64,000 nt of DNA, from positions 124,001 through 188,000 of the forward strand of contig NZ_JAULRT010000032.1 in the NCBI RefSeq assembly GCF_030518215.1. Direction: 5' to 3'. Below, piece by piece: positions 1-64,000 of the stretch. How positions within the stretch are numbered: position 1 is the first letter of the stretch; each line of letters begins with the position of its first letter. The notes beneath the pieces were generated by a model that ran no database searches, had not been told where the DNA came from, and saw nothing but the letters and a program-made list of their open reading frames with translations. This DNA is from Gilvimarinus algae. GTDB lineage: Bacteria > Pseudomonadota > Gammaproteobacteria > Pseudomonadales > Cellvibrionaceae. The position numbers and the translations under genes were made by a program.

Positions 1-2
1 GC

Positions 3-302
3 GAAGACTGGAAGAATCCTGAAAGGTCATTCGGTTGCCCTCATTGTGGTACTTTTTTTGTAAGAAAGGAGGAAAATAAAAGGAAAAGCCTTATTAATAC
101 TATCCTCTTTGTTGGTGTCGGTCTCCAGGCTTTCAATATTTTTGTCAGGCACCTAAAAGACGTTGGAGACTTTCTGACCATGATTTACTCTCTGGTAATT
201 CTCATTTCTCTTTTGCTAGTATTTGTTTTGTCAACCTGGCCCCTTTTCAGGGAGCTGAAAGAGTCCCCGACGAATCAGCATGATTATAGAAATTCGCCCT
301 AA
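3..302 (+). CDS. C-terminal part of a zinc-ribbon membrane protein (5' end outside window)
   Basis: An open frame enters from the left edge and stops at TAA 300-302, giving 99 visible residues. It begins with a CPHCG motif, half of a zinc ribbon, followed by a lysine/arginine-rich stretch and two hydrophobic segments (about residues 31-45 and 60-80), then a short polar tail. This looks like a small inner-membrane protein with a cytoplasmic zinc-ribbon head, but the family cannot be named from the fragment. The decayed xylanase copy begins within about 40 bases of its stop, so a duplication or rearrangement boundary may lie here. Confidence 0.6.
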   Translation, partial: EDWKNPERSFGCPHCGTFFVRKEENKRKSLINTILFVGVGLQAFNIFVRHLKDVGDFLTMIYSLVILISLLLVFVLSTWPLFRELKESPTNQHDYRNSP

Positions 303-337
303 GATTTTTCTGGGAAGTCCGTTTCCGCTTATCGTTA

Positions 338-605
338 CTAGCGGTTCAGATAGTCTGTGGGACGCTGCATCGCTGTGGGCTGCAGGCCATTTCTGAACCT
401 CAGCCCTTTTCCTTAGCGCAAAGTGACTCCCATTATATAGCCTCAGAGGGGCGTTACGACTACCGAGGTTGGGATGGGCTGAAGACTTGCCCTGGTATCT
501 ACTCCAGCTGCAGCTGGTCTTTGAATTTTTGAATGTCATATTTGAAATATGTACGGCAGCAGGCGCAATGCAGTGATTTGTCCAGAACTTCATTATATCT
601 GGCTT
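338..605 (-). pseudogene. Decayed 3' fragment of a GH10 xylanase, copy of the gene at 2688-4352
   Basis: Read on the minus strand, this stretch matches the last ~90 codons of the intact GH10 gene in broken pieces. One frame ends NGLQPTAMQRPTDYLNR-stop, against NGQQRPAMQWLMDYLNR-stop in the intact protein. A second piece in another frame reads YDIQKFKDQLQLE and then a TAG where the intact protein has Tyr (YDIQESNDQLQLEYM). The middle part, matching the TLWGYVVGATW region, is scrambled by indels. About 25 bases beyond the stop codon also match the intact gene's downstream flank (GGAAGTCC...TTTCCGC). No complete reading frame survives. It is best explained as the remnant of a second xylanase gene or a partial duplication. 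Confidence 0.8.
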
Positions 606-662
606 AAAAACGCTTTTAGGTGACGCCTCTGGCCCACTTTGCAAGCAATAAATTTTCTACGT

Positions 663-700
663 AGAACCTGGTTTTCCGTCGATACGCAATGCCAGGTTCT
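663..700. repeat. Inverted repeat AGAACCTGG / CCAGGTTCT
   Basis: A perfect 9-bp inverted repeat (663-671 and 692-700) is separated by 20 bases. It lies 24 bases beyond the stop codon of the minus-strand hydrolase and could act as its transcription end. There is no T-run, so it is not a classical intrinsic terminator. Confidence 0.45.
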
Positions 701-723
701 GCGATTATTTTCAGGTTAAGAAT

Positions 724-1656
724 TTAACTTGTTAGCCACTCTACTATTGCTTTATTTGTTTCTTTAGGTTTTTCCTGCTGAATCCAGTGCCCGCAATCGA
801 GGCTGATGACATCGACATTGGGAACGAAGTGACTGAGGCTGTTGGATTTTGGAATCGAGTCTCGTTCGCCATAGATCATTAGCGAGGGCTGGTGAATAAC
901 GGGGTCAACGTCAGCCAATAGGTGCCAGTTGCGATTGAGGCACCTGTACCAATTAATGCTGCCTGTGAATCCACTTTTCTCGAAAGCTGACACAAAAATC
1001 TCCAAGTCGCTATCGCTCATAACGGGGGCTCCAGCCGGTGCTTGCGCTTCTGCCAAGTTAATCATGATCATGCCTGGCTCGGGAAGCATTTCAGGTAAGT
1101 TCTTGCGAAAGAGGTTTCTCAGAAAACGACGGCAATTTTTGTTTAAAATGTCATCGGCAACCCCTGGTTTTCGGTTGAAATGTACAAAGTAATTATCTTC
1201 TCCGAACAGCTCCTCCATAAAATCAATCCATGGCTTTTCTGTTCTGGCCTGGTGGGGCAAGGCCAGGTTGATCACTTTTTCGACCCGCTCTGGGTGTAAC
1301 AGCGCCATACCCCATACAACATTGGCGCCCCAATCGTGACCGACAAAAACGGCGTTTTGATACCCATAGTGATCAAGCAGGGCAGTTAAGTCACCGGTTA
1401 GACGGGTTATGTCATACGCTGTGATCTCATCGGGGCAAGACGAGTTGCCATAACCTCTCTGGTTCGGGACGATGACATGGTAACCAGCCGCCACAAGAGC
1501 CGGAAGTTGGTACCGCCAGGAATACGCATGCTCCGGCCAGCCGTGGCAAAGTACGATGGGGTTGCCGGCATTTTCCTTACCGGCCTCGAACACTTCCAGC
1601 TGTACGCCGTTAACCCGAATCAGTTCGGGTTTTGGGAAATTGATTATTTCGCTCAT
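724..1656 (-). CDS. Alpha/beta hydrolase, epoxide-hydrolase-like
   Basis: A 310-residue alpha/beta hydrolase of the epoxide hydrolase/haloalkane dehalogenase branch. Visible motifs are the HGWPE oxyanion motif (residues 38-42), the nucleophile elbow GHDWGA with Asp108, a cap-domain YRC/NRNW segment that may carry an epoxide-activating Tyr, and the catalytic His290 in CGHW. An Asp nucleophile with HGWPE favours epoxide hydrolysis. There is no signal peptide, so it is cytoplasmic. The start at 1656 is preferred over an upstream in-frame ATG at 1734 because AGGA lies about 9 bases before it and family homology begins there. It is transcribed divergently from a WYL-domain regulator, which is the obvious candidate controller. 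The substrate is unknown. Confidence 0.85.
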   Translation of the reverse strand: MSEIINFPKPELIRVNGVQLEVFEAGKENAGNPIVLCHGWPEHAYSWRYQLPALVAAGYHVIVPNQRGYGNSSCPDEITAYDITRLTGDLTALLDHYGYQNAVFVGHDWGANVVWGMALLHPERVEKVINLALPHQARTEKPWIDFMEELFGEDNYFVHFNRKPGVADDILNKNCRRFLRNLFRKNLPEMLPEPGMIMINLAEAQAPAGAPVMSDSDLEIFVSAFEKSGFTGSINWYRCLNRNWHLLADVDPVIHQPSLMIYGERDSIPKSNSLSHFVPNVDVISLDCGHWIQQEKPKETNKAIVEWLTS

Positions 1657-1763
1657 AGCATTTTTTCCTGAAGAGGTTGACTTAGTTCTATGCTCGAGCA
1701 TTGCAAGGCACAGACTGTTATGAGAATGTGCCACTGCTTTGCAGAGGATTTATCTCTATGACG

Positions 1764-1802
1764 GGTGTTTTATATTCTATAATGATGCCAAATATTGACA
1801 CC
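1764..1802. promoter_or_regulatory. Divergent promoter/operator region with imperfect dyad
   Basis: The 165-bp gap between hydrolase and WYL regulator contains an AT-rich core with an imperfect dyad: GGTGT at 1764-1768 pairs with ACACC at 1798-1802, and the flanking ATAT/AATATT partly match. A TATAAT-like hexamer lies inside. The symmetry and position between divergent genes suggest an operator for the WYL protein. This is inference. Confidence 0.35.
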
Positions 1803-1821
1803 ATTATGAGAGGTTGCAGCA

Positions 1822-2541
1822 GTGAATGTCCGCATACGACAAGACGCTATAGTGCGAATTCTGCGCCGCAGTGGTAGCACAACGGTCGCCAACTTGGCTG
1901 CAGCGGTTGGCGCATCAAGGCGTACAGTCTTGCGCGATATCAGCGTCTTGCGAAGTGAAGGGTTTGTTATTTTTTCTGAACCTGGGCCGGGTGGTGGGGT
2001 TAGTCTCGACCCGCAGTCTGTTCAAATGTCAGCCAAGCTGTCTGTGGCGGAGACCTTTGCACTGCTTATCTGTGTGGAGACTATGCGTGCAACCGGAAAC
2101 ATACCTTTCCTGAAGCTTGCAGATGTTGGGCTGGCTAAAATCGAAAGAGCTCTACCAGCGGATAAGATTCGCGACCTGCGCCGCTTTCTGGCGTGTTTGT
2201 ACGTGGGTCGGCTGGCGCCACAGGTGGACATATCAGATATGGCGGCTATGGATTCCAATCTCCTGCCGACTTTTGAAGCCGCGTTTCTTGGGCGGCGACA
2301 TTTTCGGTTTCAATATCGTGACGCCAAAGGTGTCGTCTCTCAACGTACTGTTGAGCCACAGGCAATGCTGATTTTACCGCCGCTGTGGTATTTGGTGGCT
2401 TGGGATCCTCTACGAGGAGACTTCCGGCATTTTCGAATGGATCGAATTCGTAAGCCGGAGTGTCTTGATGGGACAAGTTTTCAGAGGCGGCATGTCACCT
2501 TTCAAGATGGTGTGTCGCCCGTTCGGAATCTGGCCCGCTGA
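1822..2541 (+). CDS. WYL-domain HTH transcriptional regulator (YafY/DeoR-like)
   Basis: A 239-residue regulator. Residues 1-60 form a DeoR/HTH_11-type winged helix (recognition helix around ASRRTVLRDISVLRSEG). Residues ~70-215 carry a WYL ligand-binding domain, visible as LWYLVAWDPLRGDFRHFRMDRI. The start codon is GTG with GAGAGG about 9 bases upstream. WYL proteins of this layout usually bind a small molecule or nucleic acid ligand and regulate neighbouring genes. The head-to-head position relative to the hydrolase suggests they form a unit. The pair sits between the decayed and intact xylanase copies, but it has no obvious link to xylan use. Confidence 0.88.
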   Translation: MNVRIRQDAIVRILRRSGSTTVANLAAAVGASRRTVLRDISVLRSEGFVIFSEPGPGGGVSLDPQSVQMSAKLSVAETFALLICVETMRATGNIPFLKLADVGLAKIERALPADKIRDLRRFLACLYVGRLAPQVDISDMAAMDSNLLPTFEAAFLGRRHFRFQYRDAKGVVSQRTVEPQAMLILPPLWYLVAWDPLRGDFRHFRMDRIRKPECLDGTSFQRRHVTFQDGVSPVRNLAR

Positions 2542-2632
2542 TGTGTGGGAAGACCGTGTTAGAAAGACCACTTGTTCGAATGCTCAGTGTTCTGGGTATC
2601 GCTGACAAATTCTAAACGAGACTTGCTCATAC

Positions 2633-2660
2633 AAAAAAGCCCTGCCAGTGCAGGGCTTTG
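2633..2660 (-). terminator. Rho-independent terminator of the xylanase gene
   Basis: A 7-bp GC-rich stem (GCCCTGC / GCAGGGC, 2639-2645 and 2650-2656) with a 4-nt loop is followed on the minus strand by six T residues. It lies about 30 bases past the xylanase stop codon. Confidence 0.85.
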
Positions 2661-2687
2661 CTAGGAAGTCCCTTTCCGCGAGGCTTA

Positions 2688-4352
2688 TTATCGGTTCAGA
2701 TAGTCCATCAGCCACTGCATCGCGGGGCGCTGTTGGCCATTGCTGGTCATCAGCCCTGTGCCTTCACGCCAAGTAGCACCGACCACGTAACCCCAGAGAG
2801 TAATGCCGACCACATCCGGGTGGTTATAGAAGATGGGGAAGTGCCGTTGCATGTACTCCAACTGCAGTTGGTCGTTGGATTCCTGAATGTCGTACTCAGA
2901 AATGTACAGCGGCAGACCAAGGGCAGCGATTTGGTCTAGCTTGTCTTCAATCTCCTGAGCGCTCCAGGGCTGGGGGTTGTAGAGGCCGTGGGCCTGCAGC
3001 CCGAGTGCATCGACATAGCCGGAATTGACGGCCGGGCGGATCATGTCGATGATGGCATCGGTATCCCAGGTCATAAAGTTGTAGTCGTTGTAGATCAGCA
3101 CCGCGTTCGGGCAGTGTTCGCGCGCCAGGCGGAAAGATTCGGTAATCCAGCCGCTGCCAAAGGCGCTCTCGGCATAGCTGGCCGGAGCGTGCGAGGGCAG
3201 AGCTTCGTTCACCACGTCAATCATCGCCGTGTCCGGGTAGCGGTCGCAGTAGTCGATGATCCACTCTTCGATTTCCGCGCGCTGTTCAGCCGCGCTGAGC
3301 CCGTCGATCCAGCCTGGGCGTTGGCTGCCCCACACCAGCACATGAGCTTTTACCGGAATGCCGTTGGCCCGCGCATAGTCGTAAATGTCATCCAAAGGTC
3401 CCCAGTTGTATTGGTCGCGGGTGCCTTCTACCGAGCCCCACTTGCCTTCGTTTTCGGGGGTGATCTGATCCCAGTACTGGGTAAAGTCCGATCTCACACT
3501 GCCATTGGTGGTGATGTTGCCCACAAAAAACTCCGGGAAGTCGGGGTTGCCCGATGAGCTGCTGCTGGAGCTTGACGACGAGCCGCCATTGAACGGGTTG
3601 CCAAAACCAATAGAGCCACTGCAGTGCAGCATCTCGGAGTAGTCGCCTGCGCCGCATTCACCGTCCCAGACGCCGGTGTTGTCCTGTTGGTCTTCAGCCT
3701 GATAAGTGACATTGTTGACGATCACATAGTCAACCTGAACATCGCGATCACCCGCGTCATTGGTAAAAGCGACGCGCAGTTCACCGCTGGCGTCGGTGTT
3801 GACGGTGTAGTCCAGCATGCCAATGCTAAGAGTCCAGGTTTCGATGGTTTGTCCACCCACTTCAAGGCTGACGCTTTCGTCGCCCACCGTGCCGCTCATG
3901 CGTACGGTAATGCTGTTACTGCCGCTGGAGGGCGAACTGCTGGAGCTGCTGGAACTGCTCGAACTGCTTGAGCTACCCGAATCGCCACCGCCCTGAATAT
4001 CCAGGCTGGCCAGCGTAGGGGTGGCGCTGCCATTGGCGCAAAAACCAAAGCTTGTACTGCTATTGGGGGCAATGCTGGCATTGTGAGCGGCGGGCGATAC
4101 ACTCTCGCCACTGAGAGTCCCGTTCCACAGGTTGGTGACGTTGGCGCCGTTCAGGCCCAACCCGACCGTCCAGCTGTTAATGTTGGCACTGCCGTTGTTG
4201 GCAATCGTGACATCGGCGCAGTAGCCCGAGCCCCACTGGTTGGATAAGTTGAGCGTGGCTTCGCCTGAACCGTCTGTAATGGCGTGGGCGGCGCCCGAAC
4301 AGACAAGCGCAGAGGTGGCGAGCAATAAAGGTATTCGAGTTAGATTTATCAT
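2688..4352 (-). CDS. Secreted GH10 endo-beta-1,4-xylanase with CBM2 and CBM60-like modules
   Basis: 554 residues. A signal peptide (1-24, ending AHA) is followed by a family 2 carbohydrate-binding module (about 26-120, with conserved Trp and a Cys pair), a poly-serine linker (127-140), a CBM60-like xylan-binding module (about 146-250, TVGDESVSL and DVQVDYV), a second serine linker (~257-268) and a GH10 catalytic domain to the C-terminus. The likely acid/base is Glu383 (VVNEAL) and the nucleophile Glu486 (YISEYDI). It would cut internal xylan bonds outside the cell, with the CBMs tethering it to cellulose and xylan. AGGAG lies about 7 bases before the ATG. Poly-serine linkers are a hallmark of Cellvibrio-type bacteria. 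A decayed copy of its 3' end lies 2.3 kb downstream. Confidence 0.95.
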   Translation of the reverse strand: MINLTRIPLLLATSALVCSGAAHAITDGSGEATLNLSNQWGSGYCADVTIANNGSANINSWTVGLGLNGANVTNLWNGTLSGESVSPAAHNASIAPNSSTSFGFCANGSATPTLASLDIQGGGDSGSSSSSSSSSSSSSSPSSGSNSITVRMSGTVGDESVSLEVGGQTIETWTLSIGMLDYTVNTDASGELRVAFTNDAGDRDVQVDYVIVNNVTYQAEDQQDNTGVWDGECGAGDYSEMLHCSGSIGFGNPFNGGSSSSSSSSSSGNPDFPEFFVGNITTNGSVRSDFTQYWDQITPENEGKWGSVEGTRDQYNWGPLDDIYDYARANGIPVKAHVLVWGSQRPGWIDGLSAAEQRAEIEEWIIDYCDRYPDTAMIDVVNEALPSHAPASYAESAFGSGWITESFRLAREHCPNAVLIYNDYNFMTWDTDAIIDMIRPAVNSGYVDALGLQAHGLYNPQPWSAQEIEDKLDQIAALGLPLYISEYDIQESNDQLQLEYMQRHFPIFYNHPDVVGITLWGYVVGATWREGTGLMTSNGQQRPAMQWLMDYLNR

Positions 4353-4847
4353 GGCGAACTCCTGTAAGAGTCGTAATGGGTTTTAGTCGGCGCTAACCCA
4401 TGCCGCGCTGCATTTTGCGAGTTCTGAACAATAAAAGTGAACACGAACATTCAGTCCCTACTGCATTATTAGAATCAGAGGCTATTGGCGACTGGTTAGC
4501 GAACAGCAGGGCAGATTTAAGGGTCGCAGAGCCTTATTGTCAAATTGAACTTAAGTCGATTGAGACGTTTTATGCTATCAGTTTTAAGTTTGTGCCCTGT
4601 GTCACGAAAGTATTGCTCTATTGGAAATATGTAACGGGTTGTCATATTCGATGGTGACATGATGATAGAGAAGAAGTGAAATACAATGAGCGGCATGACA
4701 AATGTTTTTAGCGTCAGATTATCCGGCTTTGAAACACTCGACGACCGCAAGAGACGAATCTATCTCCAGTACACCGCGTAGCGGATGAATCTGACCTATT
4801 GAGCTGTTAAGAGATTTGGCGGCGTTGGTTTAAAGAGATAACTGTTG
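4353..4847. other. 495-bp intergenic region upstream of the xylanase gene
   Basis: AT-richer than its surroundings. It holds only short overlapping open frames with no recognisable protein or good ribosome binding site. It must contain the xylanase promoter and the 3' end of the signalling operon's transcript, but no clear terminator or operator was found. Confidence 0.5.
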
Positions 4848-6464
4848 TCAGCCGAAATCTGTTTGCCTGCCTTCTGTAGAAGCTGCTTTTAACTTTTCAG
4901 TAAGGTATTCAACCAAGGGCTTAAAGCGGTAGTTCCGAAGGTATTCCCGTACTTCCTCTACAAACATAGCATAGCGGGCTTCATTTTCTAGTTCAGCAAT
5001 TGCCTCTTTGAGACCGAGAATGTTGTGTCTAAGGGCTTGGTCTATCATCCGCTCGAGCTTTTCGGCGCTTGGGGCTTGTGCGTGGCCTGAGGGTGTCGGC
5101 GTTCTTGCTAAAATCTCCACGCGGTTTTCAGCGACACCTTTCGGTGCGTCCAGGCGTAAATCGAACCAGACTGTCGTGCCTTTGCTTGGCGTGCTGGCAA
5201 CCTGAAGTTTTGATTGCATCAGCTTGAGTATACGCTGGCTGATCGTCAATCCAAGCCCAGAGCCCTCTGCGCGGGTAATGTCATTGTCAACTTGGACAAA
5301 CGGCAGGAAAATGCGTGACACATCAGCCGCGTTTATGCCGATGCCTGTATCCACAACGCTGAACCGAATGTCGGCATAATGAGGGCTGGAGTCGAGCAAG
5401 GCGACCTTAAATGTGACCTCTCCTTCGGGAGTAAACTTGATGGCGTTGCTAATAAGATTCAGCAGGATTTGCCGCAACCTTTTTTCATCAGTACGCACCA
5501 CTGGTGGCAGTGTTTTGTCGAACACTCCTGTGAACTTAATGCCTTTAAGCTTTGCTTGAGCCTGAGACATGTCGCCTATGATCTGTAAGAAGGGTACAAA
5601 AGCTGTTTCGATAGGGGCGAGGCTTAGGCTGTCTTGGTCACTGCGCGAGAAATCAAGTATATCGTTGATCATTAGCAAAAGATGAGCCGCGCTTTGGTCT
5701 ATGGTTTCTATGCCTTGCCGGTGAGTGCGCATCAGCGAAGGGTCTTCTTTGTAGAGCTGGGTATAACCCAAGATGGCATTGAGAGGTGTGCGCAGTTCGT
5801 GAGTGACGTTTGCCATAAACCGTGTTTTGGCTCGATCCGAGTCTTCAATAATGCGCTTGGCCGTATTTAACCGGTAAAACATAACCAGCATGGTGAGCCA
5901 AACGGCGATCATAAGTGCCATGGCGATGCTGGATTCCGCCATCAGCTTAGACTTCATATCAGTGCTCAGGCTCTGGAAGTAAGCATCGCTCAGCGTAAAA
6001 TCGACAATTCCAAGCAAATCGCCTGCAGGCGCGAACAGTGGAATCGACGCGGTGAAGCAACTGGAGCATCGAGTATTGCCCTCGGTAAAATCGAGCGACC
6101 CCTGATCGGCCTGAACAGTTTGATAATCAACTTGCAGAGCCAGGCCTTCTACAATATTTTGGCCTATTGCTGGATCTTCCACTAGCAGTATCTTTTGCGT
6201 GGCGTCTTGCAAAAACCGCTTGTCATTATTTTCGAGGGTTTGGTGTAGCGCCTGCTGTAATAAGTACGCCTGCGATTCGGCAAGAATAACGGCTTGAGTT
6301 TGTGCGGTGTGGTAGAGTCTGGGCTGAAGCGTTCCCGACCAGTAGCGGTTTAGGAATACTATAAAGCTTGCAATGAGCACTAAAAAAACGAGGCTAATCA
6401 CACACGGGGTTTTGAAGCCCCCGGTTTTTAGCGCATGGATGGTGGCGCAGACCAGTCTACTCAT
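4848..6464 (-). CDS. Membrane sensor histidine kinase with periplasmic CxxC sensor domain
   Basis: 538 residues. Two membrane helices (about 20-38 and 179-197) enclose a ~140-residue periplasmic domain containing CSSC at 133-136. Then come a HisKA domain with phospho-acceptor His222 (THELRTPLNA), an ATPase domain with N box (NLISNAIKF), G1 (DTGIGI) and G2 (GSGLGL), and a ~70-residue helical C-terminal tail. There is no receiver domain, so phosphate must pass to a separate protein; the nearby GGDEF and NtrC-like response regulators are the natural candidates. Its ATG overlaps the end of the YfiR-like gene by 8 bases, implying co-translation with it and the TonB receptor upstream. The CSSC pair may make the sensor redox- or metal-responsive. 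Confidence 0.9.
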   Translation of the reverse strand: MSRLVCATIHALKTGGFKTPCVISLVFLVLIASFIVFLNRYWSGTLQPRLYHTAQTQAVILAESQAYLLQQALHQTLENNDKRFLQDATQKILLVEDPAIGQNIVEGLALQVDYQTVQADQGSLDFTEGNTRCSSCFTASIPLFAPAGDLLGIVDFTLSDAYFQSLSTDMKSKLMAESSIAMALMIAVWLTMLVMFYRLNTAKRIIEDSDRAKTRFMANVTHELRTPLNAILGYTQLYKEDPSLMRTHRQGIETIDQSAAHLLLMINDILDFSRSDQDSLSLAPIETAFVPFLQIIGDMSQAQAKLKGIKFTGVFDKTLPPVVRTDEKRLRQILLNLISNAIKFTPEGEVTFKVALLDSSPHYADIRFSVVDTGIGINAADVSRIFLPFVQVDNDITRAEGSGLGLTISQRILKLMQSKLQVASTPSKGTTVWFDLRLDAPKGVAENRVEILARTPTPSGHAQAPSAEKLERMIDQALRHNILGLKEAIAELENEARYAMFVEEVREYLRNYRFKPLVEYLTEKLKAASTEGRQTDFG

Positions 6465-7044
6465 AGAGCTTTGCCACCTTTAGGTAAAAGCTTTTAATAT
6501 TCACGGCGCTTAAAGAGAGAGTGTTGACATTAATATAAGGTTTGATAGTTGCCTCTACCGCCAGGCCGCCAAGAACTCCGGCCTCGACGTCGCCTTCGTA
6601 AGGGGAAAACGTAATAACGTGCTGTCTTTTAGCGTAGTTCACCAGTGTATCCAGCTCTAGGCCATTGAGCTTCTGTGACACGAAAACTCCGCCAGCTTGT
6701 GTTTTTTGGCTAATTAGTCGCTCAAGAGGGATCGTTTCGAGTGAGATGTCTTCTGCTTTAGGGGCGTTGTCTGCGTACTGTTTGGCATGTTGCTCGGCAA
6801 GCGCTTGGTCGGTCGCGTAAACGAAGTAGATGGTGTTGCCTGATTTCCCGGGAGCATCGAGGTCGGCCGCCAGCAGTGTCCGGAAAAGCTTTAAGCCTAC
6901 GTACGCGCGCCTGTCACTGAAGGCGTCAGCAACAAGACTGTGGCTAGGAAAAGACAGCACAAGGCTCAACAGCAGACACTGCAGAAAGCGCGCTAGCCTT
7001 GTTTTGTGCTTGCCCGGACTCATCGGCCACTTACCTCTTGGCAT
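6457..7044 (-). CDS. YfiR-like (DUF4154-type) periplasmic protein
   Basis: 195 residues with an N-terminal hydrophobic segment (about 20-40) that looks like a signal peptide. The C-terminal half has the layout of YfiR/DUF4154 proteins: a VFVSQ strand, a helix, ITFSPYEG, then a GGLAVE...INVNTLSLSA segment and a final helix. In Pseudomonas, YfiR is a periplasmic protein that restrains a membrane diguanylate cyclase. Here it lies between a TonB receptor and a histidine kinase, so it may relay periplasmic or outer-membrane information to the kinase. The family call rests on pattern recognition only. A downstream in-frame ATG at codon 8 is an alternative start. Confidence 0.55.
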   Translation of the reverse strand: MPRGKWPMSPGKHKTRLARFLQCLLLSLVLSFPSHSLVADAFSDRRAYVGLKLFRTLLAADLDAPGKSGNTIYFVYATDQALAEQHAKQYADNAPKAEDISLETIPLERLISQKTQAGGVFVSQKLNGLELDTLVNYAKRQHVITFSPYEGDVEAGVLGGLAVEATIKPYINVNTLSLSAVNIKSFYLKVAKLYE

Positions 7045-7071
7045 CGGGATGGTTTGCGCTTTGCGCCCGCT

Positions 7072-9171
7072 TTAAAACAGATACTCCAATTGACCACTGA
7101 GCTGTCTTTCTCCCTGGGGTAAACCTTGCGGGTATTGAGCAGGTGTTGGCACACTGTTGTACTGCTTATCCAATAAGTTGACGGCACTTGCCCTTAAGCT
7201 CAACCCCGCCACGCCCAGCAGGCGCTTTAGCGTAAGCGTGTAGTTCAGTGTGCTGTACGGAGAAAATGTTTCAGCGTGAGGGTTGCGCAGCTGTAACTCC
7301 CAGCCCTCTTGCTCACCCACATAGCGGTATTGAAGGGTGTGATCCATGCTGTTGTTCACGTGCCAGGTCAGCCCTGCATTCACCAGCCACTGGATGCTGC
7401 CCAAAAGGCGGTCGTCTTGATCGAAGGAGTCTTCTGCATCAACGAAAGAGACATTGGCGTCCCAGTCTAGAGTTCTGCCAATACTTTGCCGCCACTCGAG
7501 TTCAAGTCCCTGGGCGGTAATGTCGCCACGGTTACGCCAAAAAGGTGCACGCCCGGGCTGAAGGTGAAACTCAATCAAATCCTTCACTTCAATATAAAAG
7601 GCGGTGGCGCCCAGCTTTAGGCCAGCATTTCGGTAAATGTAGGCGAACTCTGTGGATTTTAGGAACTCTTCGGTTAAAGAGGCAGCCTGCAGTTGCCCAG
7701 GGTAGGAGTTTGGGCCAGGGTAGCTTTCAGCAAGTGTCGGCGGGCGGAAGGACTCGGCATACTGCGTTTTCAAAATATGACGGTCTGAGGCTTGCCATAC
7801 AGCGGCAATCCGGGGCGACAGGTGCTCACCCCAATCGTCATAGTCATCGAGGCGCAGGCCCAAGGTGACTGCCAGATTATCCGTCGCCTGCCACTGATCC
7901 TGCAACGTTAGGCTTAAATGTTCACGCTCTGCGCCCGGCAAAACGATGAACGCGTTTTCCGGACGTTCTATCACCGGGCCCTGATCACTTTGTTGAGTCC
8001 GAAACGCTGACTCGACGGCGCTCTTGCTGTAGCCGAGCTCCAGGTACAAGTCATGATCGCTAGTCGCTTTCCAGTGGGTGCTGGCCTCCACGGTGAATTC
8101 TGAGTCCTTGGAGCCGTCACGGCGATAATTATTGCTGGCAATGACTTGGTTGCCGGGGCCCGGCCCCCGGATGCCCGCGGGGATAGGGAGATAGGCTGCC
8201 TCGTTGAGCTCAGAAATCTGGTAGCTGGCCTTGAGGCGCGCATTCAGTGTGCTGCTTAAGCCCCAGTCTTGTTGCACTTGCAGTTTATGGACTGTCTCCT
8301 GCCGCGGCTCCAGCTCGTAGGGCATTGCGGCGTTGCGGCCATACCAAGGGCCGCGCTCCAGGTCGGCGTAGTACCAGTCAACACTCAAGCCGCCAGCTTT
8401 CAGACCCGCAAACAATGTGGCACCTTGTTGATGATCATAAATCGGCTGGGGTGAAAAGCCGTTACCGCTGTTGGCGAAATTATCCGGGTTGGTTTGCATA
8501 CCGCTTTGATCGTTTTGCCAGTAGGCAGTGTTGGCCGTCAGTAAAACGCCGTTGTCCAACTGCTGATGAAAGTTTCCCGCTAGCGTGTATTGGTTGTGAC
8601 TTCCGGCCCTAGTGGCGACAGTGTTGTCCTTTCGGGTAATCACATTCACTGCGCCGGAGAAAGCGTATTCGCCGTACAGTGGTGATCCTGGGCCACGAAT
8701 AACCTCAATGCGGTCGATTTGTTCCAGGGGCAGGCGAAGGAGCCAGTCGGCTGAACCGTCGGTCGGGCGGTTGAAGGCCGTACCGTTGATCATCAGTTTT
8801 AGGTTGCTGGCGTTGAGTGTTGCGCCTATTCCACGGACGATGGTTTTGCTGTCTCCAGTGTTGCCAAGTGTTGAGTGAAAGCCGGCAACCTGGTTAAGCG
8901 CCTCGCGCACAGTGAGGTGCCCGGCGTTGATCAGATCTTCCGCGTGCAGAACGCTGACCATACCCGGGACATAGTCGGAGTTGAGCTTGGTCTGGGTGGC
9001 CACATCGGTCTCCTCCTCCAGCATGGATAGCAGGGCTTGCAGTTCGTCCTGCTCGGCGCTGCCCTGAGGGGCCATGGCGTCGCCAGCGGCGAGTACCGAA
9101 TGCGCTATCAAACTACTGACTGCAAAAGGGATGATGGCGGCAAGGGCAGAGGGGCGTTGGAAAACTCTCAT
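7072..9171 (-). CDS. TonB-dependent outer-membrane receptor
   Basis: 699 residues. After a signal peptide (1-28) there is an acidic N-terminal stretch, a plug domain (about 60-180, with VREALNQVAGFH and RIEVIRGPGSPLYG) and a 22-strand-type beta-barrel ending in the aromatic residue Phe (LEYLF), as expected for BAM-dependent insertion. It imports a ligand such as an iron chelate, cobalamin or an oligosaccharide. The ligand cannot be read from sequence. It is the first gene of a cluster with a YfiR-like protein (27-bp gap) and a histidine kinase, which suggests a sensing role as well as transport. Confidence 0.92.
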   Translation of the reverse strand: MRVFQRPSALAAIIPFAVSSLIAHSVLAAGDAMAPQGSAEQDELQALLSMLEEETDVATQTKLNSDYVPGMVSVLHAEDLINAGHLTVREALNQVAGFHSTLGNTGDSKTIVRGIGATLNASNLKLMINGTAFNRPTDGSADWLLRLPLEQIDRIEVIRGPGSPLYGEYAFSGAVNVITRKDNTVATRAGSHNQYTLAGNFHQQLDNGVLLTANTAYWQNDQSGMQTNPDNFANSGNGFSPQPIYDHQQGATLFAGLKAGGLSVDWYYADLERGPWYGRNAAMPYELEPRQETVHKLQVQQDWGLSSTLNARLKASYQISELNEAAYLPIPAGIRGPGPGNQVIASNNYRRDGSKDSEFTVEASTHWKATSDHDLYLELGYSKSAVESAFRTQQSDQGPVIERPENAFIVLPGAEREHLSLTLQDQWQATDNLAVTLGLRLDDYDDWGEHLSPRIAAVWQASDRHILKTQYAESFRPPTLAESYPGPNSYPGQLQAASLTEEFLKSTEFAYIYRNAGLKLGATAFYIEVKDLIEFHLQPGRAPFWRNRGDITAQGLELEWRQSIGRTLDWDANVSFVDAEDSFDQDDRLLGSIQWLVNAGLTWHVNNSMDHTLQYRYVGEQEGWELQLRNPHAETFSPYSTLNYTLTLKRLLGVAGLSLRASAVNLLDKQYNSVPTPAQYPQGLPQGERQLSGQLEYLF

Positions 9172-9335
9172 GATGTGGACTCATTCTTTAGCTTGATCTG
9201 GGGTTGCACGTCCGGTGTGCTTGGTTCAGGCGCAAGAATAACGGCATTCGTGACGACGTGCACGTCTGCCTACGGGTTGCTGGGCTATCTAGAGCCGTTG
9301 TCCATCCCGCCATGTCGATTACTCAGGTCGGTGTT

Positions 9336-10310
9336 TTACTGCGCAACAACCCGATTGCGGCCAGAGCGCTTGGCGGCGTAGAGGTTGCGATCGGCCTGGT
9401 CGATAAGATCAGTGGGAACACGCTTTGGCGATGGGTAAAGGCTGGCCGCTCCGAGGCTTATGGTCAGCCGGTCGCCACTGGGCGAGCTTGGGTGCAGCAT
9501 GGTGAGCGCATTGATGCGAAGGCGCATCTGTTCGGCCATCAAGGTCGCATTGGCCAAATTGGTCTCTGGCAGCAGGACAACAAACTCCTCTCCCCCCACG
9601 CGGGCCAGAATATCGCCTGGGCGGTGCACAGCGGCTTTTAAGGTGGTGGCGACTTTCTTCAGACACTGGTCGCCGGCACAATGGCCGAGCGAATCGTTGT
9701 ACTCTTTAAAGTGGTCAATATCGATCATAACGACTGCCAGCTCACTCTTGTTGCGCTCGGCACGTCGCCACTCCTGATCCAGCATTTGATCGAAAAAACG
9801 GCGGTTGGCGATGTGCGTGAGCGCGTCGGTGCAGGCCAATTCTGCCAGTTGATCTCCTTTGCGTTTAAGCGCTAGATGATTACGTACCCTGGCTTTGAGT
9901 ATGGGCATGGAAAAGGGCTTGGATATGTAGTCGACCGCGCCCAATCCCAGGCCGTGTTCAATGTCTTGCTCACTGTGCTTGGCGGTCAAAAACACCACCG
10001 GAATATCAGTGAGCATCGGGTCTTCGCGCATGAGAGCGCATAGAGTGTAGCCGTCCATGTCGGGCATCATTACATCGAGAAGCACCAAATCGGGTTTAGT
10101 TGTAAGGGCCAGATGCAGCCCCTCCTGACCTGAGGTCGCCACCATCAGTTCGATGTTTTCGGAAGACAAATGGGCAACCAGTACATCCAGGTTGGCGGGC
10201 GTGTCATCCACTAGTAAAACGCGCGGAGTGTATTCTTGAGTGATGCATGAAGCTAGCATAAATTGTCCCAGCGGATCGTTAGTGGATGGCATTAAGCCGT
10301 TAATGCGCAT
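9336..10310 (-). CDS. Response regulator with GGDEF diguanylate cyclase domain (PleD/WspR-like)
   Basis: 324 residues. The receiver domain (about 29-145) has phospho-acceptor Asp79 (LLDVMMPDMDG) and the conserved Lys131 (ISKPF). The GGDEF domain (about 155-324) has an intact active site GGEEF (239-243) and an inhibitory RxxD site (230-233) five residues before it. It should make c-di-GMP when phosphorylated, with product feedback. The partner kinase is probably the one at 4848-6464. The first ATG has a poor ribosome site. An internal ATG at codon 18 (GGGA upstream) is a possible real start, and the receiver fold begins after it. Confidence 0.92.
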   Translation of the reverse strand: MRINGLMPSTNDPLGQFMLASCITQEYTPRVLLVDDTPANLDVLVAHLSSENIELMVATSGQEGLHLALTTKPDLVLLDVMMPDMDGYTLCALMREDPMLTDIPVVFLTAKHSEQDIEHGLGLGAVDYISKPFSMPILKARVRNHLALKRKGDQLAELACTDALTHIANRRFFDQMLDQEWRRAERNKSELAVVMIDIDHFKEYNDSLGHCAGDQCLKKVATTLKAAVHRPGDILARVGGEEFVVLLPETNLANATLMAEQMRLRINALTMLHPSSPSGDRLTISLGAASLYPSPKRVPTDLIDQADRNLYAAKRSGRNRVVAQ

Positions 10311-10402
10311 AGAGCAAGATGTTGGCCATGTAAAAAATTCGTATTGATATCAATTGCTTGTGTTCTTTGTGCGTAGAGATTTAGGCGGCCCTGCCTATAG
10401 GC

Positions 10403-10443
10403 GCTTATAAATCGCTTATACTTCTGTCTGATGCTCTTATAGG
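10403..10443. promoter_or_regulatory. Direct GCTTATA boxes upstream of the NtrC-like regulator
   Basis: GCTTATAA at 10403-10410 and GCTTATAC at 10414-10421 are spaced 11 bp, one DNA turn. A related GCTCTTATAG lies near 10433. The second box overlaps a possible TATACT -10 element. A perfect palindrome TGCTTATAAGCA occurs at 12126-12137, just after this regulator and upstream of the next gene. They may be binding sites for the regulator encoded at 10477. This is inference. Confidence 0.35.
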
Positions 10444-10476
10444 CCGACACGGTTAAACGACGGGACCCTCCATACT

Positions 10477-12105
10477 ATGACTGGCACTGCGACTCGCTTA
10501 CTTGTTGTCGATGACAAGCCCGAAAACCTTGATATTCTCGTGCATTACCTGGCCAATAGTGGCTTTGAGTTAGCCGTGGCGACCGATGGCGAGCAGGCGC
10601 TCGAGATCGCCCGGAGCCGACCTCCGGAGTTGGTGTTACTCGACGTGATGATGCCCGGTTTAAACGGGTTTGAGGTTTGCCGCGAACTAAAGAAGCACCC
10701 AGGCACGGCAGCGGTACCGGTTATTTTTATGAGTGCGCTGGGCGATACCGAAAGTAAGGTGACAGGTTTTCAGGCCGGCGCTGTCGATTACATCACCAAG
10801 CCGTTGCAGCGTGAAGAAGTGCTTGTGCGGATCAACACCCACCTTACGATTACCCGTCAAAGTCGTGAGTTACAGGAAAAGAACCGCGATCTGGCAAGTC
10901 TCAATAGTCAGTTACAAGAGCAGATTGACCGGCGTATTGAAGTGGAAGACAAACTGCAACAAGCGGATCAAAAGTTATCAGCTCTGTCGGTTCGGGAGGC
11001 CAAGCAGTGGGGAATTGACGCCTTTGTGGGGCAAAGCCGCAAAGTCTGTGAGCTATTGGATGATGTGCGCAGTCTCCAGCAGGCTCTGCGCACCAATGTG
11101 CTGGTGTTGGGTGAAAGTGGCACTGGTAAAGAGTTGGTATCCAGGGCGATCCATTTCGGCAGCGATAGACGCGACAAGCCTTTCGTTGCTGTGAACTGCT
11201 CGGCTGTGCCCGCAGAGCTTGCCGACGCCGAATTTTTTGGTCACGTTAAGGGCGCCTTTACCGGAGCCAGCAGCGACCGCCCGGGATTTTTTGCCAGCGC
11301 TGACGGTGGCACCTTGTTTCTCGACGAAATAGGCGATATGCCATTGACCCTGCAGGCCAAGCTGCTCAGAGTCTTGGAAGATGGTTTGGTGATGCCCGTT
11401 GGTGGACGTAAAGCTCGTAAGGTGGATGTGCGTGTCGTCGCTGCAACCAATGTCAATTTGCAGGAGAAGGTCGCGCTAAAAACGTTCAGGCAAGACCTGT
11501 ACTTCCGCCTGGCGGGGTTCGTGCTCACTCTGCCAGCACTGCGTGAGCGAGCAGCGGATATTCCCTTGCTGGTAGGTTACTTTGCCGAACAGCTGGCGGG
11601 GCAAATGGGCCGGGAAACCCCCGCGGTCAGTCCCGAGTCTATGGCCAGGTTGCGCCGCTATCATTACCCCGGCAATGTTCGAGAGCTTCGAAATCTGATG
11701 GAGTATGCCCTGATTGCCAGCCGCGGAGCCGCGATCCAACCCCAACATCTGCATTTTATTGAGCCTTTTCTCACAGTTTCTGGTGATGGCTACGATGAGC
11801 AGGCAGGCGGCTCGAGCCCCGGAGAGGTTGTGGCCTACGGGGCTTTTAACGGTCTTAACCGGAATCAAATGCGGTCATCCGCTGGATTGGCCGACAGCGA
11901 TGAGGCAAGCGTTATTGGTGCAGGTACCGATGAAGAGCGGGTGTTAAAACTCGCCGGACAAGAGCAACGGGTCGACAATACCTCTGTGCAGCAATGGCTG
12001 GGCGTCGATCATGCCAGAGCATCCTACTTATTAAAAAAGTTGCATAAAGAGGGGCTCTTGGCCAAATGCGGGGAAAGGCGGTGGACGTATTACGTTCTCC
12101 AATAA
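10477..12105 (+). CDS. NtrC-type sigma-54 activating response regulator with winged-helix-like C-terminus
   Basis: 542 residues. The receiver domain (1-125) has phospho-acceptor Asp56, Lys108 and the VMMPGLNG loop. A coiled coil follows at about 128-168. The AAA+ domain (about 183-420) has Walker A GESGTGKE (212-219), the sigma-54 contact motif GAFTGA (259-264), Walker B FLDEIG (281-286) and the R-finger region. After a ~60-residue low-complexity spacer, the C-terminal ~60 residues look like a winged helix ([24 protein letters not shown]) rather than the Fis-type HTH normal for this family. It should open sigma-54 promoters when phosphorylated. The likely kinase is that at 4848-6464. It is divergent from the GGDEF regulator with a 166-bp gap. 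Confidence 0.9.
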
Positions 12106-12125
12106 GCAGTAGGCTTCCGTTGGAG

Positions 12126-12137
12126 TGCTTATAAGCA
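12126..12137. promoter_or_regulatory. Perfect palindrome TGCTTATAAGCA
   Basis: A 12-bp perfect palindrome 168 bp upstream of the YHYH lipoprotein start. It shares GCTTATA with the boxes before the preceding regulator gene and could be an operator. Confidence 0.35.
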
Positions 12138-12304
12138 AAGCTATGAGTGATGGCTTGTGAAAACGGTTGATTCGAAGCGGTGGCACAATGTAGAGGTTTG
12201 ATTGTTATAAAAAAATTCTGAGTGGTGTGTAAATTGCTCAAGCCGGTTTGAATTCACCGGAACATAGGCAGGCAATTTATGATAACAGGGCTCAGGAGTT
12301 AGAA

Positions 12305-13849
12305 ATGACAAGTACTCGTCTTTTTTCACGAGTTAACCGCAAGCGTGAAGAGAGGCTTGTGCAGCCCGTATCGTGCCGCTGCAGCGCGTTGATAGCGGCC
12401 GCAGTAATTCTGGCGCTCATGAGCGCGTGCGGGGGCGGCTCGGACACTGTTAAAGGTGCGTTAGCAGAAGTGGTAGGCAGTGTCCCGATGAACTCCGCCT
12501 CCTCTGGTTCGTCCGGTATTGAGCTTGGCAATACCAGCAGCGCTTCGAGTTCAAGCGTGGCCAGCAGTGAAACGGTTTCCGGCAGTTCTTCAAGCTCTGA
12601 CTCTGAAGGCTCAGTGCCAGTTGCTGATGCGGGAGCTGAGCAATTTGTGGCGACGGGCACCGAGGTGATACTGGACGCAAGTGCCAGCTTCGATGCCGAC
12701 GGCGATGCCCTTTCCTATCAGTGGCAGCTGACCCAAGTCCCCGAAGGCAGCGAAGCAGTGTTGGTATATGCTACCTCCTCGATGCCCAGTTTTATTGCTG
12801 ATCTTCCCGGCACCTTTGCCGCCTCTTTAGTTGTGAGCGACGGTCAGAGCGAGAGCGCCGCTGCCTCAGTAACGATCTTTTCAGCCCATGAGAATCTCGA
12901 TATTACCGGTATTGAGCTCACTGGCCGTGCAGGCTCCTGCCGCAACTACGTCGGCAGCTATTTTTCCAATGTGGAAGATATACAGCGCGCCGTTAATTTT
13001 GAAGGGGACTTTATTCTGACCTCAGATGGCTCTTGGTGTACCTTTTCAGCCAATGAAATACCCAATCACAATTTTAACGATGCGGGGGCAAAGTTTGCCA
13101 CAGCTGTCTCCGAACAAAATGGCAGTTACACCATTACCGCATTGCCTGAGCCGGCGGCTAGCGTCACCTCCCTCAGTATTGGTCTGAAAAATATTGTTTT
13201 TCTCAATGGTGTAACCGCCGATTTACTGTCTGCTGCCTGCTACGACGTCGGCGGCGAGCCCCTTGGCGAAGAAAAAATTGGGTGCGGACAAGACAGTATT
13301 GACAACCCTTGGCGCTACGATCCTATGTCTGCGCTGAATGATTTTGGAACGGACAGCCATAATGCGCACCCGCAACCTGACGGTACTTACCACTACCATG
13401 GTAGCCCACGTGCTTTGTTTGATCTTGACTGTGAAATCAACGGTACCGTATCGCCTGTCGTTGGCTTTGCTGCGGATGGATTTCCCGTGTATGGCCCGTG
13501 TATCGAGGATACCGGTGCTATTCGCGCGGTCACTTCCAGTTACGCACTGAAACGCGGTGAGCGTATAGATGCTGCAGGTTACACCACGCCAGTTGGCGGC
13601 GTCGGTAATGTTTCGAGCAGCAGTTACGACGGCCAGTTTATCGGTGATTATGAATACCAGGAAGGTTTCGGTGATCTCGATGAATGCAATGGTATGACGC
13701 TGAATGGCCAATACGGTTACTACATTACGAACGCCTACCCCTGGCTAATCGGTTGTTTTAAGGGCGAGCCCGACGCCAGCTTCCGGCCAACCGCTGGTGC
13801 CTTGCAGAACCTACTGCATAAACATGATGGTCGCTGGCATGGCCATTAG
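12305..13849 (+). CDS. PKD/YHYH-domain lipoprotein
   Basis: 514 residues from the ATG at 12305, chosen because AGGAG lies about 7 bases upstream; an earlier in-frame start at 12248 lacks one. A long basic N-region and hydrophobic stretch end in lipobox LMSAC (Cys42), so it is a lipoprotein. Serine-rich linkers (about 60-100) precede a PKD-like beta-sandwich (about 105-195, VADAGAEQFVATG and DASASFDADGDALSYQW). The C-terminal half is a YHYH domain, with the motif GTYHYHG after a HNAHPQ stretch and GFAADGFPVYGP. YHYH proteins are secreted or surface proteins of unknown function. The His-rich motif may bind metal. The serine linkers resemble those of the local CAZymes, but no catalytic domain is recognised. 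Confidence 0.85.
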   Translation: MTSTRLFSRVNRKREERLVQPVSCRCSALIAAAVILALMSACGGGSDTVKGALAEVVGSVPMNSASSGSSGIELGNTSSASSSSVASSETVSGSSSSSDSEGSVPVADAGAEQFVATGTEVILDASASFDADGDALSYQWQLTQVPEGSEAVLVYATSSMPSFIADLPGTFAASLVVSDGQSESAAASVTIFSAHENLDITGIELTGRAGSCRNYVGSYFSNVEDIQRAVNFEGDFILTSDGSWCTFSANEIPNHNFNDAGAKFATAVSEQNGSYTITALPEPAASVTSLSIGLKNIVFLNGVTADLLSAACYDVGGEPLGEEKIGCGQDSIDNPWRYDPMSALNDFGTDSHNAHPQPDGTYHYHGSPRALFDLDCEINGTVSPVVGFAADGFPVYGPCIEDTGAIRAVTSSYALKRGERIDAAGYTTPVGGVGNVSSSSYDGQFIGDYEYQEGFGDLDECNGMTLNGQYGYYITNAYPWLIGCFKGEPDASFRPTAGALQNLLHKHDGRWHGH

Positions 13850-13909
13850 CGCTTGGGTGGCGTAATGGTATTGGTCCCTCTAAAACTTAGTTATTTTTAG
13901 GAGAAAACG

Positions 13910-14167
13910 ATGAAAAAGGTGATTCAGTGTGACCCGGATTTTGAGGTGTTTGTTTCGCAGTGCGGCCGCTTAATGAACGGACTGCCTGACAGCACTGCAG
14001 AGTTGAAAAAGCTGAATTTGCACGCACGCTATAGTGCTGAGGGGCACCTAGTCGCGGTTTGCGTGGATCATCTTGTCCCCCGCCAAAGAGCCCTTCCCCA
14101 TGGACCTGATAGTGGGGGTGAGTCTGCTCTTCCTCCAAGCCTGGACTGTGGCGTGCTTGCGCTCTAA
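13910..14167 (+). CDS. Small hypothetical protein, possibly frameshifted
   Basis: The ATG at 13910 has a strong AGGAG 7 bases upstream, so translation very probably starts here. The 85-residue product has no recognised domain. Its last ~30 residues look compositionally unlike the beginning (Pro/His/Arg/Gly-rich). In the +1 alternative frame from ~14070 the DNA reads LSPAKEPFP then MDLIVGVSLLFLQAWTVACL, a plausible membrane helix ending at TGA 14175-14177. Either the gene has suffered a frameshift near 14070 that detached a C-terminal membrane anchor, or a separate 25-residue membrane peptide begins at 14100. Confidence 0.5.
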   Translation: MKKVIQCDPDFEVFVSQCGRLMNGLPDSTAELKKLNLHARYSAEGHLVAVCVDHLVPRQRALPHGPDSGGESALPPSLDCGVLAL

Positions 14168-14177
14168 GGCGCTATGA

Positions 14178-14547
14178 TTGAAATAAAGAGGCGCTGGCTG
14201 CACTGTACTGTTCAACGATCTGCCACCTGTGCGTAGCTGCGGTTACTGGTGCGCCTAAGCATAGGTGCACAAAGCCTTGGATGATTGTCTTTATCTGGCC
14301 AACGCTTTTATAGCTTTGAGTTAATCGGCGCGCATTAAAACTCATACAGACTCAACCTTATTCTGCCGACATATTATCCTGCAGTTAGTCTCCAGCAAGC
14401 TGGGTGCTGACTGTTTTTTATAAGTGCTCTAACAGGCGCTTTTTACCCTGATATGGTACTCTTTGCAGATTTGCTTGGCTAAGAACGGCTTAGGTCGTTG
14501 TTTTTATTTGGTAAGGCTGGCGCTGACCTGTGATCAAAGGATTAAAG
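14178..14547. other. 370-bp intergenic region
   Basis: No gene recognised. It holds a hairpin (GTGCGCCTA 14249-14257 with TAGGTGCAC 14262-14270, one mismatch, AGCA loop) and two TTTTATAG/TTATAAG-type motifs near 14305 and 14415 that resemble the GCTTATA boxes near the NtrC-like regulator. A short CTAAG/CTTAG stem followed by a T-rich stretch lies at ~14478-14510. The promoter of the following lipoprotein gene must be here. Confidence 0.4.
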
Positions 14548-15213
14548 ATGACCATGTTTGCACAACAAAGATTTTTATGGCTGTCGGGCTTTTTATTGTT
14601 TGCTCTGCTCGGCTGTGAGCGCAGTCAAGAGGATAAGCCGGGGCGAGTGGTAGAGCCCTACTCACCGCCGGACCCTGGCTTTTTGATGAACGCGGAGTTT
14701 ACGCCCGATGGCGCTGGCAAGTTACCTCATTGGGCATTGTCGCAGCACTCGAGCAATACCTCATATGCGCTTTCTTTGGAAGAGCAAGGCGTGGTCATTG
14801 AGCGCACCGGGGTGGAGCCTTGGGGAAAGCTGCGCCAGAACTTCTCACGCGCTGACATTAAGCCCCTGCTGGGGAAAACATTGGCGTTTTCCGCAGAGCT
14901 TAAAGGCAGCTTTACAGATGAGTACGGCGAGCCAATGGAACCACCAGCATTGACGGTGTTGGTGAAAGGCGTGCGCAAGGGCACTCCGGCCATGATGGGC
15001 AGCTCGGTTGTTTTAAGCGAGAAGGCGCAGATGACTGCAGTGCCAGGTGAGCACGACTGGCAGCGTTACTCGGTGACTTTTACCTTGCCAGCGGCCGACT
15101 TGGTGCAGGGGACACAGCTGGAAGTGGCTATTTTGCATACGATGGGCGGCAAGCTCTATGCGCGTGGCCCGGCCCTCACCGAAGTATCGACAGAGGCCTC
15201 TGAAGAGCCCTGA
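14548..15213 (+). CDS. Lipoprotein with predicted beta-sandwich domain (paralogue 1)
   Basis: 221 residues from ATG 14548 (AAAGG 7 bases upstream; a GTG at 14530 is less likely). Signal with lipobox ALLGC (Cys23). The mature part runs PDPGFLMNAEF, then a ~150-residue beta-rich domain with GVEPWGKLRQNF, then MGSSVVLSEKA and LYARGPALTEV. The predicted fold resembles carbohydrate-binding jelly-rolls of the CBM4/9 or discoidin type, but the family is not identified. It is clearly homologous to the protein at 15866-16561; they share PDPG(F/Y)L(M/L)NAEF, GVEPWGK(L/V)RQ and LYxRGPAL. The location next to GH5 and GH16 genes fits a surface glycan-binding role, which is inference. Confidence 0.75.
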   Translation: MTMFAQQRFLWLSGFLLFALLGCERSQEDKPGRVVEPYSPPDPGFLMNAEFTPDGAGKLPHWALSQHSSNTSYALSLEEQGVVIERTGVEPWGKLRQNFSRADIKPLLGKTLAFSAELKGSFTDEYGEPMEPPALTVLVKGVRKGTPAMMGSSVVLSEKAQMTAVPGEHDWQRYSVTFTLPAADLVQGTQLEVAILHTMGGKLYARGPALTEVSTEASEEP

Positions 15214-15238
15214 GTTACGTTGTAGGGCTTACAAACCA

Positions 15239-15703
15239 TTAAATTTCTTGCACCCGGCCTGAGTCAAAGCTCACCAATTTGGCCTGGCTGCACTGAATAT
15301 CCAGCAGCTCGGCGGTAAACTCTTTCGCTGAGTTGCTCTCCGAGCGGTCGTGCATGTGCCGATACAGGTCAACCAGTTGGTCGTGTAGCTCGGCGATGGT
15401 CGCGCTGATGGCGTCGCAGTCCATGTCGCTGAAATCGATGCTGTCCGGCTGAAAGGCTGCAATGGGGTGCCTGTCGGTGTACTCGTAGTACCAAGTGCCC
15501 AACACGCCCTGATGAGCGGCGCCCTGCAGCTTGGCGATGGTGCTCGCCAGCTTTTTCTCCTGTTGCGCTAGGTGCAGTAATAACATCTGCTCGCGCTCGC
15601 TGGGTTGCCGACCCTGGCACTGAAGCAGGTGGTATGCAAGTCGCTCATGAAAAGCGTGGGTGTAACTCAGCACTTCGTCCAGTGTTTTCGGTATCATTGC
15701 CAT
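15239..15703 (-). CDS. Helical protein, possibly ferritin-like, function unknown
   Basis: 154 residues from ATG 15703 (AGAGG about 9 bases upstream); an upstream in-frame start at 15748 would add 15 unlikely residues. The sequence is almost all helix with Glu/His spaced as in four-helix-bundle metal proteins: AFHERLAYHLL, LLLHLAQQEKK, AELHDQLVDLYRHM and KEFTAELLDIQ. That suggests a ferritin- or rubrerythrin-like fold, but no signature motif confirms it. It is cytoplasmic, with no signal. It is encoded opposite to, and lies between, two paralogous lipoprotein genes. Confidence 0.6.
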   Translation of the reverse strand: MAMIPKTLDEVLSYTHAFHERLAYHLLQCQGRQPSEREQMLLLHLAQQEKKLASTIAKLQGAAHQGVLGTWYYEYTDRHPIAAFQPDSIDFSDMDCDAISATIAELHDQLVDLYRHMHDRSESNSAKEFTAELLDIQCSQAKLVSFDSGRVQEI

Positions 15704-15865
15704 AGTGCAGACCTCTGTATTTGCTTCCTGGTTGTCAGGGACACGCAACTTAAGTGCCAGTGGTGGATTGCCCCCTCCGCTCTAATGGCGCATTGGATGA
15801 GGTTTTCGATGAACAGTGGGTGTGTTTTACCGGTCGGTGAGGCCCCGCCCCAGGAGAAAGACTTG

Positions 15866-16561
15866 ATGAGGCTAAATTGTGTATTGGGTAGCGTGTGTGT
15901 TGTCTTGCTCATGGCAGGGTGTGGCTCGGACGATCATGCGTCTGCGCCAGCACCGACTCCGACCCCGACACCAGTTCCCGAGCCGGAGCCAGAGACCCCG
16001 GTAGAGCCTGAGTATGAGGCGCCGGATCCGGGTTACCTGTTGAACGCGGAGTTTTTACAAGGCGAGCAGGGGAATGTCGATCAGTGGAGCCTGCTGGCCC
16101 ACGCCAGCAATGGCTCTTATTCTGTCATCGTTGATGATGGCGTGATGATGTTTACCCGGGTCGGTGTGGAGCCCTGGGGAAAAGTGCGGCAATTGTTCAA
16201 AGGCGAATCTATCGAGCCGTTCATCGGCAGAACGCTGCGGTTCTCGGCGGACATGCGTGCCGAATTTACCAGCGAATGGGGCGAGGCCATGGAAGCGCCG
16301 GGCTTGGTAGTGACGGCCAAGGGAATTCCGGCCGGCTCTCCTCCCATTCTTGGCTCGTCACTGCTGCTGTCAGAAAAAGCGGCGGTGGATGATCTGGACG
16401 TATCGGCGGATTGGCACCGCTATGAGGTCGAGTTTGAATTACCGACAGCAGAGCAAGCGTTAGTCGTGGAGCTGGAAGTTGGCTTCCTGATGACGGAGGG
16501 CGGGAGTCTCTACGTGCGTGGTCCCGCGTTGATTGCGGTGGAAGAGATCGTCGCTGATTAA
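15866..16561 (+). CDS. Lipoprotein with predicted beta-sandwich domain (paralogue 2)
   Basis: 231 residues from ATG 15866 (AGGAG 9 bases upstream). Lipobox LMAGC gives Cys19. A Pro/Thr/Glu-rich linker (about 27-52, repeated PTPTP and PEPEPE) spaces the domain from the membrane. The rest matches the lipoprotein at 14548-15213 along its length, including GVEPWGKVRQ, GSSLLLSEKA and LYVRGPALIAV. The pair probably arose by duplication. Function is unknown; carbohydrate binding is a guess from fold and neighbours. Confidence 0.78.
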   Translation: MRLNCVLGSVCVVLLMAGCGSDDHASAPAPTPTPTPVPEPEPETPVEPEYEAPDPGYLLNAEFLQGEQGNVDQWSLLAHASNGSYSVIVDDGVMMFTRVGVEPWGKVRQLFKGESIEPFIGRTLRFSADMRAEFTSEWGEAMEAPGLVVTAKGIPAGSPPILGSSLLLSEKAAVDDLDVSADWHRYEVEFELPTAEQALVVELEVGFLMTEGGSLYVRGPALIAVEEIVAD

Positions 16562-16580
16562 AACGCCGCTCTAGGAGTAG

Positions 16581-16607
16581 AGCGCGCCCGAGCGGGCGCG
16601 CTGTTTT
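16581..16607 (+). terminator. Terminator after lipoprotein paralogue 2
   Basis: A very GC-rich 10-bp inverted repeat (AGCGCGCCCG / CGGGCGCGCT, 16581-16590 and 16593-16602) is followed by GTTTT. It lies between the convergent lipoprotein and GH5 genes. The T-run is on the + side only. Confidence 0.7.
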
Positions 16608-18227
16608 CTATCGCGCGTTGGGTGCCACAAGAATGTCCTTTGCCGGCCCCCAGGTGTCTTCTGCCCGGTTGTAGATGCCAAAGGAGCCGGCGTCGTCCCA
16701 GACGCTTGCCGCCACACCGAATTCGGTGGCCAGGTTGACGTGCTCGCGCAGGTAGGCGAGGCGATCGTCCGGGTTGCACACGTTTTCGGGTTGGTTGTAA
16801 TCGTAGTGAGCGGCGCCAAACTCGTTGACCATCACGGGCAGACCCTGAGTGCTGGCCCAGTTGCTGGCCGTTTGATAAATCGCGCGTAGCTCTTCCTTAT
16901 CGGCATCGCTGCCCCAGCGGCGCGTGCATTGGCCGGCAAATGCCCATGGGTCATAGGAGTGAAAGTTCCCAATCAGCTGTTCGTCTGCGGGCAGGTCGAT
17001 ACCGGCCAGACCGCTGACCGGTGTGTAGTCGTTGGATGAGATGACCACTAGTCGGTCGGGGTTGTGCTCGCGAATAATACCGAGAATGCGCGGGTTGAGG
17101 TCGTTGACCTGCTCCATGCTCATGCCCACGGGTTCGTTGAGAATTTCGAGCACCAGCCTTGCGGACTTATTCGCAAACCGCTCCGAAATCTGCTGCCAGA
17201 TGGCGTCGAAGCGCTCGCGTGTCGCCGGGCTTTGGTAGTCTTCCTTAAGCCAGATTTCGTGGTGCGCGTTGAGCATCACAAAGTAACCTTGTGCCAGCGC
17301 CCAGTCGACGATTTGTTCGGTCCGGTCCATGCGCGCCTCGTCCACGGCGTAAGGCGGGGTCTCTGCCGTGTGGTCGTCCCAGGTGGCAGGAATGCGCACA
17401 TGGGCAAAGCCGGCCTCCTTGAAAGCCTTAAAGTACACCTGTTGCGCCGCTGGCGCCCAGTCGCCTTCGTTGGGGTAGGCATCCAGTGTGTTGCCGAGGT
17501 TGATGCCAATACCCATGTTATCCACAGCACTGTGCGGATCGTGGGTGAGCGGCTCATCGTAGCTGAGCTCTAGATAGTCCAGTTCCGCGCCCGCGGCGGT
17601 GAAGCTCAGGCGCAGTGTCTGCAGCCCGTCAGTCAGGTACACAGGAGCGCTGCTGAGTGTTTGCCAGTCGCTCGAGCCACCAGCACTGTTCTCGGCCAGT
17701 ACCTTGCCCTCGCTCGAAAGCGTCCAGGCACCTGTGCCACGGGCCTGGTAGTGAATCCGGTAGAGCCCTGAGCGTGCCACCATAATTTGGTATTGCGTGT
17801 ACTCGCCTGCCTCCGTGTCATAGAGCGCGAATCCGCCGGAAAAACTGCTGTCGGCCAGAAGGTCGACGTCGGTGTCGCGACCGGTGCCCGAATTGCCTGG
17901 GCTATTATCCATTGCGGAGTCGCTGCACGTGTCGAAGGCTTCCGCTTCAATGGTGGTGGTGCCGGTGCTCACGTTAATGGCTGAGTCGTTGAAGGCGCAG
18001 TCGTCAGCGGCCGACGAGCTACTGCTGGAGGACTGGCTAGATTGGCTGCTGCTTGAGACGCTGCTACTGGATTCAGAGCTTGAGCTTGAGCTGGAGCTCG
18101 AGCTAGAACTTGAGCTTTGTACCGGAGGTGGTTCTGCAGTGCCGCCTCCGCTGCCGCCGCAGGCGCTGAGAAGAGCCAGAGTGCATGCCAGGGCTGTGCC
18201 TTGAAGGTATGGGGTATGCTTTTGCAT
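16608..18227 (-). CDS. GH5 endoglucanase-type glycoside hydrolase, lipoprotein with poly-Ser linker and CBM6-like module
   Basis: 539 residues from ATG 18227 (AGGAAA 6 bases upstream). Lipobox LLSAC (Cys23) anchors it to a membrane. A serine-rich linker spans about 38-72. A CBM6-like module follows (about 78-205, TIEAEAFD...GEYTQYQIMV...LDYLELSY). The GH5 domain (about 215-539) has NLGNTLDA, HVRIPATW, the acid/base Glu365 (EILNEP), the HSYDPWAF strand and the nucleophile Glu469 (MVNEFGA). The expected activity is endo-beta-1,4-glucanase or a related mixed-linkage/xyloglucan activity. The subfamily was not determined. Lipid anchoring suggests action at the cell surface on polysaccharide near the cell. 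Confidence 0.92.
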   Translation of the reverse strand: MQKHTPYLQGTALACTLALLSACGGSGGGTAEPPPVQSSSSSSSSSSSSSSESSSSVSSSSQSSQSSSSSSSAADDCAFNDSAINVSTGTTTIEAEAFDTCSDSAMDNSPGNSGTGRDTDVDLLADSSFSGGFALYDTEAGEYTQYQIMVARSGLYRIHYQARGTGAWTLSSEGKVLAENSAGGSSDWQTLSSAPVYLTDGLQTLRLSFTAAGAELDYLELSYDEPLTHDPHSAVDNMGIGINLGNTLDAYPNEGDWAPAAQQVYFKAFKEAGFAHVRIPATWDDHTAETPPYAVDEARMDRTEQIVDWALAQGYFVMLNAHHEIWLKEDYQSPATRERFDAIWQQISERFANKSARLVLEILNEPVGMSMEQVNDLNPRILGIIREHNPDRLVVISSNDYTPVSGLAGIDLPADEQLIGNFHSYDPWAFAGQCTRRWGSDADKEELRAIYQTASNWASTQGLPVMVNEFGAAHYDYNQPENVCNPDDRLAYLREHVNLATEFGVAASVWDDAGSFGIYNRAEDTWGPAKDILVAPNAR

Positions 18228-18294
18228 GGTGTTTCCTGTTGCCGACTGATAAAAACGAAGCGGGCGCCTGAGACAGGCCGCCCGCCAACCGTGG

Positions 18295-19083
18295 TTACTG
18301 AGGGGTGTACTCCAGATAATCGTAGTAAGCCCAGGTGTTCTCCCAGTAGTACTCACCGGGGAAATAGAAGCCGCTGCTGGAATTGTCGCCGTGCCAATGG
18401 TTGATCATGACTCGGGTGGGATCTGACGGCCAGGCGTACTGGGGAATTTCGTTGGCGGCTACATAGCCGTCCCCATTGTCTTTGTAGAGGGTCCGAATCA
18501 CCTGATAGTTGCCCCAGGCGTCGTAGACGTACCAGTCGATTTTCCAGCTGGACCAGTCGAAACCAATGTGCACCAGGTCCTGAGTGATGTTCAGTCCATA
18601 CTGGCCGAGGTCGATGTCCTGCTCCCAACTCTGGTAGTTGCCGCCCTCGGGCTGATAAATCACGTTGGTGTGCACCACATTGCCAAGGCTTGGCAGAAAT
18701 TCAATGTCGATTTCCTGCCAGGCGCGACCCGGTACATCGTACCAGGAGGTATAGGTGAAAATGGACGATACGGTGCCGGGGGCGTTGCCGGTTTTCAGGC
18801 TGCCTTGGATGCGCCCGTAGCCGAGCAGCGAGTGAGTGCGCAGCTCCGCGCACTGGCCCGGACTGACCCCCAGAGTTATACCGTGGGAGCTGGGGTTGAT
18901 CATGCTGGGAGCAAAGGTGCAACCAAAGGGCGTGCCATTGCTGCCGCTTCTGGCCTGCCAGATGCTGCTGTTGTAGCCCCAGGTGAAATCGTCTTTAAAA
19001 TAGCCGGTCTGAGACTGGGCGGAGGCTGAGGCCAGCGCGAGTACGGTGGCGCCGAAGAGGGTGGTAATGGATGTAAGCTTCAT
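18295..19083 (-). CDS. Secreted GH16 endo-beta-glucanase (lichenase-like)
   Basis: 262 residues from ATG 19083 (GAGAGG about 7 bases upstream). A signal peptide (1-24) precedes a single GH16 domain. The catalytic motif EIDIEF lies at 124-129, with nucleophile Glu124 and acid/base Glu128 separated by the one-residue-shorter spacing of lichenase-type enzymes. The C-terminal part contains the typical W(S)SWKIDWYV and MINHWHG strands. It would hydrolyse beta-1,3-1,4-glucan; other GH16 specificities such as laminarinase are less likely given the motif. It lies just upstream of GH5 on the same strand and divergent from a membrane AraC regulator. Confidence 0.9.
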   Translation of the reverse strand: MKLTSITTLFGATVLALASASAQSQTGYFKDDFTWGYNSSIWQARSGSNGTPFGCTFAPSMINPSSHGITLGVSPGQCAELRTHSLLGYGRIQGSLKTGNAPGTVSSIFTYTSWYDVPGRAWQEIDIEFLPSLGNVVHTNVIYQPEGGNYQSWEQDIDLGQYGLNITQDLVHIGFDWSSWKIDWYVYDAWGNYQVIRTLYKDNGDGYVAANEIPQYAWPSDPTRVMINHWHGDNSSSGFYFPGEYYWENTWAYYDYLEYTPQ

Positions 19084-19121
19084 GGTGTGACCTCTCGTTA
19101 TTATGAGTTTGAGTCTGCCAT

Positions 19122-19163
19122 GGCGCGCCGCCCTGTTAGAATGTGGGCAGTGGGCGGCGCGCC
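19122..19163. promoter_or_regulatory. Perfect 12-bp inverted repeat between GH16 and AraC-family genes
   Basis: GGCGCGCCGCCC (19122-19133) and its exact complement GGGCGGCGCGCC (19152-19163) are separated by 18 bases; the two arm centres are 30 bp apart. They lie 39 bp before the GH16 start and 200 bp before the AraC gene. This may be an operator for the AraC protein or an RNA hairpin. Confidence 0.45.
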
Positions 19164-19361
19164 CGTTTGGCCCTTTTGGTTTTATCCTGTGTATGCGGGC
19201 CAGCTTCAGTGTCGTCCCGGCGGTGGCATCGAGCGCCCGAATGGGCGATTTTGCGTGAATCGGGCCGTACGGATTTGTGTAGCGCAAGTTCGCACTTCGG
19301 CGACAGCCCCCAGCTGGCTTGGGCTGGGAGCAGCGCGAGCACAACAATAAGAGAGAGTTCA

Positions 19362-20516
19362 GTGAACGGCCTACACCACGATAGCTTGCTGTTTAATGTC
19401 CACGATCTGGCGCTGCTGATGGCGGCGGGGCAGTATTTGTTGTTGGCGGCCCTGCTGTTCAGCACCCGCCGTCCTGGGGATAAAAGCGTGTATCTGCTGG
19501 TGGCCATATTGGTTGTCAGCGCTGTACAGGCGGTGGATACCTTATTGATCTGGTCTGAGCCTCTGCGCCGGGCGCTTTTGTCCTGGGATGCCAATGCCTT
19601 GTTTGTCGGCAGTTTTAGCTATTGGTTGCAAGGGCCGTTGCTGTTCGGCTATGTGGCCAGTGTGCTCTATCGCGATTATCGCTGGCGCTGGAATGTCTGC
19701 CTGCATTTGCTGCCGGCTTTGCTGGTGGGGGCGCTGTTGGTGCGTCACTATTATTCCTTGCCCAGCGAGGCCAAGGTGACGGCCATGTGGGACCAGTCGT
19801 TTTTATGGACGCCGCTAATGACGCACTTTATTACCGGCTGGCACCTCAGCGTGATTGGTTATGGGGCTGCCAGTGTTTGGTTGATCGCGCGCTATCGCCG
19901 GCAGTTGCTGGAACAATACGCCAACGTGGAGGTGAGTGAGCGCGGCTGGCTGCTGTGGGTGGTATGGGGTTTTATGCTGCTCTCTGGCTGGAAGCTCAGT
20001 GTGCATCTGGTAGGTAATCGCATTGGCGACGATTGGTCCAACCTGTTGGGCATCGCCAGCCATTACTTGGCGCTTATTTTTGTCACTTCGCTGGCGTTTG
20101 TCAGTATTCGCTACACTCACCTGTTTGCGGGTCTGACGGCAGTGGGCGGTGCGGAAACCGCCGCTTTTACGGCCGAGCAAGTGGAGCGGGTGCGCACGTT
20201 CATGGAGAGGGAAAGGCCTTATTTGGCGGATGATATTTCGTTGGAGTTGTTGGCGCGGCGCTTGTCTTTGCCCGAGCGAACGCTATCGCGTATTCTCAAT
20301 CATCACTTTAAGATGAATTTTTTTGAATTTATCAATCGCTACCGGATTGAGGAGGCCAAGCGGCTGCTCTGCAATCCGCAAAAAAGTGACTTGACCATTA
20401 TGGACGTGCTGGCCGAGTCCGGTTTCAGTAGTAAATCCACGTTTAATACCATTTTCAAAAAGCAGGTGGGGCAAACACCCTCGCAGTATCGCAAGGCGAT
20501 GCAGCGAGACCGCTGA
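19362..20516 (+). CDS. Membrane-bound AraC-family transcriptional regulator
   Basis: 384 residues from GTG 19362 (GAGAGAG about 7 bases upstream; an upstream frame extension has no such site). The N-terminal ~250 residues form about seven hydrophobic helices, a membrane sensor module. Residues ~275-384 are an AraC HTH pair, with LELLARRLSLPERTLSRILN and MDVLAESGFSSKSTFNTIFKKQVGQTPSQYR. Such regulators are common next to polysaccharide-utilisation genes in Cellvibrionales and Bacteroidetes. The divergent GH16 and following GH5 genes are likely targets. The signal sensed is unknown. Confidence 0.9.
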   Translation: MNGLHHDSLLFNVHDLALLMAAGQYLLLAALLFSTRRPGDKSVYLLVAILVVSAVQAVDTLLIWSEPLRRALLSWDANALFVGSFSYWLQGPLLFGYVASVLYRDYRWRWNVCLHLLPALLVGALLVRHYYSLPSEAKVTAMWDQSFLWTPLMTHFITGWHLSVIGYGAASVWLIARYRRQLLEQYANVEVSERGWLLWVVWGFMLLSGWKLSVHLVGNRIGDDWSNLLGIASHYLALIFVTSLAFVSIRYTHLFAGLTAVGGAETAAFTAEQVERVRTFMERERPYLADDISLELLARRLSLPERTLSRILNHHFKMNFFEFINRYRIEEAKRLLCNPQKSDLTIMDVLAESGFSSKSTFNTIFKKQVGQTPSQYRKAMQRDR

Positions 20517-20536
20517 ACACGCAAACAGGAATCGAT

Positions 20537-21907
20537 GTGGCAAAACAACAAACCGCTTTTGTCTGCAATGAGTGCGGCGCAGACTTCAGCAAGTGGCAAG
20601 GGCAGTGCAGTGAGTGCGGCAGCTGGAACAGTGTGGTAGAGATGAAGCTGGGGCCGGCGCCCAAGGGTGGTGCGCGCAGCGCCCAGTTTTCGGGCTACGC
20701 CGGTACCACCAGTGCCAGCGTGCAAACCCTGGCCGATATCAGCCTGGAAGATTTGCCCCGCCTGACATCAGGAGTGGGTGAGTTTGACCGGGTTTTGGGG
20801 GGCGGCTTTGTGCCCGGTTCGGTGGTGCTGATTGGCGGCCACCCCGGGGCCGGCAAAAGCACGGTGCTTTTGCAAACCCTGTGCAAGCTGGCCGAGCGCA
20901 TGACCTGCCTCTACGTGACCGGTGAGGAGTCTCTACAGCAGGTGGCTATGCGGGCGCACCGCCTGGGGCTGCCTACCGACAAGCTGCAAATGCTCAGCGA
21001 AACCAGTGTTGAGTTGATCGGTCAGGCGGCTGAGAAGGTTCAGCCCAAGGTAATGGTGGTGGACTCTATTCAGGTGGTGCATTTGTCGGAGGTGCAGTCG
21101 GCGCCGGGGTCTGTCTCCCAGGTACGCGAGGCGGCGGCTTATCTGACCCGCTTTGCCAAGCAAACCGGCACTGTGGTGATTTTGGTCGGCCATGTCACTA
21201 AGGATGGCTCGCTCGCCGGCCCGAAGGTACTTGAACATATGATCGACTGTTCGGTGCTGTTGGAAGGCTCGCATGACTCGCGTTTTCGTACCCTGCGAGG
21301 CAATAAAAACCGTTTTGGTGCGGTCAATGAGCTGGGCGTCTTCGCCATGACGGAAAAGGGGCTCAGAGAAGTCAGCAACCCATCAGCCATTTTTTTGCAG
21401 CGGGGTGAGGACGTGGCCTCGGGCTCTGTCGTTACGGTGATGTGGGAGGGTACGCGGCCGCTGTTGGTGGAAATTCAGGCTCTAGTGGATGACAGCCACT
21501 TGGGCAATCCGCGGCGTGTTGCGGTGGGCCTGGATCAAAACCGTTTGTCCATGTTGCTGGCAGTGCTGCACCGTCATGGCGGCGTTATGGTGGGTGATCA
21601 AGATGTGTTTGTGAATGTTGTCGGCGGCGTGCGGGTGGCCGAAACCAGCGCCGATCTAGCCTTGGTGCTGGCCATTGTGTCAAGCTTTCGCGATAGGCCT
21701 TTGGCGCAAGATTTAATGGTATTTGGCGAGATTGGCTTGTCGGGAGAAATTCGGCCGGTACCCAGCGGCCAGGAGCGTCTGCGTGAAGCTGCCAAGCACG
21801 GCTTTAAACGGGCGATCGTGCCGGCAGGCAACGCACCCAAGGCCATGCCGGGAATTGAAATCGTCGCCGTGAAAAGCCTGAGCGAGGCGCTGGCGGCGAT
21901 TGAATAG
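20537..21907 (+). CDS. radA: DNA repair protein RadA
   Basis: 456 residues, full family length. It has an N-terminal C4 zinc finger (Cys10, 13, 24, 27), a RecA-like ATPase core with Walker A GGHPGAGKST (100-109), the RadA KNRFG motif (about 257-261) and a C-terminal Lon-protease-like domain (about 350-456) without an active serine. RadA is a RecA-related branch-migration helicase that processes recombination intermediates. The start is GTG at 20537, with AGGA about 9 bases upstream; an overlapping ATG is out of frame. It follows the AraC gene by only 20 bp and may be partly co-transcribed. Confidence 0.97.
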   Translation: MAKQQTAFVCNECGADFSKWQGQCSECGSWNSVVEMKLGPAPKGGARSAQFSGYAGTTSASVQTLADISLEDLPRLTSGVGEFDRVLGGGFVPGSVVLIGGHPGAGKSTVLLQTLCKLAERMTCLYVTGEESLQQVAMRAHRLGLPTDKLQMLSETSVELIGQAAEKVQPKVMVVDSIQVVHLSEVQSAPGSVSQVREAAAYLTRFAKQTGTVVILVGHVTKDGSLAGPKVLEHMIDCSVLLEGSHDSRFRTLRGNKNRFGAVNELGVFAMTEKGLREVSNPSAIFLQRGEDVASGSVVTVMWEGTRPLLVEIQALVDDSHLGNPRRVAVGLDQNRLSMLLAVLHRHGGVMVGDQDVFVNVVGGVRVAETSADLALVLAIVSSFRDRPLAQDLMVFGEIGLSGEIRPVPSGQERLREAAKHGFKRAIVPAGNAPKAMPGIEIVAVKSLSEALAAIE

Positions 21908-21967
21908 TGAGGGGTATTGGCTGCAAGTCAAGACTGCCCGCCCCCCAGCGATAGAAGAGGACTAACC

Positions 21968-22351
21968 TTGACATTCAGGAGTTTGCTTGCGTATTTGCCG
22001 ATTGCTATCGCGATTATAATGTCCTCCGAGGTAAACGCCGGCGATGGGTTTGAATTGTTAGAAAATTGTCAGGTCGTTGTGGAGCAAAAAAAGGGTGCGA
22101 GTCTCAATGAAGTTGGGCGCCTAAAGGCGGCAAAATGCTTAGCCTATCTGTCCGGGTTTGGCGGTGCGGATGCCCTCTCGCCGCTGTCTAGAAAAGGGCG
22201 TCGTATGTTTTGCATTCCAAAGGAGATATCACTGAGCGAAGCGGCTGAGCTGACGGTCGACTGGATGCACAAAAACGAGAACAAACTCATGTATGGCAGC
22301 CATGAAGTTCTGGCAATGGCCAATATCGCGAACTTTCCCTGCCGTCTCTAA
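21968..22351 (+). CDS. Rap1a/Tai-family periplasmic protein (orphan)
   Basis: About 127 residues from a TTG at 21968 (AGAGG upstream). It could also start at ATG 22019, though that would cut into the signal peptide. After the signal (…SSEVNA) come features of the Rap1a/Tai family: LENCQ, KCLAYLSGF, FCIPKE, a helix with VDWM, and a C-terminal NFPC, giving four cysteines likely in two disulfides. Tai and Rap1a proteins neutralise T6SS peptidoglycan-amidase effectors, but the fold is also found in proteins of unknown role. No effector or T6SS gene is visible nearby. Confidence 0.65.
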   Translation: MTFRSLLAYLPIAIAIIMSSEVNAGDGFELLENCQVVVEQKKGASLNEVGRLKAAKCLAYLSGFGGADALSPLSRKGRRMFCIPKEISLSEAAELTVDWMHKNENKLMYGSHEVLAMANIANFPCRL

Positions 22352-22457
22352 TGCTGGTCTCCTGGTGCGATGACGATGCCTTATCAATTGAACGTCTTAG
22401 CGCTGGTTTGTGTGGTATGACAGCAGCTAGATCAGAGTTAACTGAAAAGGATTGATA

Positions 22458-22790
22458 ATGGCTGAGCTAAAAACGCTGGCCCTGTTCCTGGTAACGGCCC
22501 TGGCGGAAATTCTGGGCTGCTATTTACCCTACCTTTGGTTGCGCGAGGGCAAGTCGGTTTGGCTGTTGTTGCCTGGTGCCATGAGCCTTGCGGCTTTTGT
22601 CTGGTTGCTTTCCCTTCACCCTACTGCCTCGGGGCGCGTTTATGCCGCCTACGGCGGAGTCTATATTTGTATGGCGATACTGTGGCTGTGGTCGGTTGAT
22701 GGCGTGCGACCGGGCCTGTGGGATCTGGTGGGCTCGGCGGTGGCGCTGGTGGGCATGGCCATTATTATGTTTGCGCCCCGTCCCGCCTGA
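22458..22790 (+). CDS. ynfA: YnfA/UPF0060 family inner-membrane protein
   Basis: 110 residues, four hydrophobic helices. The family pattern is visible: [20 protein letters not shown] near the start, [18 protein letters not shown] in the middle and D...VG at the end. The ATG at 22458 has AAAGG about 7 bases upstream; a TTG two codons earlier is less likely. YnfA relatives belong to the small multidrug-resistance superfamily fold, and some export cationic compounds, but transport is not established for most. It is monocistronic in appearance. Confidence 0.92.
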
Positions 22791-23015
22791 TGTCTGCGGT
22801 CGGCCCCCGCACCTACTGCCTTGGGGCGGGGTATTCGTTGCAAATGTCAGCTTCTGTAAAGACTGCCGCAATAATTGATAACGCCTGTGACGCCAGTTGA
22901 GCGCTGAGGTAGACTGCAATGGTGGCTCTTGAATGACAAAGGTGACCCGAACGAAGGTTGCCTCCGAGAGCGGCCCTGCCAGCGTGCAGAGAACATAATA
23001 AAGTGACCATGATAA

Positions 23016-23031
23016 GGAGTGCCTGCACTCC
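23016..23031 (+). other. Small hairpin in the leader of the ThuA fusion gene
   Basis: GGAGTGC (23016-23022) and GCACTCC (23025-23031) form a compact hairpin 22 bases before the ATG at 23054. The left arm contains AGGAG, while the actual start has only a weak ribosome site. Confidence 0.35.
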
Positions 23032-23053
23032 CCTAGCCAGTGTGATATGCCCC

Positions 23054-25549
23054 ATGAAGATAATTGCCCGTCCTAGCCTTACGCTTGTGTTATTGGTGCT
23101 CTTGAGCGCTCTTGCCGCCTGCTCGGAGCAAAGTCCGCCGCAAGCTGTGAAGTCTGAAACATCGCAATCGGTCGAGAATCCACAGCAGCTGACTTCCGTT
23201 TTGATCTTTTCGAAAACGACCGGCTGGCGTCACGACTCCATCCCCGAGGGGAACGCTGCCGTGGCGGCTCTGGTGGAAGAACGCGGCCTGCAACCGATAA
23301 TCAGCGAAGACGCTGGTGTTTTTACTGACGAGCAATTACGGCGTATGGCCGCTGTGGTCTTCGTCAATACCACTGGCGACATTCTCAACAGCCAGCAGCA
23401 GTTGGCGTTCGAGCGTTACATCCAGGCCGGCGGCGGGTTTGTCGGTATTCACGCGGCGACGGATACCGAGCACCAGGGGGATTGGTATTGGTACCAGCGT
23501 CTGGTGGGGGCGGTTTTTAAATCACACCCCAGTGATCCATCGAATGTGCAGCGCGCGCGTATTAAAGTCGTGGATGCCAAGCATCCAGCCACTCAAAAGC
23601 TGCCAGCGGAGTTTGATCTGATCGACGAGTGGTACGACTTTCACTCTCTATCGGATCGGCGCCACGATTTGTTGACCGTGGATGAGCGCAGCTATCAGGG
23701 CGGGCAGCACGGAGCCTATCATCCCATTGCCTGGTATCACGAGTTTGACGGCGGCCGGGTGTTTTACACCGGTCTTGGTCACACCAAAGAGGCCTACAGC
23801 AACCCGCTGTTTTTGCAGCATCTGAGCGGCGGGCTCGATTACGCGCTGGCCGGGCGCGAACCGCTGGATTATTCGAAGGCCAAGCCCGAGCCCCGCCGAT
23901 TTGTCCGCAAAACATTGGTCGATGATCTCAACGAGCCCGTGAGCTTTGATGTGACCGGCGATTATTCCGCAGCGATGATCGGCCAGCGCGAGGGCACGCT
24001 TTACTGGCTGGATATCGCCACCCAGACCATGAGCGTCATGGCGCAGTTTGACGTCTTTGCGCCAAGCAAGAAAATCGAATTCGGTCTGGTGGCCGTTGCC
24101 TTTGATCCGGCGTTTTCCGAAAACCAGCTGATCTACGCTATGTACAACCTAGCCGACGACAGTGGCGAGCATGATTTGCTGCAGCGCCTGTCGCAGTTTA
24201 AGGTAAACGGCAAAGTCCTGGATATGAACTCCGAGCAAGTGCTGCTGGACATACCCAATGACAACACCTGCTGTCACACCGGGGGCAACCTTGAGTTTGA
24301 CCGCCACGGCAATATGTTTGTCGCTTTGGGCGATAACTCCAACCCTTTTGAGTCAAACGACTCCGGCCCCATGAACAACACCCCCGAGGGCAGGTTTCAC
24401 GATGCGCTGCGCAGCTCCGCCAACAGTCAGGACCTGCGGGGCAAGATCCTGCGAATTCGTCCGGATAAAAGCGGTGGCTACACCATTCCCGAAGGTAACC
24501 TCTTTGCATCTTCAGAGCAGGGGCGACCGGAAATCTACGTGATGGGAACACGCAACCCCTACACCATCGCCGTCGATGATCGCACCGATACGCTCTACTA
24601 CGGCGACATAGGCCCTGACGGCAAAGCCGATACCGCCGAGTTTGGCCCACGCGGCTACGACGAGATCAATAAAGTCACCGAGCCCGGTTTTTTTGGCTGG
24701 CCTGCTTTGGTGGGTAATAACATCCCATATCGCATGTACGACTACCAGGCTGGCACCAGCGGCCCGCTGTTTAACCCGCTGGCGGTGGAAAATTTTTCAC
24801 CACGCAATACCGGCTTGAAAGTGCTGCCGCCAGCGCAACCAGCCCTTATCTGGTACCCCTACGCCCGTTCCGAGCGCTTCCCGGAATTGGGGCAGGGCGG
24901 TCGCAATGCCTTGGTCGCGGGCGTTTACCCAGACTCGGGTGAGCTTGCTTACCCCGAGTACTATCAGGGCAAATTGATCATCGGCGACTTTATGCGCAGT
25001 TGGATAAAGGTGGTCACTCTGGACGAGTACGACAATGTGCTGAAAATTGAAGATCTCGCTCCCAGCGTCGATTTTGCCGGCCCCCTCGACTTGAAGATCA
25101 CGCCCGACGGTCGCCTATGGGTGCTGGAGTACGGCACCCAGTGGTGGGCCGCTGGCGGCAGTGAAGCCAAATTGAGTGTTATCGAGTACGATGCCGATGC
25201 CGTGTTGCCCGATCCTGTCGAGGAAGAGCCGGCCCTTGAAACCGCTGGCGATGGGCTTGGTCACCAGGTTCAGGTGGCGATAGCAGAAGGTAAAGAGTCC
25301 ACCAAGAGCACCAGCTGCATTGCTTGCCATAAAGAGCGTGAAGCGTCAGTGGGGCCAAGCTTTTTGGACATTAAAAATCAGTACAGCTCGCTGGAAGATC
25401 CCACGGCTTATATTGCCAATACGATTGCCGCCGGCAGCAGTGGCAAGTGGGGCGAGCATGTGATGCCCGCGCATAATTTTCTGGACGAAAAAACCCGAAC
25501 CAATATCGCCACGTATATTCTTTCTGTCTCAGAGCAAGACGGCGACTGA
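23054..25549 (+). CDS. ThuA / PQQ-dependent sugar dehydrogenase-like / cytochrome c fusion lipoprotein
   Basis: 831 residues from ATG 23054, where a signal with lipobox LAAC (Cys23) begins. Three modules follow. The first is a ThuA-like domain (about 48-265, VLIFSKTTGWRHDSIPEGN, GGGFVGIHAATDTE and FYTGLGHTKEAY). The second is a six-bladed propeller of the glucose/sorbosone dehydrogenase type (about 290-720, NTCCHTGGNLEFDRHGN, DLRGKILRIRPD and TRNPYTIAVD). The third is a C-terminal cytochrome c domain with heme motif CIACH (755-759) and a likely axial Met804 (VMPAHN). It would oxidise a sugar or glycoside in the periplasm and pass electrons to the respiratory chain. The ThuA domain's role is unclear. 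The ribosome site is weak. Confidence 0.88.
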   Translation: MKIIARPSLTLVLLVLLSALAACSEQSPPQAVKSETSQSVENPQQLTSVLIFSKTTGWRHDSIPEGNAAVAALVEERGLQPIISEDAGVFTDEQLRRMAAVVFVNTTGDILNSQQQLAFERYIQAGGGFVGIHAATDTEHQGDWYWYQRLVGAVFKSHPSDPSNVQRARIKVVDAKHPATQKLPAEFDLIDEWYDFHSLSDRRHDLLTVDERSYQGGQHGAYHPIAWYHEFDGGRVFYTGLGHTKEAYSNPLFLQHLSGGLDYALAGREPLDYSKAKPEPRRFVRKTLVDDLNEPVSFDVTGDYSAAMIGQREGTLYWLDIATQTMSVMAQFDVFAPSKKIEFGLVAVAFDPAFSENQLIYAMYNLADDSGEHDLLQRLSQFKVNGKVLDMNSEQVLLDIPNDNTCCHTGGNLEFDRHGNMFVALGDNSNPFESNDSGPMNNTPEGRFHDALRSSANSQDLRGKILRIRPDKSGGYTIPEGNLFASSEQGRPEIYVMGTRNPYTIAVDDRTDTLYYGDIGPDGKADTAEFGPRGYDEINKVTEPGFFGWPALVGNNIPYRMYDYQAGTSGPLFNPLAVENFSPRNTGLKVLPPAQPALIWYPYARSERFPELGQGGRNALVAGVYPDSGELAYPEYYQGKLIIGDFMRSWIKVVTLDEYDNVLKIEDLAPSVDFAGPLDLKITPDGRLWVLEYGTQWWAAGGSEAKLSVIEYDADAVLPDPVEEEPALETAGDGLGHQVQVAIAEGKESTKSTSCIACHKEREASVGPSFLDIKNQYSSLEDPTAYIANTIAAGSSGKWGEHVMPAHNFLDEKTRTNIATYILSVSEQDGD

Positions 25550-25571
25550 TCTTAAATTGATCTCTTAAGAG

Positions 25572-25601
25572 TTTAAGGGGCTGGTTTTCCCGCCCCTTAA
25601 A
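25572..25601. terminator. Perfect 10-bp hairpin, terminator-like
   Basis: TTTAAGGGGC (25572-25581) pairs perfectly with GCCCCTTAAA (25592-25601). It lies between the convergent ThuA-fusion and PilZ genes. There is no T-run beyond the A/T closing pairs, so efficiency is uncertain. Confidence 0.6.
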
Positions 25602-25656
25602 GCCGACGCGGGGCGGGACAATTCAGGAGCTCGTTTAGGTTAGATGTTCGCCCAGG

Positions 25657-26013
25657 TCAGGCGGTGCGCGTAAGTTGCGCGATGAGCGTCTCTAAACGCT
25701 GCGCGTCCGCCGCTTCCATTGGCTCGCAGGTTAAGCCCAAAATATGTTGACGCAGGTGGACCACTTTGGCCTTGAGCGTCAAAGGTAACAGGGGCGCAAG
25801 CGCTTGCGGCAGCATGTCCGGTTCGATAACCAGCTCCAGCGGCTCGCCTGGGCTAATCCCGTGCTCCTGCAGCAGCGCAATACGAATGCCGGTGAGTGAT
25901 ATATCCAACACATGCGCTTCAAGGCTTGGCTGGCCGTCAACCTGCGCGTAAGCACGCAGTGGCAGGCGGTCATTGTCGCGTCTTTCTGAGGGTGATGCTT
26001 GAGGGCCGGTCAT
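25657..26013 (-). CDS. PilZ-domain c-di-GMP-binding protein (second of pair)
   Basis: 118 residues consisting of a single PilZ domain. The c-di-GMP motif RxxxR is visible in RRDNDRLPLR (about 11-20) and (D/N)xSxxG as DISLTG (about 37-42). Its start overlaps the stop of the preceding PilZ gene by 4 bases (ATGA), so the two are translationally coupled. Such stand-alone PilZ proteins sense c-di-GMP and alter motility, exopolysaccharide or other targets. The target is unknown. The partner paralogue is divergent in sequence, so the two may bind ligand differently. Confidence 0.88.
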   Translation of the reverse strand: MTGPQASPSERRDNDRLPLRAYAQVDGQPSLEAHVLDISLTGIRIALLQEHGISPGEPLELVIEPDMLPQALAPLLPLTLKAKVVHLRQHILGLTCEPMEAADAQRLETLIAQLTRTA

Positions 26014-26372
26014 GCGTGAATGAGCTCAGCCAGTTCGCGCTCGGCCTCTTGTGCGTCGCCGAGGTTGAGCTCGATTAGGCGGCGCAAATGACGGATACTC
26101 TCTACGTCAATAGAGAGGCAAGACAGGCCTATGCCCTGTTCGGATTGATGGGCGACGGCGGTATTCATGGCAATAACAGTTTGGTCCGAGAGGATGACTT
26201 TGACCAATATGGGCGCCATGCTGTCAAAGTCATGCGGCAGGGAACCGGCCAAAAGCAGACCTTTGAGCGAAATGTCTTTCAGGTCGGCAAACCAGTGCAG
26301 GCCGTGCTGTGACAGCTCGACCCGCACATCAAATTCAATGCGCTGAAAACGACGACGTTCTTGCTCTGACAT
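26010..26372 (-). CDS. PilZ-domain c-di-GMP-binding protein (first of pair)
   Basis: 120 residues. RRRFQRIEF (about 6-14) provides the RxxxR half and DISLKG (about 33-38) the (D/N)xSxxG half of a c-di-GMP site. A C-terminal helix (RHLRRLIELN...AERELAELIHA) follows the barrel, as in many small PilZ receptors. AAGGGG lies about 8 bases before the ATG. It is transcribed with and overlaps the second PilZ gene. With two diguanylate cyclases in the window, these are plausible readers of their product. Confidence 0.9.
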   Translation of the reverse strand: MSEQERRRFQRIEFDVRVELSQHGLHWFADLKDISLKGLLLAGSLPHDFDSMAPILVKVILSDQTVIAMNTAVAHQSEQGIGLSCLSIDVESIRHLRRLIELNLGDAQEAERELAELIHA

Positions 26373-26429
26373 AGTGCAACCCCTTGTTTTCCCTTATTGT
26401 AGTCGAACAACCCAGCAGCCGCAGCCTGT

Positions 26430-26435
26430 TATAAT
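26430..26435 (+). promoter_or_regulatory. TATAAT -10 hexamer before mak
   Basis: A consensus TATAAT with no clear -35 partner. Transcription would start near 26442, next to the first ATG (26444), which favours the second ATG at 26465 as the real start. Confidence 0.45.
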
Positions 26436-26464
26436 TCCCGCCGATGAAAACCAAGAGTCACACC

Positions 26465-27373
26465 ATGAACCAGTATCGAATTGGCATTGACCTCGGCGGC
26501 ACCAAAACCGAGATCATTCTGCTCGACGGCGAGAGTTGCGAGCGGTTTCGCAAGCGCATCCCCACCCATCGCGGTGACTATTCACAAACGCTGAGTGACA
26601 TTGCGGCACTGGTGACCGATGCCGAGGCCGCCGCCGGCGTCTCGGCGCTGCCAGTGGGTTTGGGCATTCCCGGCACCGTATCACGCAAGACCGGGCTGGT
26701 AAAAAACGCCAACTCTACCTGGTTGAACGGCAAGCCCCTGCAAGTGGACTTGTCCCGGCGGCTGCAGCGGGAGGTACAGGTCACCAACGACGCCAACTGC
26801 CTCGCGGTGTCCGAGGCCACCGACGGTGCCGGTGCGGGCTATGATTTGGTGTTTGCGGCCATTCTGGGCACAGGGTGCGGTGGTGGTGTCTGCTACCGTG
26901 CGACGCCTTTGGCCGGCCCCAATGGGGTCGGCGGCGAGTGGGGCCACAACCCGCTGCCCTGGACCCGCGATGCCCAGCTTAACGCTAGGCCCTGCTATTG
27001 TGGCCGTGCAGGCTGTCAGGAGACGTTTCTGTCTGGCACAGGCATAGCCCTGACCTATCAGCTGGCAACGGGCCAGGAGCTGGCGGCCGATCAAGTGGTC
27101 GAGCGCTGGCGCCAGGGCGAGCGAGCCGCATCCGAGGTTATGCAAGCCTATATGGAGCAGTTGGCACGGGCGCTGGCCGCAGTGATCAACGTTATGGACC
27201 CCGATGCTATAGTGCTGGGTGGCGGCGCCTCGAACATTGAGGAGATTTACCATGAAGTGCCGGCACGGCTTGCTGCCTATGTCTTCGGCGGTGAGTGTGA
27301 CACGCCGGTGTTGCAGGCGGTGCATGGAGACTCCAGTGGCGTACGCGGAGCGGCTTGGCTCAATCCTCTTTAG
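26465..27373 (+). CDS. mak: ROK-family fructokinase/mannokinase Mak
   Basis: 302 residues from ATG 26465. An in-frame ATG at 26444 sits within the predicted transcription start. It closely follows the E. coli Mak pattern: phosphate motif IGIDLGGTKTE, NANSTWLNG, NDANCLAVSEA, the catalytic GEWGHNPLPW, the ROK zinc motif CYCGRAGCQETFLSGTG, DPDAIVLGGG and a C-terminal GDSSGVRGAAWL. It phosphorylates fructose, and often mannose, at C6 with ATP in the cytoplasm, feeding glycolysis. It is monocistronic, bounded downstream by a strong terminator. Confidence 0.93.
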   Translation: MNQYRIGIDLGGTKTEIILLDGESCERFRKRIPTHRGDYSQTLSDIAALVTDAEAAAGVSALPVGLGIPGTVSRKTGLVKNANSTWLNGKPLQVDLSRRLQREVQVTNDANCLAVSEATDGAGAGYDLVFAAILGTGCGGGVCYRATPLAGPNGVGGEWGHNPLPWTRDAQLNARPCYCGRAGCQETFLSGTGIALTYQLATGQELAADQVVERWRQGERAASEVMQAYMEQLARALAAVINVMDPDAIVLGGGASNIEEIYHEVPARLAAYVFGGECDTPVLQAVHGDSSGVRGAAWLNPL

Positions 27374-27408
27374 GGTTCGCCGGGTCGTTTGACTCGATGC
27401 TCTCTTAC

Positions 27409-27449
27409 CAAAAAGCCGGGCGCTGAAAGAATCAGCGCCCGGCTTTTTT
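27409..27449. terminator. Strong bidirectional terminator between mak and nhaD
   Basis: A 12-bp perfect stem (GCCGGGCGCTGA / TCAGCGCCCGGC) with a 5-nt loop has A5 before and T6 after, so it works for both convergent genes. Confidence 0.95.
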
Positions 27450-27466
27450 CGGTGATGGGGCCTTGA

Positions 27467-28912
27467 TTAGTGGTGGAACATGCCGGCGTTCAGCCACAGA
27501 TGTACGGCCACACTGGCGGCGTAGCCCAGGGCAATCACGGGCATCCATTTAATGTGGCCGAAAAAGGTGTAGGCGCCGCGCGCCTGGCCCATCAAGGCAA
27601 CGCCTGCAGCCGAGCCGATGGATAACAGGCTGCCACCGGTACCGGCGGTGAGGGTGATCAGCAGCCAGTGCCCGTGAGACATTTCGGGCTCCATGGTCAG
27701 CACCGCGAACATCACCGGAATGTTATCAATTACTGCTGAGGCGATACCGAGGATAATGTTGGTGTTGGTCGCGCCCAGGCCGGTAAACAGCACTTCCGAC
27801 ATGTAGGCTAGATACCCCATATAGCCGAGCCCCCCAACGCACATGACAACGCCGTAGAAGAACAACAGGGTGTCCCACTCGGCGCGGGCAACGCGGTTAA
27901 ACACGTCAAAGGGGACCACGCCGCCGAGACGCTCCAGCGCCTGCTGATCACCGGCACGTTCGGCCAAGGCGCGCTTGCGCGCCAGTGAGCCCGGCAGGGT
28001 ACGACGCAGGAAGTAGCCAAAAAACTGCAGATAACCCAAACCGGTCATCATGCCCAGTACCGGCGGCAGGTGCAGCAGCAGGTGGCAGAGCACAGCGGTG
28101 AGGATGGTGAGCAGGAATAAACTGAGAATGCGCAGGGCACCGCGCTTGAGCTCAATGTCTTCTTCCACGGCGGCCGGTTTACGGTTCTCGACAAAAAAGC
28201 TCATGATCAGAGCCGGAATGCCGTAGTTGACCAGTGCCGGGATAAAGAGCGCGAAAAACTCCTGGAACTCGACAATGCCCGCCTGCCAAACCATCAGGGT
28301 GGTGATATCGCCAAAGGGGCTAAAGGCGCCACCGGCGTTGGCAGCGACCACTACGTTGACGCAGCACAGGTTGATAAAGCGCGTGTCATCACTGGCGACT
28401 TTCACAATCACGGCGCACATCAGCAGGGCCGTGGTCAGGTTATCCGCCACAGGCGAAATAAAGAAGGCGAGAAAGCCAGTGAGCCAGAACAGCGTTTTGT
28501 AGTTGAAACCCTTGCGGACCATCCAGGCGCGCAACACATCAAACAGCCGGCGCTCCTCCAGAGCGTTGATGTAGGTCATGGCCACCAGCAAAAACAGCAT
28601 CAGCTCGGCAAATTCAAGCAGTGTGTGGCGAAAGGCGTGCTCGGCTTCGTGCGGCAGCCCGGCCTGGGTATAGACCCAGCCGATACTCATCCAGATGATA
28701 CCGGCGGCAACCAGCACGGGTTTGGATTTTCTCAGGTGCAGCTTTTCTTCCAGCATCACCACGATGTAGGCAATGGCGAACAAGACCAGCGCGAAATAGC
28801 CAACGCCGCTGGTGGTGAGATCAATGGCGCCGGAGGCGGCGAAAGACTGGGGCGAAAAGGCGAGCAAGCAGGCCCCAAGCACCGCCAGGACGCGAGAGAT
28901 AGGTTTAGACAT
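27467..28912 (-). CDS. nhaD: NhaD-type Na+/H+ antiporter
   Basis: About 481 residues from ATG 28912; a start at 28993 would add a hydrophilic tail before the signal-like segment. A cleavable or uncleaved N-terminal hydrophobic segment (SKPISRVLAVLG...) is followed by about 12 membrane helices of the ArsB/NhaD permease superfamily. Visible NhaD features include LEEKLHLRKSKPVLVAAGIIW, FFISPVADNLTTALLM, NAGGAFSPFGDITTLMVWQ and GGSLLSIGSAAGVALMG. It exchanges cytoplasmic Na+ or Li+ for protons and supports salt and alkali tolerance, fitting a marine or saline habitat. The ribosome site is weak for any of the candidate starts. Confidence 0.93.
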   Translation of the reverse strand: MSKPISRVLAVLGACLLAFSPQSFAASGAIDLTTSGVGYFALVLFAIAYIVVMLEEKLHLRKSKPVLVAAGIIWMSIGWVYTQAGLPHEAEHAFRHTLLEFAELMLFLLVAMTYINALEERRLFDVLRAWMVRKGFNYKTLFWLTGFLAFFISPVADNLTTALLMCAVIVKVASDDTRFINLCCVNVVVAANAGGAFSPFGDITTLMVWQAGIVEFQEFFALFIPALVNYGIPALIMSFFVENRKPAAVEEDIELKRGALRILSLFLLTILTAVLCHLLLHLPPVLGMMTGLGYLQFFGYFLRRTLPGSLARKRALAERAGDQQALERLGGVVPFDVFNRVARAEWDTLLFFYGVVMCVGGLGYMGYLAYMSEVLFTGLGATNTNIILGIASAVIDNIPVMFAVLTMEPEMSHGHWLLITLTAGTGGSLLSIGSAAGVALMGQARGAYTFFGHIKWMPVIALGYAASVAVHLWLNAGMFHH

Positions 28913-29232
28913 GCGGTTTACCAGTGTTTCAAAGTGTGGTGCCGATCTATTGTTGCCACTGCACTGGGCGGTGCGGGTGGGCGCCGGCTTCAAGGGGCGC
29001 GAATTTTAGCATATCTGCTCACGGCGTAAACGGCTGAGCCTGAGCGCGGCTGAATCCACTGCCTGATTTATCTTATGATAGCGCTACCACGCACAAGCCT
29101 GATGAGATCTGTCGAGCATTGCCATAAATTGTCAGCGCGAGCGGACGACAGTGTCGGCAAGTTCACATTTTTCGCCGCTAGGCCGGTGCTAAGGTGTTTA
29201 CCAACGGGTTAACAACTTTTCTGGAGCAACCT
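28913..29232. other. 320-bp divergent intergenic region
   Basis: No gene recognised. It must contain promoters for nhaD and the following + strand gene. The only notable element is a LacI-type operator-like palindrome at 29076-29089. Confidence 0.5.
29076..29089. promoter_or_regulatory. LacI-family operator-like palindrome TGATAGCGCTACCA
   Basis: A near-perfect 14-bp palindrome with a central AGCGCT, matching the general form of LacI/GalR-family operators (TGxTAGCGCTAxCA). It lies between nhaD and the hypothetical gene at 29233. No LacI-family gene is in the window. Confidence 0.4.
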
Positions 29233-29691
29233 ATGATGTTCAATCGCAAGTCTCCGCAGGCCGCCTCCGAGGCGATTCAACATGCAGGCAGCAGCGCAGC
29301 GGTTGCCCCCCTTGATGTTGTGCCAGCCAGTGGCATTCGCGACAAGAGGGTAACTGACATTCCCACCTCTCTTGTGAGTTCCCACGCCGACTGGAAGCCG
29401 GCGGGCAACTGGACAGGGGTCTTCGATTTGGCTGTCTGGCTGAGGTTGCCTAAAGGCTGCAGCCACCCGCTGCAGCTGGCACTGCGCTTTACCGACCAGC
29501 GCGGTGAGAACACCGTGTTGGTGGATATTTGCAAGCCTGGTGCGTTCAAGAGCGCCCTGCTCAATGGCAGTGTTCAGGTCAATGTCTCTGGCCGGGTCAA
29601 GGAGATGGGACTGTATCTGTTGAGCCTCCCCAGCGACTTGCCCGTAGGACTGGAGGAGTGGCATTTCCTGCCGCAAATCAAGCGCCACTGA
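29233..29691 (+). CDS. Hypothetical protein
   Basis: 152 residues from ATG 29233 (GGAG about 7 bases upstream). It has no signal peptide, membrane helix or recognised domain. The first ~45 residues are Ala/Ser-rich and probably flexible. The remainder (VFDLAVWLRLPKGCSHPLQLALRF..., ending in VNVSGRVKEMGLYLLSLP) alternates like beta-strands and could form a small beta-sandwich or barrel. Base composition is like the neighbours. Function is unknown. Confidence 0.65.
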   Translation: MMFNRKSPQAASEAIQHAGSSAAVAPLDVVPASGIRDKRVTDIPTSLVSSHADWKPAGNWTGVFDLAVWLRLPKGCSHPLQLALRFTDQRGENTVLVDICKPGAFKSALLNGSVQVNVSGRVKEMGLYLLSLPSDLPVGLEEWHFLPQIKRH

Positions 29692-29856
29692 GTCGTCAGA
29701 CTCAGCTTTCTCAGACCAACACGGATGGCCTCAAGCCCAGAAGTTTATCGACACGGGCGGTGAGGGGTTGGGCGCATTGGCGCTACATGGACACTTCAGA
29801 TTCATCTCGTGTTGCTTCATCCTGAGTTAGTACGCCAAAGCCGCAGGCGCCAGCGG

Positions 29857-29865
29857 TGCTATACT
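29857..29865 (+). promoter_or_regulatory. Extended -10 promoter element TGCTATACT
   Basis: TGn plus TATACT, 39 bases before the GTG at 29904. No clear -35. Confidence 0.4.
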
Positions 29866-29903
29866 CTAGGGCATAATCCACCTCGACAGTTATGTGGTGA
29901 ATC

Positions 29904-31151
29904 GTGCCAAAGGGAATGCACAGGTTTGGGCTCTTGCTGGCCCGCCTCTCACTGATACTCGCCGCGCATACGAGCCCGGCATCCGACCTTCCGACAGTCA
30001 CGCTCGGCACCAATGCCGTATCGGCTTACTCCACTGACCGAAAGCCCCGCCAGTCCCAAGGGGTTGTCTCGCAGGTGGACTGCATATTTTCTCATTTGCC
30101 CTATCAGTTGGAGCTCCATTACCAACCCTGGCGCCGTGTTCAGCAAGAGGTCAGCAACGGTCGGTTGGCGGGCTTTTTCACCGCTATGCCCGATCCGCAG
30201 TTCGAGCGCTACGCGCAGCTGTCTGATCCGCTGATTTTGCAAAAGTGGCACTGGTTTACCCGCGCGGATTTTCCCTTGGCTGAAGATCCGCGCACCATGC
30301 GCACCGGGGCGATACTTGGCAGCCACCAGCAACTGTGGCTGGATATGAACAATGTGGAGCACTATCTGGCAGTGCAGGATTTACCACAGCTGATCAAGCT
30401 GCTGTTTGCCGGACGCATTGATGCCGTGCTGGCCGATCGCGAGCATTTTGATAGAGCGGCCAACGAGCTGGGTGTGGAGCCTGTACGCTATCGCTCCCGA
30501 TTTTTTCAGTATGTCCCTTTAGGGGTGTATTTTGGCCAGCACTTTCTCGAAGAGCATTCGGACTTCCTCGCTCTGTTCAATCGCTACATTCATGCCTGTG
30601 TGCCCCAGAGCTTTGCCCTGAGTTCTGAGGAGCAAACGGTGATCAAGCAGCTGCTGCAAAGTTATATCGACGACTGGTCGTCGCACTCAATGTTGCTCGA
30701 AAGGCTTGCCATCCGCGAACTCGAACCGGCCAAGACCGCCGAGGAAATCCAGCGCCTGGACACCCTTTGGCGTGAGGCCTATCAGCGCAAGTATACTCAC
30801 CGCTTGAATGCCATGCTCGACGATGGCCTCTCGGGCCTGATGCTGCTTTGGAAGTCGGAGCACCCAGTGTTAACCGAATTGATCGCTATTGATCGCCAGG
30901 GGCTCAATCTGGCAGCTGTGCCCTATACCTCTGACTACTGGCAGGGCGATGAAGCAAAGTACCAGCAGGCTTACTTTCTCTCACCCGGTAGCTGGTTTTT
31001 TGATGAGGTCGTCTACGATCACTCCACTCGTCGTTTTCAAACGCAGGTCAGTGTGCCCATCGACTCAGCCGATGGACGCCGCCTGGGCGTTTTGACTCTT
31101 GGCGTCGATATCGAGAAAGCCTTGAAAGCGGGAGCCGGTAACGAGCCCTGA
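29904..31151 (+). CDS. Periplasmic solute-binding-like protein with C-terminal Cache-like segment
   Basis: 415 residues from GTG 29904; ATG 29916 is an alternative. A signal peptide (about 1-26) leads into a family-3 type solute-binding domain (about 27-240, with QPWRRVQQEVSNGRLAGFFTAMP, LPQLIKLLFAGRIDAVLADR). The remaining ~170 residues (RLDTLWREAYQRKYTH...VSVPIDSADGRRLGVLTLGVDIEKAL) resemble the end of a PDC/Cache sensor domain. There is no C-terminal membrane helix, kinase or GGDEF, so this is a soluble periplasmic protein combining two ligand-binding folds usually found on receptors. It may present a ligand to an unlinked sensor. No transporter genes are adjacent. Confidence 0.7.
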   Translation: MPKGMHRFGLLLARLSLILAAHTSPASDLPTVTLGTNAVSAYSTDRKPRQSQGVVSQVDCIFSHLPYQLELHYQPWRRVQQEVSNGRLAGFFTAMPDPQFERYAQLSDPLILQKWHWFTRADFPLAEDPRTMRTGAILGSHQQLWLDMNNVEHYLAVQDLPQLIKLLFAGRIDAVLADREHFDRAANELGVEPVRYRSRFFQYVPLGVYFGQHFLEEHSDFLALFNRYIHACVPQSFALSSEEQTVIKQLLQSYIDDWSSHSMLLERLAIRELEPAKTAEEIQRLDTLWREAYQRKYTHRLNAMLDDGLSGLMLLWKSEHPVLTELIAIDRQGLNLAAVPYTSDYWQGDEAKYQQAYFLSPGSWFFDEVVYDHSTRRFQTQVSVPIDSADGRRLGVLTLGVDIEKALKAGAGNEP

Positions 31152-31312
31152 CCCTCGCCTTGTAGATTGCACCGGTATTGGCGGAAGATTTGTAAAATTT
31201 TCAGAAGCTTTCTCGCCGGATGCGCTGATTTACTGAATTTTCGCGGTTTATTTTCCGGTTCGATTTTTGCTCAGTGCCAATGTTCTAAGGCTCTTGGCAA
31301 AGGAAGGACGGT

Positions 31313-33775
31313 ATGGCGACGCGCGATAAACCTGTGATACTCATTACCGGTGGAGCCGGTAACCTCGGCAGCGCCCTGTGCGAGGCGCTGCGCGACGATT
31401 ACACGCTGGTTGGGCTGGATCAAAAGCCGAGCGACAAGGCCGATGCCAGTTTTACTCTGGATTTGACCTCGCAAGAATCGGTTGAGCTGGCCCTCTACAA
31501 ATGCCGGGAAAAGTTTGGCGACCACTACGCCGCGGTGATTCACCTGGCGGCCTACTTTGATTTTACCGGAGAGCATTCACCACTGTATGAGGCGGTGAAT
31601 GTCGAGGGAACACGGCATTTGCTCAAAGCGTTGGAGTCGGTCAAGGTCGAGCGATTTATCTATTCCAGTACCATGCTGGTCCACGAGCCCGGGGTGCCCG
31701 GGCATAAAACCAGCGAGCAGTCGGCGATTGCACCAGGCTGGGCTTACCCCGAATCCAAGGCGCGCACGGAAGAGGTGATTCGGGAAGCCGCCGCCATGCC
31801 TTACAGTTTGTTGCGCCTCGCAGGTCTCTACGATGAACAGACCTGCGTGCCCACCTTGTCTCATCAAATCGCGCGCATCTATGAGAAGGACTTTAAAAGT
31901 CATCTCTACTCGGGAAATACCGGCGCGGGCCAGGCGTTTATCCACAAGGACGATATGCTGGACCTCTTCAAGCGCACGGTAGAGCGGCGCCGCGAATTGC
32001 CCGAGCAGCATCTAGTGCTCGCGGGAGAGGACATCACCTTGAGCTACGAGGCACTGCAGAACCGTATTGGCGAGTTACTGCACGGCCGGGACGAATGGGA
32101 AACCATGGAGGTGCCGGCGCCCGTGGCAAAAATGGGGGCCTGGCTGGAGGCGAAGTCAGAGCCTGTGGTTCCCGATGACTTTGATAAAGGTGAAAAGCCA
32201 TTTATCCGCCCATTTATGGTGGATATGGCCTCGGATCACTACGAGCTGGATTGCCGTCTCGCCTATCAGCAGTTGGGGTGGGAGCCCCAGCACAGAATCG
32301 ATCATGAACTTGAGGGCATGATCGATAACTTGAAAGCCGATGCCGTCGCCTGGTATCGAGCAAACGGCATTACCCCTGCGGACTGGATGCTGGCGGCGAG
32401 CGAGCGCCGGCAGAACCCCAACACAGTGCGCGAAGGCTTTAGTGAGCAAGTCCGCCGCGAGCACAGGCGCAATTTGTGGGCCCCGTTTATGACAATGGGG
32501 CTCGGAGCCTGGCTGGCGAGCTCGCCTTTCACTCTGGGCTATGGTGATAGCTGGTTGGCATTGAGCGATTACGCCAGCGGGGCAGTCTTGGTGGTATTGT
32601 CTTTTTTGGCGCTCAGTTGGCGTTGGCGCTGGGTGCGCTGGGGCAGTACCTTAGTGGGGCTGTGGTTGCTGCTGGCGCCCCTCGCCCTGTGGAGCGACAG
32701 CGCTGCGGGCTATCTCAACTCGACAATCATGGGCATATTGGTGATTGGCTTTGCGGCGCTGCCAGGGCCAACACCGGGGCTGTCTCCGGTGGCGGAGATG
32801 ACAGGACCAACGATTCCCAAAGGCTGGGATGTCAATCCTTCAAGTTGGTTTCAGCGAGCGCCCATTATTTTTCTCGCCTTTGTCGGTTTTTTTATTTCCC
32901 GCTACCTGACAGCTTATCAGCTCGGCCATATCGATTCGGTGTGGGAGCCGTTTTTTCTCGGTAGCAGCAATCCGAAAAATGGCACCGAGGAAATCATCAC
33001 CTCCTCGGTATCGGAAGCCTGGCCCGTGCCCGATGCTGGGCTGGGGGCGCTGACCTACGCATTGGAAATTCTTACGGGGCTTCTCGGCTCCAACCGCCGC
33101 TGGCGCACCATGCCCTGGCTGGTGATGCTGTTTGGTTTTATGATTGTCCCGTTGGGTATTGTCTCGATTACGTTTATTATCATTCAACCGATTGTAATCG
33201 GCACCTGGTGCACCTTGTGTCTGATTGGCGCCGCCGCCATGTTGATTCAGATTCCCTACTCGCTGGATGAAATTCTGGCGACACTGCAGTTTCTCAAGCG
33301 CCGACACAAGGCGGGCAAGCCTGTGTTGAAAATCTTTTTTACCGGCGATACCGACGAGGGCCCCAACGAGCGTGTTGACGATGACTTCGAGCGCTCGCCC
33401 GGCGTTGTGTTGAAAGACATGGTCGGTGGAGGTGTGAGCCTGCCCTGGTCCATGGTATTGGCCATGGCAATTGGTGTCTGGCTGATGTTTACCCGCCTGA
33501 GCCTGGGCTCGGGTGAGGCCATGGCCAACTGGGAGCATCTGGTGGGCTCACTGGTCATCACTGTCTGTGTCTGCGCCCTGGCGGAAGTGGCGAGGCCGGT
33601 GCGCTTTTTACTGATTCCCCTGGCCCTGATGCTGGTCATCTCTGCGCTGGTATACGGCTCAGGCCTGCTTGTTTGGATAAACGCCGCCGTTTGCGCTTCG
33701 GCCTTGGTGGCTTTGGCGCTGGTGAAGCTGAAGGTGACAGGGCAGTATGGCCCGTGGAATCGCGTGCTGGTGTGA
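31313..33775 (+). CDS. Extended SDR epimerase fused to SPW-repeat and VKOR-like membrane domain
   Basis: 820 residues. Residues 1-350 are an extended short-chain dehydrogenase with NAD(P) motif GGAGNLG (13-19), the active-site Ser118/119 and Tyr145-x3-Lys149 (YPESK). About 385-480 carry an SPW-repeat membrane unit (LASSPFTLGYGDSW...). About 515-820 form a further multi-helix domain with WCTLC (632-636), the CxxC of vitamin K epoxide reductase-like thiol oxidoreductases. Matching loop cysteines are not evident. The fusion implies that redox chemistry on a membrane lipid or quinone is coupled to a cytoplasmic NAD-dependent step, but no substrate is known. AAGGA lies about 9 bases before the ATG. 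Confidence 0.8.
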   Translation: MATRDKPVILITGGAGNLGSALCEALRDDYTLVGLDQKPSDKADASFTLDLTSQESVELALYKCREKFGDHYAAVIHLAAYFDFTGEHSPLYEAVNVEGTRHLLKALESVKVERFIYSSTMLVHEPGVPGHKTSEQSAIAPGWAYPESKARTEEVIREAAAMPYSLLRLAGLYDEQTCVPTLSHQIARIYEKDFKSHLYSGNTGAGQAFIHKDDMLDLFKRTVERRRELPEQHLVLAGEDITLSYEALQNRIGELLHGRDEWETMEVPAPVAKMGAWLEAKSEPVVPDDFDKGEKPFIRPFMVDMASDHYELDCRLAYQQLGWEPQHRIDHELEGMIDNLKADAVAWYRANGITPADWMLAASERRQNPNTVREGFSEQVRREHRRNLWAPFMTMGLGAWLASSPFTLGYGDSWLALSDYASGAVLVVLSFLALSWRWRWVRWGSTLVGLWLLLAPLALWSDSAAGYLNSTIMGILVIGFAALPGPTPGLSPVAEMTGPTIPKGWDVNPSSWFQRAPIIFLAFVGFFISRYLTAYQLGHIDSVWEPFFLGSSNPKNGTEEIITSSVSEAWPVPDAGLGALTYALEILTGLLGSNRRWRTMPWLVMLFGFMIVPLGIVSITFIIIQPIVIGTWCTLCLIGAAAMLIQIPYSLDEILATLQFLKRRHKAGKPVLKIFFTGDTDEGPNERVDDDFERSPGVVLKDMVGGGVSLPWSMVLAMAIGVWLMFTRLSLGSGEAMANWEHLVGSLVITVCVCALAEVARPVRFLLIPLALMLVISALVYGSGLLVWINAAVCASALVALALVKLKVTGQYGPWNRVLV

Positions 33776-33783
33776 TCGAGTGC

Positions 33784-33804
33784 GGCGGCCGTTTTACGGC
33801 CGCC
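33784..33804. terminator. Hairpin between convergent genes
   Basis: Perfect 9-bp stem GGCGGCCGT / ACGGCCGCC with a 3-nt loop between the SDR fusion and rhodanese genes. There is no T-run. Confidence 0.6.
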
Positions 33805-33821
33805 TGATCGTGGCTAGTGGT

Positions 33822-34148
33822 TTAGGCTGCCATGCGCTTTTCTATCCAGTCCTTGGTGCCGCCTTCATAGTCGTAAACGTGCTTGAAGCCCGCTGCGTCC
33901 AGCTGCTCGGCGGCCTGGCGCGAGGCATCACAGTCAAAGCTCGCGCAGTAGACCACAATGTGCCTGTCCCTGCTGGCGGCAATGGCTTTGACCATTTCTT
34001 CAAAACCCTCTTGGTCTACAGGCACGTTGACGGATGTGCGAATGTGCGCCTGATTGAACGCATCGGGTGACAATACATTGATTAAAACAAAATCGTCGTG
34101 CTCGGACTCGTTCATACGTTTCAGATCGTTGCGAGTAATGGCTTGCAT
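33822..34148 (-). CDS. Rhodanese-like domain protein
   Basis: 108 residues, a single rhodanese domain. The likely active-site loop is YCASFDCDAS with Cys near residue 68 at the start of the loop; a second Cys lies in the loop. The strands LINVLSPDAFNQAHIRTSVNVP and the final helix GGTKDWIEKR are typical. It is cytoplasmic, with no signal. AGGAGG lies about 7 bases before the ATG. Such stand-alone proteins transfer sulfane sulfur or act in redox signalling; the specific partner is unknown. Confidence 0.88.
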   Translation of the reverse strand: MQAITRNDLKRMNESEHDDFVLINVLSPDAFNQAHIRTSVNVPVDQEGFEEMVKAIAASRDRHIVVYCASFDCDASRQAAEQLDAAGFKHVYDYEGGTKDWIEKRMAA

Positions 34149-34218
34149 ACTCTGCCCTCCTTTCGGTGGATTGATACAAGGTGAACAAGCCTTCGATCAC
34201 ACGCATAACGCGTACCGA

Positions 34219-36090
34219 CTAATCGCGCGACACTTTTCCTCTAACCGTGTCTGTTAACGCGCCTTTGAGCAGGGTTTTGTAGAGCCACTGGCTCGGCGAT
34301 TGTAACTCTTGCAAAGCCATGCGGTTAAGCTCGTCGCTGTAGGCGCTATCACGGGTAGCGATGCCACGGTACAGGGCCATAATGAGGCTCTTAACCGAGC
34401 CGGCATTTTGGCTGAGGTGCTCCAGAGCGACGGTCAGGCGCTGCTCGGTGGGCGTAAAGTCACAGCCAAGTGGGAAGCGCTCGAGCAATCCGCTGTCGAG
34501 CGCCGGCTGTAGGCGTTTGGCCAGCTGCTCGGGGGTATTGCGGCAGTGCTCTGGAGCAATGGTGTGGCTCGCGGGCAGCTTTCCGGCGCGCTTTGCCCGC
34601 TCGAGCAGTTCGGCCTGAAAGCGCGAATCCGCAATATTCAAAAGGGCGGCGATCACCTCGGCGTCGCTCTTGCCGCGCAGCTCGGCCACGCCGTACTCAG
34701 TCACCACGATGTCGCGCAGGTGTCTGGGAATGGTGGTGTGTCCGTAGCTCCAACGGATGTTGGAATCGGTCTTACCTCTGTGGGTGCGGGTGGCTCTTAG
34801 GGTAATGACCGAGCGTGCGCTGTCGCCTAAGGCGTGCGCCTGCTCGACAAAATTGTACTGGCCGCCCACGCCGCTAATGACCTGGCCGTTTTCCAGGGCA
34901 TCGGATACAACGGCCCCGGTGAGGGTCACCATCATGGCGCTGTTGATAAAGCGGGCGCTGGCCCGTTCGGCGCGCTTTTTTGCCTCCTGACCGTAGAGTT
35001 GGTTGATAAACGATACCGGCATCATGGCAATTTTGCGGTGCTGCTCCGGCGTCAACTTTTCCAGTGTCCGGTAAAAGCTCGGGCTGCCCATAAAAAAGCC
35101 GGCGTGCAAGGCCACCCCGTCACACTCACGTGTGAGAATCTGCTCTTCCAGCAGGGCGAGAAACCCCTCCACCAGCATTTCACTGAGCCCATATAACCCC
35201 TCTCTAAAAGGCTGACGCTCAGCATCGGTGATGACGCCGAGCGCGTTGGTCAGTTCGATAAACTCCCGGTTTTGCCGGTGTCGCATAATCAGGGCGCTGG
35301 CAATCGCGTCGCTGATCGAGCCGATACCGATCTGCAAGGTGCCGCCGTCTTTTACCAGGCAGGCGGTGTGCAGGGCTATCGCATGGTCTGCCAGGCTGAC
35401 AGGCTGATGGGGAGGCTTGAACAGTGGAAAGTGCGTCTGGCTGTTGTCCAGGGTGAAATCAAAATGCTGCTGTTCACAAAGTGCTTCGCCGAGCATAAAC
35501 GGCAGCTGGCTGTTGATCTCGCCCACCAGAATAAAATTGGCGTTACCGGCCCGGCGCTCTTTGATCAGATCCGGCGTGATATCCGGGTTACAGGAAAAAC
35601 TGACATGCCCCGGATATTCATCATTCTCGGGTGTGACCAACTGGCCCACCAGATTGATTTTGGCACGGCGCAAAAAATCCAGCGCATGGGTGTAGTTAAT
35701 GGAGCAATAGGCCTGTTGGACTTGCTCAGTGCCAAGCCAGTTGCCGGGCTGGAGAAAAAATTCGGTAACGGTGATGTTCTCCGGCAGGCACCTTTCTTTT
35801 AAGGCTTTCGCGTACTCGAGCCTGGGGTAGCCGCCGAAGAAAGTGTCTTGGATGGGCTCGAGAAAGCGCTTTGCCAGCTCATTGTCTGGTGCGGGCGGCT
35901 CGAGGGTCAGTGCAGTGTAGATATCCAGCTGCAAAGAGGGGTCGTGGCTGGCGCGCTCATAAAGGGCATTGGCGAGCCGGTTGGCTTTGCCAATACCCAA
36001 TGGGAGCGCCAGACGAATATGTGACCCGAGTGTGGTGATCAGCGTATCGACTAAGGCGTCGACATCGCTGAACGTCTGTGGGGGGCTCAT
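34219..36090 (-). CDS. Acetyl-CoA hydrolase/transferase family protein
   Basis: 623 residues. It contains the two-part CoA-transferase fold of acetyl-CoA hydrolases. The C-terminal half has GGTLQIGIGSISDAIASALI, the SGVGGQYNFVEQA glycine-rich segment and a conserved VVTEYGVAELRGKS. A catalytic Glu is expected near EYGVAEL or in the middle domain but was not assigned. It transfers or hydrolyses the CoA of a short acyl-CoA. Its ATG overlaps the stop of the FadJ-like gene (ATGA), making it the third gene of a coupled beta-oxidation operon where it may recycle CoA or activate the released acid. Confidence 0.85.
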   Translation of the reverse strand: MSPPQTFSDVDALVDTLITTLGSHIRLALPLGIGKANRLANALYERASHDPSLQLDIYTALTLEPPAPDNELAKRFLEPIQDTFFGGYPRLEYAKALKERCLPENITVTEFFLQPGNWLGTEQVQQAYCSINYTHALDFLRRAKINLVGQLVTPENDEYPGHVSFSCNPDITPDLIKERRAGNANFILVGEINSQLPFMLGEALCEQQHFDFTLDNSQTHFPLFKPPHQPVSLADHAIALHTACLVKDGGTLQIGIGSISDAIASALIMRHRQNREFIELTNALGVITDAERQPFREGLYGLSEMLVEGFLALLEEQILTRECDGVALHAGFFMGSPSFYRTLEKLTPEQHRKIAMMPVSFINQLYGQEAKKRAERASARFINSAMMVTLTGAVVSDALENGQVISGVGGQYNFVEQAHALGDSARSVITLRATRTHRGKTDSNIRWSYGHTTIPRHLRDIVVTEYGVAELRGKSDAEVIAALLNIADSRFQAELLERAKRAGKLPASHTIAPEHCRNTPEQLAKRLQPALDSGLLERFPLGCDFTPTEQRLTVALEHLSQNAGSVKSLIMALYRGIATRDSAYSDELNRMALQELQSPSQWLYKTLLKGALTDTVRGKVSRD

Positions 36091-38198
36091 CTTTCAGCGT
36101 TTTCCCAGCCCGGGTCAGGGGTAAAGCGCTCGCCGTATTGCTCTTTCAGAGCCTGCAGCGCCTGCTGCACGTCGTTGTAGCCGCGAGACTGTGCGTAGTG
36201 CAGAGGGCCACCGCGAAACGGCGCAAAGCCGGTACCGAAGATCATGGCACCGTCGAGTAGCGAATCGTTATCGATGACGCTTTCTCGCAAGCAGCTCATA
36301 CAGGTGTTGAGCATTGGCAGAATCAGCCGGTCGGTCAAGTTGTCTGGCCCGACCGGTGGGTTGTCGGCTTTTTGCGGTTTGCCTTTTTTCCACTCATAGA
36401 GCCCCCTACCGGTTTTCTTGCCGAGCTCGCCTTTATCGACTTTTTTGCGCAGCCAGTCGGGGGCGGCGGGCATGGTGCTGTCCAGTGAGTCGCGCAGCAT
36501 ATTGGCCACGCCCAGGCAGATGTCGAGTCCGACAATATCGGCCAGCTCTACCGGGCCCATGGGCATGCCGAATTGCTCGGCGGCCTTGTCAATGGTTTCG
36601 GCTTTGACACCTTCATCGAGCAGAACGATGGCTTCCAGTAAATAGGGTGTGAGAGCGCGGTTCACTAAAAAGCCCGGTGTGCCGGCGACCGGTGTGGGCA
36701 AGCGCTTGATCTGGCCGGTAAACGCCAGTGCCTTGTGGTAAGTGTCCTCGGCGAGCTTGCTGTGGCGCACCACTTCCACCAGTTGCATCTGGGCGACCGG
36801 GTTGAAAAAGTGCAGACCTACCAACTTCTCGGGGGCTTTGAGTTCCTTTTGCAGCTCATCGAGCGGAATGCTGGAGGTGTTGGTGGCGAGAATGGCACCA
36901 TCCTTCATCAAGGGTTCAACGCTGGCGTAGACCTGCCGCTTGATATCGATGCGCTCTGGCACCGCCTCGATAATTACATCCGCCGAGCGCACCCCCTGAT
37001 GATGCAGGTCGGGAATCAACCGGTCGAGCACCGAGCGTTTGGCCGCGGCGCCCAGGCGCTTTTTGTCGCACAGCTCACTGGCACGTGCGATCGCTTTGCC
37101 GATGATCTCGGGCTTCATATCAAACAGCGTGACGGTCAGCCCCTGGAGGGCGCACCAGCCGGCAATGTCGCCGCCCATGGCGCCGGCGCCAATGACGTGA
37201 ACGTGTTGCGCCTTGGGCAGGTCCCGGTGGGCGCTGGCCTGCTTTTTCAGATTTTCTTGCAGGAAGAACACGCGTACAAGGTTGCGCGAGGTCTCGGTTA
37301 ATAAAAGTTCGGAAAAGGAATCGATTTCCGCCGCGAGCGTTTTGTCTTTGTCGCCGCCGACGTTCTCCCACAGATCGATCAGCTTGCCCGGTGCCGGGTA
37401 GTGCTCGGGCGGCGCCTTCTTGGCCGCTTGCTGGCGCATCTTCTTGGCGCTAAAGCGGCGCAGAGGCGCGCTCGCGAGCAACTTGGACTTGAGCGATTTC
37501 TTTTTGCGCTGCAGCTTGCCGGCCACGGCGGCGCCTATGGCGGCGTCGACATGTCGCTCAGGGATCAGGGTGTCAATCAGCCCCATGCTTTTGGCCTGTT
37601 TGTCCCGCACGGTTTTGCCGGTGAGCATCAAGGTCATGGCGGCGATGGGGTCGATCAGATCAATGCTGCGTGCCGTGCCGCCCAGGCCTGGGTGCAGACC
37701 CAGTAGAATCTCCGGGAAACCCAAGCTGACCCCCGTTATACCGATGCGGTAATCGCACGTCAGTGCCAGTTCAAGTCCGCCACCAAAACAGTGACCATGG
37801 ACCACGGCGATCTTGGGAAAGGGCAGCGCTTCGAAGCGGTTGGCCACGTTGTGGGCGGCGCTGAGTTTGTTTTTGGCCTCATCGAGATCGGACAGTTGGC
37901 CAAACTCTTTGATGTCGGCGCCCACGCAAAAGTTAGAGCTCTTGGCCGAGCGCAGCACCAGCGCCTCTGGTTTGTCAGCCTGTAAGGTCATGACGATTTC
38001 GTCCAGCTCTTCAAGCACCGCCTGAGAGAGAACATTGACGTCGGCATCGTCGCAGTCGAGTAGCAGCCAGGCAATTTTGTGCTCGTCAAATTTGAGCTTC
38101 CAGTGTTTCCAGGCAGAGGTGGCCGTCTCATTGAAGTCGGCAAAGGGTCCCAGAGCCTTTTCGCGTCCGCTGAGACTTTTCAAGATCATACCGTTCAT
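36087..38198 (-). CDS. FadB/FadJ-type enoyl-CoA hydratase / 3-hydroxyacyl-CoA dehydrogenase
   Basis: 703 residues with the usual order of a fatty-acid oxidation alpha subunit. The N-terminal crotonase domain (about 25-220) has the oxyanion/active-site segments CVGADIKEFG, GHCFGGGLELAL and PEILLGLHPGLGG with both expected Glu residues. A Lys-rich connector follows. The NAD-binding 3-hydroxyacyl-CoA dehydrogenase domain starts at VIGAGAMGGDIAGW (about 330) with HFFNPVAQMQLVE, and two C-terminal helical domains follow. It hydrates enoyl-CoA and oxidises the 3-hydroxy product with NAD. GGGAGG lies 6 bases before the ATG. It starts 11 bases after the thiolase stop and overlaps the next gene. Confidence 0.95.
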   Translation of the reverse strand: MNGMILKSLSGREKALGPFADFNETATSAWKHWKLKFDEHKIAWLLLDCDDADVNVLSQAVLEELDEIVMTLQADKPEALVLRSAKSSNFCVGADIKEFGQLSDLDEAKNKLSAAHNVANRFEALPFPKIAVVHGHCFGGGLELALTCDYRIGITGVSLGFPEILLGLHPGLGGTARSIDLIDPIAAMTLMLTGKTVRDKQAKSMGLIDTLIPERHVDAAIGAAVAGKLQRKKKSLKSKLLASAPLRRFSAKKMRQQAAKKAPPEHYPAPGKLIDLWENVGGDKDKTLAAEIDSFSELLLTETSRNLVRVFFLQENLKKQASAHRDLPKAQHVHVIGAGAMGGDIAGWCALQGLTVTLFDMKPEIIGKAIARASELCDKKRLGAAAKRSVLDRLIPDLHHQGVRSADVIIEAVPERIDIKRQVYASVEPLMKDGAILATNTSSIPLDELQKELKAPEKLVGLHFFNPVAQMQLVEVVRHSKLAEDTYHKALAFTGQIKRLPTPVAGTPGFLVNRALTPYLLEAIVLLDEGVKAETIDKAAEQFGMPMGPVELADIVGLDICLGVANMLRDSLDSTMPAAPDWLRKKVDKGELGKKTGRGLYEWKKGKPQKADNPPVGPDNLTDRLILPMLNTCMSCLRESVIDNDSLLDGAMIFGTGFAPFRGGPLHYAQSRGYNDVQQALQALKEQYGERFTPDPGWENAER

Positions 38199-38209
38199 AG
38201 CAGCCTCCC

Positions 38210-39520
38210 TTAAATAACTTCAATCAACATGGCGCCGGCCTGGCCGCCGCCGATGCATTGTGTGGCTATGCCGCGCTTTTTGTGTTCGCGCTTGAGGGCG
38301 TTCATCAGGTGCAGCACGATACGGTTGCCGCTGGTACCGACCGGGTGGCCCAGGCTGATGGCGCCGCCGTCGATATTGAGCCGGTCGCGGTCGAACTCCC
38401 CGAGCACTTGATCGCGCTGGAAAATGGCCCGGCAGAAATCGGGGTCGTTCCAGGCGGCCAGACAGCCGAGCACCTGGGCGGCAAAGGCCTCGTTGAGCTC
38501 CAGCAGGTCGATGTCATTCAGGCTCATTTTGTTGCGCAGTGCCAGGCGGCCGGCACTGACCGCTGGCCCCAGCCCCATGATTTCCGGTTCCAGGCCCGAC
38601 CATTCGCTGTCCTTGATCACAGCCTTGGGGGTGAGATTGTACTTTTCGACCGCCTCTTCGGAGGCGAGCATCAGCCAGCTGGCACCGTCGGTAATTTGTG
38701 AACTGTTGCCCGCGGTAACCTTGCCAAAGGGCCGCTCGAACACCGGCCTGAGCTTGGCCAGCTTGTCCGCGGTGCTCTCGGGGCGCACGCCATCGTCAAA
38801 GGTGTACACCTTGCCGTCTGGGGCGTAAAGCGGCACCACCTCCTCGTCGAGCCAGCCCTCCTCCTGGGCCTTGGCCAGCCGCAGGTGGCTGGATATCGCA
38901 TAGTCGTCGGCTTGCTCGCGGCTGATACCAAAGAGATTGGCTACAACTTCGGCCGTTTGCCCCATGTTGAGCTCCACCACCGGGTCGGTGAGCCCCTGCT
39001 CCAGGCTGATGACAGGCTTTAAGTAGCCGGGCTTAAAGCGGGCCAGGTGTTTGAGTTTCTCGCCCACAGAGCGCGCCAGTCCGAGCTCCGCCAGCCAGCG
39101 GGTGGCGGCCGGAGTCAGCATCAGCGGCGCGTGGCTGAGCGCTTCGGCGCCACCGGCCAGTATCAGGTCCTGGCGGCCTTCGCGTATGTACCGATAGGCA
39201 GTATCCACCGACTGCATGCCCGAGCCGCAGTTAATCTGCATGGTAAAAGCGGGGATGGTTTCCGAAAGTCCCAGCCTGAGGGCCGCAATTCGTGCCGGGT
39301 TCATCTCACTGGCCACGACGTTGACGCAGCCGAGAATGACCTGGTCAAAGGCGTCATCGGGTAGTGGGTGACGCATCAGAAGCGCCCGGCCGGCCTGAAC
39401 GGCCAGATCCACCGGGGTAAAAGGGCCGGGCTTACCTCGGGCCTTGATAAAGGGGGTACGCGCCCCGTCCACTAAATAGACGGGTCTGCCGCCGGCTGAA
39501 GTCGATGTGGGAGAAGTCAT
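38210..39520 (-). CDS. Acetyl-CoA C-acyltransferase (thiolase, FadI/FadA-like)
   Basis: 436 residues from ATG 39520 (AAGGA about 7 bases upstream); an open frame extending to 39736 lacks thiolase homology. It has the nucleophilic Cys98 (QINCGSGMQS), ELNEAFAAQVLG, LGHPVGTSGNR and the second catalytic Cys in ATQCIGGGQAGAM. It cleaves 3-ketoacyl-CoA with CoA to acetyl-CoA, the last step of beta-oxidation. First gene of the operon thiolase, FadJ-like alpha subunit, acetyl-CoA hydrolase. Confidence 0.95.
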   Translation of the reverse strand: MTSPTSTSAGGRPVYLVDGARTPFIKARGKPGPFTPVDLAVQAGRALLMRHPLPDDAFDQVILGCVNVVASEMNPARIAALRLGLSETIPAFTMQINCGSGMQSVDTAYRYIREGRQDLILAGGAEALSHAPLMLTPAATRWLAELGLARSVGEKLKHLARFKPGYLKPVISLEQGLTDPVVELNMGQTAEVVANLFGISREQADDYAISSHLRLAKAQEEGWLDEEVVPLYAPDGKVYTFDDGVRPESTADKLAKLRPVFERPFGKVTAGNSSQITDGASWLMLASEEAVEKYNLTPKAVIKDSEWSGLEPEIMGLGPAVSAGRLALRNKMSLNDIDLLELNEAFAAQVLGCLAAWNDPDFCRAIFQRDQVLGEFDRDRLNIDGGAISLGHPVGTSGNRIVLHLMNALKREHKKRGIATQCIGGGQAGAMLIEVI

Positions 39521-39738
39521 GGAGCATCCTTCTGTTGTTTGACACAAGCCCTGAAAAATCTCTGAGCCAAGTATGGCAGAAACTTCACCATTTGCAGTGC
39601 AGAATCTGTGCCCGGTCACAGCAGCTGCTAGAGCGTACCGGGCGTTGCAAAATTTGCGCTGGCTAGAAAAATTACAACGAATGTCGCTAACAAACCAAGC
39701 CGTCTCGCGGCTTGAGCGCCCCTCAGGCGTCCACATAC

Positions 39739-39754
39739 TGGCACAGCACTGGCA
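39739..39754 (+). promoter_or_regulatory. Candidate sigma-54 promoter TGGCAC-N5-TGGCA
   Basis: GG and GC are at the -24/-12 spacing, one mismatch from the TGGCAC-N5-TTGCA consensus. It lies 50 bases before the CBS protein ATG, leaving a ~38-base leader. Confidence 0.35.
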
Positions 39755-39803
39755 TGGTCAAGGTTGTGAGCAGATTTAACTTCCACAATTTTAGGAGGAC
39801 GCT

Positions 39804-40226
39804 ATGAAAGTCTCAGATGTTATGACCGCGAAACCCGAGTATCTGGACGTTAACGCCAGCATCCGCGAGGCGGCCATGCGCATGAAAGAAACCGGGCGTG
39901 GTTTTACCCCCGTTGCCGACAATGAAAAACTGGTGGGTATTATTACCGACCGGGATATCGCCGTGCGCGCTACTGCCGAGGGCAAAAGTGCGGATGAAAA
40001 GGTCGGCAGCATTGCTACCGGCAAGGTGCTCTATTGCTACGCCGATGACAACATTCATGATGTGCTGCAAAACATGCACGACCAACAGGTTCAACGGCTG
40101 GTGGTGTTGAACAACGAGAAAAACAAGGATCTGGCTGGGGTGATTACCCTGGGCGATATCGCCTCAGTGTGCAACAACGACGATATGAGCCGGCGTGTGG
40201 TGACAGCCTGTCGTCACTACCACTGA
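39804..40226 (+). CDS. Two-CBS-domain protein
   Basis: 140 residues made of a tandem pair of CBS domains (about 5-60 and 70-128), with DVMTAKPEYLDVNASIREAAMRM, GIITDRDIAVR and GVITLGDIA. A CBS pair binds adenine nucleotides and acts as an energy or redox sensor. There is no attached enzyme domain, so it would act on a partner. AGGAGG lies 6 bases before the ATG. A possible sigma-54 promoter lies upstream. Confidence 0.92.
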   Translation: MKVSDVMTAKPEYLDVNASIREAAMRMKETGRGFTPVADNEKLVGIITDRDIAVRATAEGKSADEKVGSIATGKVLYCYADDNIHDVLQNMHDQQVQRLVVLNNEKNKDLAGVITLGDIASVCNNDDMSRRVVTACRHYH

Positions 40227-40264
40227 GGAGTGGCTTAATCGGCAGCCTACCGTCGTTTCACCGC

Positions 40265-40726
40265 TCAGCCGGCCGCGCGCTGCAGCCAGGTGTCCAGCCG
40301 GTTGGCAAAGCGCTGCCGATCGGCCTGAGACAGCGCGGGTGCGCCACCAGTGTCCACGCCCGAGGCGCGCAGCGTGTCCATAAAGTCACGCATGTTCAGG
40401 CGCGCCCGAATGTTTTCTTTGGTGTAAAGCTCACCCCTTGGGTTGAGCGCGGTGGCGCCTTTAGCAATTACATCGGCGGCTAGGGGAATGTCGCCGGTAA
40501 TGACCAGGTCTCCTGGGGAGGCCTGCTGGCAAATCCAGTGGTCGGCAACGTCAAATCCCCGCTCGACCTGTACAAACTGAAGATAGGGCGAGGGTGGGAT
40601 ACTCAGCGGTTGGTTGGCCACAAATGTCACGCTGATGTGTGTTCGCTTGGCGCCACGGTAGAGAATTTCTTTCATGGCGACGGGGCAGGCATCCGCGTCT
40701 ACCCAAATCCGCGGTTGTGGCTTCAC
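40265..40726 (-). CDS. YaiI/YqxD family protein (DUF188, UPF0178)
   Basis: 153 residues from a GTG that overlaps the ArfB stop by 4 bases. The family signature is clear: [16 protein letters not shown] at the start, [26 protein letters not shown] and [19 protein letters not shown]. The conserved Asp cluster suggests a PIN-like metal-dependent nuclease fold, but the biochemical role of the family is not established. Translationally coupled to arfB. Confidence 0.93.
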
Positions 40727-41136
40727 AGGTCGATTTTTCCCCGCAGCTGTTTGGTTTGACCGCGCTGCGTTTTCTTATCCAGGCGCTTGCGCTGTGCGCT
40801 TTTACTGGGCTTGGTGGGGCGGCGCACTTTCTGGCGAACACCGGCCTTGAGGATAAGCTCCCTGAGCCGCTCTAGGGCATCGTCACGGTTTTTTTCCTGT
40901 GTCCGAAACTGTTGAGCCTTGATCACAACCACACCCTCTTTGCTGATGCGCTGATCATTCATTTTCAGTAGCCGCTCCTTGTAAAACGCCGGGAGCGTCG
41001 AGCGGTTGATGTCAAACCGCAAGTGCACGGCACTGGCCACCTTGTTGACGTTCTGGCCACCCGCACCCTGGGCGCGGATAAACGACAGGTCAATCTCCCA
41101 GTCGGCCAACTGAACGTTCTGGCTAATGTATAACAT
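40723..41136 (-). CDS. arfB: Alternative ribosome-rescue factor ArfB (YaeJ)
   Basis: 137 residues from ATG 41136. It has the release-factor GGQ motif ([12 protein letters not shown]) and the basic C-terminal tail (rich in Lys/Arg, e.g. [19 protein letters not shown]) that enters the empty mRNA channel. It hydrolyses peptidyl-tRNA on ribosomes stalled on truncated mRNA. The start region has only a weak GAG; a TTG four codons upstream is less likely. It overlaps the DUF188 gene. Confidence 0.95.
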
Positions 41137-41218
41137 GCGGTGACTCAATGATCGGACTGGACAAACTCATGGGGCCTCAGTCTACAATAAAAGCACAAGT
41201 GGCTACAGTGCAGACACT

Positions 41219-42142
41219 ATGATCCGACAGATATCCCTTCATAAGGGTTTTTCGGGGTGCCGCAGGGGGCTTTTTATGCTCCTGTTGCTGCTGTTCACTG
41301 TGCCTGCTCGGTCCGAAGCGGCCGTGGTCGACCTGTTGGTGCCACCGTCGGTGCTGGCGGATATGCCGGCTTTTTTGGCCGGCGACGATCTTTTCGCTGT
41401 CAGGGATTTTGACCGCCCCAACAGCCGCCGTGACTTGGTCGATTATGTGCTGCTGCGCCAAGCATTGAGGCTCGGCAGCGATGCGCCGCTTGAGGTGCGT
41501 GTGCACCCTTGGGTAAGCATCAGTTACGACCGGGTATTGGTGACCCTGGCCGATGGCGAGGCGACCTTACTCAGCAATACCTTGTGGCGCGAGGATGTCT
41601 CGCCGGAGCACCCGGACCTATACGTTTCCAGCGCGACCATGGAGAAGGGCGAGTATACCGCTGGTCTCTACATGCACCCTGAGAACCCTAAACTCACGGA
41701 GGTGACCGACGCCGCCCAGATCCGCTCCCTCACCGCGGTGTCGAGTCGCCAATTTGTGCCCGACTGGCAAGCGCTTGAGCAACTTGGCCTGGCGGCACTG
41801 TATTCCGAGGTCAACTGGGAAAATATGGTGCGCATGGTACACCGTCAGCGGGTGGATTTTATGCTGATTCCTTTCTCGCGGCAGGCCGACTTGTCGCAGG
41901 CGGTGTTGGATGTGGTACTCAAGCCCCTGCCGGGCTTTAAGGTGGCTCTGGAGGGCAGTCGCGGTTGGGTCGTGAGTCGCCAACACCCAGCGGGTGCCAG
42001 CGCTTTCCAGGCGCTCGAAAAAGGGCTTGCTGTGTTGAAAGCTGAGGGGATTGTCGCGCGTGCTTACCGGGAGTCGGGCGTTATTAACGCCCGGGTGGAC
42101 GACTGGGTTCTTGCCAACAAGCCCTTATCCACTCGTCCCTAA
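41219..42142 (+). CDS. Periplasmic solute-binding-like protein, function unknown
   Basis: 307 residues. The N-terminus has a hydrophobic signal (FMLLLLLFTVPARSEA); translation may begin at the ATG of codon 20 rather than 41219, since neither has a strong ribosome site. The mature protein looks like a bilobed family-3 binding fold (VRVHPWVSISYDRVLVTLAD, VNWENMVRMVHRQRVDFMLIPFSRQADLS, LKAEGIVARAY) without a transporter nearby. It may bind a small ligand for a sensor. It ends 18 bases inside the 3' end of the convergent gene. Confidence 0.65.
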   Translation: MIRQISLHKGFSGCRRGLFMLLLLLFTVPARSEAAVVDLLVPPSVLADMPAFLAGDDLFAVRDFDRPNSRRDLVDYVLLRQALRLGSDAPLEVRVHPWVSISYDRVLVTLADGEATLLSNTLWREDVSPEHPDLYVSSATMEKGEYTAGLYMHPENPKLTEVTDAAQIRSLTAVSSRQFVPDWQALEQLGLAALYSEVNWENMVRMVHRQRVDFMLIPFSRQADLSQAVLDVVLKPLPGFKVALEGSRGWVVSRQHPAGASAFQALEKGLAVLKAEGIVARAYRESGVINARVDDWVLANKPLSTRP

Positions 42143-42715
42143 GGCCTCTTTGAGGCTTTGGTAACTGATGGGCTCCCCCGGCGTGTCGAAGGGGCGGGTT
42201 ATCTCTACCAGCCGAGCCGGTTTTACCGCTTGCGTTCCTTTTTCTGCGAACACCATGGTCAGCGTCCACTGATCCTTATTCATGCTAAAACTGACAAACC
42301 GAGCGTTATACAGCTTGCCGCCAAGGCTTAAGTGATGGTCGGGGTGGGCATTGAGACTGGATAAGACAAGAGCGTCGTCAATGCTGAGGCTGAAATAGTT
42401 GGAGCCCTGATAGAGAGTGAGCGCAACATTGGGTAAATTGCCAAGGTCATAGTGGTGTGTTGAGGCAACGCCTAAGGTGATCATGCCCCGGTAAGCGTTA
42501 GTCTCTTTGATCTCACCGGCGGGCTGGTTGGGGTCCCCCTGTTTCCGCAAAGCGGCGCCGTCGACCCAGTGAGGTGTCAGGGCGTAGTAGTTCATAAAGT
42601 CGTTGCTGACGCTGTGCAAGAAGCCCTGTTGCCAGTCAGCGGATTGCGCGAGGCATTTTATTGAAATCGTGAGTGAGGCAACAACAATACACGATAAACA
42701 GATATTATTTTTCAT
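42125..42715 (-). CDS. Exported hypothetical protein
   Basis: 196 residues with a signal peptide (about 1-23, MKNNICLSCIVVASLTISIKCLA) and GGGAG about 8 bases before the ATG. The mature part is predicted mixed alpha/beta (LSLSIDDALVLSSLNAHPDHHLSLGGKLYNARFVSFSMNKDQWTLTMVFAEKG) and matches no family I can name. Its last codons overlap the convergent gene. It follows the patatin gene's 3' side but is separately promoted (110-bp gap). Confidence 0.65.
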   Translation of the reverse strand: MKNNICLSCIVVASLTISIKCLAQSADWQQGFLHSVSNDFMNYYALTPHWVDGAALRKQGDPNQPAGEIKETNAYRGMITLGVASTHHYDLGNLPNVALTLYQGSNYFSLSIDDALVLSSLNAHPDHHLSLGGKLYNARFVSFSMNKDQWTLTMVFAEKGTQAVKPARLVEITRPFDTPGEPISYQSLKEALGTSG

Positions 42716-42825
42716 AGACGCTCCCTGTTCTCTTTGCAGATTACTTTTCTAGGCCGCCCTTTGCAACTGTTCGGGCCTGGTGCTCAGACGGCCATATGCT
42801 CAGGGCTTAGTGAGGCGCTCAGTGC

Positions 42826-45069
42826 TTAGAACGTCACGCCCATAAAAATATAGGCACTGTGATTGCCCGTGTCGGATTTGCCCCAGGCGAGGTAGGCGGG
42901 GCCTATAGGGCTATCCCAACCGAGGAAGAGGCTGGCAGAGTGAATCAATTCCGAGTAGTCGATGGCGTCGCGGTCGTTCCAGGCGTTGCCGGCCTCAAGG
43001 GAAGTGCCAAGATAAAGCGGCAGGTTCAGCACCCGGTAATTGTTCTCAGCCAGCTCGTAGGTATAGACCAGGCTGAAAAAGCGGGTGTGCTGGCCGGAGA
43101 TAAACCCGCTGCCATTACCGGATAAGTGCAGAAAGCCACCCAGCTCAAAAGAGCCCACCAGTGAAAAAGGATCGTCGTTAAACGTGCTGTTGTATTCCAT
43201 TTGGCCGCGCAGCGAGTGCCTGCCGATGGAATGGGCGCCGATCAGGTTGAGTTCGACTTGGGTGGACATGTCCTTGACGGTCAGCAGGTCGAATTGCGAT
43301 CGGGTGGCCGTGGTGTTGAATTTCCAGCCACGGGTGGGGAAGCTTGGGTCGTCGAGGCTATCGAAATCGATCCGCAGCAGCGCGCCATGCTGCAGGTAGT
43401 CGACGTCTCTTTGTCCAACGACTTCGGATAAAATCACCGGCAGGCGAATATCACCCTCGGTATAAAAGTAACCCAGCAGAGTGTCGAGTTTGTCGCGCAG
43501 GTTCCAACCGAGTCCGCCAATAAAACCGTACTCGTTTTCAATGACTTCTCCCAAAGATTCTCCCTCTTCGGTGTAGGAAAATACATTGCGGTTGTAGCGC
43601 AGCCCGCCCTCCCAAAACAGGTCGGTGGTGGCAATGGGCCAATAGAGTTCGGTGTTGAACTTTTTCTCGGTGCCGAATTCGGCCGTTGTGTACCACTCAG
43701 CGCCGTAAGGTGACAGGTTTGTGCGTCGGTAAGAGGCGCCCAACTGGTAGCGGCTTTGTGAGCGCAAGTTATCTTCAAACGATAATTTGAAATCCAGATA
43801 GCCCGGCCCCCACTCTTTTTCATCCACTAAGGTATTGAGTGTGTTGATGTCGTTTTCGCGGGACAGAGAAGTCCGCACCCGCGCAATGGTTCCCTGGCCG
43901 TAAAGCTTTTGCATGCCCCGGTGGATATCGTTGGGTGTGTAGACGGCGCCTTCACGCAGGTTCATGCGCTTGAGAATGTAATCGTCACTCAGGCGCGAGT
44001 GGTTGATCAGACGTATACGATCCAGATGCAATTCGCTGTCGCTGGCGATAAAAGACTCGGCCGCAAAAGGCTGCGCCTTGCCTGCCAGTGCCTGAGCCTG
44101 CGAGTGAGTGGAAAGCACTCCCGTTGCCAAGCGATAGCCGCTCTCGGCGGCTTCCAGGGTTTTGTCAAAGCTGAGCATATCGATCTCGCCGAGCTCGGGC
44201 TTGAGGTAGATGTCCTGCTCTGAGAGCAGTGCTTTTTGCTGAGTGACGTTTTTCTCGGTAAGAAAGCTGGTGAGTTGACGCAGGATGCTGACGCCCGAGC
44301 TGAGCTGGTCGCGGGTCATGGCCGGCGAGCCTATGTCCACGGCAATGATAATGTTGGCTCCCAGTTCGCGCGCGACACTGACGGGCAGGTTGTTGGCAAT
44401 GCCGCCGTCCACCAGCAGCCGGCCATCGCGTTCAATCGGGCGGACTATGCCCGGCAGCGACATGGAGATTTGCAAGGCGGTACTCAGGTCGCCCTTGTCC
44501 AGAACCACCTGCTCGCCGGTTTCGATGTCCGCCGCTACGGCGCGAAAGGCGATGGGCAAATCGTCAAAGCTGTCAAAGAGCACGTGGGTGCCGAGCAACT
44601 GATCAATCAGGTTTTTCATGCCCTGGCCCTGGAGAAAGCCCTGCGGGAGCTTGACGCTGGTGCCGTCAAAGCCAAGGTTTAGCTGGATGGGAAAGTCGTC
44701 CATTTGCCGCTTGCGGCGGTTGGGCGTTTGGCTGCGTGGCAGGTCGTCCTGATAGCCTATGTCCCAGTCGGCCTCGGCGAACAGCTGCTCGATGTCAGCG
44801 GCGCTTTTGCCGCTGGCGTAGAGGGCGCCGACAAACGAACCGATGCTGGTGCCTACCACAACATCCACGGGAATCTGCCGCTCCTCCAGTGCGCGGATAA
44901 CACCAATGTGAGCGCCGCCCCGGGCGCCACCACCACCGAGCACCAGAGCAACACAGGGGCGCTCAAGGGCGCGTTGGCAGACGGGCTTGGGTGTTTCGCC
45001 CAAGGCGCTGCAGGCCACTGCTGCTAGCGATACGGTGAGGATAAGGCGTCCAGTCGTTACCTGAATCAT
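42826..45069 (-). CDS. Patatin-like phospholipase with BamA-type barrel (type Vd, PlpD-like)
   Basis: 747 residues from ATG 45069 (AGGGA 6 bases upstream). A signal peptide (1-24) precedes a patatin domain (about 38-330) with GGGGARG (45-51), nucleophile Ser75 in GTSIG and the DGG catalytic Asp (LLVDGGIANNLPV). A POTRA-like unit follows (about 345-410, LDRIRLINHSRLSDDYILKRM). The rest is a 16-strand-type beta-barrel with terminal Phe (GVTF). This is the layout of Pseudomonas PlpD, where the barrel exports the patatin lipase to the surface. It would cleave phospholipids or other lipids outside the cell or at the outer membrane. Confidence 0.92.
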   Translation of the reverse strand: MIQVTTGRLILTVSLAAVACSALGETPKPVCQRALERPCVALVLGGGGARGGAHIGVIRALEERQIPVDVVVGTSIGSFVGALYASGKSAADIEQLFAEADWDIGYQDDLPRSQTPNRRKRQMDDFPIQLNLGFDGTSVKLPQGFLQGQGMKNLIDQLLGTHVLFDSFDDLPIAFRAVAADIETGEQVVLDKGDLSTALQISMSLPGIVRPIERDGRLLVDGGIANNLPVSVARELGANIIIAVDIGSPAMTRDQLSSGVSILRQLTSFLTEKNVTQQKALLSEQDIYLKPELGEIDMLSFDKTLEAAESGYRLATGVLSTHSQAQALAGKAQPFAAESFIASDSELHLDRIRLINHSRLSDDYILKRMNLREGAVYTPNDIHRGMQKLYGQGTIARVRTSLSRENDINTLNTLVDEKEWGPGYLDFKLSFEDNLRSQSRYQLGASYRRTNLSPYGAEWYTTAEFGTEKKFNTELYWPIATTDLFWEGGLRYNRNVFSYTEEGESLGEVIENEYGFIGGLGWNLRDKLDTLLGYFYTEGDIRLPVILSEVVGQRDVDYLQHGALLRIDFDSLDDPSFPTRGWKFNTTATRSQFDLLTVKDMSTQVELNLIGAHSIGRHSLRGQMEYNSTFNDDPFSLVGSFELGGFLHLSGNGSGFISGQHTRFFSLVYTYELAENNYRVLNLPLYLGTSLEAGNAWNDRDAIDYSELIHSASLFLGWDSPIGPAYLAWGKSDTGNHSAYIFMGVTF

Positions 45070-45126
45070 GGTGTCCCTGAGTTGTGCCGGTTTGCCTTGT
45101 ATCATAGCCCCTTTTCCCGGGGCGAG

Positions 45127-45621
45127 TTACCGTTGCAGCTGGCGCAGGCGCGCCTTGACCGATGGCGCCTCATCGCGCTCGGTGGCGGCAATTATATCCC
45201 GGGCGTCTTTTGCCAAGTCCGGGAATTGCTGCGCCAGCTCGTGCAGAAGGTTGTAGGCCCAGGCGCGGACAAATTTATGGGTGGCGGTCAGGCATTGACG
45301 TACAAAGGGCTCCAGTGCCTGGCGCTGAGGGGCGCTAAAGCGCTGACCGGCCAGCAATTGCAGCAGATGCAGCTGGGATTCCCAATCGTGCAGCGCGTCC
45401 AGTGCCTTGCACACCTGATTCAGTTGCGCGGTGCTGAGCGAGTGGCCGGTTTCCAGGTGATGTTTCAGCAGCCAGCTAGCGGCTTTTTGCCGGTGCGGCT
45501 CTGCGAGTAACTTTATGCAGTGTGGGGCAAAGTCAGGCTCTCGGTAATAGCGGTTGTAAACAGCGGTGATATCCTTGGCTGACTTGCCGTCCCATTGATC
45601 TATTGAATCCGTTAGAGCCAT
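45127..45621 (-). CDS. All-helical HEAT-like protein, function unknown
   Basis: 164 residues, nearly all amphipathic helix pairs (HCIKLLAEPHRQKAASWLLKHHL, ALEPFVRQCLTATHKFVRAWAYNLLHELAQQ), resembling a short HEAT repeat or DNA-alkylation-repair-type solenoid. No catalytic motif. Its start lies inside the end of the ICMT gene (10-bp overlap), with AGG upstream. It is probably an adapter, but no partner is evident. Confidence 0.7.
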   Translation of the reverse strand: MALTDSIDQWDGKSAKDITAVYNRYYREPDFAPHCIKLLAEPHRQKAASWLLKHHLETGHSLSTAQLNQVCKALDALHDWESQLHLLQLLAGQRFSAPQRQALEPFVRQCLTATHKFVRAWAYNLLHELAQQFPDLAKDARDIIAATERDEAPSVKARLRQLQR

Positions 45622-46058
45622 CGTCTGACCTGAGCGCAGTAAAGTGTGTAGCTTTCGCCGAAGCGCGCGTGCATGGCGCGCTCTTCGTAAGAGATATACC
45701 AGCGGTCCAGAATAATAACAAACAACAGCGCCAGCGCCATGGAGCTAGGCGCCAGCCCCAGTAATATCGCAACGCCGAAAAGTGCCAGAGCCAGCCCCAG
45801 GTACATTGGGTTGCGGCTTAGGCGAAACGGTCCCTCGGTAACCAGTGTGCCGGGCGCATCGAAGGTAAACGCCGTGGTTTGGTGCTGTTTAAACAGGCGC
45901 TTGGCCCAAAACGCCAGGCCGAGTCCGCCGATCAGTAACACCACAGCGGCGAGTGTGTAAGGCTTGGCGAGGGTATGGGGTGAGCCAAGCGCCCAGCAAA
46001 GGCCGGCCATGGTCAGCGCAAACAGAACAAACAGGTGTGGAGGAAGCAGCTTTTTCAT
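45612..46058 (-). CDS. Isoprenylcysteine carboxyl methyltransferase-family membrane protein
   Basis: 148 residues from ATG 46058; a TTG 24 bases earlier is an alternative. Four to five membrane helices and the ICMT/PEMT signature EGPFRLSRNPMYLGLALALFG, followed by YISYEERAMHARFGESYTLYCAQVRRWL. In bacteria such proteins methylate lipids or unknown acceptors using S-adenosylmethionine. Coupled to the HEAT-like gene. Confidence 0.88.
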   Translation of the reverse strand: MKKLLPPHLFVLFALTMAGLCWALGSPHTLAKPYTLAAVVLLIGGLGLAFWAKRLFKQHQTTAFTFDAPGTLVTEGPFRLSRNPMYLGLALALFGVAILLGLAPSSMALALLFVIILDRWYISYEERAMHARFGESYTLYCAQVRRWL

Positions 46059-46129
46059 AGGGGGCCCCAGAGCATTGGACAATGTCTTCGCAGCCTAGGG
46101 CAATGATCTAGCGCCTACCTTAACCTATG

Positions 46130-46744
46130 TTAAGGCGCCTTAGATGAATTTCCCTGGGACATTTTAAGCTCACGGCGGATGCGTGAGAGAGACACGTCGG
46201 TCACGCCGATGTACATGGCGATATGTTTGAGGGGAATCTGCTCGGCGATCTCACCGTAATCTTGCACAAAACGCTGGTAGCGCTGGGTGGCGTTGTCGAG
46301 CAGCAGGCTGGCTTCGCGGCGCTCTTTTTTCACGGCCAGGTGCTCAAGCAGGCGGCGCACGATGCGGTTCCACTCGAGGTAACACTCCGAGAGCCCGACC
46401 AAGCGGTCGTAATCAATGGTGAGCGTCTCGCACGGGGTAATGGCCTCGGCGCCGTAGAGGCTGGGTTCACCGAATATGTGAGAAGACATGCTGGCAAAAG
46501 CACCGCCCGGCCCCACCAGAGATTTGTTGCGCTCCTTGCCATCGGTGTCGAGGTAGAAGTAGCGGCCGACGCCCTGCAAAACAAAGTGCACACTGAGCGG
46601 CTTTTCGCCTTGGGAAAAAATGGTCTCGCCCGAGGCAAAGCGCCGGCCTGAAAAATGAGACCAGACCCGCTCCAGTGCTTGGTCGCTTAAGGGGGCGAGC
46701 CGGCCAAAGTAGGCGAGTGCATGGGCTTTTAGTGGTTCTGTCAT
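46130..46744 (-). CDS. Crp/Fnr-family transcriptional regulator
   Basis: 204 residues from ATG 46744. A cyclic-nucleotide-binding-like beta-roll (about 15-115, GETIFSQGEKPLSVHFVLQGVGRYFY) connects by a long helix to a C-terminal HTH (IPLKHIAMYIGVTDVSLSRIRREL). There are no Fnr iron-sulfur cysteines in the N-terminus, so it is not an oxygen sensor of that type. The cAMP contact residues are not obviously conserved. The ribosome site is weak. Its targets are unknown. Confidence 0.88.
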   Translation of the reverse strand: MTEPLKAHALAYFGRLAPLSDQALERVWSHFSGRRFASGETIFSQGEKPLSVHFVLQGVGRYFYLDTDGKERNKSLVGPGGAFASMSSHIFGEPSLYGAEAITPCETLTIDYDRLVGLSECYLEWNRIVRRLLEHLAVKKERREASLLLDNATQRYQRFVQDYGEIAEQIPLKHIAMYIGVTDVSLSRIRRELKMSQGNSSKAP

Positions 46745-46763
46745 TAAGGTGTCTACCGGCCCG

Positions 46764-46794
46764 AAAAAAAAGCGCACCGTGTGGCGCGCTTTTT
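46764..46794 (-). terminator. Terminator after ettA
   Basis: An imperfect GC stem around 46771-46790 (GCGC...GCGC) is flanked by an 8-base A-run on the + strand, which becomes U8 in the minus-strand transcript after the stem. It lies just past the ettA stop. Confidence 0.7.
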
Positions 46795-46799
46795 CGTTA

Positions 46800-48467
46800 T
46801 CAGGTGTTTTTTAGCGGCTTGTATTTCACCCGCTTGGGTTGAGCGTCCTGACCTTTGCGCTTGATAAAGTCTTCATGGTACTCAGTGTAGTTGCCTTCAA
46901 AAAACACCACTTCCGATTCGCCCTCGTAGGCGAGGATGTGGGTGGCAATCCGGTCGAGGAACCAGCGGTCGTGCGAGATCACCAGCACGCAGCCCGGGAA
47001 GGCGAGAATGGCGTCTTCCAGGGCGCGCAGGGTTTCTACGTCCAGATCGTTGGACGGTTCGTCCAGCAGCAGCACGTTGGCGCCTTGCTTGAGGGTGTTG
47101 GCCAGGTGCAGACGGCCGCGTTCACCACCGGAGAGTTCGCCGACGCGTTTTTGCTGATCCGAGCCTTTGAAGTTAAAGCGGCCCACGTAGGAGCGCGAGC
47201 TGACTTCGTAGGAGCCTATGCGAAGAATGTCCTGGCCTTCGGAAATGGCCTCCCAGACGGTTTTCTTGTCGTCCAGGTTCTCGCGGCTCTGTTCCACGTA
47301 GGCGACCTGTACGGTCTCGCCGAGCGTCACTGTACCGCTGTCGGGCTGTTCGGTGCCGGCAATCATACGAAAGAGGGTGGATTTACCTGCCCCGTTGCCG
47401 CCGACGATACCGACCACGGCGCCCTTGGGAATGCTCATGGTGAGGTTGTCGATCAGCAGGCGGTCACCGTAGCCTTTGGAGACGTTTTCCAGCTCAATCA
47501 CTTTGTCGCCCAAGCGCTCGCCAGGCGGAATGTAGATTTCATTGGTCTCGTTGCGGGTCTGGAATTCCTGGCTCTGCAGCTCGTCAAAGCGCGCCAGGCG
47601 CGCCTTGCTCTTGGCTTGGCGGCCTTTGGGATTCTGGCGTACCCAGTCCAGCTCGGCTTTCAGGGCTTTCTGGCGCGCCGCTTCTGTGCGCTCTTCCTGG
47701 GCAAGGCGGGCTTCTTTTTGCTCGAGCCAGGTGGAGTAGTTGCCCTCATAGGGAATACCGTGGCCACGGTCCAGCTCCAGAATCCAGCCGGCGGCGTTGT
47801 CCAGGAAGTAGCGGTCGTGGGTAATGGCGACAACGGTACCGTTAAAGCTTTGCAGAAATTGCTCAAGCCAGTGAACACTTTCGGCGTCCAGGTGGTTGGT
47901 GGGTTCGTCCAGCAGCAACATATCGGGGCGCGACAGCAGCAGGCGGCACAGGGCAACGCGGCGGCGCTCACCACCGGAGAGTTTGGTCACATCCGCATCC
48001 CAGGGCGGCAGACGCAGGGCGTCGGCGGCGACCTCCAGGGTGTTATTGAGGTTGTGGGCATCCCAGGCCTGAATGATGTCTTCGCAGCGCGCCTGCTTTT
48101 TCGCCAGCTCGTCAAAGTCAGCGTCCGGCTCGGCGTAATCGGCGTAGACCTGCTCCAGCGCGGCCAGGGCATCCACGGCTTCACGCACACCGTCTTCGAC
48201 GTTGCCACGCACGTCCTTGTTCGGGTCCAGTTCGGGCTCTTGGGGCAGATAGCCGATCTTGATATCGGGCATGGGGCGCGCTTCGCCGTTGTACTCGGTG
48301 TCAACGCCGGCCATGATGCGCAAGAGGGTGGATTTGCCCGAGCCGTTCAGGCCGAGTACGCCGATCTTGGCACCCGGAAAAAAGGACAGGGAAATGTCCT
48401 TGAGGATCTCGCGCTTGGGCGGAACGACCTTGCCCACGCGGTTCATGGTGTAAACGTACTGTGCCAT
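46800..48467 (-). CDS. ettA: Energy-dependent translational throttle protein EttA (ABC-F)
   Basis: 555 residues, the exact family length. Two ABC ATPase domains: Walker A GLNGSGKST and GGNGAGKST, signatures LSGGERRR and LSGGERGR, and Walker B LLLDEPTNHLD and LLLDEPSNDLD. The linker between them (the P-site tRNA-interaction motif region) and the opening MAQYVYTMNRVGKVVPPKREIL are typical of EttA. It binds the ribosomal E site and gates the first peptide bond according to the ATP/ADP ratio. GAGG lies about 9 bases before the ATG. Long open frames on the opposite strand are shadows. Confidence 0.97.
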   Translation of the reverse strand: MAQYVYTMNRVGKVVPPKREILKDISLSFFPGAKIGVLGLNGSGKSTLLRIMAGVDTEYNGEARPMPDIKIGYLPQEPELDPNKDVRGNVEDGVREAVDALAALEQVYADYAEPDADFDELAKKQARCEDIIQAWDAHNLNNTLEVAADALRLPPWDADVTKLSGGERRRVALCRLLLSRPDMLLLDEPTNHLDAESVHWLEQFLQSFNGTVVAITHDRYFLDNAAGWILELDRGHGIPYEGNYSTWLEQKEARLAQEERTEAARQKALKAELDWVRQNPKGRQAKSKARLARFDELQSQEFQTRNETNEIYIPPGERLGDKVIELENVSKGYGDRLLIDNLTMSIPKGAVVGIVGGNGAGKSTLFRMIAGTEQPDSGTVTLGETVQVAYVEQSRENLDDKKTVWEAISEGQDILRIGSYEVSSRSYVGRFNFKGSDQQKRVGELSGGERGRLHLANTLKQGANVLLLDEPSNDLDVETLRALEDAILAFPGCVLVISHDRWFLDRIATHILAYEGESEVVFFEGNYTEYHEDFIKRKGQDAQPKRVKYKPLKNT

Positions 48468-48719
48468 CTGAATGTGCCTCGTGCGGGCCGCCCGGAGGGA
48501 GGTCGCGGCCGGTTGGAGATAAAACGCGCAAGGTACCGAAAGGCGCCGGGCTTTTCAATCTTTTGCACCCGGGTGCGACAATAATTGTGCAAAGAGCGAA
48601 ATTTGCGCAATGAATGCACCATATTGCAGCGATTGTGTCGGCATCACGCGGCAACACAAACCTGTAACAATTGCTCGCTAGGCTCATGCCCCGATTACAA
48701 GACCTACAGGAGCAGACCT

Positions 48720-50615
48720 ATGAGAAAGAGCTTTCCCTATATCCTGGCCGCTTGCAGTGCTCTGGCGCTGGTTGGTTGTGGCAGCGATGATGACGAAAAC
48801 GACAATAACGACGGCGACAATGGTGGTGAAACCCCGGTGGTGGAAACCCCTTCCTCCATCGCCCTGAGTTTCGTGGGTCGCTACAGCACCGGCCAGTTTG
48901 ACGAGTCGGCGGCAGAAATTCCGGCTTACGATGCCGCCAGCCAGCGAGTGTTTATTGTCAACGCGGAAAAGGGCATGGTGGATGTACTCGATCTCGCCGA
49001 TCCGGCCAACCCCTCGCTGATTGACACCATTGATGGTGGCAACGTGCTCGCCGGCGGTGAAGTGAACTCGGTGGCCGTGCACGACGGTGTGGTTGCCCTG
49101 GCCATTGAGGCAGACCTCAAAACCGACAATGGTGCAGTGGCCTTTTACAACGCCGATGACCTGAGCATGATTTCCAGTGTCGGCGTGGGCGCCCAGCCCG
49201 ATATGCTGACCTTTACCCCGGATGGCGCCTATGTGCTGGCGGCCAACGAGGGCGAGCCGAGCGACGACTACAGCGTTGACCCGGAAGGCTCCATTGCCGT
49301 GATTAACCTGGCCGACATGGCTAACCCGGTGGCGACCATTGCCGATTTCACCGCATTTAACGGCGATGCTGCGACGCTTAAAGCCAATGGTGTGCGCATT
49401 TACGGCCCGGGCGCCAGTGTCGCTCAGGATCTTGAGCCCGAGTACATCGCCGTATCGGCCGACAGTGCCACTGCCTGGGCGATACTGCAGGAAAACAACG
49501 CTTTTGCCCGCATCGATATCGCCTCGGCTACGGTTGAGGAAATTGTGCCCCTGGGCTTCAAGGATCACAGCGTTGAGGCCAACAACTTCGGCTCCGGCAA
49601 TGGGCTGGATACCAGCGATGAAGACGGCGAAATCAACATCGCCAACTTTGCCGGTGTTCGCGGTCTCTACCTGCCCGATGCCATGGCCGCCTACGACGTT
49701 GACGGTATGACTTACCTGGTAACAGCCAACGAAGGCGACGCCCGCGCCTGGGGTGAAGACAACGATGCTTATTGGGCCGGTGATGCCAGCCAGGGCTTTG
49801 TTGAAGAGTTCCGCGTCAAGCATCTGGTGCACTCAGATGGTTTTGACCGTCGTGCCAATGACGACCTGCCGCCGCAACTGCGTGAACTGGCCGCTGGCGG
49901 ACTGCTCAACCCAGAGACCTTTGCCTACTGCGGCGCCAGTGCCGGAGATGCTGGCGACTGTCGCGACGACGAAGTGCTTGGCCGCTTGAACATTACCTGG
50001 ACCATGGGCTATCGCCAAAACGCCGACGGCACGCCGGTAATGTTTGACGCCGCCGGTAGCGAGTCCGCCTCCGGTGACCGCCTGATGTACGACAACCTCT
50101 ACAGCTATGGTGCCCGTTCATTCTCAATCTGGGATGAGAGTGGCTCTTTGATTTGGGACTCGGGCGATGCCATCGAGCAGCACTTGGCCAGTGATGAGTG
50201 CATGCTGGGTAGCGCGCGCGATATTCCGTGCAAAGACTACTTTAATAGCGCCCACGACGAAGGCGACTCCATGGACAGCCGCAGTGACGCCAAAGGCCCA
50301 GAGCCCGAGGGTGTGACCATTGGCCAGATCGGAGAGAAGACCTTTGCGTTCGTCGGCCTTGAGCGTATGGGCGGCATCATGATTTACGATATCACCGACC
50401 CCGAAGCGCCAGTGTTTATGGACTACTTCAACGCACGTGAAGACTGGGCCACGGAAGATGCCGAGAGCATTCTCGATACCATTGGTGACCTGGGGCCAGA
50501 AGGGCTGGTGTTTATCTCTGCCGAAGACTCGCCCACCGACGAGGCTCTGCTGGTCGTGGGTAACGAGGTCAGCGGTACCACCGCCGTTTACCAGATTGAC
50601 CAAAGCTTTGAGTAA
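48720..50615 (+). CDS. Choice-of-anchor I family lipoprotein (beta-propeller, alkaline phosphatase-like locus name)
   Basis: 631 residues from ATG 48720 (AGGAG about 7 bases upstream). Lipobox ALVGC (Cys20) is followed by an Asp/Asn/Gly-rich acidic linker and a large domain of repeated YVxNxxxG/VNLAD-type blades (VFIVNAEKGMVDVLDLADPANP, LTFTPDGAYVLAANEGEPSDDY, TYLVTANEGDARAWGED, EPEGVTIGQIGEKTFAFVGLERMGGIMIYDI). This is the choice-of-anchor I pattern, a probable beta-propeller with Ca-binding acidic loops. Its substrate is unknown; relatives are often mislabelled alkaline phosphatase. Monocistronic, with its own terminator. Confidence 0.87.
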   Translation: MRKSFPYILAACSALALVGCGSDDDENDNNDGDNGGETPVVETPSSIALSFVGRYSTGQFDESAAEIPAYDAASQRVFIVNAEKGMVDVLDLADPANPSLIDTIDGGNVLAGGEVNSVAVHDGVVALAIEADLKTDNGAVAFYNADDLSMISSVGVGAQPDMLTFTPDGAYVLAANEGEPSDDYSVDPEGSIAVINLADMANPVATIADFTAFNGDAATLKANGVRIYGPGASVAQDLEPEYIAVSADSATAWAILQENNAFARIDIASATVEEIVPLGFKDHSVEANNFGSGNGLDTSDEDGEINIANFAGVRGLYLPDAMAAYDVDGMTYLVTANEGDARAWGEDNDAYWAGDASQGFVEEFRVKHLVHSDGFDRRANDDLPPQLRELAAGGLLNPETFAYCGASAGDAGDCRDDEVLGRLNITWTMGYRQNADGTPVMFDAAGSESASGDRLMYDNLYSYGARSFSIWDESGSLIWDSGDAIEQHLASDECMLGSARDIPCKDYFNSAHDEGDSMDSRSDAKGPEPEGVTIGQIGEKTFAFVGLERMGGIMIYDITDPEAPVFMDYFNAREDWATEDAESILDTIGDLGPEGLVFISAEDSPTDEALLVVGNEVSGTTAVYQIDQSFE

Positions 50616-50635
50616 CACCGAATACGGTTGTTAAC

Positions 50636-50664
50636 AACGGGGGCGATGATCGCCCCCGTTTTTA
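50636..50664 (+). terminator. Rho-independent terminator
   Basis: An 11-bp perfect stem (ACGGGGGCGAT / ATCGCCCCCGT) is followed by TTTTTA, 20 bases after the choice-of-anchor gene. Confidence 0.93.
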
Positions 50665-50681
50665 TTTGTGCAGGCGCGAAC

Positions 50682-51791
50682 TTATTTGACGATACGCAAA
50701 GCCGGCTCCAGTGGTCCGCGGCCAAACCGTTGTGCCCATAGGCTAACGGCCAGTAAGCTTGCCAGCGCGACCAGGCAGGAAGCCGCCAGCGTTTGCCCAT
50801 GGCTGAGTTGATCAAACAGTCCCAGGCCGTAACCGCCAAATACCCACCCCGCTATCACACCCTGTAACACGTAGCTCGATAGACTGTTGCGCCCCGCGCG
50901 AACCAGCCACAACGGCATGGGCCAACGCCTCACCACATGAACAATGATCCATAGGTATACAGCGGTGAGCGCCGGCGCCCCAAACGCCATGGATAAAAAC
51001 CCCAGCAATTCCGCTAGCTCCCCGTACCATAAGCCGCTGGTGGTCAAGCCGTAGAGAAGGTTAGTCGCAACGGCCAGGCAGGCAAGCCTGGGTAGGTGCC
51101 GGCCAAGAGCGGCAAACGCCTCGCTGCCTGGCTCAAAGAAACGTGTTTTAGCGGCGGCGAGGCCTGCGCTAAACGCCGCCAGTGCCATTGGCCCTTGCAA
51201 GAGTACCAGCCCCGCCAAGGTGCCGGGCCAGTACGCCAGTCGGTAGGCGAGGGTTTGTGCAAAACTGCCGCCGAGCCGGGCATCGGTCAAGTAGTCTACT
51301 GGCATAGCGTCCGGACTTGAGGCCAGCAGTGCGAAGGCGAAGAGCGTTATGACCGCCAGGCACAGCAAACCAGTGGACACGCTAAGCAGAGTAACACTGC
51401 TGGCGCGGCGCAGCGGCCAGAGCAGTACGCCTAGGGCGGCGTAAAGCAGCAGAATGTCGCCGGTAAAAACGAGCAGGCCGTGCGCAACTCCCAGCAGCGC
51501 CAGCACTGCGAGGCGGGAAAAGTATCTGGGCGCCCTGGCTTTGTCGTGCGCGAGAGAGGAAATCCCCATCCCCCAGCCAAACAGAAAAGAAAACAGTAGA
51601 AAAAACTTCATATGCAAAAAGCCGGCGAGAAAAAACGTTACCCATTGGCTCTCCACTGAGGCAGGGCTCACTATCGCCTCCATGGGATAGGCGATAAAGG
51701 GCACATTGACCAGACATATGCCGATCAAAGCACAGGTGCGCACACTGTCGACCTCGGCGTTGCGGTTGGGGGGGCATGGGGCTTTCTCCAT
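50682..51791 (-). CDS. DUF418/YeiB-like multi-pass membrane protein
   Basis: 369 residues from ATG 51791; an open frame extending to 51860 runs through the operator and is unlikely. Ten or so hydrophobic helices with the acyltransferase-3-like start NAEVDSVRTCALIGICLVN and a DUF418 C-terminal domain (YLWIIVHVVRRWPMPLWLVRAGRNSLSSYVLQG). Members are thought to transfer acyl groups or transport small molecules across the membrane, but evidence is limited. It is divergent from a TetR regulator with shared operators, so it is probably induced by a ligand of that repressor. Confidence 0.88.
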   Translation of the reverse strand: MEKAPCPPNRNAEVDSVRTCALIGICLVNVPFIAYPMEAIVSPASVESQWVTFFLAGFLHMKFFLLFSFLFGWGMGISSLAHDKARAPRYFSRLAVLALLGVAHGLLVFTGDILLLYAALGVLLWPLRRASSVTLLSVSTGLLCLAVITLFAFALLASSPDAMPVDYLTDARLGGSFAQTLAYRLAYWPGTLAGLVLLQGPMALAAFSAGLAAAKTRFFEPGSEAFAALGRHLPRLACLAVATNLLYGLTTSGLWYGELAELLGFLSMAFGAPALTAVYLWIIVHVVRRWPMPLWLVRAGRNSLSSYVLQGVIAGWVFGGYGLGLFDQLSHGQTLAASCLVALASLLAVSLWAQRFGRGPLEPALRIVK

Positions 51792-51796
51792 AAAGC

Positions 51797-51808
51797 GAAT
51801 GATCGTTC
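51797..51808. promoter_or_regulatory. TetR operator-like site 1 (GAATGATCGTTC)
   Basis: A 12-bp near-palindrome five bases before the DUF418 start, which is the exact reverse complement of site 2 (51851-51862). Together they form a perfect 16-bp inverted repeat including the adjacent T/A runs. Confidence 0.7.
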
Positions 51809-51850
51809 TTTTATTCTTGTCGCACTCTGTCAAATGTGTCAAGATAAAAA

Positions 51851-51862
51851 GAACGATCATTC
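51851..51862. promoter_or_regulatory. TetR operator-like site 2 (GAACGATCATTC)
   Basis: The inverted copy of site 1, 15 bases before the TetR ATG at 51878. Its placement suggests autorepression plus repression of the divergent gene. Confidence 0.7.
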
Positions 51863-51877
51863 ACATAATGGTAGGTT

Positions 51878-52474
51878 ATGCGAACACCCGACGACAAACT
51901 TGCGGCCCGGCGGCGCGAGCAAATTCTGGCCGCGGCCTATCGCTGCTTTGTTCGCACTGGCTTTCACAGCACGGGCATGAAGGCCATCTGCACAGAGGCC
52001 GGTCTGAGCCCCGGTGCGGTCTACCGGTATTTTCCCGGAAAAAGCGATATCATTAGCGCTCTCGTCGCCAGTGAGCAAAAGCACGTGGATCGGGCGCTGG
52101 AAAAACTGGCCAGCGCAAAAGACCCGGCAAAGGCGCTGGTGCGCTTTGCCGGGCAGTTGGCAAAAGACGCCTGCAAAGAGCCAGAGAATATTCTCGCTAC
52201 TGAAATCTTCGCCGAGGCTTGCCGCGACCAACAAATCGCGGCCATACTGCGCGCCAGCGAACAGGCGTTGGTGGAGGCATTGCACCGTTGGATCGTGAGT
52301 GCCGTACAGGCCAAAACGCTGGCGCTGCACATCAAGCCGCTGGATATGGCGCAGCTGGTGGTATCGCTCGGCTATGGCGTGAGCAGTTATCATTTGCTTG
52401 ATCAGCGTTTCGGTGCGAGTAAGGCTGCCGAGCTTGTGCAGCAAGCCGTTAAGGCGCAAATACAACACGGTTAA
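51878..52474 (+). CDS. TetR/AcrR-family repressor
   Basis: 198 residues. An N-terminal HTH (about 8-55, RREQILAAAYRCFVRTGFHSTGMKAICTEAGLSPGAVYRYFPGKSDII, seen in segments) is followed by a helical ligand-binding domain. The ligand is unknown. It is divergent from the DUF418 membrane protein across a 86-bp gap holding two matching operator-like palindromes. The small membrane protein gene downstream (75-bp gap) may be in the same transcript. Confidence 0.93.
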   Translation: MRTPDDKLAARRREQILAAAYRCFVRTGFHSTGMKAICTEAGLSPGAVYRYFPGKSDIISALVASEQKHVDRALEKLASAKDPAKALVRFAGQLAKDACKEPENILATEIFAEACRDQQIAAILRASEQALVEALHRWIVSAVQAKTLALHIKPLDMAQLVVSLGYGVSSYHLLDQRFGASKAAELVQQAVKAQIQHG

Positions 52475-52548
52475 CCCGGCTTTTTTAGGGCGAGATGAGG
52501 GCAGGTAGGCACGCCGTTCTCTCTGCCAAGGAAACAGGAAAGAAAACT

Positions 52549-53016
52549 ATGCAAGACAGGAATCTTTGGCTCTTGGTCGGTGGGCTTCTGGCGCTGGGCG
52601 CCGCACTCATGCATCTGGCCATTATTGTTGGTGGCGCCGATTGGTACCGCTTTTTTGGCGCGGGCGAACAGATGGCGCAAATGGCCGAAAGCGGCAGCGC
52701 CTACCCGGCAATGGTCACTGGCACCATCGCGCTGATACTGGCCAGCTGGGGGTGTTATGGATTATCCGGTGCGGGTGCGATGCCGCGGCTGCCATTCCTG
52801 CGCGCGGCGTTGGTGGTGATTACCGCGGTTTTTCTCGCCCGCGCTCTTTTTGGCATTCCCGCCGTGCTCTATTTTGACTCGCCCTACTTTCAGGAGCTTG
52901 GGCACACCATGACGTTTATGGTGGTCTCCTCTAGCATTTGCCTGGTGTATAGCCTTTGCTATCTTGTCGGTACCTGTAAGGCGTGGCCCTCACTGAAAAA
53001 ACGTAAAGCGCTTTAA
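52549..53016 (+). CDS. Four-helix inner-membrane protein, function unknown
   Basis: 155 residues from ATG 52549 (AGGAAAG about 9 bases upstream). Four hydrophobic segments (about 6-27, 53-72, 84-104, 116-139) with a conserved-looking DWYRFFGAGEQMAQMAESGS loop after the first. Similar small proteins occur widely as uncharacterised membrane proteins. It probably shares the TetR transcript. Confidence 0.75.
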   Translation: MQDRNLWLLVGGLLALGAALMHLAIIVGGADWYRFFGAGEQMAQMAESGSAYPAMVTGTIALILASWGCYGLSGAGAMPRLPFLRAALVVITAVFLARALFGIPAVLYFDSPYFQELGHTMTFMVVSSSICLVYSLCYLVGTCKAWPSLKKRKAL

Positions 53017-53019
53017 ACG

Positions 53020-53400
53020 CTAATAACCGATCAACTCGGCGGTGAGCTCAATCCGCTCGGGGGTAATTCTCGCCTCAACTCGGGTGCCAGCGGTAAAGTA
53101 AACGGGTGTCTCACTGTCAATGCGTGTGCCATCGGCGAGGGTGGCTTCAAACTGCATGGCGGCTTCGTCGTTGACGGTAAAGGTGACTGAGGCGGAAGGC
53201 GGCAAAGTGCCGAGGCTTTTTTGCCGGTCGCGCCAAGTTGCGGTCACGGCAGCGGGGTGGGGCGTGTCATTGTGAACCGTAAACGATGGCGTGGTGATCA
53301 CCGGTGTCAATAAATAGAGCGCCGCGCCGAGGCACGCCGCTAGCCCCGCGCAGGTAATAAGGATCATTGCGAACATTCGGCGCAGCCGTTTAGTGGTCAT
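53020..53400 (-). CDS. Membrane-anchored hypothetical protein
   Basis: 126 residues. One N-terminal hydrophobic helix (about 9-32) anchors a periplasmic beta-rich domain (FTVHNDTPHPAAVTATWRDRQ...SASVTFTVNDEAAMQFEATLADG), predicted as a small Ig-like sandwich. GAGAGG lies about 6 bases before the ATG. It converges with the upstream membrane protein gene with only 3 bases between stops. No family recognised. Confidence 0.65.
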   Translation of the reverse strand: MTTKRLRRMFAMILITCAGLAACLGAALYLLTPVITTPSFTVHNDTPHPAAVTATWRDRQKSLGTLPPSASVTFTVNDEAAMQFEATLADGTRIDSETPVYFTAGTRVEARITPERIELTAELIGY

Positions 53401-53471
53401 CGAGCCTCTCGTCTTGCACTATCAATGGTATACATTTTTTATTTCTCGCAGTCCGGGGCCGGTCTTATACT

Positions 53472-53891
53472 TCAGAAAATTCGCTTTTGTGCGCCTAGCA
53501 GCGGCAGGTGTTTAACCCGGTGGTAGGTCAGCGCCAGCTCAATGCAGTGTTGCAGCGGGCCGCGCGGCAGGGGTTCGGCTAGGGCAAGCACGATGGCCCG
53601 GTTTTTCTGAAAGGTCAGTTGATCTGCGTAAAGCTCGCGAAAGCAGTCTACCAGTTTGCTCTGGCAGTGAAAGAACAGGTAATAGTGCTCCGGCGTCGCC
53701 GCCTTCCAATCCATGCGTATAGGGCTGCCCGTTTTAACGCTGTAGCTCGGCTCGCCCCATTTAATGCTCTCCTCTACTGGCTCCAGCTGTAGGATCTCTG
53801 CACTCTCTAAAATCAGAGCTCTTAGGGATAGCATTAGCGGGAGCACATGGACGGGGTAGCGGTTAAAGATATCTTTTACGATGTTCTCCAT
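53472..53891 (-). CDS. DUF1801 domain protein (YdhG-like)
   Basis: 139 residues. The DUF1801 fold is indicated by LRALILESAEILQLEPVEESIKWGEPSYSV, the HYYLFFHCQSKLVDCFREL strand-helix, and a final basic helix. These small cytosolic proteins have an SRPBCC- or YdhG-like fold and no established biochemical role. GGGAG lies about 6 bases before the ATG. Monocistronic. Confidence 0.85.
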   Translation of the reverse strand: MENIVKDIFNRYPVHVLPLMLSLRALILESAEILQLEPVEESIKWGEPSYSVKTGSPIRMDWKAATPEHYYLFFHCQSKLVDCFRELYADQLTFQKNRAIVLALAEPLPRGPLQHCIELALTYHRVKHLPLLGAQKRIF

Positions 53892-53970
53892 GGGCCACTC
53901 CCGCTTTGTTCGCTTCTTAAAGTAAGTCAGGGTTTCAGTCTTGACAGGTGCAGTTAAACCTCAGCTAAAA

Positions 53971-54002
53971 GAATTCAATCTATTCGGAATTCAATCTATT
54001 CG
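53971..54002. repeat. Tandem direct repeat GAATTCAATCTATTCG x2
   Basis: Two exact adjacent 16-bp copies (53971-53986, 53987-54002) in the gap upstream of the DUF1801 gene. Possibly a recent slippage duplication, or two binding sites. Confidence 0.85.
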
Positions 54003-54072
54003 ATAGGAACGCACTTTTGCCTTGATAAAAGTAAGAAGGTTAACAGCTTGAGCACGATTGAATGTTGCCTTC

Positions 54073-54351
54073 CTACTTATTCCCCCAGATCTTCGCCACA
54101 GCGCGATCTTCCCCCAAGGCTCCGACAATCAGCCCATAGAGACCTGCAAGGGTGAATACCACAACGGGAAAGTAGTAACCGGGGTCGGCGTCGGCGGGGA
54201 TGAGCCAGGCGGCGAGCAGACCGAGAAAGGTAAATACAGCGCCGAAAAACAGCAGAACTTTGCGGCTCAGGGGCTTGTAGTGGTAGGGCTCATTGCCCGC
54301 CTCCAGGGGGGCGAGCAATGGGCGGCAGAGGTGTCGCAGTGCGTTTTTCAC
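54073..54351 (-). CDS. Small two-helix membrane protein downstream of gcvH
   Basis: 92 residues from GTG 54351, four bases after the gcvH stop, so co-transcribed. A basic N-terminus (about 1-32) precedes two membrane helices (about 33-52 and 60-80). No family recognised and no obvious link to glycine metabolism. Its placement as third gene of the gcvT-gcvH unit is where gcvP often sits in related bacteria. Confidence 0.7.
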   Translation of the reverse strand: MKNALRHLCRPLLAPLEAGNEPYHYKPLSRKVLLFFGAVFTFLGLLAAWLIPADADPGYYFPVVVFTLAGLYGLIVGALGEDRAVAKIWGNK

Positions 54352-54355
54352 GCGC

Positions 54356-54748
54356 TTACTCGTCTGCTTCTATGGCGGCCTGGTAGCCGGCGGCGTCCAG
54401 TGCGTCTTCCAGCTCGGAAAGATCGCTGGGCTTGACCTTGTAGAACCAGCCGTCGTCGTAGGGCGACTCGTTGACCTGTTCGGGGGCGTCTTCCAGCGAT
54501 TCGTTAACGGCGATGACTTCGCCAGAGATGGGCGAGTAAATGTCCGAGGCCGCTTTTACGGATTCCACTACACCGGCTTCCTCTCCAGCGTTCACCGTGG
54601 CGCCGAGCTCGGGGGTTTCTACGTAGACCACATCACCCAGACTCTCCTGGGCGTGGTCGGTAATGCCGATGGTGACGGTGCCGTCCTCTTCTACACGAGC
54701 CCACTCGTGGCTCGGCAGGTATTTCAGTTCGTTGCGAATGTCGCTCAT
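54356..54748 (-). CDS. gcvH: Glycine cleavage system H protein
   Basis: 130 residues, full length. The lipoylated Lys is Lys65 in [12 protein letters not shown], within the biotinyl/lipoyl-like barrel starting [11 protein letters not shown]. It shuttles the aminomethyl group from glycine between the P, T and L proteins. AGGA lies about 9 bases before the ATG, and 18 bases separate it from gcvT upstream. gcvP is not in the window. Confidence 0.97.
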
Positions 54749-54766
54749 GGTGGTGTCCTGTGACTG

Positions 54767-55855
54767 TTAAACGAGAGCTTGTCCGTGGCGGACAAAATTG
54801 GGTTTGACGATGCTAACGGCCAGAGCTTTACCGCGCACATCCACGCTGGCCTCGCCGCTGGCGCCGGCCGGCACGCGGGCCATGGCAATAGAGTAGCCCA
54901 GAGTGGGCGAAAAGGTACCACTGGTGATTACGCCGGTGCGCTCGCTACCGGGCACTCTGACGCTCTGGCCAGCCCGCAAGACGCCGCGGCCCGTCAGCAC
55001 CAGGCCTACCAGAGTGTCGCTGGCGCCCTCGCGGCGCTGCGCTTCCAGAGCACCGCGGCCGATAAAGTCCCGCTCGGTGGGTTCCCAGGCGATGGTCCAG
55101 CCCATGTTGGCGGCCAGCGGGGAGGTGGCGTCGTCCATTTCGTGGCCGTAGAGGTTCATGCCGGCCTCAAGGCGCAGCGTGTCGCGCGCGCCCAGTCCGC
55201 AGGGGACGACCCCGGCGTCGATCAGCGCTTGCCAAACGCTGGGTGCATCGGCCTCGGGCAGCAGGATTTCCAGGCCATCCTCGCCAGTGTAGCCGGTTCG
55301 TGCAAAGAACCAGCCGCCCTCATCTTTGCCTGTGAATACACTGAGCTGGTCGATCAGCTCCGCGCGCCCGGCGCTGACACATTGTTTGACGATCTCAAGG
55401 GCCTTGGGGCCCTGCACGGCCATCATACTCAGTTCGGTGCGCTCGTTGATGTGTACATCAAGGCCACTGGCCTGCTGGCTCATCCAGGCGAGGTCTTTGT
55501 CGCGAGTGGCGCAGTTGACGATCACGCGGTACCAGCCCTGCAGATGATAGACGATCAGGTCGTCGATAACGCCGCCGGCCTCGTTGAGCATGGCGCTGTA
55601 GAGGGCCTTGCCGGGCTTGTCATCCAGCCTGGCGACGTCGTTGGCCAGCAGCCGGCGCAGATACTGGCGTGCATCGGCGCCAGTGACGTCCACCACGGTC
55701 ATGTGCGAGACGTCAAAGAGGCCGGCGTGGCGGCGCACCTGATGGTGTTCTTCAATTTGCGAGCCGTAATTGATCGGCATGTCCCAGCCGCCAAAGTCCA
55801 CCATCTTGCCGCCGGCGTCGATGTGGCTCTGGTAGAGGGCGGTTCTGTGTCCCAT
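54767..55855 (-). CDS. gcvT: Glycine cleavage system T protein (aminomethyltransferase)
   Basis: 362 residues. Typical segments are the N-terminal [32 protein letters not shown] seen in parts, folate-binding residues including Asp ([23 protein letters not shown]), and a C-terminal beta-barrel domain. It transfers the one-carbon unit from H protein to tetrahydrofolate, releasing ammonia. First gene of gcvT-gcvH-54073 unit. No glycine riboswitch pattern is visible in the ~150-base leader. Confidence 0.97.
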
Positions 55856-56014
55856 GGGTTGTCCCGTATCTGGCTGGTGAGTCGTGCAAAGGGCGCTATT
55901 TTAGCGCGAGCGGCGGGGGGATAACTACCCCGCAATCTTGAGGAAATTTGCGGTAAATACGCGGTCGAAAGGTGCTATGCTCCTTACCAATTGTTCTGAC
56001 ACGGAGTCTTTTCA

Positions 56015-58234
56015 GTGAAACTGGTGTTAAAAGTTCTGCTGGGTTTGGTGTTGCTGGTTGTGCTGGCCGTTGCAGTGGTCTTCCTCTGGCTGGACCCCAA
56101 TGTGTTCAAACCCCGTATCGAGGCGCTCGCGAGCGAGCAGGGTGTGCACCTGGAGATTCGCGGCGACCTGTCCTGGCAGTTCTGGCCGAGTGTGGGTATC
56201 GAGATCAATGATATTGCGCTAGCCAGCGCGCAGACACCCAATGAGCCTCTGGCGAGCCTGGCCAGTGCCAGCTTGCTGGTTGCCACTCGCCCCCTGTTTG
56301 ACGGCGAGCTGGTGGTCGAGCACTTGCTGGTGGAAGGCGCGCGGGTGGATCTGGTCAGTGACGCCCAGGGTCGTGGCAACTGGGAAAATCTGACTCGCGC
56401 TAACGCTGAAGCCTCCCCCGAGGATCTGGCCCGGGCGAAGGCCGCTGGGGCGGACCGCGCTACCGCCCTACCTTCTGGCGAAGAAGCGTCTAGTTCCGAC
56501 GAACCAAAGCCGGAGGGTGAATCCGGCCAGGCACTGAAGCTGGCGGTAGAGCGCATCAGCATTGCCGATACCGAGGTGAGCTTTAAGGATGAAGCGAAAG
56601 GCTCCCACACCAAGGCCCGGCTGGCTTCGCTGGTGCTGAATGGCTTTAACCTGGAAGATCGACCCTTTGATCTGAGCCTGGATGCCAGCGCCGAGGTGAA
56701 CGACCCCGCTGCCTTTGCCAAGCCCCTTGTGGCCGAAGTGCATCTGGAGGCGCAAATGCAGGTGGACGCCGCCATCAACCGTTTTGTGCTTGCCGGTGGA
56801 CAATTGGCGCTGACCCTTGGTGACGGCGCCAGTCAGGCCAGAGTGGCAACGGAGTTCGCTCTGACGGTAGAAGGCTTACAGGAGCAGCTCCGGTATACCG
56901 GCCAGTTGGCGGTGGAGCCGGTGAACCTCAAGGCTCTTTTGGCGAGCCTCGGGCAGGCCGTGCCGGAAACGGCCCGGGAAGACGCGCTGACGCGCCTGTC
57001 GTTTAGTACCGATGTCGTCGGCAGTAAGAATGCGCTGACATTGGCGCCGCTGGAAATGACGCTGGACGACACCACCTTTTCCGGCGAGCTGGCCGTGACC
57101 GATATCAGTAAACAGGCACTGCTGGTGACTCTGGCTGGCAATAGCATCAATGTTGACCACTATCTGCCGCCGCCCGCGCCGGACGCTGAGGCCGGCTCCT
57201 CTTCCAGCGCGCCCAAAGGCAAGGCGCCCGCTGCCGAGACACCGCCCGAAGCGCCTATACCCCTGGAGCCGATTCGCGCGCTCAACGCCCAAGTGAGCCT
57301 GGACTTGGCCAAGGCCATCGTCAACAAGCTTACCTTTGAAAACCTCAGGCTGCGGTTGAGCGCCAAAGATGGCCTGGTGCAGCTGAGCGAGGCCAGCCTG
57401 GATACCTATCAGGGGCACTTGCAAGCGGATGCGACCTTTGATGCCAGGGGCAATAAAGCCAAGGCGGCGTTTAACGCGGATATGGCCGGGGTGCGCTTGC
57501 AGCCGCTGCTGGCGGATCTGGAAATGAATGAAAAGGTCCAACTCACCGGTGCGCTCAACCTTGACGCGACGGGCACAACCAGCGGTGTGCTGGCATCCGA
57601 GCTGTTTGAAAAACTGGTGGCCGAAGCGCGCTTTAGTGGCGCTGAGGTGACCTTCGCGCCGATCAATGTGGAAAAGTACTTTTGCAAAATGGTATCGCTG
57701 GTGCGGGACGAGGCGCAGAGCGAAGACGGCAAAACCTCAGAGGAGCGCGAGTGGCCCGAGTTCACGCCCCTGCGCGCGCTGGAGGGCCGCGTTAATATTC
57801 GCGACCAGAAGGTGACGGTGGATAATTTCTCGGCGGGCGTAGAGCAATTGCTGCTGGCCACTCAGGGTAACCTGGATCTCGCCGGGCAAACCTACGATTT
57901 TCGCCTGCCACTGACATTGCTGGAGAAGGCCACCAGCGAGCAGGGCTGCACCGTCAAGAGCAACTACTGGCTCAACCGCAGCTTGTCGCTTTTGCGCTGT
58001 AAGGGATCGCTGGAAAACCTGCAGCCGCTGAAAGATTGCGGCCTGGACAGCAAGGCGTTAGAGTCGCTCACCGCCGACTACGCCAAGTATCGGGTGCAAA
58101 AGGAGCTGGTGCGCAAACTCGGTGGCGACAACAAAAACGGTGAGAACAAAGACGGCGAAAGCACGGGACAAGACGACACCAGCAAGGCTGTAGAAGGTCT
58201 GCTGAACCGGTTTCTGAAAAAAGACAAAGAATGA
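56015..58234 (+). CDS. AsmA-family outer-membrane/inner-membrane lipid-transport-like protein
   Basis: 739 residues from GTG 56015 (GGAG about 8 bases upstream). An N-terminal membrane helix (about 4-24) is followed by an AsmA domain ([41 protein letters not shown] seen in parts) and a long beta-rich chorein-like groove to ~690. An Asn/Gly/Asp/Lys-rich tail ends the protein. AsmA-like proteins bridge the envelope and are linked to phospholipid movement to the outer membrane. Its stop overlaps the mutY start (ATGA), an arrangement seen in other gammaproteobacteria. Confidence 0.9.
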
Positions 58235-59304
58235 GCGATGCGTTTGCCGCGTCCGTGCTGGAGTGGTTTGACCAGCACGGACGCAAACACCTGCCCTGGC
58301 AGAAAAACATAACCCCCTACCGGGTTTGGTTGTCGGAGATCATGCTGCAGCAGACTCAGGTGACCACCGTTATCCCCTACTTTGAGCGCTTTACCTGGCA
58401 CTTTGCCACGGTGGAGGCCCTGGCCGCGGCGCCGCTGGATGACGTGCTGCACCTGTGGACCGGCCTGGGCTATTACGCTCGCGCCCGCAATCTGCACAAG
58501 TGCGCCCAGCAGGTGGTGGCTGAGTACGGCGGCACTTTCCCCGACACCGTAGAGGCGCTGGCTGCACTGCCGGGCATCGGCGAGTCCACGGCCGGGGCCA
58601 TCGTCAGTATTGCCTACCGAAAACACGCCGCCATACTCGACGGCAACGTCAAACGGGTGCTTGCCCGTTACCATGCCATCGACGGCTGGCCGGGGCAGAG
58701 CGCCACCCTACAGGCTCTCTGGACCAAGGCGCGTGAGAACACGCCCAAGCGCCGCTGCCACGATTACACCCAGGCCATGATGGATCTTGGGTCCATGCTC
58801 TGTACCCGAAGCCGCCCGGCCTGCGAGTTATGCCCGGTAGGTGATGGCTGTGTTGCCCGAGCCACGGGCACCCAGGGGCGCTATCCCGGCAAAAAGCCAA
58901 AAAAGGACAAGCCGGTCAAGACTACCTATTTGCTCATGCTGCGCTCGCCCGCGGGCGAGCTGTTGCTGGAACAGCGCCCGGCCACGGGCATTTGGGGCGG
59001 GCTTTGGAGTTTTCCCGAGCTGCCGCTGGACGATGACCTTGCCAGCCACTGCCGCGAGCGTTACGGTGAGCCCGCGCAGCTGGAGACTTGGGATAGTTAC
59101 CGCCACACCTTTAGCCACTATCATCTGGATATTACGCCGGTGCTGATTCAGCTCGGGCGCTCACCCGACACAGTGATGGAAGCGCAGCAAACACTTTGGT
59201 ATAACGTGCACCAACCCGAGTCTGTGGGCCTGGCAGCACCGGTTAAAAAGTTGTTGGACAAGCTGGCTGAACTTGGGCCTCTGGGGGCTAACGGCCGTCC
59301 TTAG
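58231..59304 (+). CDS. mutY: Adenine DNA glycosylase MutY
   Basis: 357 residues. HhH-GPD domain with catalytic Glu36 ([10 protein letters not shown]), the [12 protein letters not shown] hairpin and the conserved Asp in [13 protein letters not shown] [4Fe-4S] cluster site has [17 protein letters not shown] (four Cys). The C-terminal NUDIX-like domain (about 225-350) recognises 8-oxoG. It removes A mispaired with 8-oxoguanine. Coupled to asmA upstream and followed by yggX, a common gammaproteobacterial order. Confidence 0.98.
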
Positions 59305-59330
59305 CCCACTAAAGCATTGCAGGAGTCGCT

Positions 59331-59609
59331 ATGAGTCGCACGGTATTTTGCCGCAAGTACAAGCAGGAACTGCCCGGGCTGGATCAGCCCCCGTACCCCG
59401 GCGCCAAGGGACAGGACATCTATCAAAATGTCAGCGCCAAGGCCTGGCAGGAATGGCTGGCGCACCAGACCATGCTGATCAACGAGAAGCAGTTAAACCT
59501 GATGGAGACCGGTACCCGCGTTTACCTTGGTGAACAAATGACCAAATTTCTTTCCGGTGAGGACTACGATGCCGCCGAGGGCTATGTCCCTCCGCCCCAG
59601 AGTAAATAA
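59331..59609 (+). CDS. yggX: Fe(2+)-trafficking protein YggX
   Basis: 92 residues. Typical opening [23 protein letters not shown], then [31 protein letters not shown] and a C-terminal [13 protein letters not shown]. It protects iron-sulfur proteins, consistent with its position after mutY, an Fe-S enzyme. Start 26 bases after the mutY stop, with AGGAG about 9 bases upstream. Confidence 0.97.
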
Positions 59610-59691
59610 TTTTGCCCCAGGCCCTTGACTCCAAAAGTCGCAAACGGTTTAATACGCGCCTCTTGTGACCGGGGACTCCCCGTATAACAAG

Positions 59692-59767
59692 GCCCAGATA
59701 GCTCAGTCGGTAGAGCAGTGGATTGAAAATCCTCGTGTCGGTGGTTCGATTCCGCCTCTGGGCACCA
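59692..59767 (+). tRNA. tRNA-Phe (anticodon GAA)
   Basis: A complete 76-base tRNA including the encoded CCA. The acceptor stem GCCCAGA/TCTGGGC, D arm GCTCAGTCGGTAGAGC, anticodon loop TTGAAAA with anticodon GAA, and T arm GGTTCGATTCC are close to E. coli tRNA-Phe. It is followed at once by the repeat array described separately. Confidence 0.98.
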
Positions 59768-59775
59768 TACAAATT

Positions 59776-59807
59776 AAAAGGCTCGGTCTTCGGATCGGGC
59801 CTTTTTT
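59776..59807 (+). terminator. tRNA-Phe terminator, copy 1
   Basis: GGCTCGGTC / GATCGGGCC stem with a TTCG loop and T6. The TTCG tetraloop makes it very stable. Present in three copies (see repeats). Confidence 0.93.
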
Positions 59808-59957
59808 GTTTTTACTGGCTTGGTGCGGACGAAATCGAACCAGCTCTTTATGGTGGTTCGATTCACTCGGGCCATCCCTGGCCCTCGCCCTTCGGGCAGC
59901 ATAGCTGTGAATCGCGGCCTCCTGCCGCACTTTCCGCCTCTGGGCACCATACAAATT

Positions 59958-59989
59958 AAAAGGCTCGGTCTTCGGATCGGGCCTTTTTT
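59958..59989 (+). terminator. Terminator, copy 2
   Basis: Identical to copy 1, offset 182 bp, following a duplicated tRNA 3' end. Confidence 0.85.
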
Positions 59990-60252
59990 GTTTTTACTGG
60001 CTCGGTGCGGGCGAAATCGAACCAGCTTTTTATGGTGGTTTGACCGAATGCGCCGCATTCAGCAATGAGCGTAGCGAAACCCGAAGGGGCCAACTCGCGG
60101 TTGAGCGAGTTGGATTCTTCACTCGGGCCTCAGCCCAGGCTGCCTTCTCTGCTTTCAGCATTCACCTTGTCCCTGGCCCTCGCCCTTCGGGCAGCAAAGC
60201 TGTGAATCGCGGCCTCCTGCCGCGCTTTCCGCCTCTGGGCACCATACAAATT

Positions 60253-60282
60253 AAAAGGCTCGGTCTTCGGATCGGGCTTTTT
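60253..60282 (+). terminator. Terminator, copy 3
   Basis: Third copy, identical through the stem and with a divergent T-run, offset 295 bp from copy 2. Confidence 0.8.
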
Positions 60283-60327
60283 GGTCTTTTGATTCGCCTA
60301 GGCTGCTGGTGTGAAGGTTTTCTATGC

Positions 60328-61740
60328 TTACTGCTGAGCTTGCCAGAGGGTCACGCGATTGCGACCGTTTTCTTTGGATTGGTAAAGGGCCTCGTCCGCA
60401 CGTTGTATCAGTTCGTTGGGGGTGTGAATACCGGAGCGCACTGAGCTGATACCGAAACTTGAGGTCACTTGCACGCCGTCGCAGTCGCGCGCCTGTATCT
60501 CTGTGCGGCAGCGCTCGGCAATCTGGCTGGCCTGCTCTAGGTTACTGCCGGGCAGAATAATGCAGAACTCTTCACCGCCAAAACGGGCGACCGAGTCGCC
60601 TTCGCGCACAATGTGTTTGACGGTTTGCGCCACGGTCTTGATCACTTCATCGCCGACGCTGTGGCCGTGAGTGTCATTGATGCGCTTGAAGTGATCAATG
60701 TCGAGCATGATGCAGCACAATTCACCTCTGTGGTTTTGCGCATCGATAAACGCTTGATTGAGGGCCTGGCGCAGAGCGCGTCGGTTCAGGCAACCGGTCA
60801 ACGGATCGTGGGAGGCGAGGTGCTCGAGCTTGCGGGTTTTTTCTTCCAGTTCGGAGACGTCGCTAAAGCTGGCAATAATGCCCTGCGCTTTGCCTTTGGC
60901 ATCGGTAATGGGTACGGAGTTGACGCGAAACACTAACGGGTGCTTTTTGTCGTTGCCAAGCAGCAGGCGCGCGCCGGTAACGCGATCGCCGGCGTTCAGG
61001 GTGCGCAGCCAAGGCAGTTCGCTGTTTTCGTGCGTTTGCCATCCGAGGCTGCTGGCTTTACGACCGAGCAGTGACTTTTCACTCATCTGCAGGTATTCGG
61101 CGATAACTTTGTTGGCCAGCACCACCTGTTCGCGCTTGTCGAGAATGAGTACGCCCTCGGCCAAAACATTGAGCGCATTGCGCACCCGTTCGGGAACCAC
61201 CGAGCTCGGGTCGAGGTAGCGCAGAGTGCGGCCGATCAGCAAGCGGTAGCTGATAAAACCGACAATCAGAATAAAAACCGCTAAAAGGAGTTGGCGAGGC
61301 AGGCCGAAGTAGCTGGTGTCCTGTCGGTTCAGTGGCTCGAAGGCCAGTTCCAAGTGACCGAGTTGTTGTCCGGCCATAAACAGGGGAATGCGCGCGTAGC
61401 GTTCAGTGGAGTGTTCGTCGGTGGCGGCGGGCCACAGCTCGCCGTGGCGCGGCGTATAGACGGCGAGCTCTCCGCCGGTGGAGCGCACCGCTGCCGAGAG
61501 AATATTGTCGTTGCGCTCGACGGCGTTTTCCAGCAGCTGCTTGACCAGAACCTCGTCTTTGCGCGAGTAGGCGAGAAGCGTCTGAAAGGCGAGGGTCTCT
61601 GCGAGGTTCTGGCGCGCCTCAAGCTGACTTTTGCGCAGGTCAGGGGTCAAGCCGAGCACTTGCGCGATCAAGAGTATGGACACGGTGAGCAATAACAGCC
61701 CCAGGCTGAGACGCACGGCTGGCGTTATCTTTAGCATCAC
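60328..61740 (-). CDS. Membrane diguanylate cyclase with PAS and GGDEF domains
   Basis: 470 residues. A first membrane helix (about 10-30), a periplasmic sensor region and a second helix (about 148-168) precede a PAS domain (about 185-295, LAEGVLILDKREQVVLANK) and a GGDEF domain (about 305-470) with active site GGEEF (388-392) and RxxD inhibitory site (379-382). It makes c-di-GMP in response to an external or internal cue. Its ATG overlaps the stop of the Ig-like protein gene by 4 bases, so they are translated together, and the two probably form one surface-sensing unit. Confidence 0.93.
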   Translation of the reverse strand: MMLKITPAVRLSLGLLLLTVSILLIAQVLGLTPDLRKSQLEARQNLAETLAFQTLLAYSRKDEVLVKQLLENAVERNDNILSAAVRSTGGELAVYTPRHGELWPAATDEHSTERYARIPLFMAGQQLGHLELAFEPLNRQDTSYFGLPRQLLLAVFILIVGFISYRLLIGRTLRYLDPSSVVPERVRNALNVLAEGVLILDKREQVVLANKVIAEYLQMSEKSLLGRKASSLGWQTHENSELPWLRTLNAGDRVTGARLLLGNDKKHPLVFRVNSVPITDAKGKAQGIIASFSDVSELEEKTRKLEHLASHDPLTGCLNRRALRQALNQAFIDAQNHRGELCCIMLDIDHFKRINDTHGHSVGDEVIKTVAQTVKHIVREGDSVARFGGEEFCIILPGSNLEQASQIAERCRTEIQARDCDGVQVTSSFGISSVRSGIHTPNELIQRADEALYQSKENGRNRVTLWQAQQ

Positions 61741-64000
61741 GAGTGTTTCTCCGCGGTGTGTTTACCCGCATTGTCGAACAGATAGCCTACTTCGCTGCGG
61801 CTTTTGTCCTCCCGGCGTTTGTCCTTGCGCTGCTTTTCCAGCTCGCGTTTTTTCCGGTTGACGTCTTCCAGTATGGGGAGAGGGTCCAGTCCGCGCCACA
61901 GCGGCAACATGGACATCAGAGCCAGTAACAGGCTGCTGGCTCTGAGCGCCCAGAGCAGTAACCCGGTGCCCAGTGACAGGGAAACCGCGGCCATCATTTG
62001 CTCGCGCTGTTTTTGCTCGGTATAGGCTTGCTCCATTTGCTGGCGGCTTTCGTCCAGAGACTGGTTGAACTCGGCGATATCACTGGGAGCAAGGTGCAGG
62101 TTCATCTCATCCATCAAACCGATCAGTGGCGATTGTGTCTGCAGTTGTGCAGCCTGCAACTCATCGGGCTCAGCGTCAGTATTGCTTTGCGAGGATTCGG
62201 GGTCGTCGTCCGGCTCTTGGTACTCGAACATTGAATCCGCCTCGGGCAGCTCGGCGGGGAGGTTCGGTGGCAATAAACTGGCCGGATCGAGAATCAGCTC
62301 GTTTTCCGGCACGGCGGTTTCCGGCTCCGGCCGGCTGCCAGTGTCGATGGGCGGCGGAGGCATCACCTCGATGTCCACGTCGGGTGTGGACGGATCCTCC
62401 GGGCCCGAACCACCGCCGCCCGGCGTGAGAGGGTTATCGGTGGGTGGGTTTGTCTCATCGCCAGTCTCCTGCACCTGGATAATCAAGGAGCGCTCGACCC
62501 AGGCGCCCTGATCATCGGTAGCCCGCAGCGTGATTACCGTGACGCCGCCGGCGGAGCCACTGGCATTGATCAGCAGTGAACCGGTTGCACTGTCCAGCCC
62601 CACCACTTGCGCGACCTGCGGGTTACTGTTGGCGGTGACCGCGTAGTTGAGCTCGTAGCCCTGTTCGACATCGAAAAAACCGCCCCAAAAACCGGCGGGA
62701 ATCGTCCCCGATTGTGCGTCCATCACAACGTCATTGAGGCTCATGTCGGTGACCACGGGCGGGTCATTTACGGCGGCGACAAACACGCGCAACCTGGCCT
62801 CAAGTTGGGCGCCCTCAGCCGTGCTCGCCTGCAAGGTGATCAGGCTCTGGCCATTGGCGTTGGCGGCGTAATCGAGTACCAGCGTACCGTTTTGCGGGTT
62901 GAGAGTGACGCTGGAAAACAGCTCGCTATTGCTGTTACCCGCGACGGACACGCTCACAGCGTCTGTACCCAGCGCATCGGCAAGCTCGGACCAGAGCGCC
63001 ACGGTGGTGTTCTCCGCATCTTCAAGCACATTAATGTCGTCGAGCACTACGGAGGCCGGCGGGGCTGGGCGTATGGTTAGGGTAAAGAAATCCTCGGCTG
63101 GCGGTGAGCTGCTGCCATCGCTGGCGCGCAGTGTCAGCGCCAATTCGCCGCTGTCACCAGGGCCCGGTGTACCGCTCAACAGGCCGTTGACGACATCAAA
63201 GTTCAACCAGGGCGGGAGCGCCGAGCCATCGGCCCGGAGCATCACCAGTGTCAGCGGATCGCCGTCGGCATCGGCAAACACATCGTCCGGCAGCGTGAGA
63301 GAAAAGGGCTCGCTCACCTGAGCCATCTGGTCGGCAAGAGGATTCACCAGCTCTGGTGGTTGGTTACTGTCCAGTACTGTGAGCACAAAGGTGTCGCTGA
63401 CACTTTCGTCGCCCAGCGTGGCGGTGAGTGTCAGGCTCAGTGTGCCTATGTCAGCGTCTGTGGCAACGCCTGAAAGGGTAAGGGTTTGTGGATCAAAGTT
63501 AAGCCATGCGGGTAGGGCTCCGCCTTGGGTTTGCAGTGTGTATTGGGGTGTGCTGCCCTGCGGAAAACTAAAGGTATCCGCAGCCAGGGTATAGCGATAG
63601 GAAACACCCGAGTCCGTTCGCTGGTCGGGAACGGGCTGGTTTAAGCGCAGTTCGGCCTCCGCCTCGGCGATGACCAGTTCAAAAGTGTCGCTGGCGCTGG
63701 CGCCGTCCGGGTCTTCTGCTCGGATTTCAAGGATAAAGCGACCAGCTTGCGGCGACTGGCTAACAAACTCGCCGGTGCCGGCATCGAAGCTCAGCCAGTC
63801 GGGCAAAGCACTGCCGCCGAGCAGACGGGCGGACAATTGCAGCGGGTCGCCATCGGGGTCGATAAAGGTATTGGCCGGCAATCGAAATTGCAGCGGCAGG
63901 TTTTCGCTGCCGGCTTGATCGCTCAGCGGCAGGTTCAGGCGCGGCGCGTCATTAACCGCCGCCACCGCGACAGTGAAATCGGCACTGGCCGGTGCGCCGC
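61737..64000 (-). CDS. Large Ig/cadherin-like repeat surface protein with C-terminal membrane helix (5' end outside window)
   Basis: The frame is open to the right edge, giving about 754 visible residues. Residues show at least three repeats of ~95 residues in the dystroglycan-type cadherin/Ig pattern (xPxLxxPLxDQ...FxDPDGDPLxLxxx...LPxWLxFDxxxGxxSGxP...LxLxAxDG). Two degenerate ~110-residue repeats follow (VNDPPVVTDMSL...). Then comes a Pro/Glu-rich region, a coiled-coil stretch (about 640-670), two membrane segments (about 680-715) and a very basic cytoplasmic tail (KKRELEKQRKDKRRED). The topology is a periplasmic/extracellular repeat arm anchored in the inner membrane. Coupled to the downstream diguanylate cyclase. 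Confidence 0.85.
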   Translation of the reverse strand, partial: GAPASADFTVAVAAVNDAPRLNLPLSDQAGSENLPLQFRLPANTFIDPDGDPLQLSARLLGGSALPDWLSFDAGTGEFVSQSPQAGRFILEIRAEDPDGASASDTFELVIAEAEAELRLNQPVPDQRTDSGVSYRYTLAADTFSFPQGSTPQYTLQTQGGALPAWLNFDPQTLTLSGVATDADIGTLSLTLTATLGDESVSDTFVLTVLDSNQPPELVNPLADQMAQVSEPFSLTLPDDVFADADGDPLTLVMLRADGSALPPWLNFDVVNGLLSGTPGPGDSGELALTLRASDGSSSPPAEDFFTLTIRPAPPASVVLDDINVLEDAENTTVALWSELADALGTDAVSVSVAGNSNSELFSSVTLNPQNGTLVLDYAANANGQSLITLQASTAEGAQLEARLRVFVAAVNDPPVVTDMSLNDVVMDAQSGTIPAGFWGGFFDVEQGYELNYAVTANSNPQVAQVVGLDSATGSLLINASGSAGGVTVITLRATDDQGAWVERSLIIQVQETGDETNPPTDNPLTPGGGGSGPEDPSTPDVDIEVMPPPPIDTGSRPEPETAVPENELILDPASLLPPNLPAELPEADSMFEYQEPDDDPESSQSNTDAEPDELQAAQLQTQSPLIGLMDEMNLHLAPSDIAEFNQSLDESRQQMEQAYTEQKQREQMMAAVSLSLGTGLLLWALRASSLLLALMSMLPLWRGLDPLPILEDVNRKKRELEKQRKDKRREDKSRSEVGYLFDNAGKHTAEKHS

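Follow-up and report, generated by a model that had tools for sequence, protein, structure and literature searches.

A repeat array behind tRNA-Phe in Gilvimarinus algae as a very probable member of the TLR family, probably built from a mobile hairpin element docked in spare tRNA tail copies

Escherichia coli K-12 carries 22 tRNA-linked repeats (TLRs) at ten loci, each repeating the final 18-19 bp of the upstream gene; although described as early as 1978, they have no agreed function, and the rrnB T1-T2 terminator of many vectors contains one of them (PMC8144298). The same source reports that RrA, RrB and RrF, which derive from between T1 and T2 of rrnA, rrnB and rrnD, are products of read-through that bind both CsrA and Hfq in vitro, and that the 19 tRNA-linked E. 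coli TLRs have a CsrA-prediction score below 0.01 (PMC8144298). In the tyrT/tyrV repeats of E. coli MG1655, annotated rttR, an inverted T-arm is followed by the 5' half of a T-arm, by hairpins with a CCCGAAGGGYGA core and by the 3' half of the T-arm with CCA, the same arrangement as at the locus described here.

This locus lies in a window, the whole stretch of 64,000 nucleotides of the Gilvimarinus algae genome that was analysed, and follows the gene order mutY-yggX-tRNA-Phe (58231-59767; mutY and yggX by NCBIfam matches). A GGDEF (diguanylate cyclase) gene is convergent with the array and ends at 60328. The features, in window coordinates, are as follows.

59692..59767, plus strand: intact tRNA-Phe(gaa) gene (ARAGORN; Rfam tRNA, 67 bits)
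59776..59805, plus strand: intrinsic terminator 1 (terminator scan; fold of 59768-59818, z -5.5)
59830..59842, minus strand: inverted T-arm copy 1, pairing with 59852-59864 (repeat search and fold)
59852..59864, plus strand: T-arm 5' half copy 1, GGTGGTTCGATTC (repeat search)
59864..59933, minus strand: three-hairpin element 1 in the T-loop, antisense to the tRNA (covariance model R1, 74.8 bits, E 9.8e-19 in 94.5 kb)
59932..59949, plus strand: tail copy 1, the last 18 nt of tRNA-Phe with CCA (sequence, repeat search)
59958..59987, plus strand: terminator 2, a copy (terminator scan)
60010..60024, minus strand: inverted T-arm copy 2 (repeat search)
60034..60043, plus strand: T-arm 5' half copy 2, GGTGGTTTGA (sequence)
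60042..60117, plus strand: element-like hairpin block, forward, with core CCCGAAGGGG (judged by eye)
60120..60228, minus strand: three-hairpin element 2, antisense, broken by a nested insertion (extent read from the sequence)
60130..60169, no strand: nested insertion of about 40 nt in the loop of hairpin 3 (comparison with element 1)
60227..60244, plus strand: tail copy 2, the last 18 nt of tRNA-Phe with CCA (sequence, repeat search)
60250..60285, plus strand: terminator 3, an altered copy, GGGCTTTTTGG (terminator scan)

The last 18 nt of tRNA-Phe (TTCCGCCTCTGGGCACCA) are identical at 18 of 18 positions in both tail copies. A preliminary description of this DNA had reported further copies of the tail with its CCA, the spacer and the TTCG terminator at +182 and then +295, and ARAGORN, a repeat search and the sequence itself bear this out: successive starts lie 182 and 295 nt apart, and the first copy matches without a difference for about 70 nt, far more than chance would give. 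The T-arm 5' half and an inverted T-arm are copied too, so that the copying is wider than was noted. Each unit runs from terminator through inverted T-arm, T-arm 5' half and T-loop insert to the T-arm 3' half, acceptor strand and CCA, and then to the next terminator; because the T-arm 5' half and the inverted T-arm recur along with the tails, each tail copy is best described as a T-arm whose T-loop is split by an insert. Five terminator-like sites were found, two of which are shorter versions of terminators 1 and 2, against a mean of 1.9 (sd 1.7) in shuffled sequence. The first unit folds with z -3.1 on the tRNA-side strand and z -2.5 on the other; the third showed no excess fold stability (z -0.2). 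At gathering level the only Rfam match in the window region was tRNA, and matches to MicC, Thr_leader and similar families fell far below their gathering scores and were taken as chance.

The insert is about 72 nt long (about 70 bp) and consists of hairpin 1 (9 bp), a variable hairpin 2, a core GCCCGNAGGGYGAG and hairpin 3 with the loop ANGGAY; its ends read AC...GTG or GTC. R1 was trained on copies from the window's genus and family and contained neither the window copies nor any E. coli sequence. Among 30 distinct copies, picked partly by their stems, 98.9% of 626 cells were paired and 16 of 21 pairs changed on both sides. A wider set (the best 150 of 189 matches, 146 of them distinct) came from profile and model searches and was aligned by the model, so that it leans towards the structure; in it 97.7% of 3050 cells were paired, 20 of the 21 pairs changed on both sides, and 624 cells carried both-side changes, compared with 163.9 after shuffling and no more than 108 in slid controls. 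The second window element is matched by R1 on the minus strand over 60163-60228 (47.1 bits, E 3.7e-11). The forward block at 60042-60117 gave no R1 match at E<=1; blocks that resemble it by eye also occur at loci L007 (genome G003) and L008 (G004). The unit of about 40 nt at 60130-60169, CAGCCCAGGCTGCC...ATTCACCTTG, is dispersed in Gilvimarinus genomes (L002, L003, L005, L043, L044) and there, by eye, again often sits between the arms of a hairpin.

R1 finds the same element in E. coli. In 5 kb of E. coli sequence it matched rrnB T1-T2 at 53.7 bits and four tyrTV units at 16.3, 16.3, 16.3 and 10.7 bits; in 44.5 kb around other E. coli tRNA genes it matched proK (26 bits), three units linked to argV/Z/Q, and lysV. 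These matches are rrnB T1-T2 and the nine units in which 15 nt of a tail are copied exactly outside a tRNA gene, and thus 10 of 10 E. coli units in the stretches examined share the structured core with the array. The array also lies downstream of a tRNA gene, as TLRs lie downstream of a tRNA or rRNA gene, and its 3' part matches the end of the upstream gene at 18 of 18 nt, as against 18-19 bp in TLRs. Since a covariance model trained within the genus and family recovers ten E. coli TLR units, we conclude that the array is very probably a member of the TLR family. The tRNA-linked units of E. coli score modestly with R1 (10.7-26 bits) and are without a full hairpin 1, which is fuller in the array; furthermore, the array differs from the E. 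coli TLRs in lying outside Enterobacterales, in having its element antisense to the tRNA and in the further insertions of its third unit. The rrnB T1-T2 segment (L141:839-912) falls in the same element family by R1.

The parallel with rtT drawn in the preliminary description was right and goes deeper than unit length, as tyrT/tyrV have the same plan and are found by R1. The similarity of 182 to 178 bp holds for the first unit and is partly an accident, the second unit being 295. The Rfam model RtT (RF00391) describes a like architecture, yet it gave no match in 59500-60600 up to an E-value of 5, and its gathering score was not reached; as a positive control it found E. coli tyrTV four times (132.9-137.5 bits) and proK once, and it matched neither rrnB nor the tRNA-Asp unit of L060. 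RrA, RrB and RrF represent the same three-hairpin element (rrnB was tested), likewise between two terminators and with the tail of the upstream gene copied; they differ in being linked to 5S and in sense orientation, and in that their transcription and their binding to CsrA and Hfq have been shown (PMC8144298).

Short palindromic repeats, some of them in frame within genes, are also found among Rickettsia palindromic elements, REP/BIME sequences and MITEs, whose plan and site probably differ from those of the array's element. Among the matches listed in our literature searches, which mostly left subscription journals outside their coverage, there was no account of TLRs outside Enterobacterales. 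As far as these searches show, and within the literature covered, TLRs outside Enterobacterales, tmRNA-linked TLRs and antisense insertion in the T-loop are new, as are the S^AA target, a tRNA gene interrupted by the element (both described below) and a model common to the array and rrnB T1-T2.

When 150 of 2711 first-look candidates in the G. algae genome were scored, R1 gave 15 matches at E<=0.1, of which 14 passed E<=0.001. These 14 confident matches are all located at stable-RNA genes (nine at tRNAs, one at the tmRNA, two in an rRNA operon, C4, and two at contig ends with the sequence that comes after 5S in that operon), three of them (tRNA-Ala, one tRNA-Asp and the tmRNA) being training sequences of R1. 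The rRNA operon contig has two element copies after 5S, and two other contigs begin in that repeat (L100, L104, L105). The fifteenth match (19 bits, E 0.08) is at a locus without tRNA or tmRNA. Among 39 tRNA genes identified by ARAGORN in the stretches examined (the genome as a whole has 40 Rfam tRNA matches), eight are followed by a copy of at least 12 nt of their own 3' end; ten had been flagged, and tRNA-Gly and tRNA-Glu of L071 were dropped because their copies are neighbouring tRNA genes. The tRNA-Ala locus L056 has the same plan as the tRNA-Phe array, with no second terminator copy in the following 330 nt. This locus is flanked by two minus-strand matches to TwoAYGGAY (RF01731) above the gathering score, at 170-273 and 945-1009 of L056; R1 matches neither, so they were rejected as copies of the element and look like another dispersed repeat.

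A DNA search of 97 genomes, the organism's own and those of relatives, matched 32, and the same plan was found behind tRNA-Phe in other species and genera as well as behind tRNA-Asp, -Ala, -Ser, -Gly and others. Genomes with an R1 match at E<=0.001 numbered at least 52 among 145 in the order, 125 among 274 in the class and 71 among 249 in a sample of the phylum; these counts are lower bounds, because no more than 34 (order), 18 (class) and 20 (phylum sample) candidates were scored in each genome. In the phylum sample, 54 of the 71 positive genomes lie outside the class, 42 of these 54 belonging to one family. The element thus occurs through Pseudomonadota, with many copies away from tRNA genes. 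When the best match per genome from the order and class surveys was taken, 29 of 58 loci outside G. algae had the 3' end of a tRNA, tmRNA or 5S gene between -50 and 700 nt upstream, the chance level of 1-2% being a rough, uncomputed estimate; of these 29, L127 depends on a doubtful tmRNA* prediction and L128 has the element inside a tRNA, and among the loci surveyed L114, L244 and L247 lie less than 100 nt from a contig end. The other 29 loci had no stable-RNA 3' end in that range, some of them being near contig ends. The preliminary description had held that the same repeats scattered away from tRNA genes, together with the absence of a transcript past the first terminator, would mark a generic dispersed repeat. 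On the scattering the outcome is divided: the confident matches in the organism's own genome are all at stable-RNA genes, yet other lineages also have copies scattered at a distance from such genes. In a genome outside Gammaproteobacteria (G489, 20 candidates scored), three loci (L270, L271, L273) contain head-to-tail arrays of the element with a period of 72-74 bp.

The tRNA-Phe gene lies on the same strand behind yggX in 75 of 80 named loci. Eight of these 75 genes, none of the eight in Pseudomonas, have the element or a tail copy of at least 12 nt, and 67 have neither within 1.5 kb or to the end of the locus. Counting the gene itself, three tails are present in the window, L007 and L017, two in L009 and L010, and one in several loci.

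A sequence-profile search of 296 loci, including the training loci, yielded 146 distinct complete copies; 70 are linked to a gene (55 sense and 15 antisense to it), 63 are unlinked and 13 undecidable. These copies are related to each other, so that the counts that follow are not independent. In the unlinked copies, position -1 was G or C in 63 of 63, position +1 was A in 54 and the next base was A in 39; after removal of 7 abutting copies and 14 with shared flanks, the values were 42, 34 and 27 of 42. In 35 of the 70 linked copies the right flank repeats at least 10 nt of the 3' end of the copy's own gene (0.0 with swapped tails), and in 34 of these 35 the copied tail starts 16-20 nt from the gene's 3' end. 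Upstream, 30 of the 70 linked copies have an inverted copy of at least 8 nt (control, 4.2), and 20 of the 70 have a direct left copy of at least 8 nt (control, 1.8). Joining the flanks across the element restores 11 nt of the copy's own gene, and hence a precise empty site, in 32 of 70 linked copies, against 0, 4, 1, 4 and 0 with swapped genes; shifts of up to 2 nt were allowed in both test and controls, and 21 of the 32 restored sites have exact model boundaries. No target-site duplication was seen in these 21 linked copies, in which the junctions are blunt. This empty-site comparison covers the linked copies and L128.

Because unlinked copies show S^AA too, the TTCG^AATCC of T-loops can be regarded as one S^AA site among others. 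In tRNA-Phe the antisense copies sit at GCGG^AATCG, which lies on the other strand; orientation at tRNA-Phe genes is antisense in five cases and sense in four. At L128 (1442-1726), a tRNA-Arg(CCT) gene is interrupted in its T-loop by the element, at TTCG^AATCC, and an intact duplicate of tRNA-Arg(CCT) with the same leader starts about 60 nt after the end of the remnant. At L251 (1501-1572), a 72-nt copy lies inside a gammaproteobacterial prmA with the frame kept (24 codons).

If RNA from one strand were selected, G.U pairs should outnumber A.C pairs, because a G.U on one strand reads as an A.C on its complement. With all pairs counted, the ratio was 77:25 (sense-linked 21:5, unlinked 38:9, antisense-linked 5:4). 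Of the 146 copies, 51 have G.U and 3 have A.C at a single pair, the one at the base of the core hairpin (alignment columns 78 and 112), a strand bias absent from the other stems, and the other 20 pairs gave 26 G.U to 22 A.C; without the core pair, the ratio was 9:3 in sense-linked, 10:9 in unlinked, 2:3 in antisense-linked and 5:6 in other copies. The acceptor and T stems of tRNAs at the same loci (119 used of 122 distinct genes) served as a control and gave 74 G.U to 4 A.C, 63 of the 74 coming from three T-stem pairs and the acceptor stem by itself giving 11:2. Outside the core pair there is no clear strand preference, which weakly favours maintenance at the DNA level, through palindrome repair, gene conversion or selection for a DNA hairpin, over RNA selection. 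The test is a weak one, since the tRNA control rests on three T-stem pairs and the sense-linked copies still give 9:3, and the core pair together with that 9:3 would allow sense-linked copies a role as RNA.

These observations bear on the possibility that the locus is a regulatory RNA array, in which small RNAs made by read-through and cut at the tail sites act as sponges or as ligands of CsrA or Hfq and selection on the RNA keeps the structure. Such an array would be in keeping with the in vitro binding of the read-through products RrA, RrB and RrF (PMC8144298), with the GGA loops and deep covariation of the element, with a GGA strand on the transcribed side in 55 of 70 linked copies, and with the 21:5 of sense-linked copies as long as the core pair is kept. 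We nevertheless consider it unlikely, as G.U is not clearly commoner once that pair is left out, 67 of 75 yggX-linked tRNA-Phe genes do without element or tail copy, and the tRNA-linked E. coli TLRs have CsrA-prediction scores under 0.01 in the same source. At the window locus both elements are antisense to the tRNA, as are five of the nine copies at tRNA-Phe genes generally. The GGA hairpin loops expected of a CsrA/Rsm ligand are absent from the transcribed strand, the elements being on the minus strand and the tRNA on the plus strand; because the GGA loops are not on the strand transcribed with the tRNA, a CsrA-binding role is unlikely here, and a reading of the locus as a CsrA sponge was dropped. 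The array may perhaps give a read-through RNA, with a chance somewhat below even, and the probability that such an RNA would bind CsrA is low.

Three further explanations would account for parts of the array. Replication slippage by itself, with tail duplications and palindromes arising through template switching and no mobile element, agrees with the inverted T-arm copies and with the scarcity of wobble intermediates outside the core pair; we judge it distinctly improbable, as it leaves unexplained why the same element of about 72 bp occurs far from tRNA genes at S^AA, or inside prmA. Terminators 2 and 3 could instead be all that matters in the array, by insulating the convergent diguanylate cyclase gene, which would fit the three terminator copies and the gene end at 60328, but this is very improbable: split T-arms and a conserved element have no place in it, the tRNA-Ala locus shows the same plan without a second terminator copy in 330 nt, and terminator 3 is altered. 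Phages or islands that integrated at tRNA 3' ends and left an att copy each time would account for tail copies that start 16-20 nt from the tRNA 3' end, like att cores, yet units of 182 and 295 bp have no room for an integrase, the trailer, terminator and inverted T-arm are copied as well, and the element also lies behind 5S rRNA and inside a protein gene; we regard such scars as highly improbable. The phrase 'scar of integration' in the preliminary description fits only if modified to mean an element of about 72 bp inserted into a T-arm copy.

We therefore favour the reading that the locus is a TLR array in which a mobile hairpin element is docked in spare tRNA tail copies and which grew by duplication and insertion, and consider it probable. 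By covariance model, the same three-hairpin element is present in the T-loops of the array, at tRNA, tmRNA and rRNA ends of the same genome and in E. coli TLRs. We infer that the element would be small, probably non-autonomous and mobile, inserting bluntly at S^AA; T-arms would offer such a site, as TTCG^AATCC or, in tRNA-Phe read from the opposite strand, as GCGG^AATCG, and insertions may survive in a spare tail copy while the intact gene remains. The array would then have grown by duplication of tail, terminator and element, followed by further insertions. That the array arose when a mobile hairpin element inserted into spare copies of the tail is fairly probable, and growth by duplication is likely because the units are near-identical. 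Against insertion, the duplicated tail, terminator and inverted T-arm are not explained by insertion alone, and 35 of 70 linked copies are without a tail copy of at least 10 nt.

More broadly, and more tentatively, with a chance a little short of even, TLRs, rtT repeats and rrnB T1-T2 may all be docked copies of one Pseudomonadota-wide, three-hairpin mobile element of about 72 bp, for which blunt S^AA insertion, the T-arms of spare tails as a haven and upkeep of most of the palindromes at the DNA level would be primary and RNA roles secondary. A single model links the TLRs with the tRNA, tmRNA and 5S copies of other Gammaproteobacteria and with dispersed copies, and since it supplies both a target site and an RNA-versus-DNA test, it makes the origin of TLRs directly testable.
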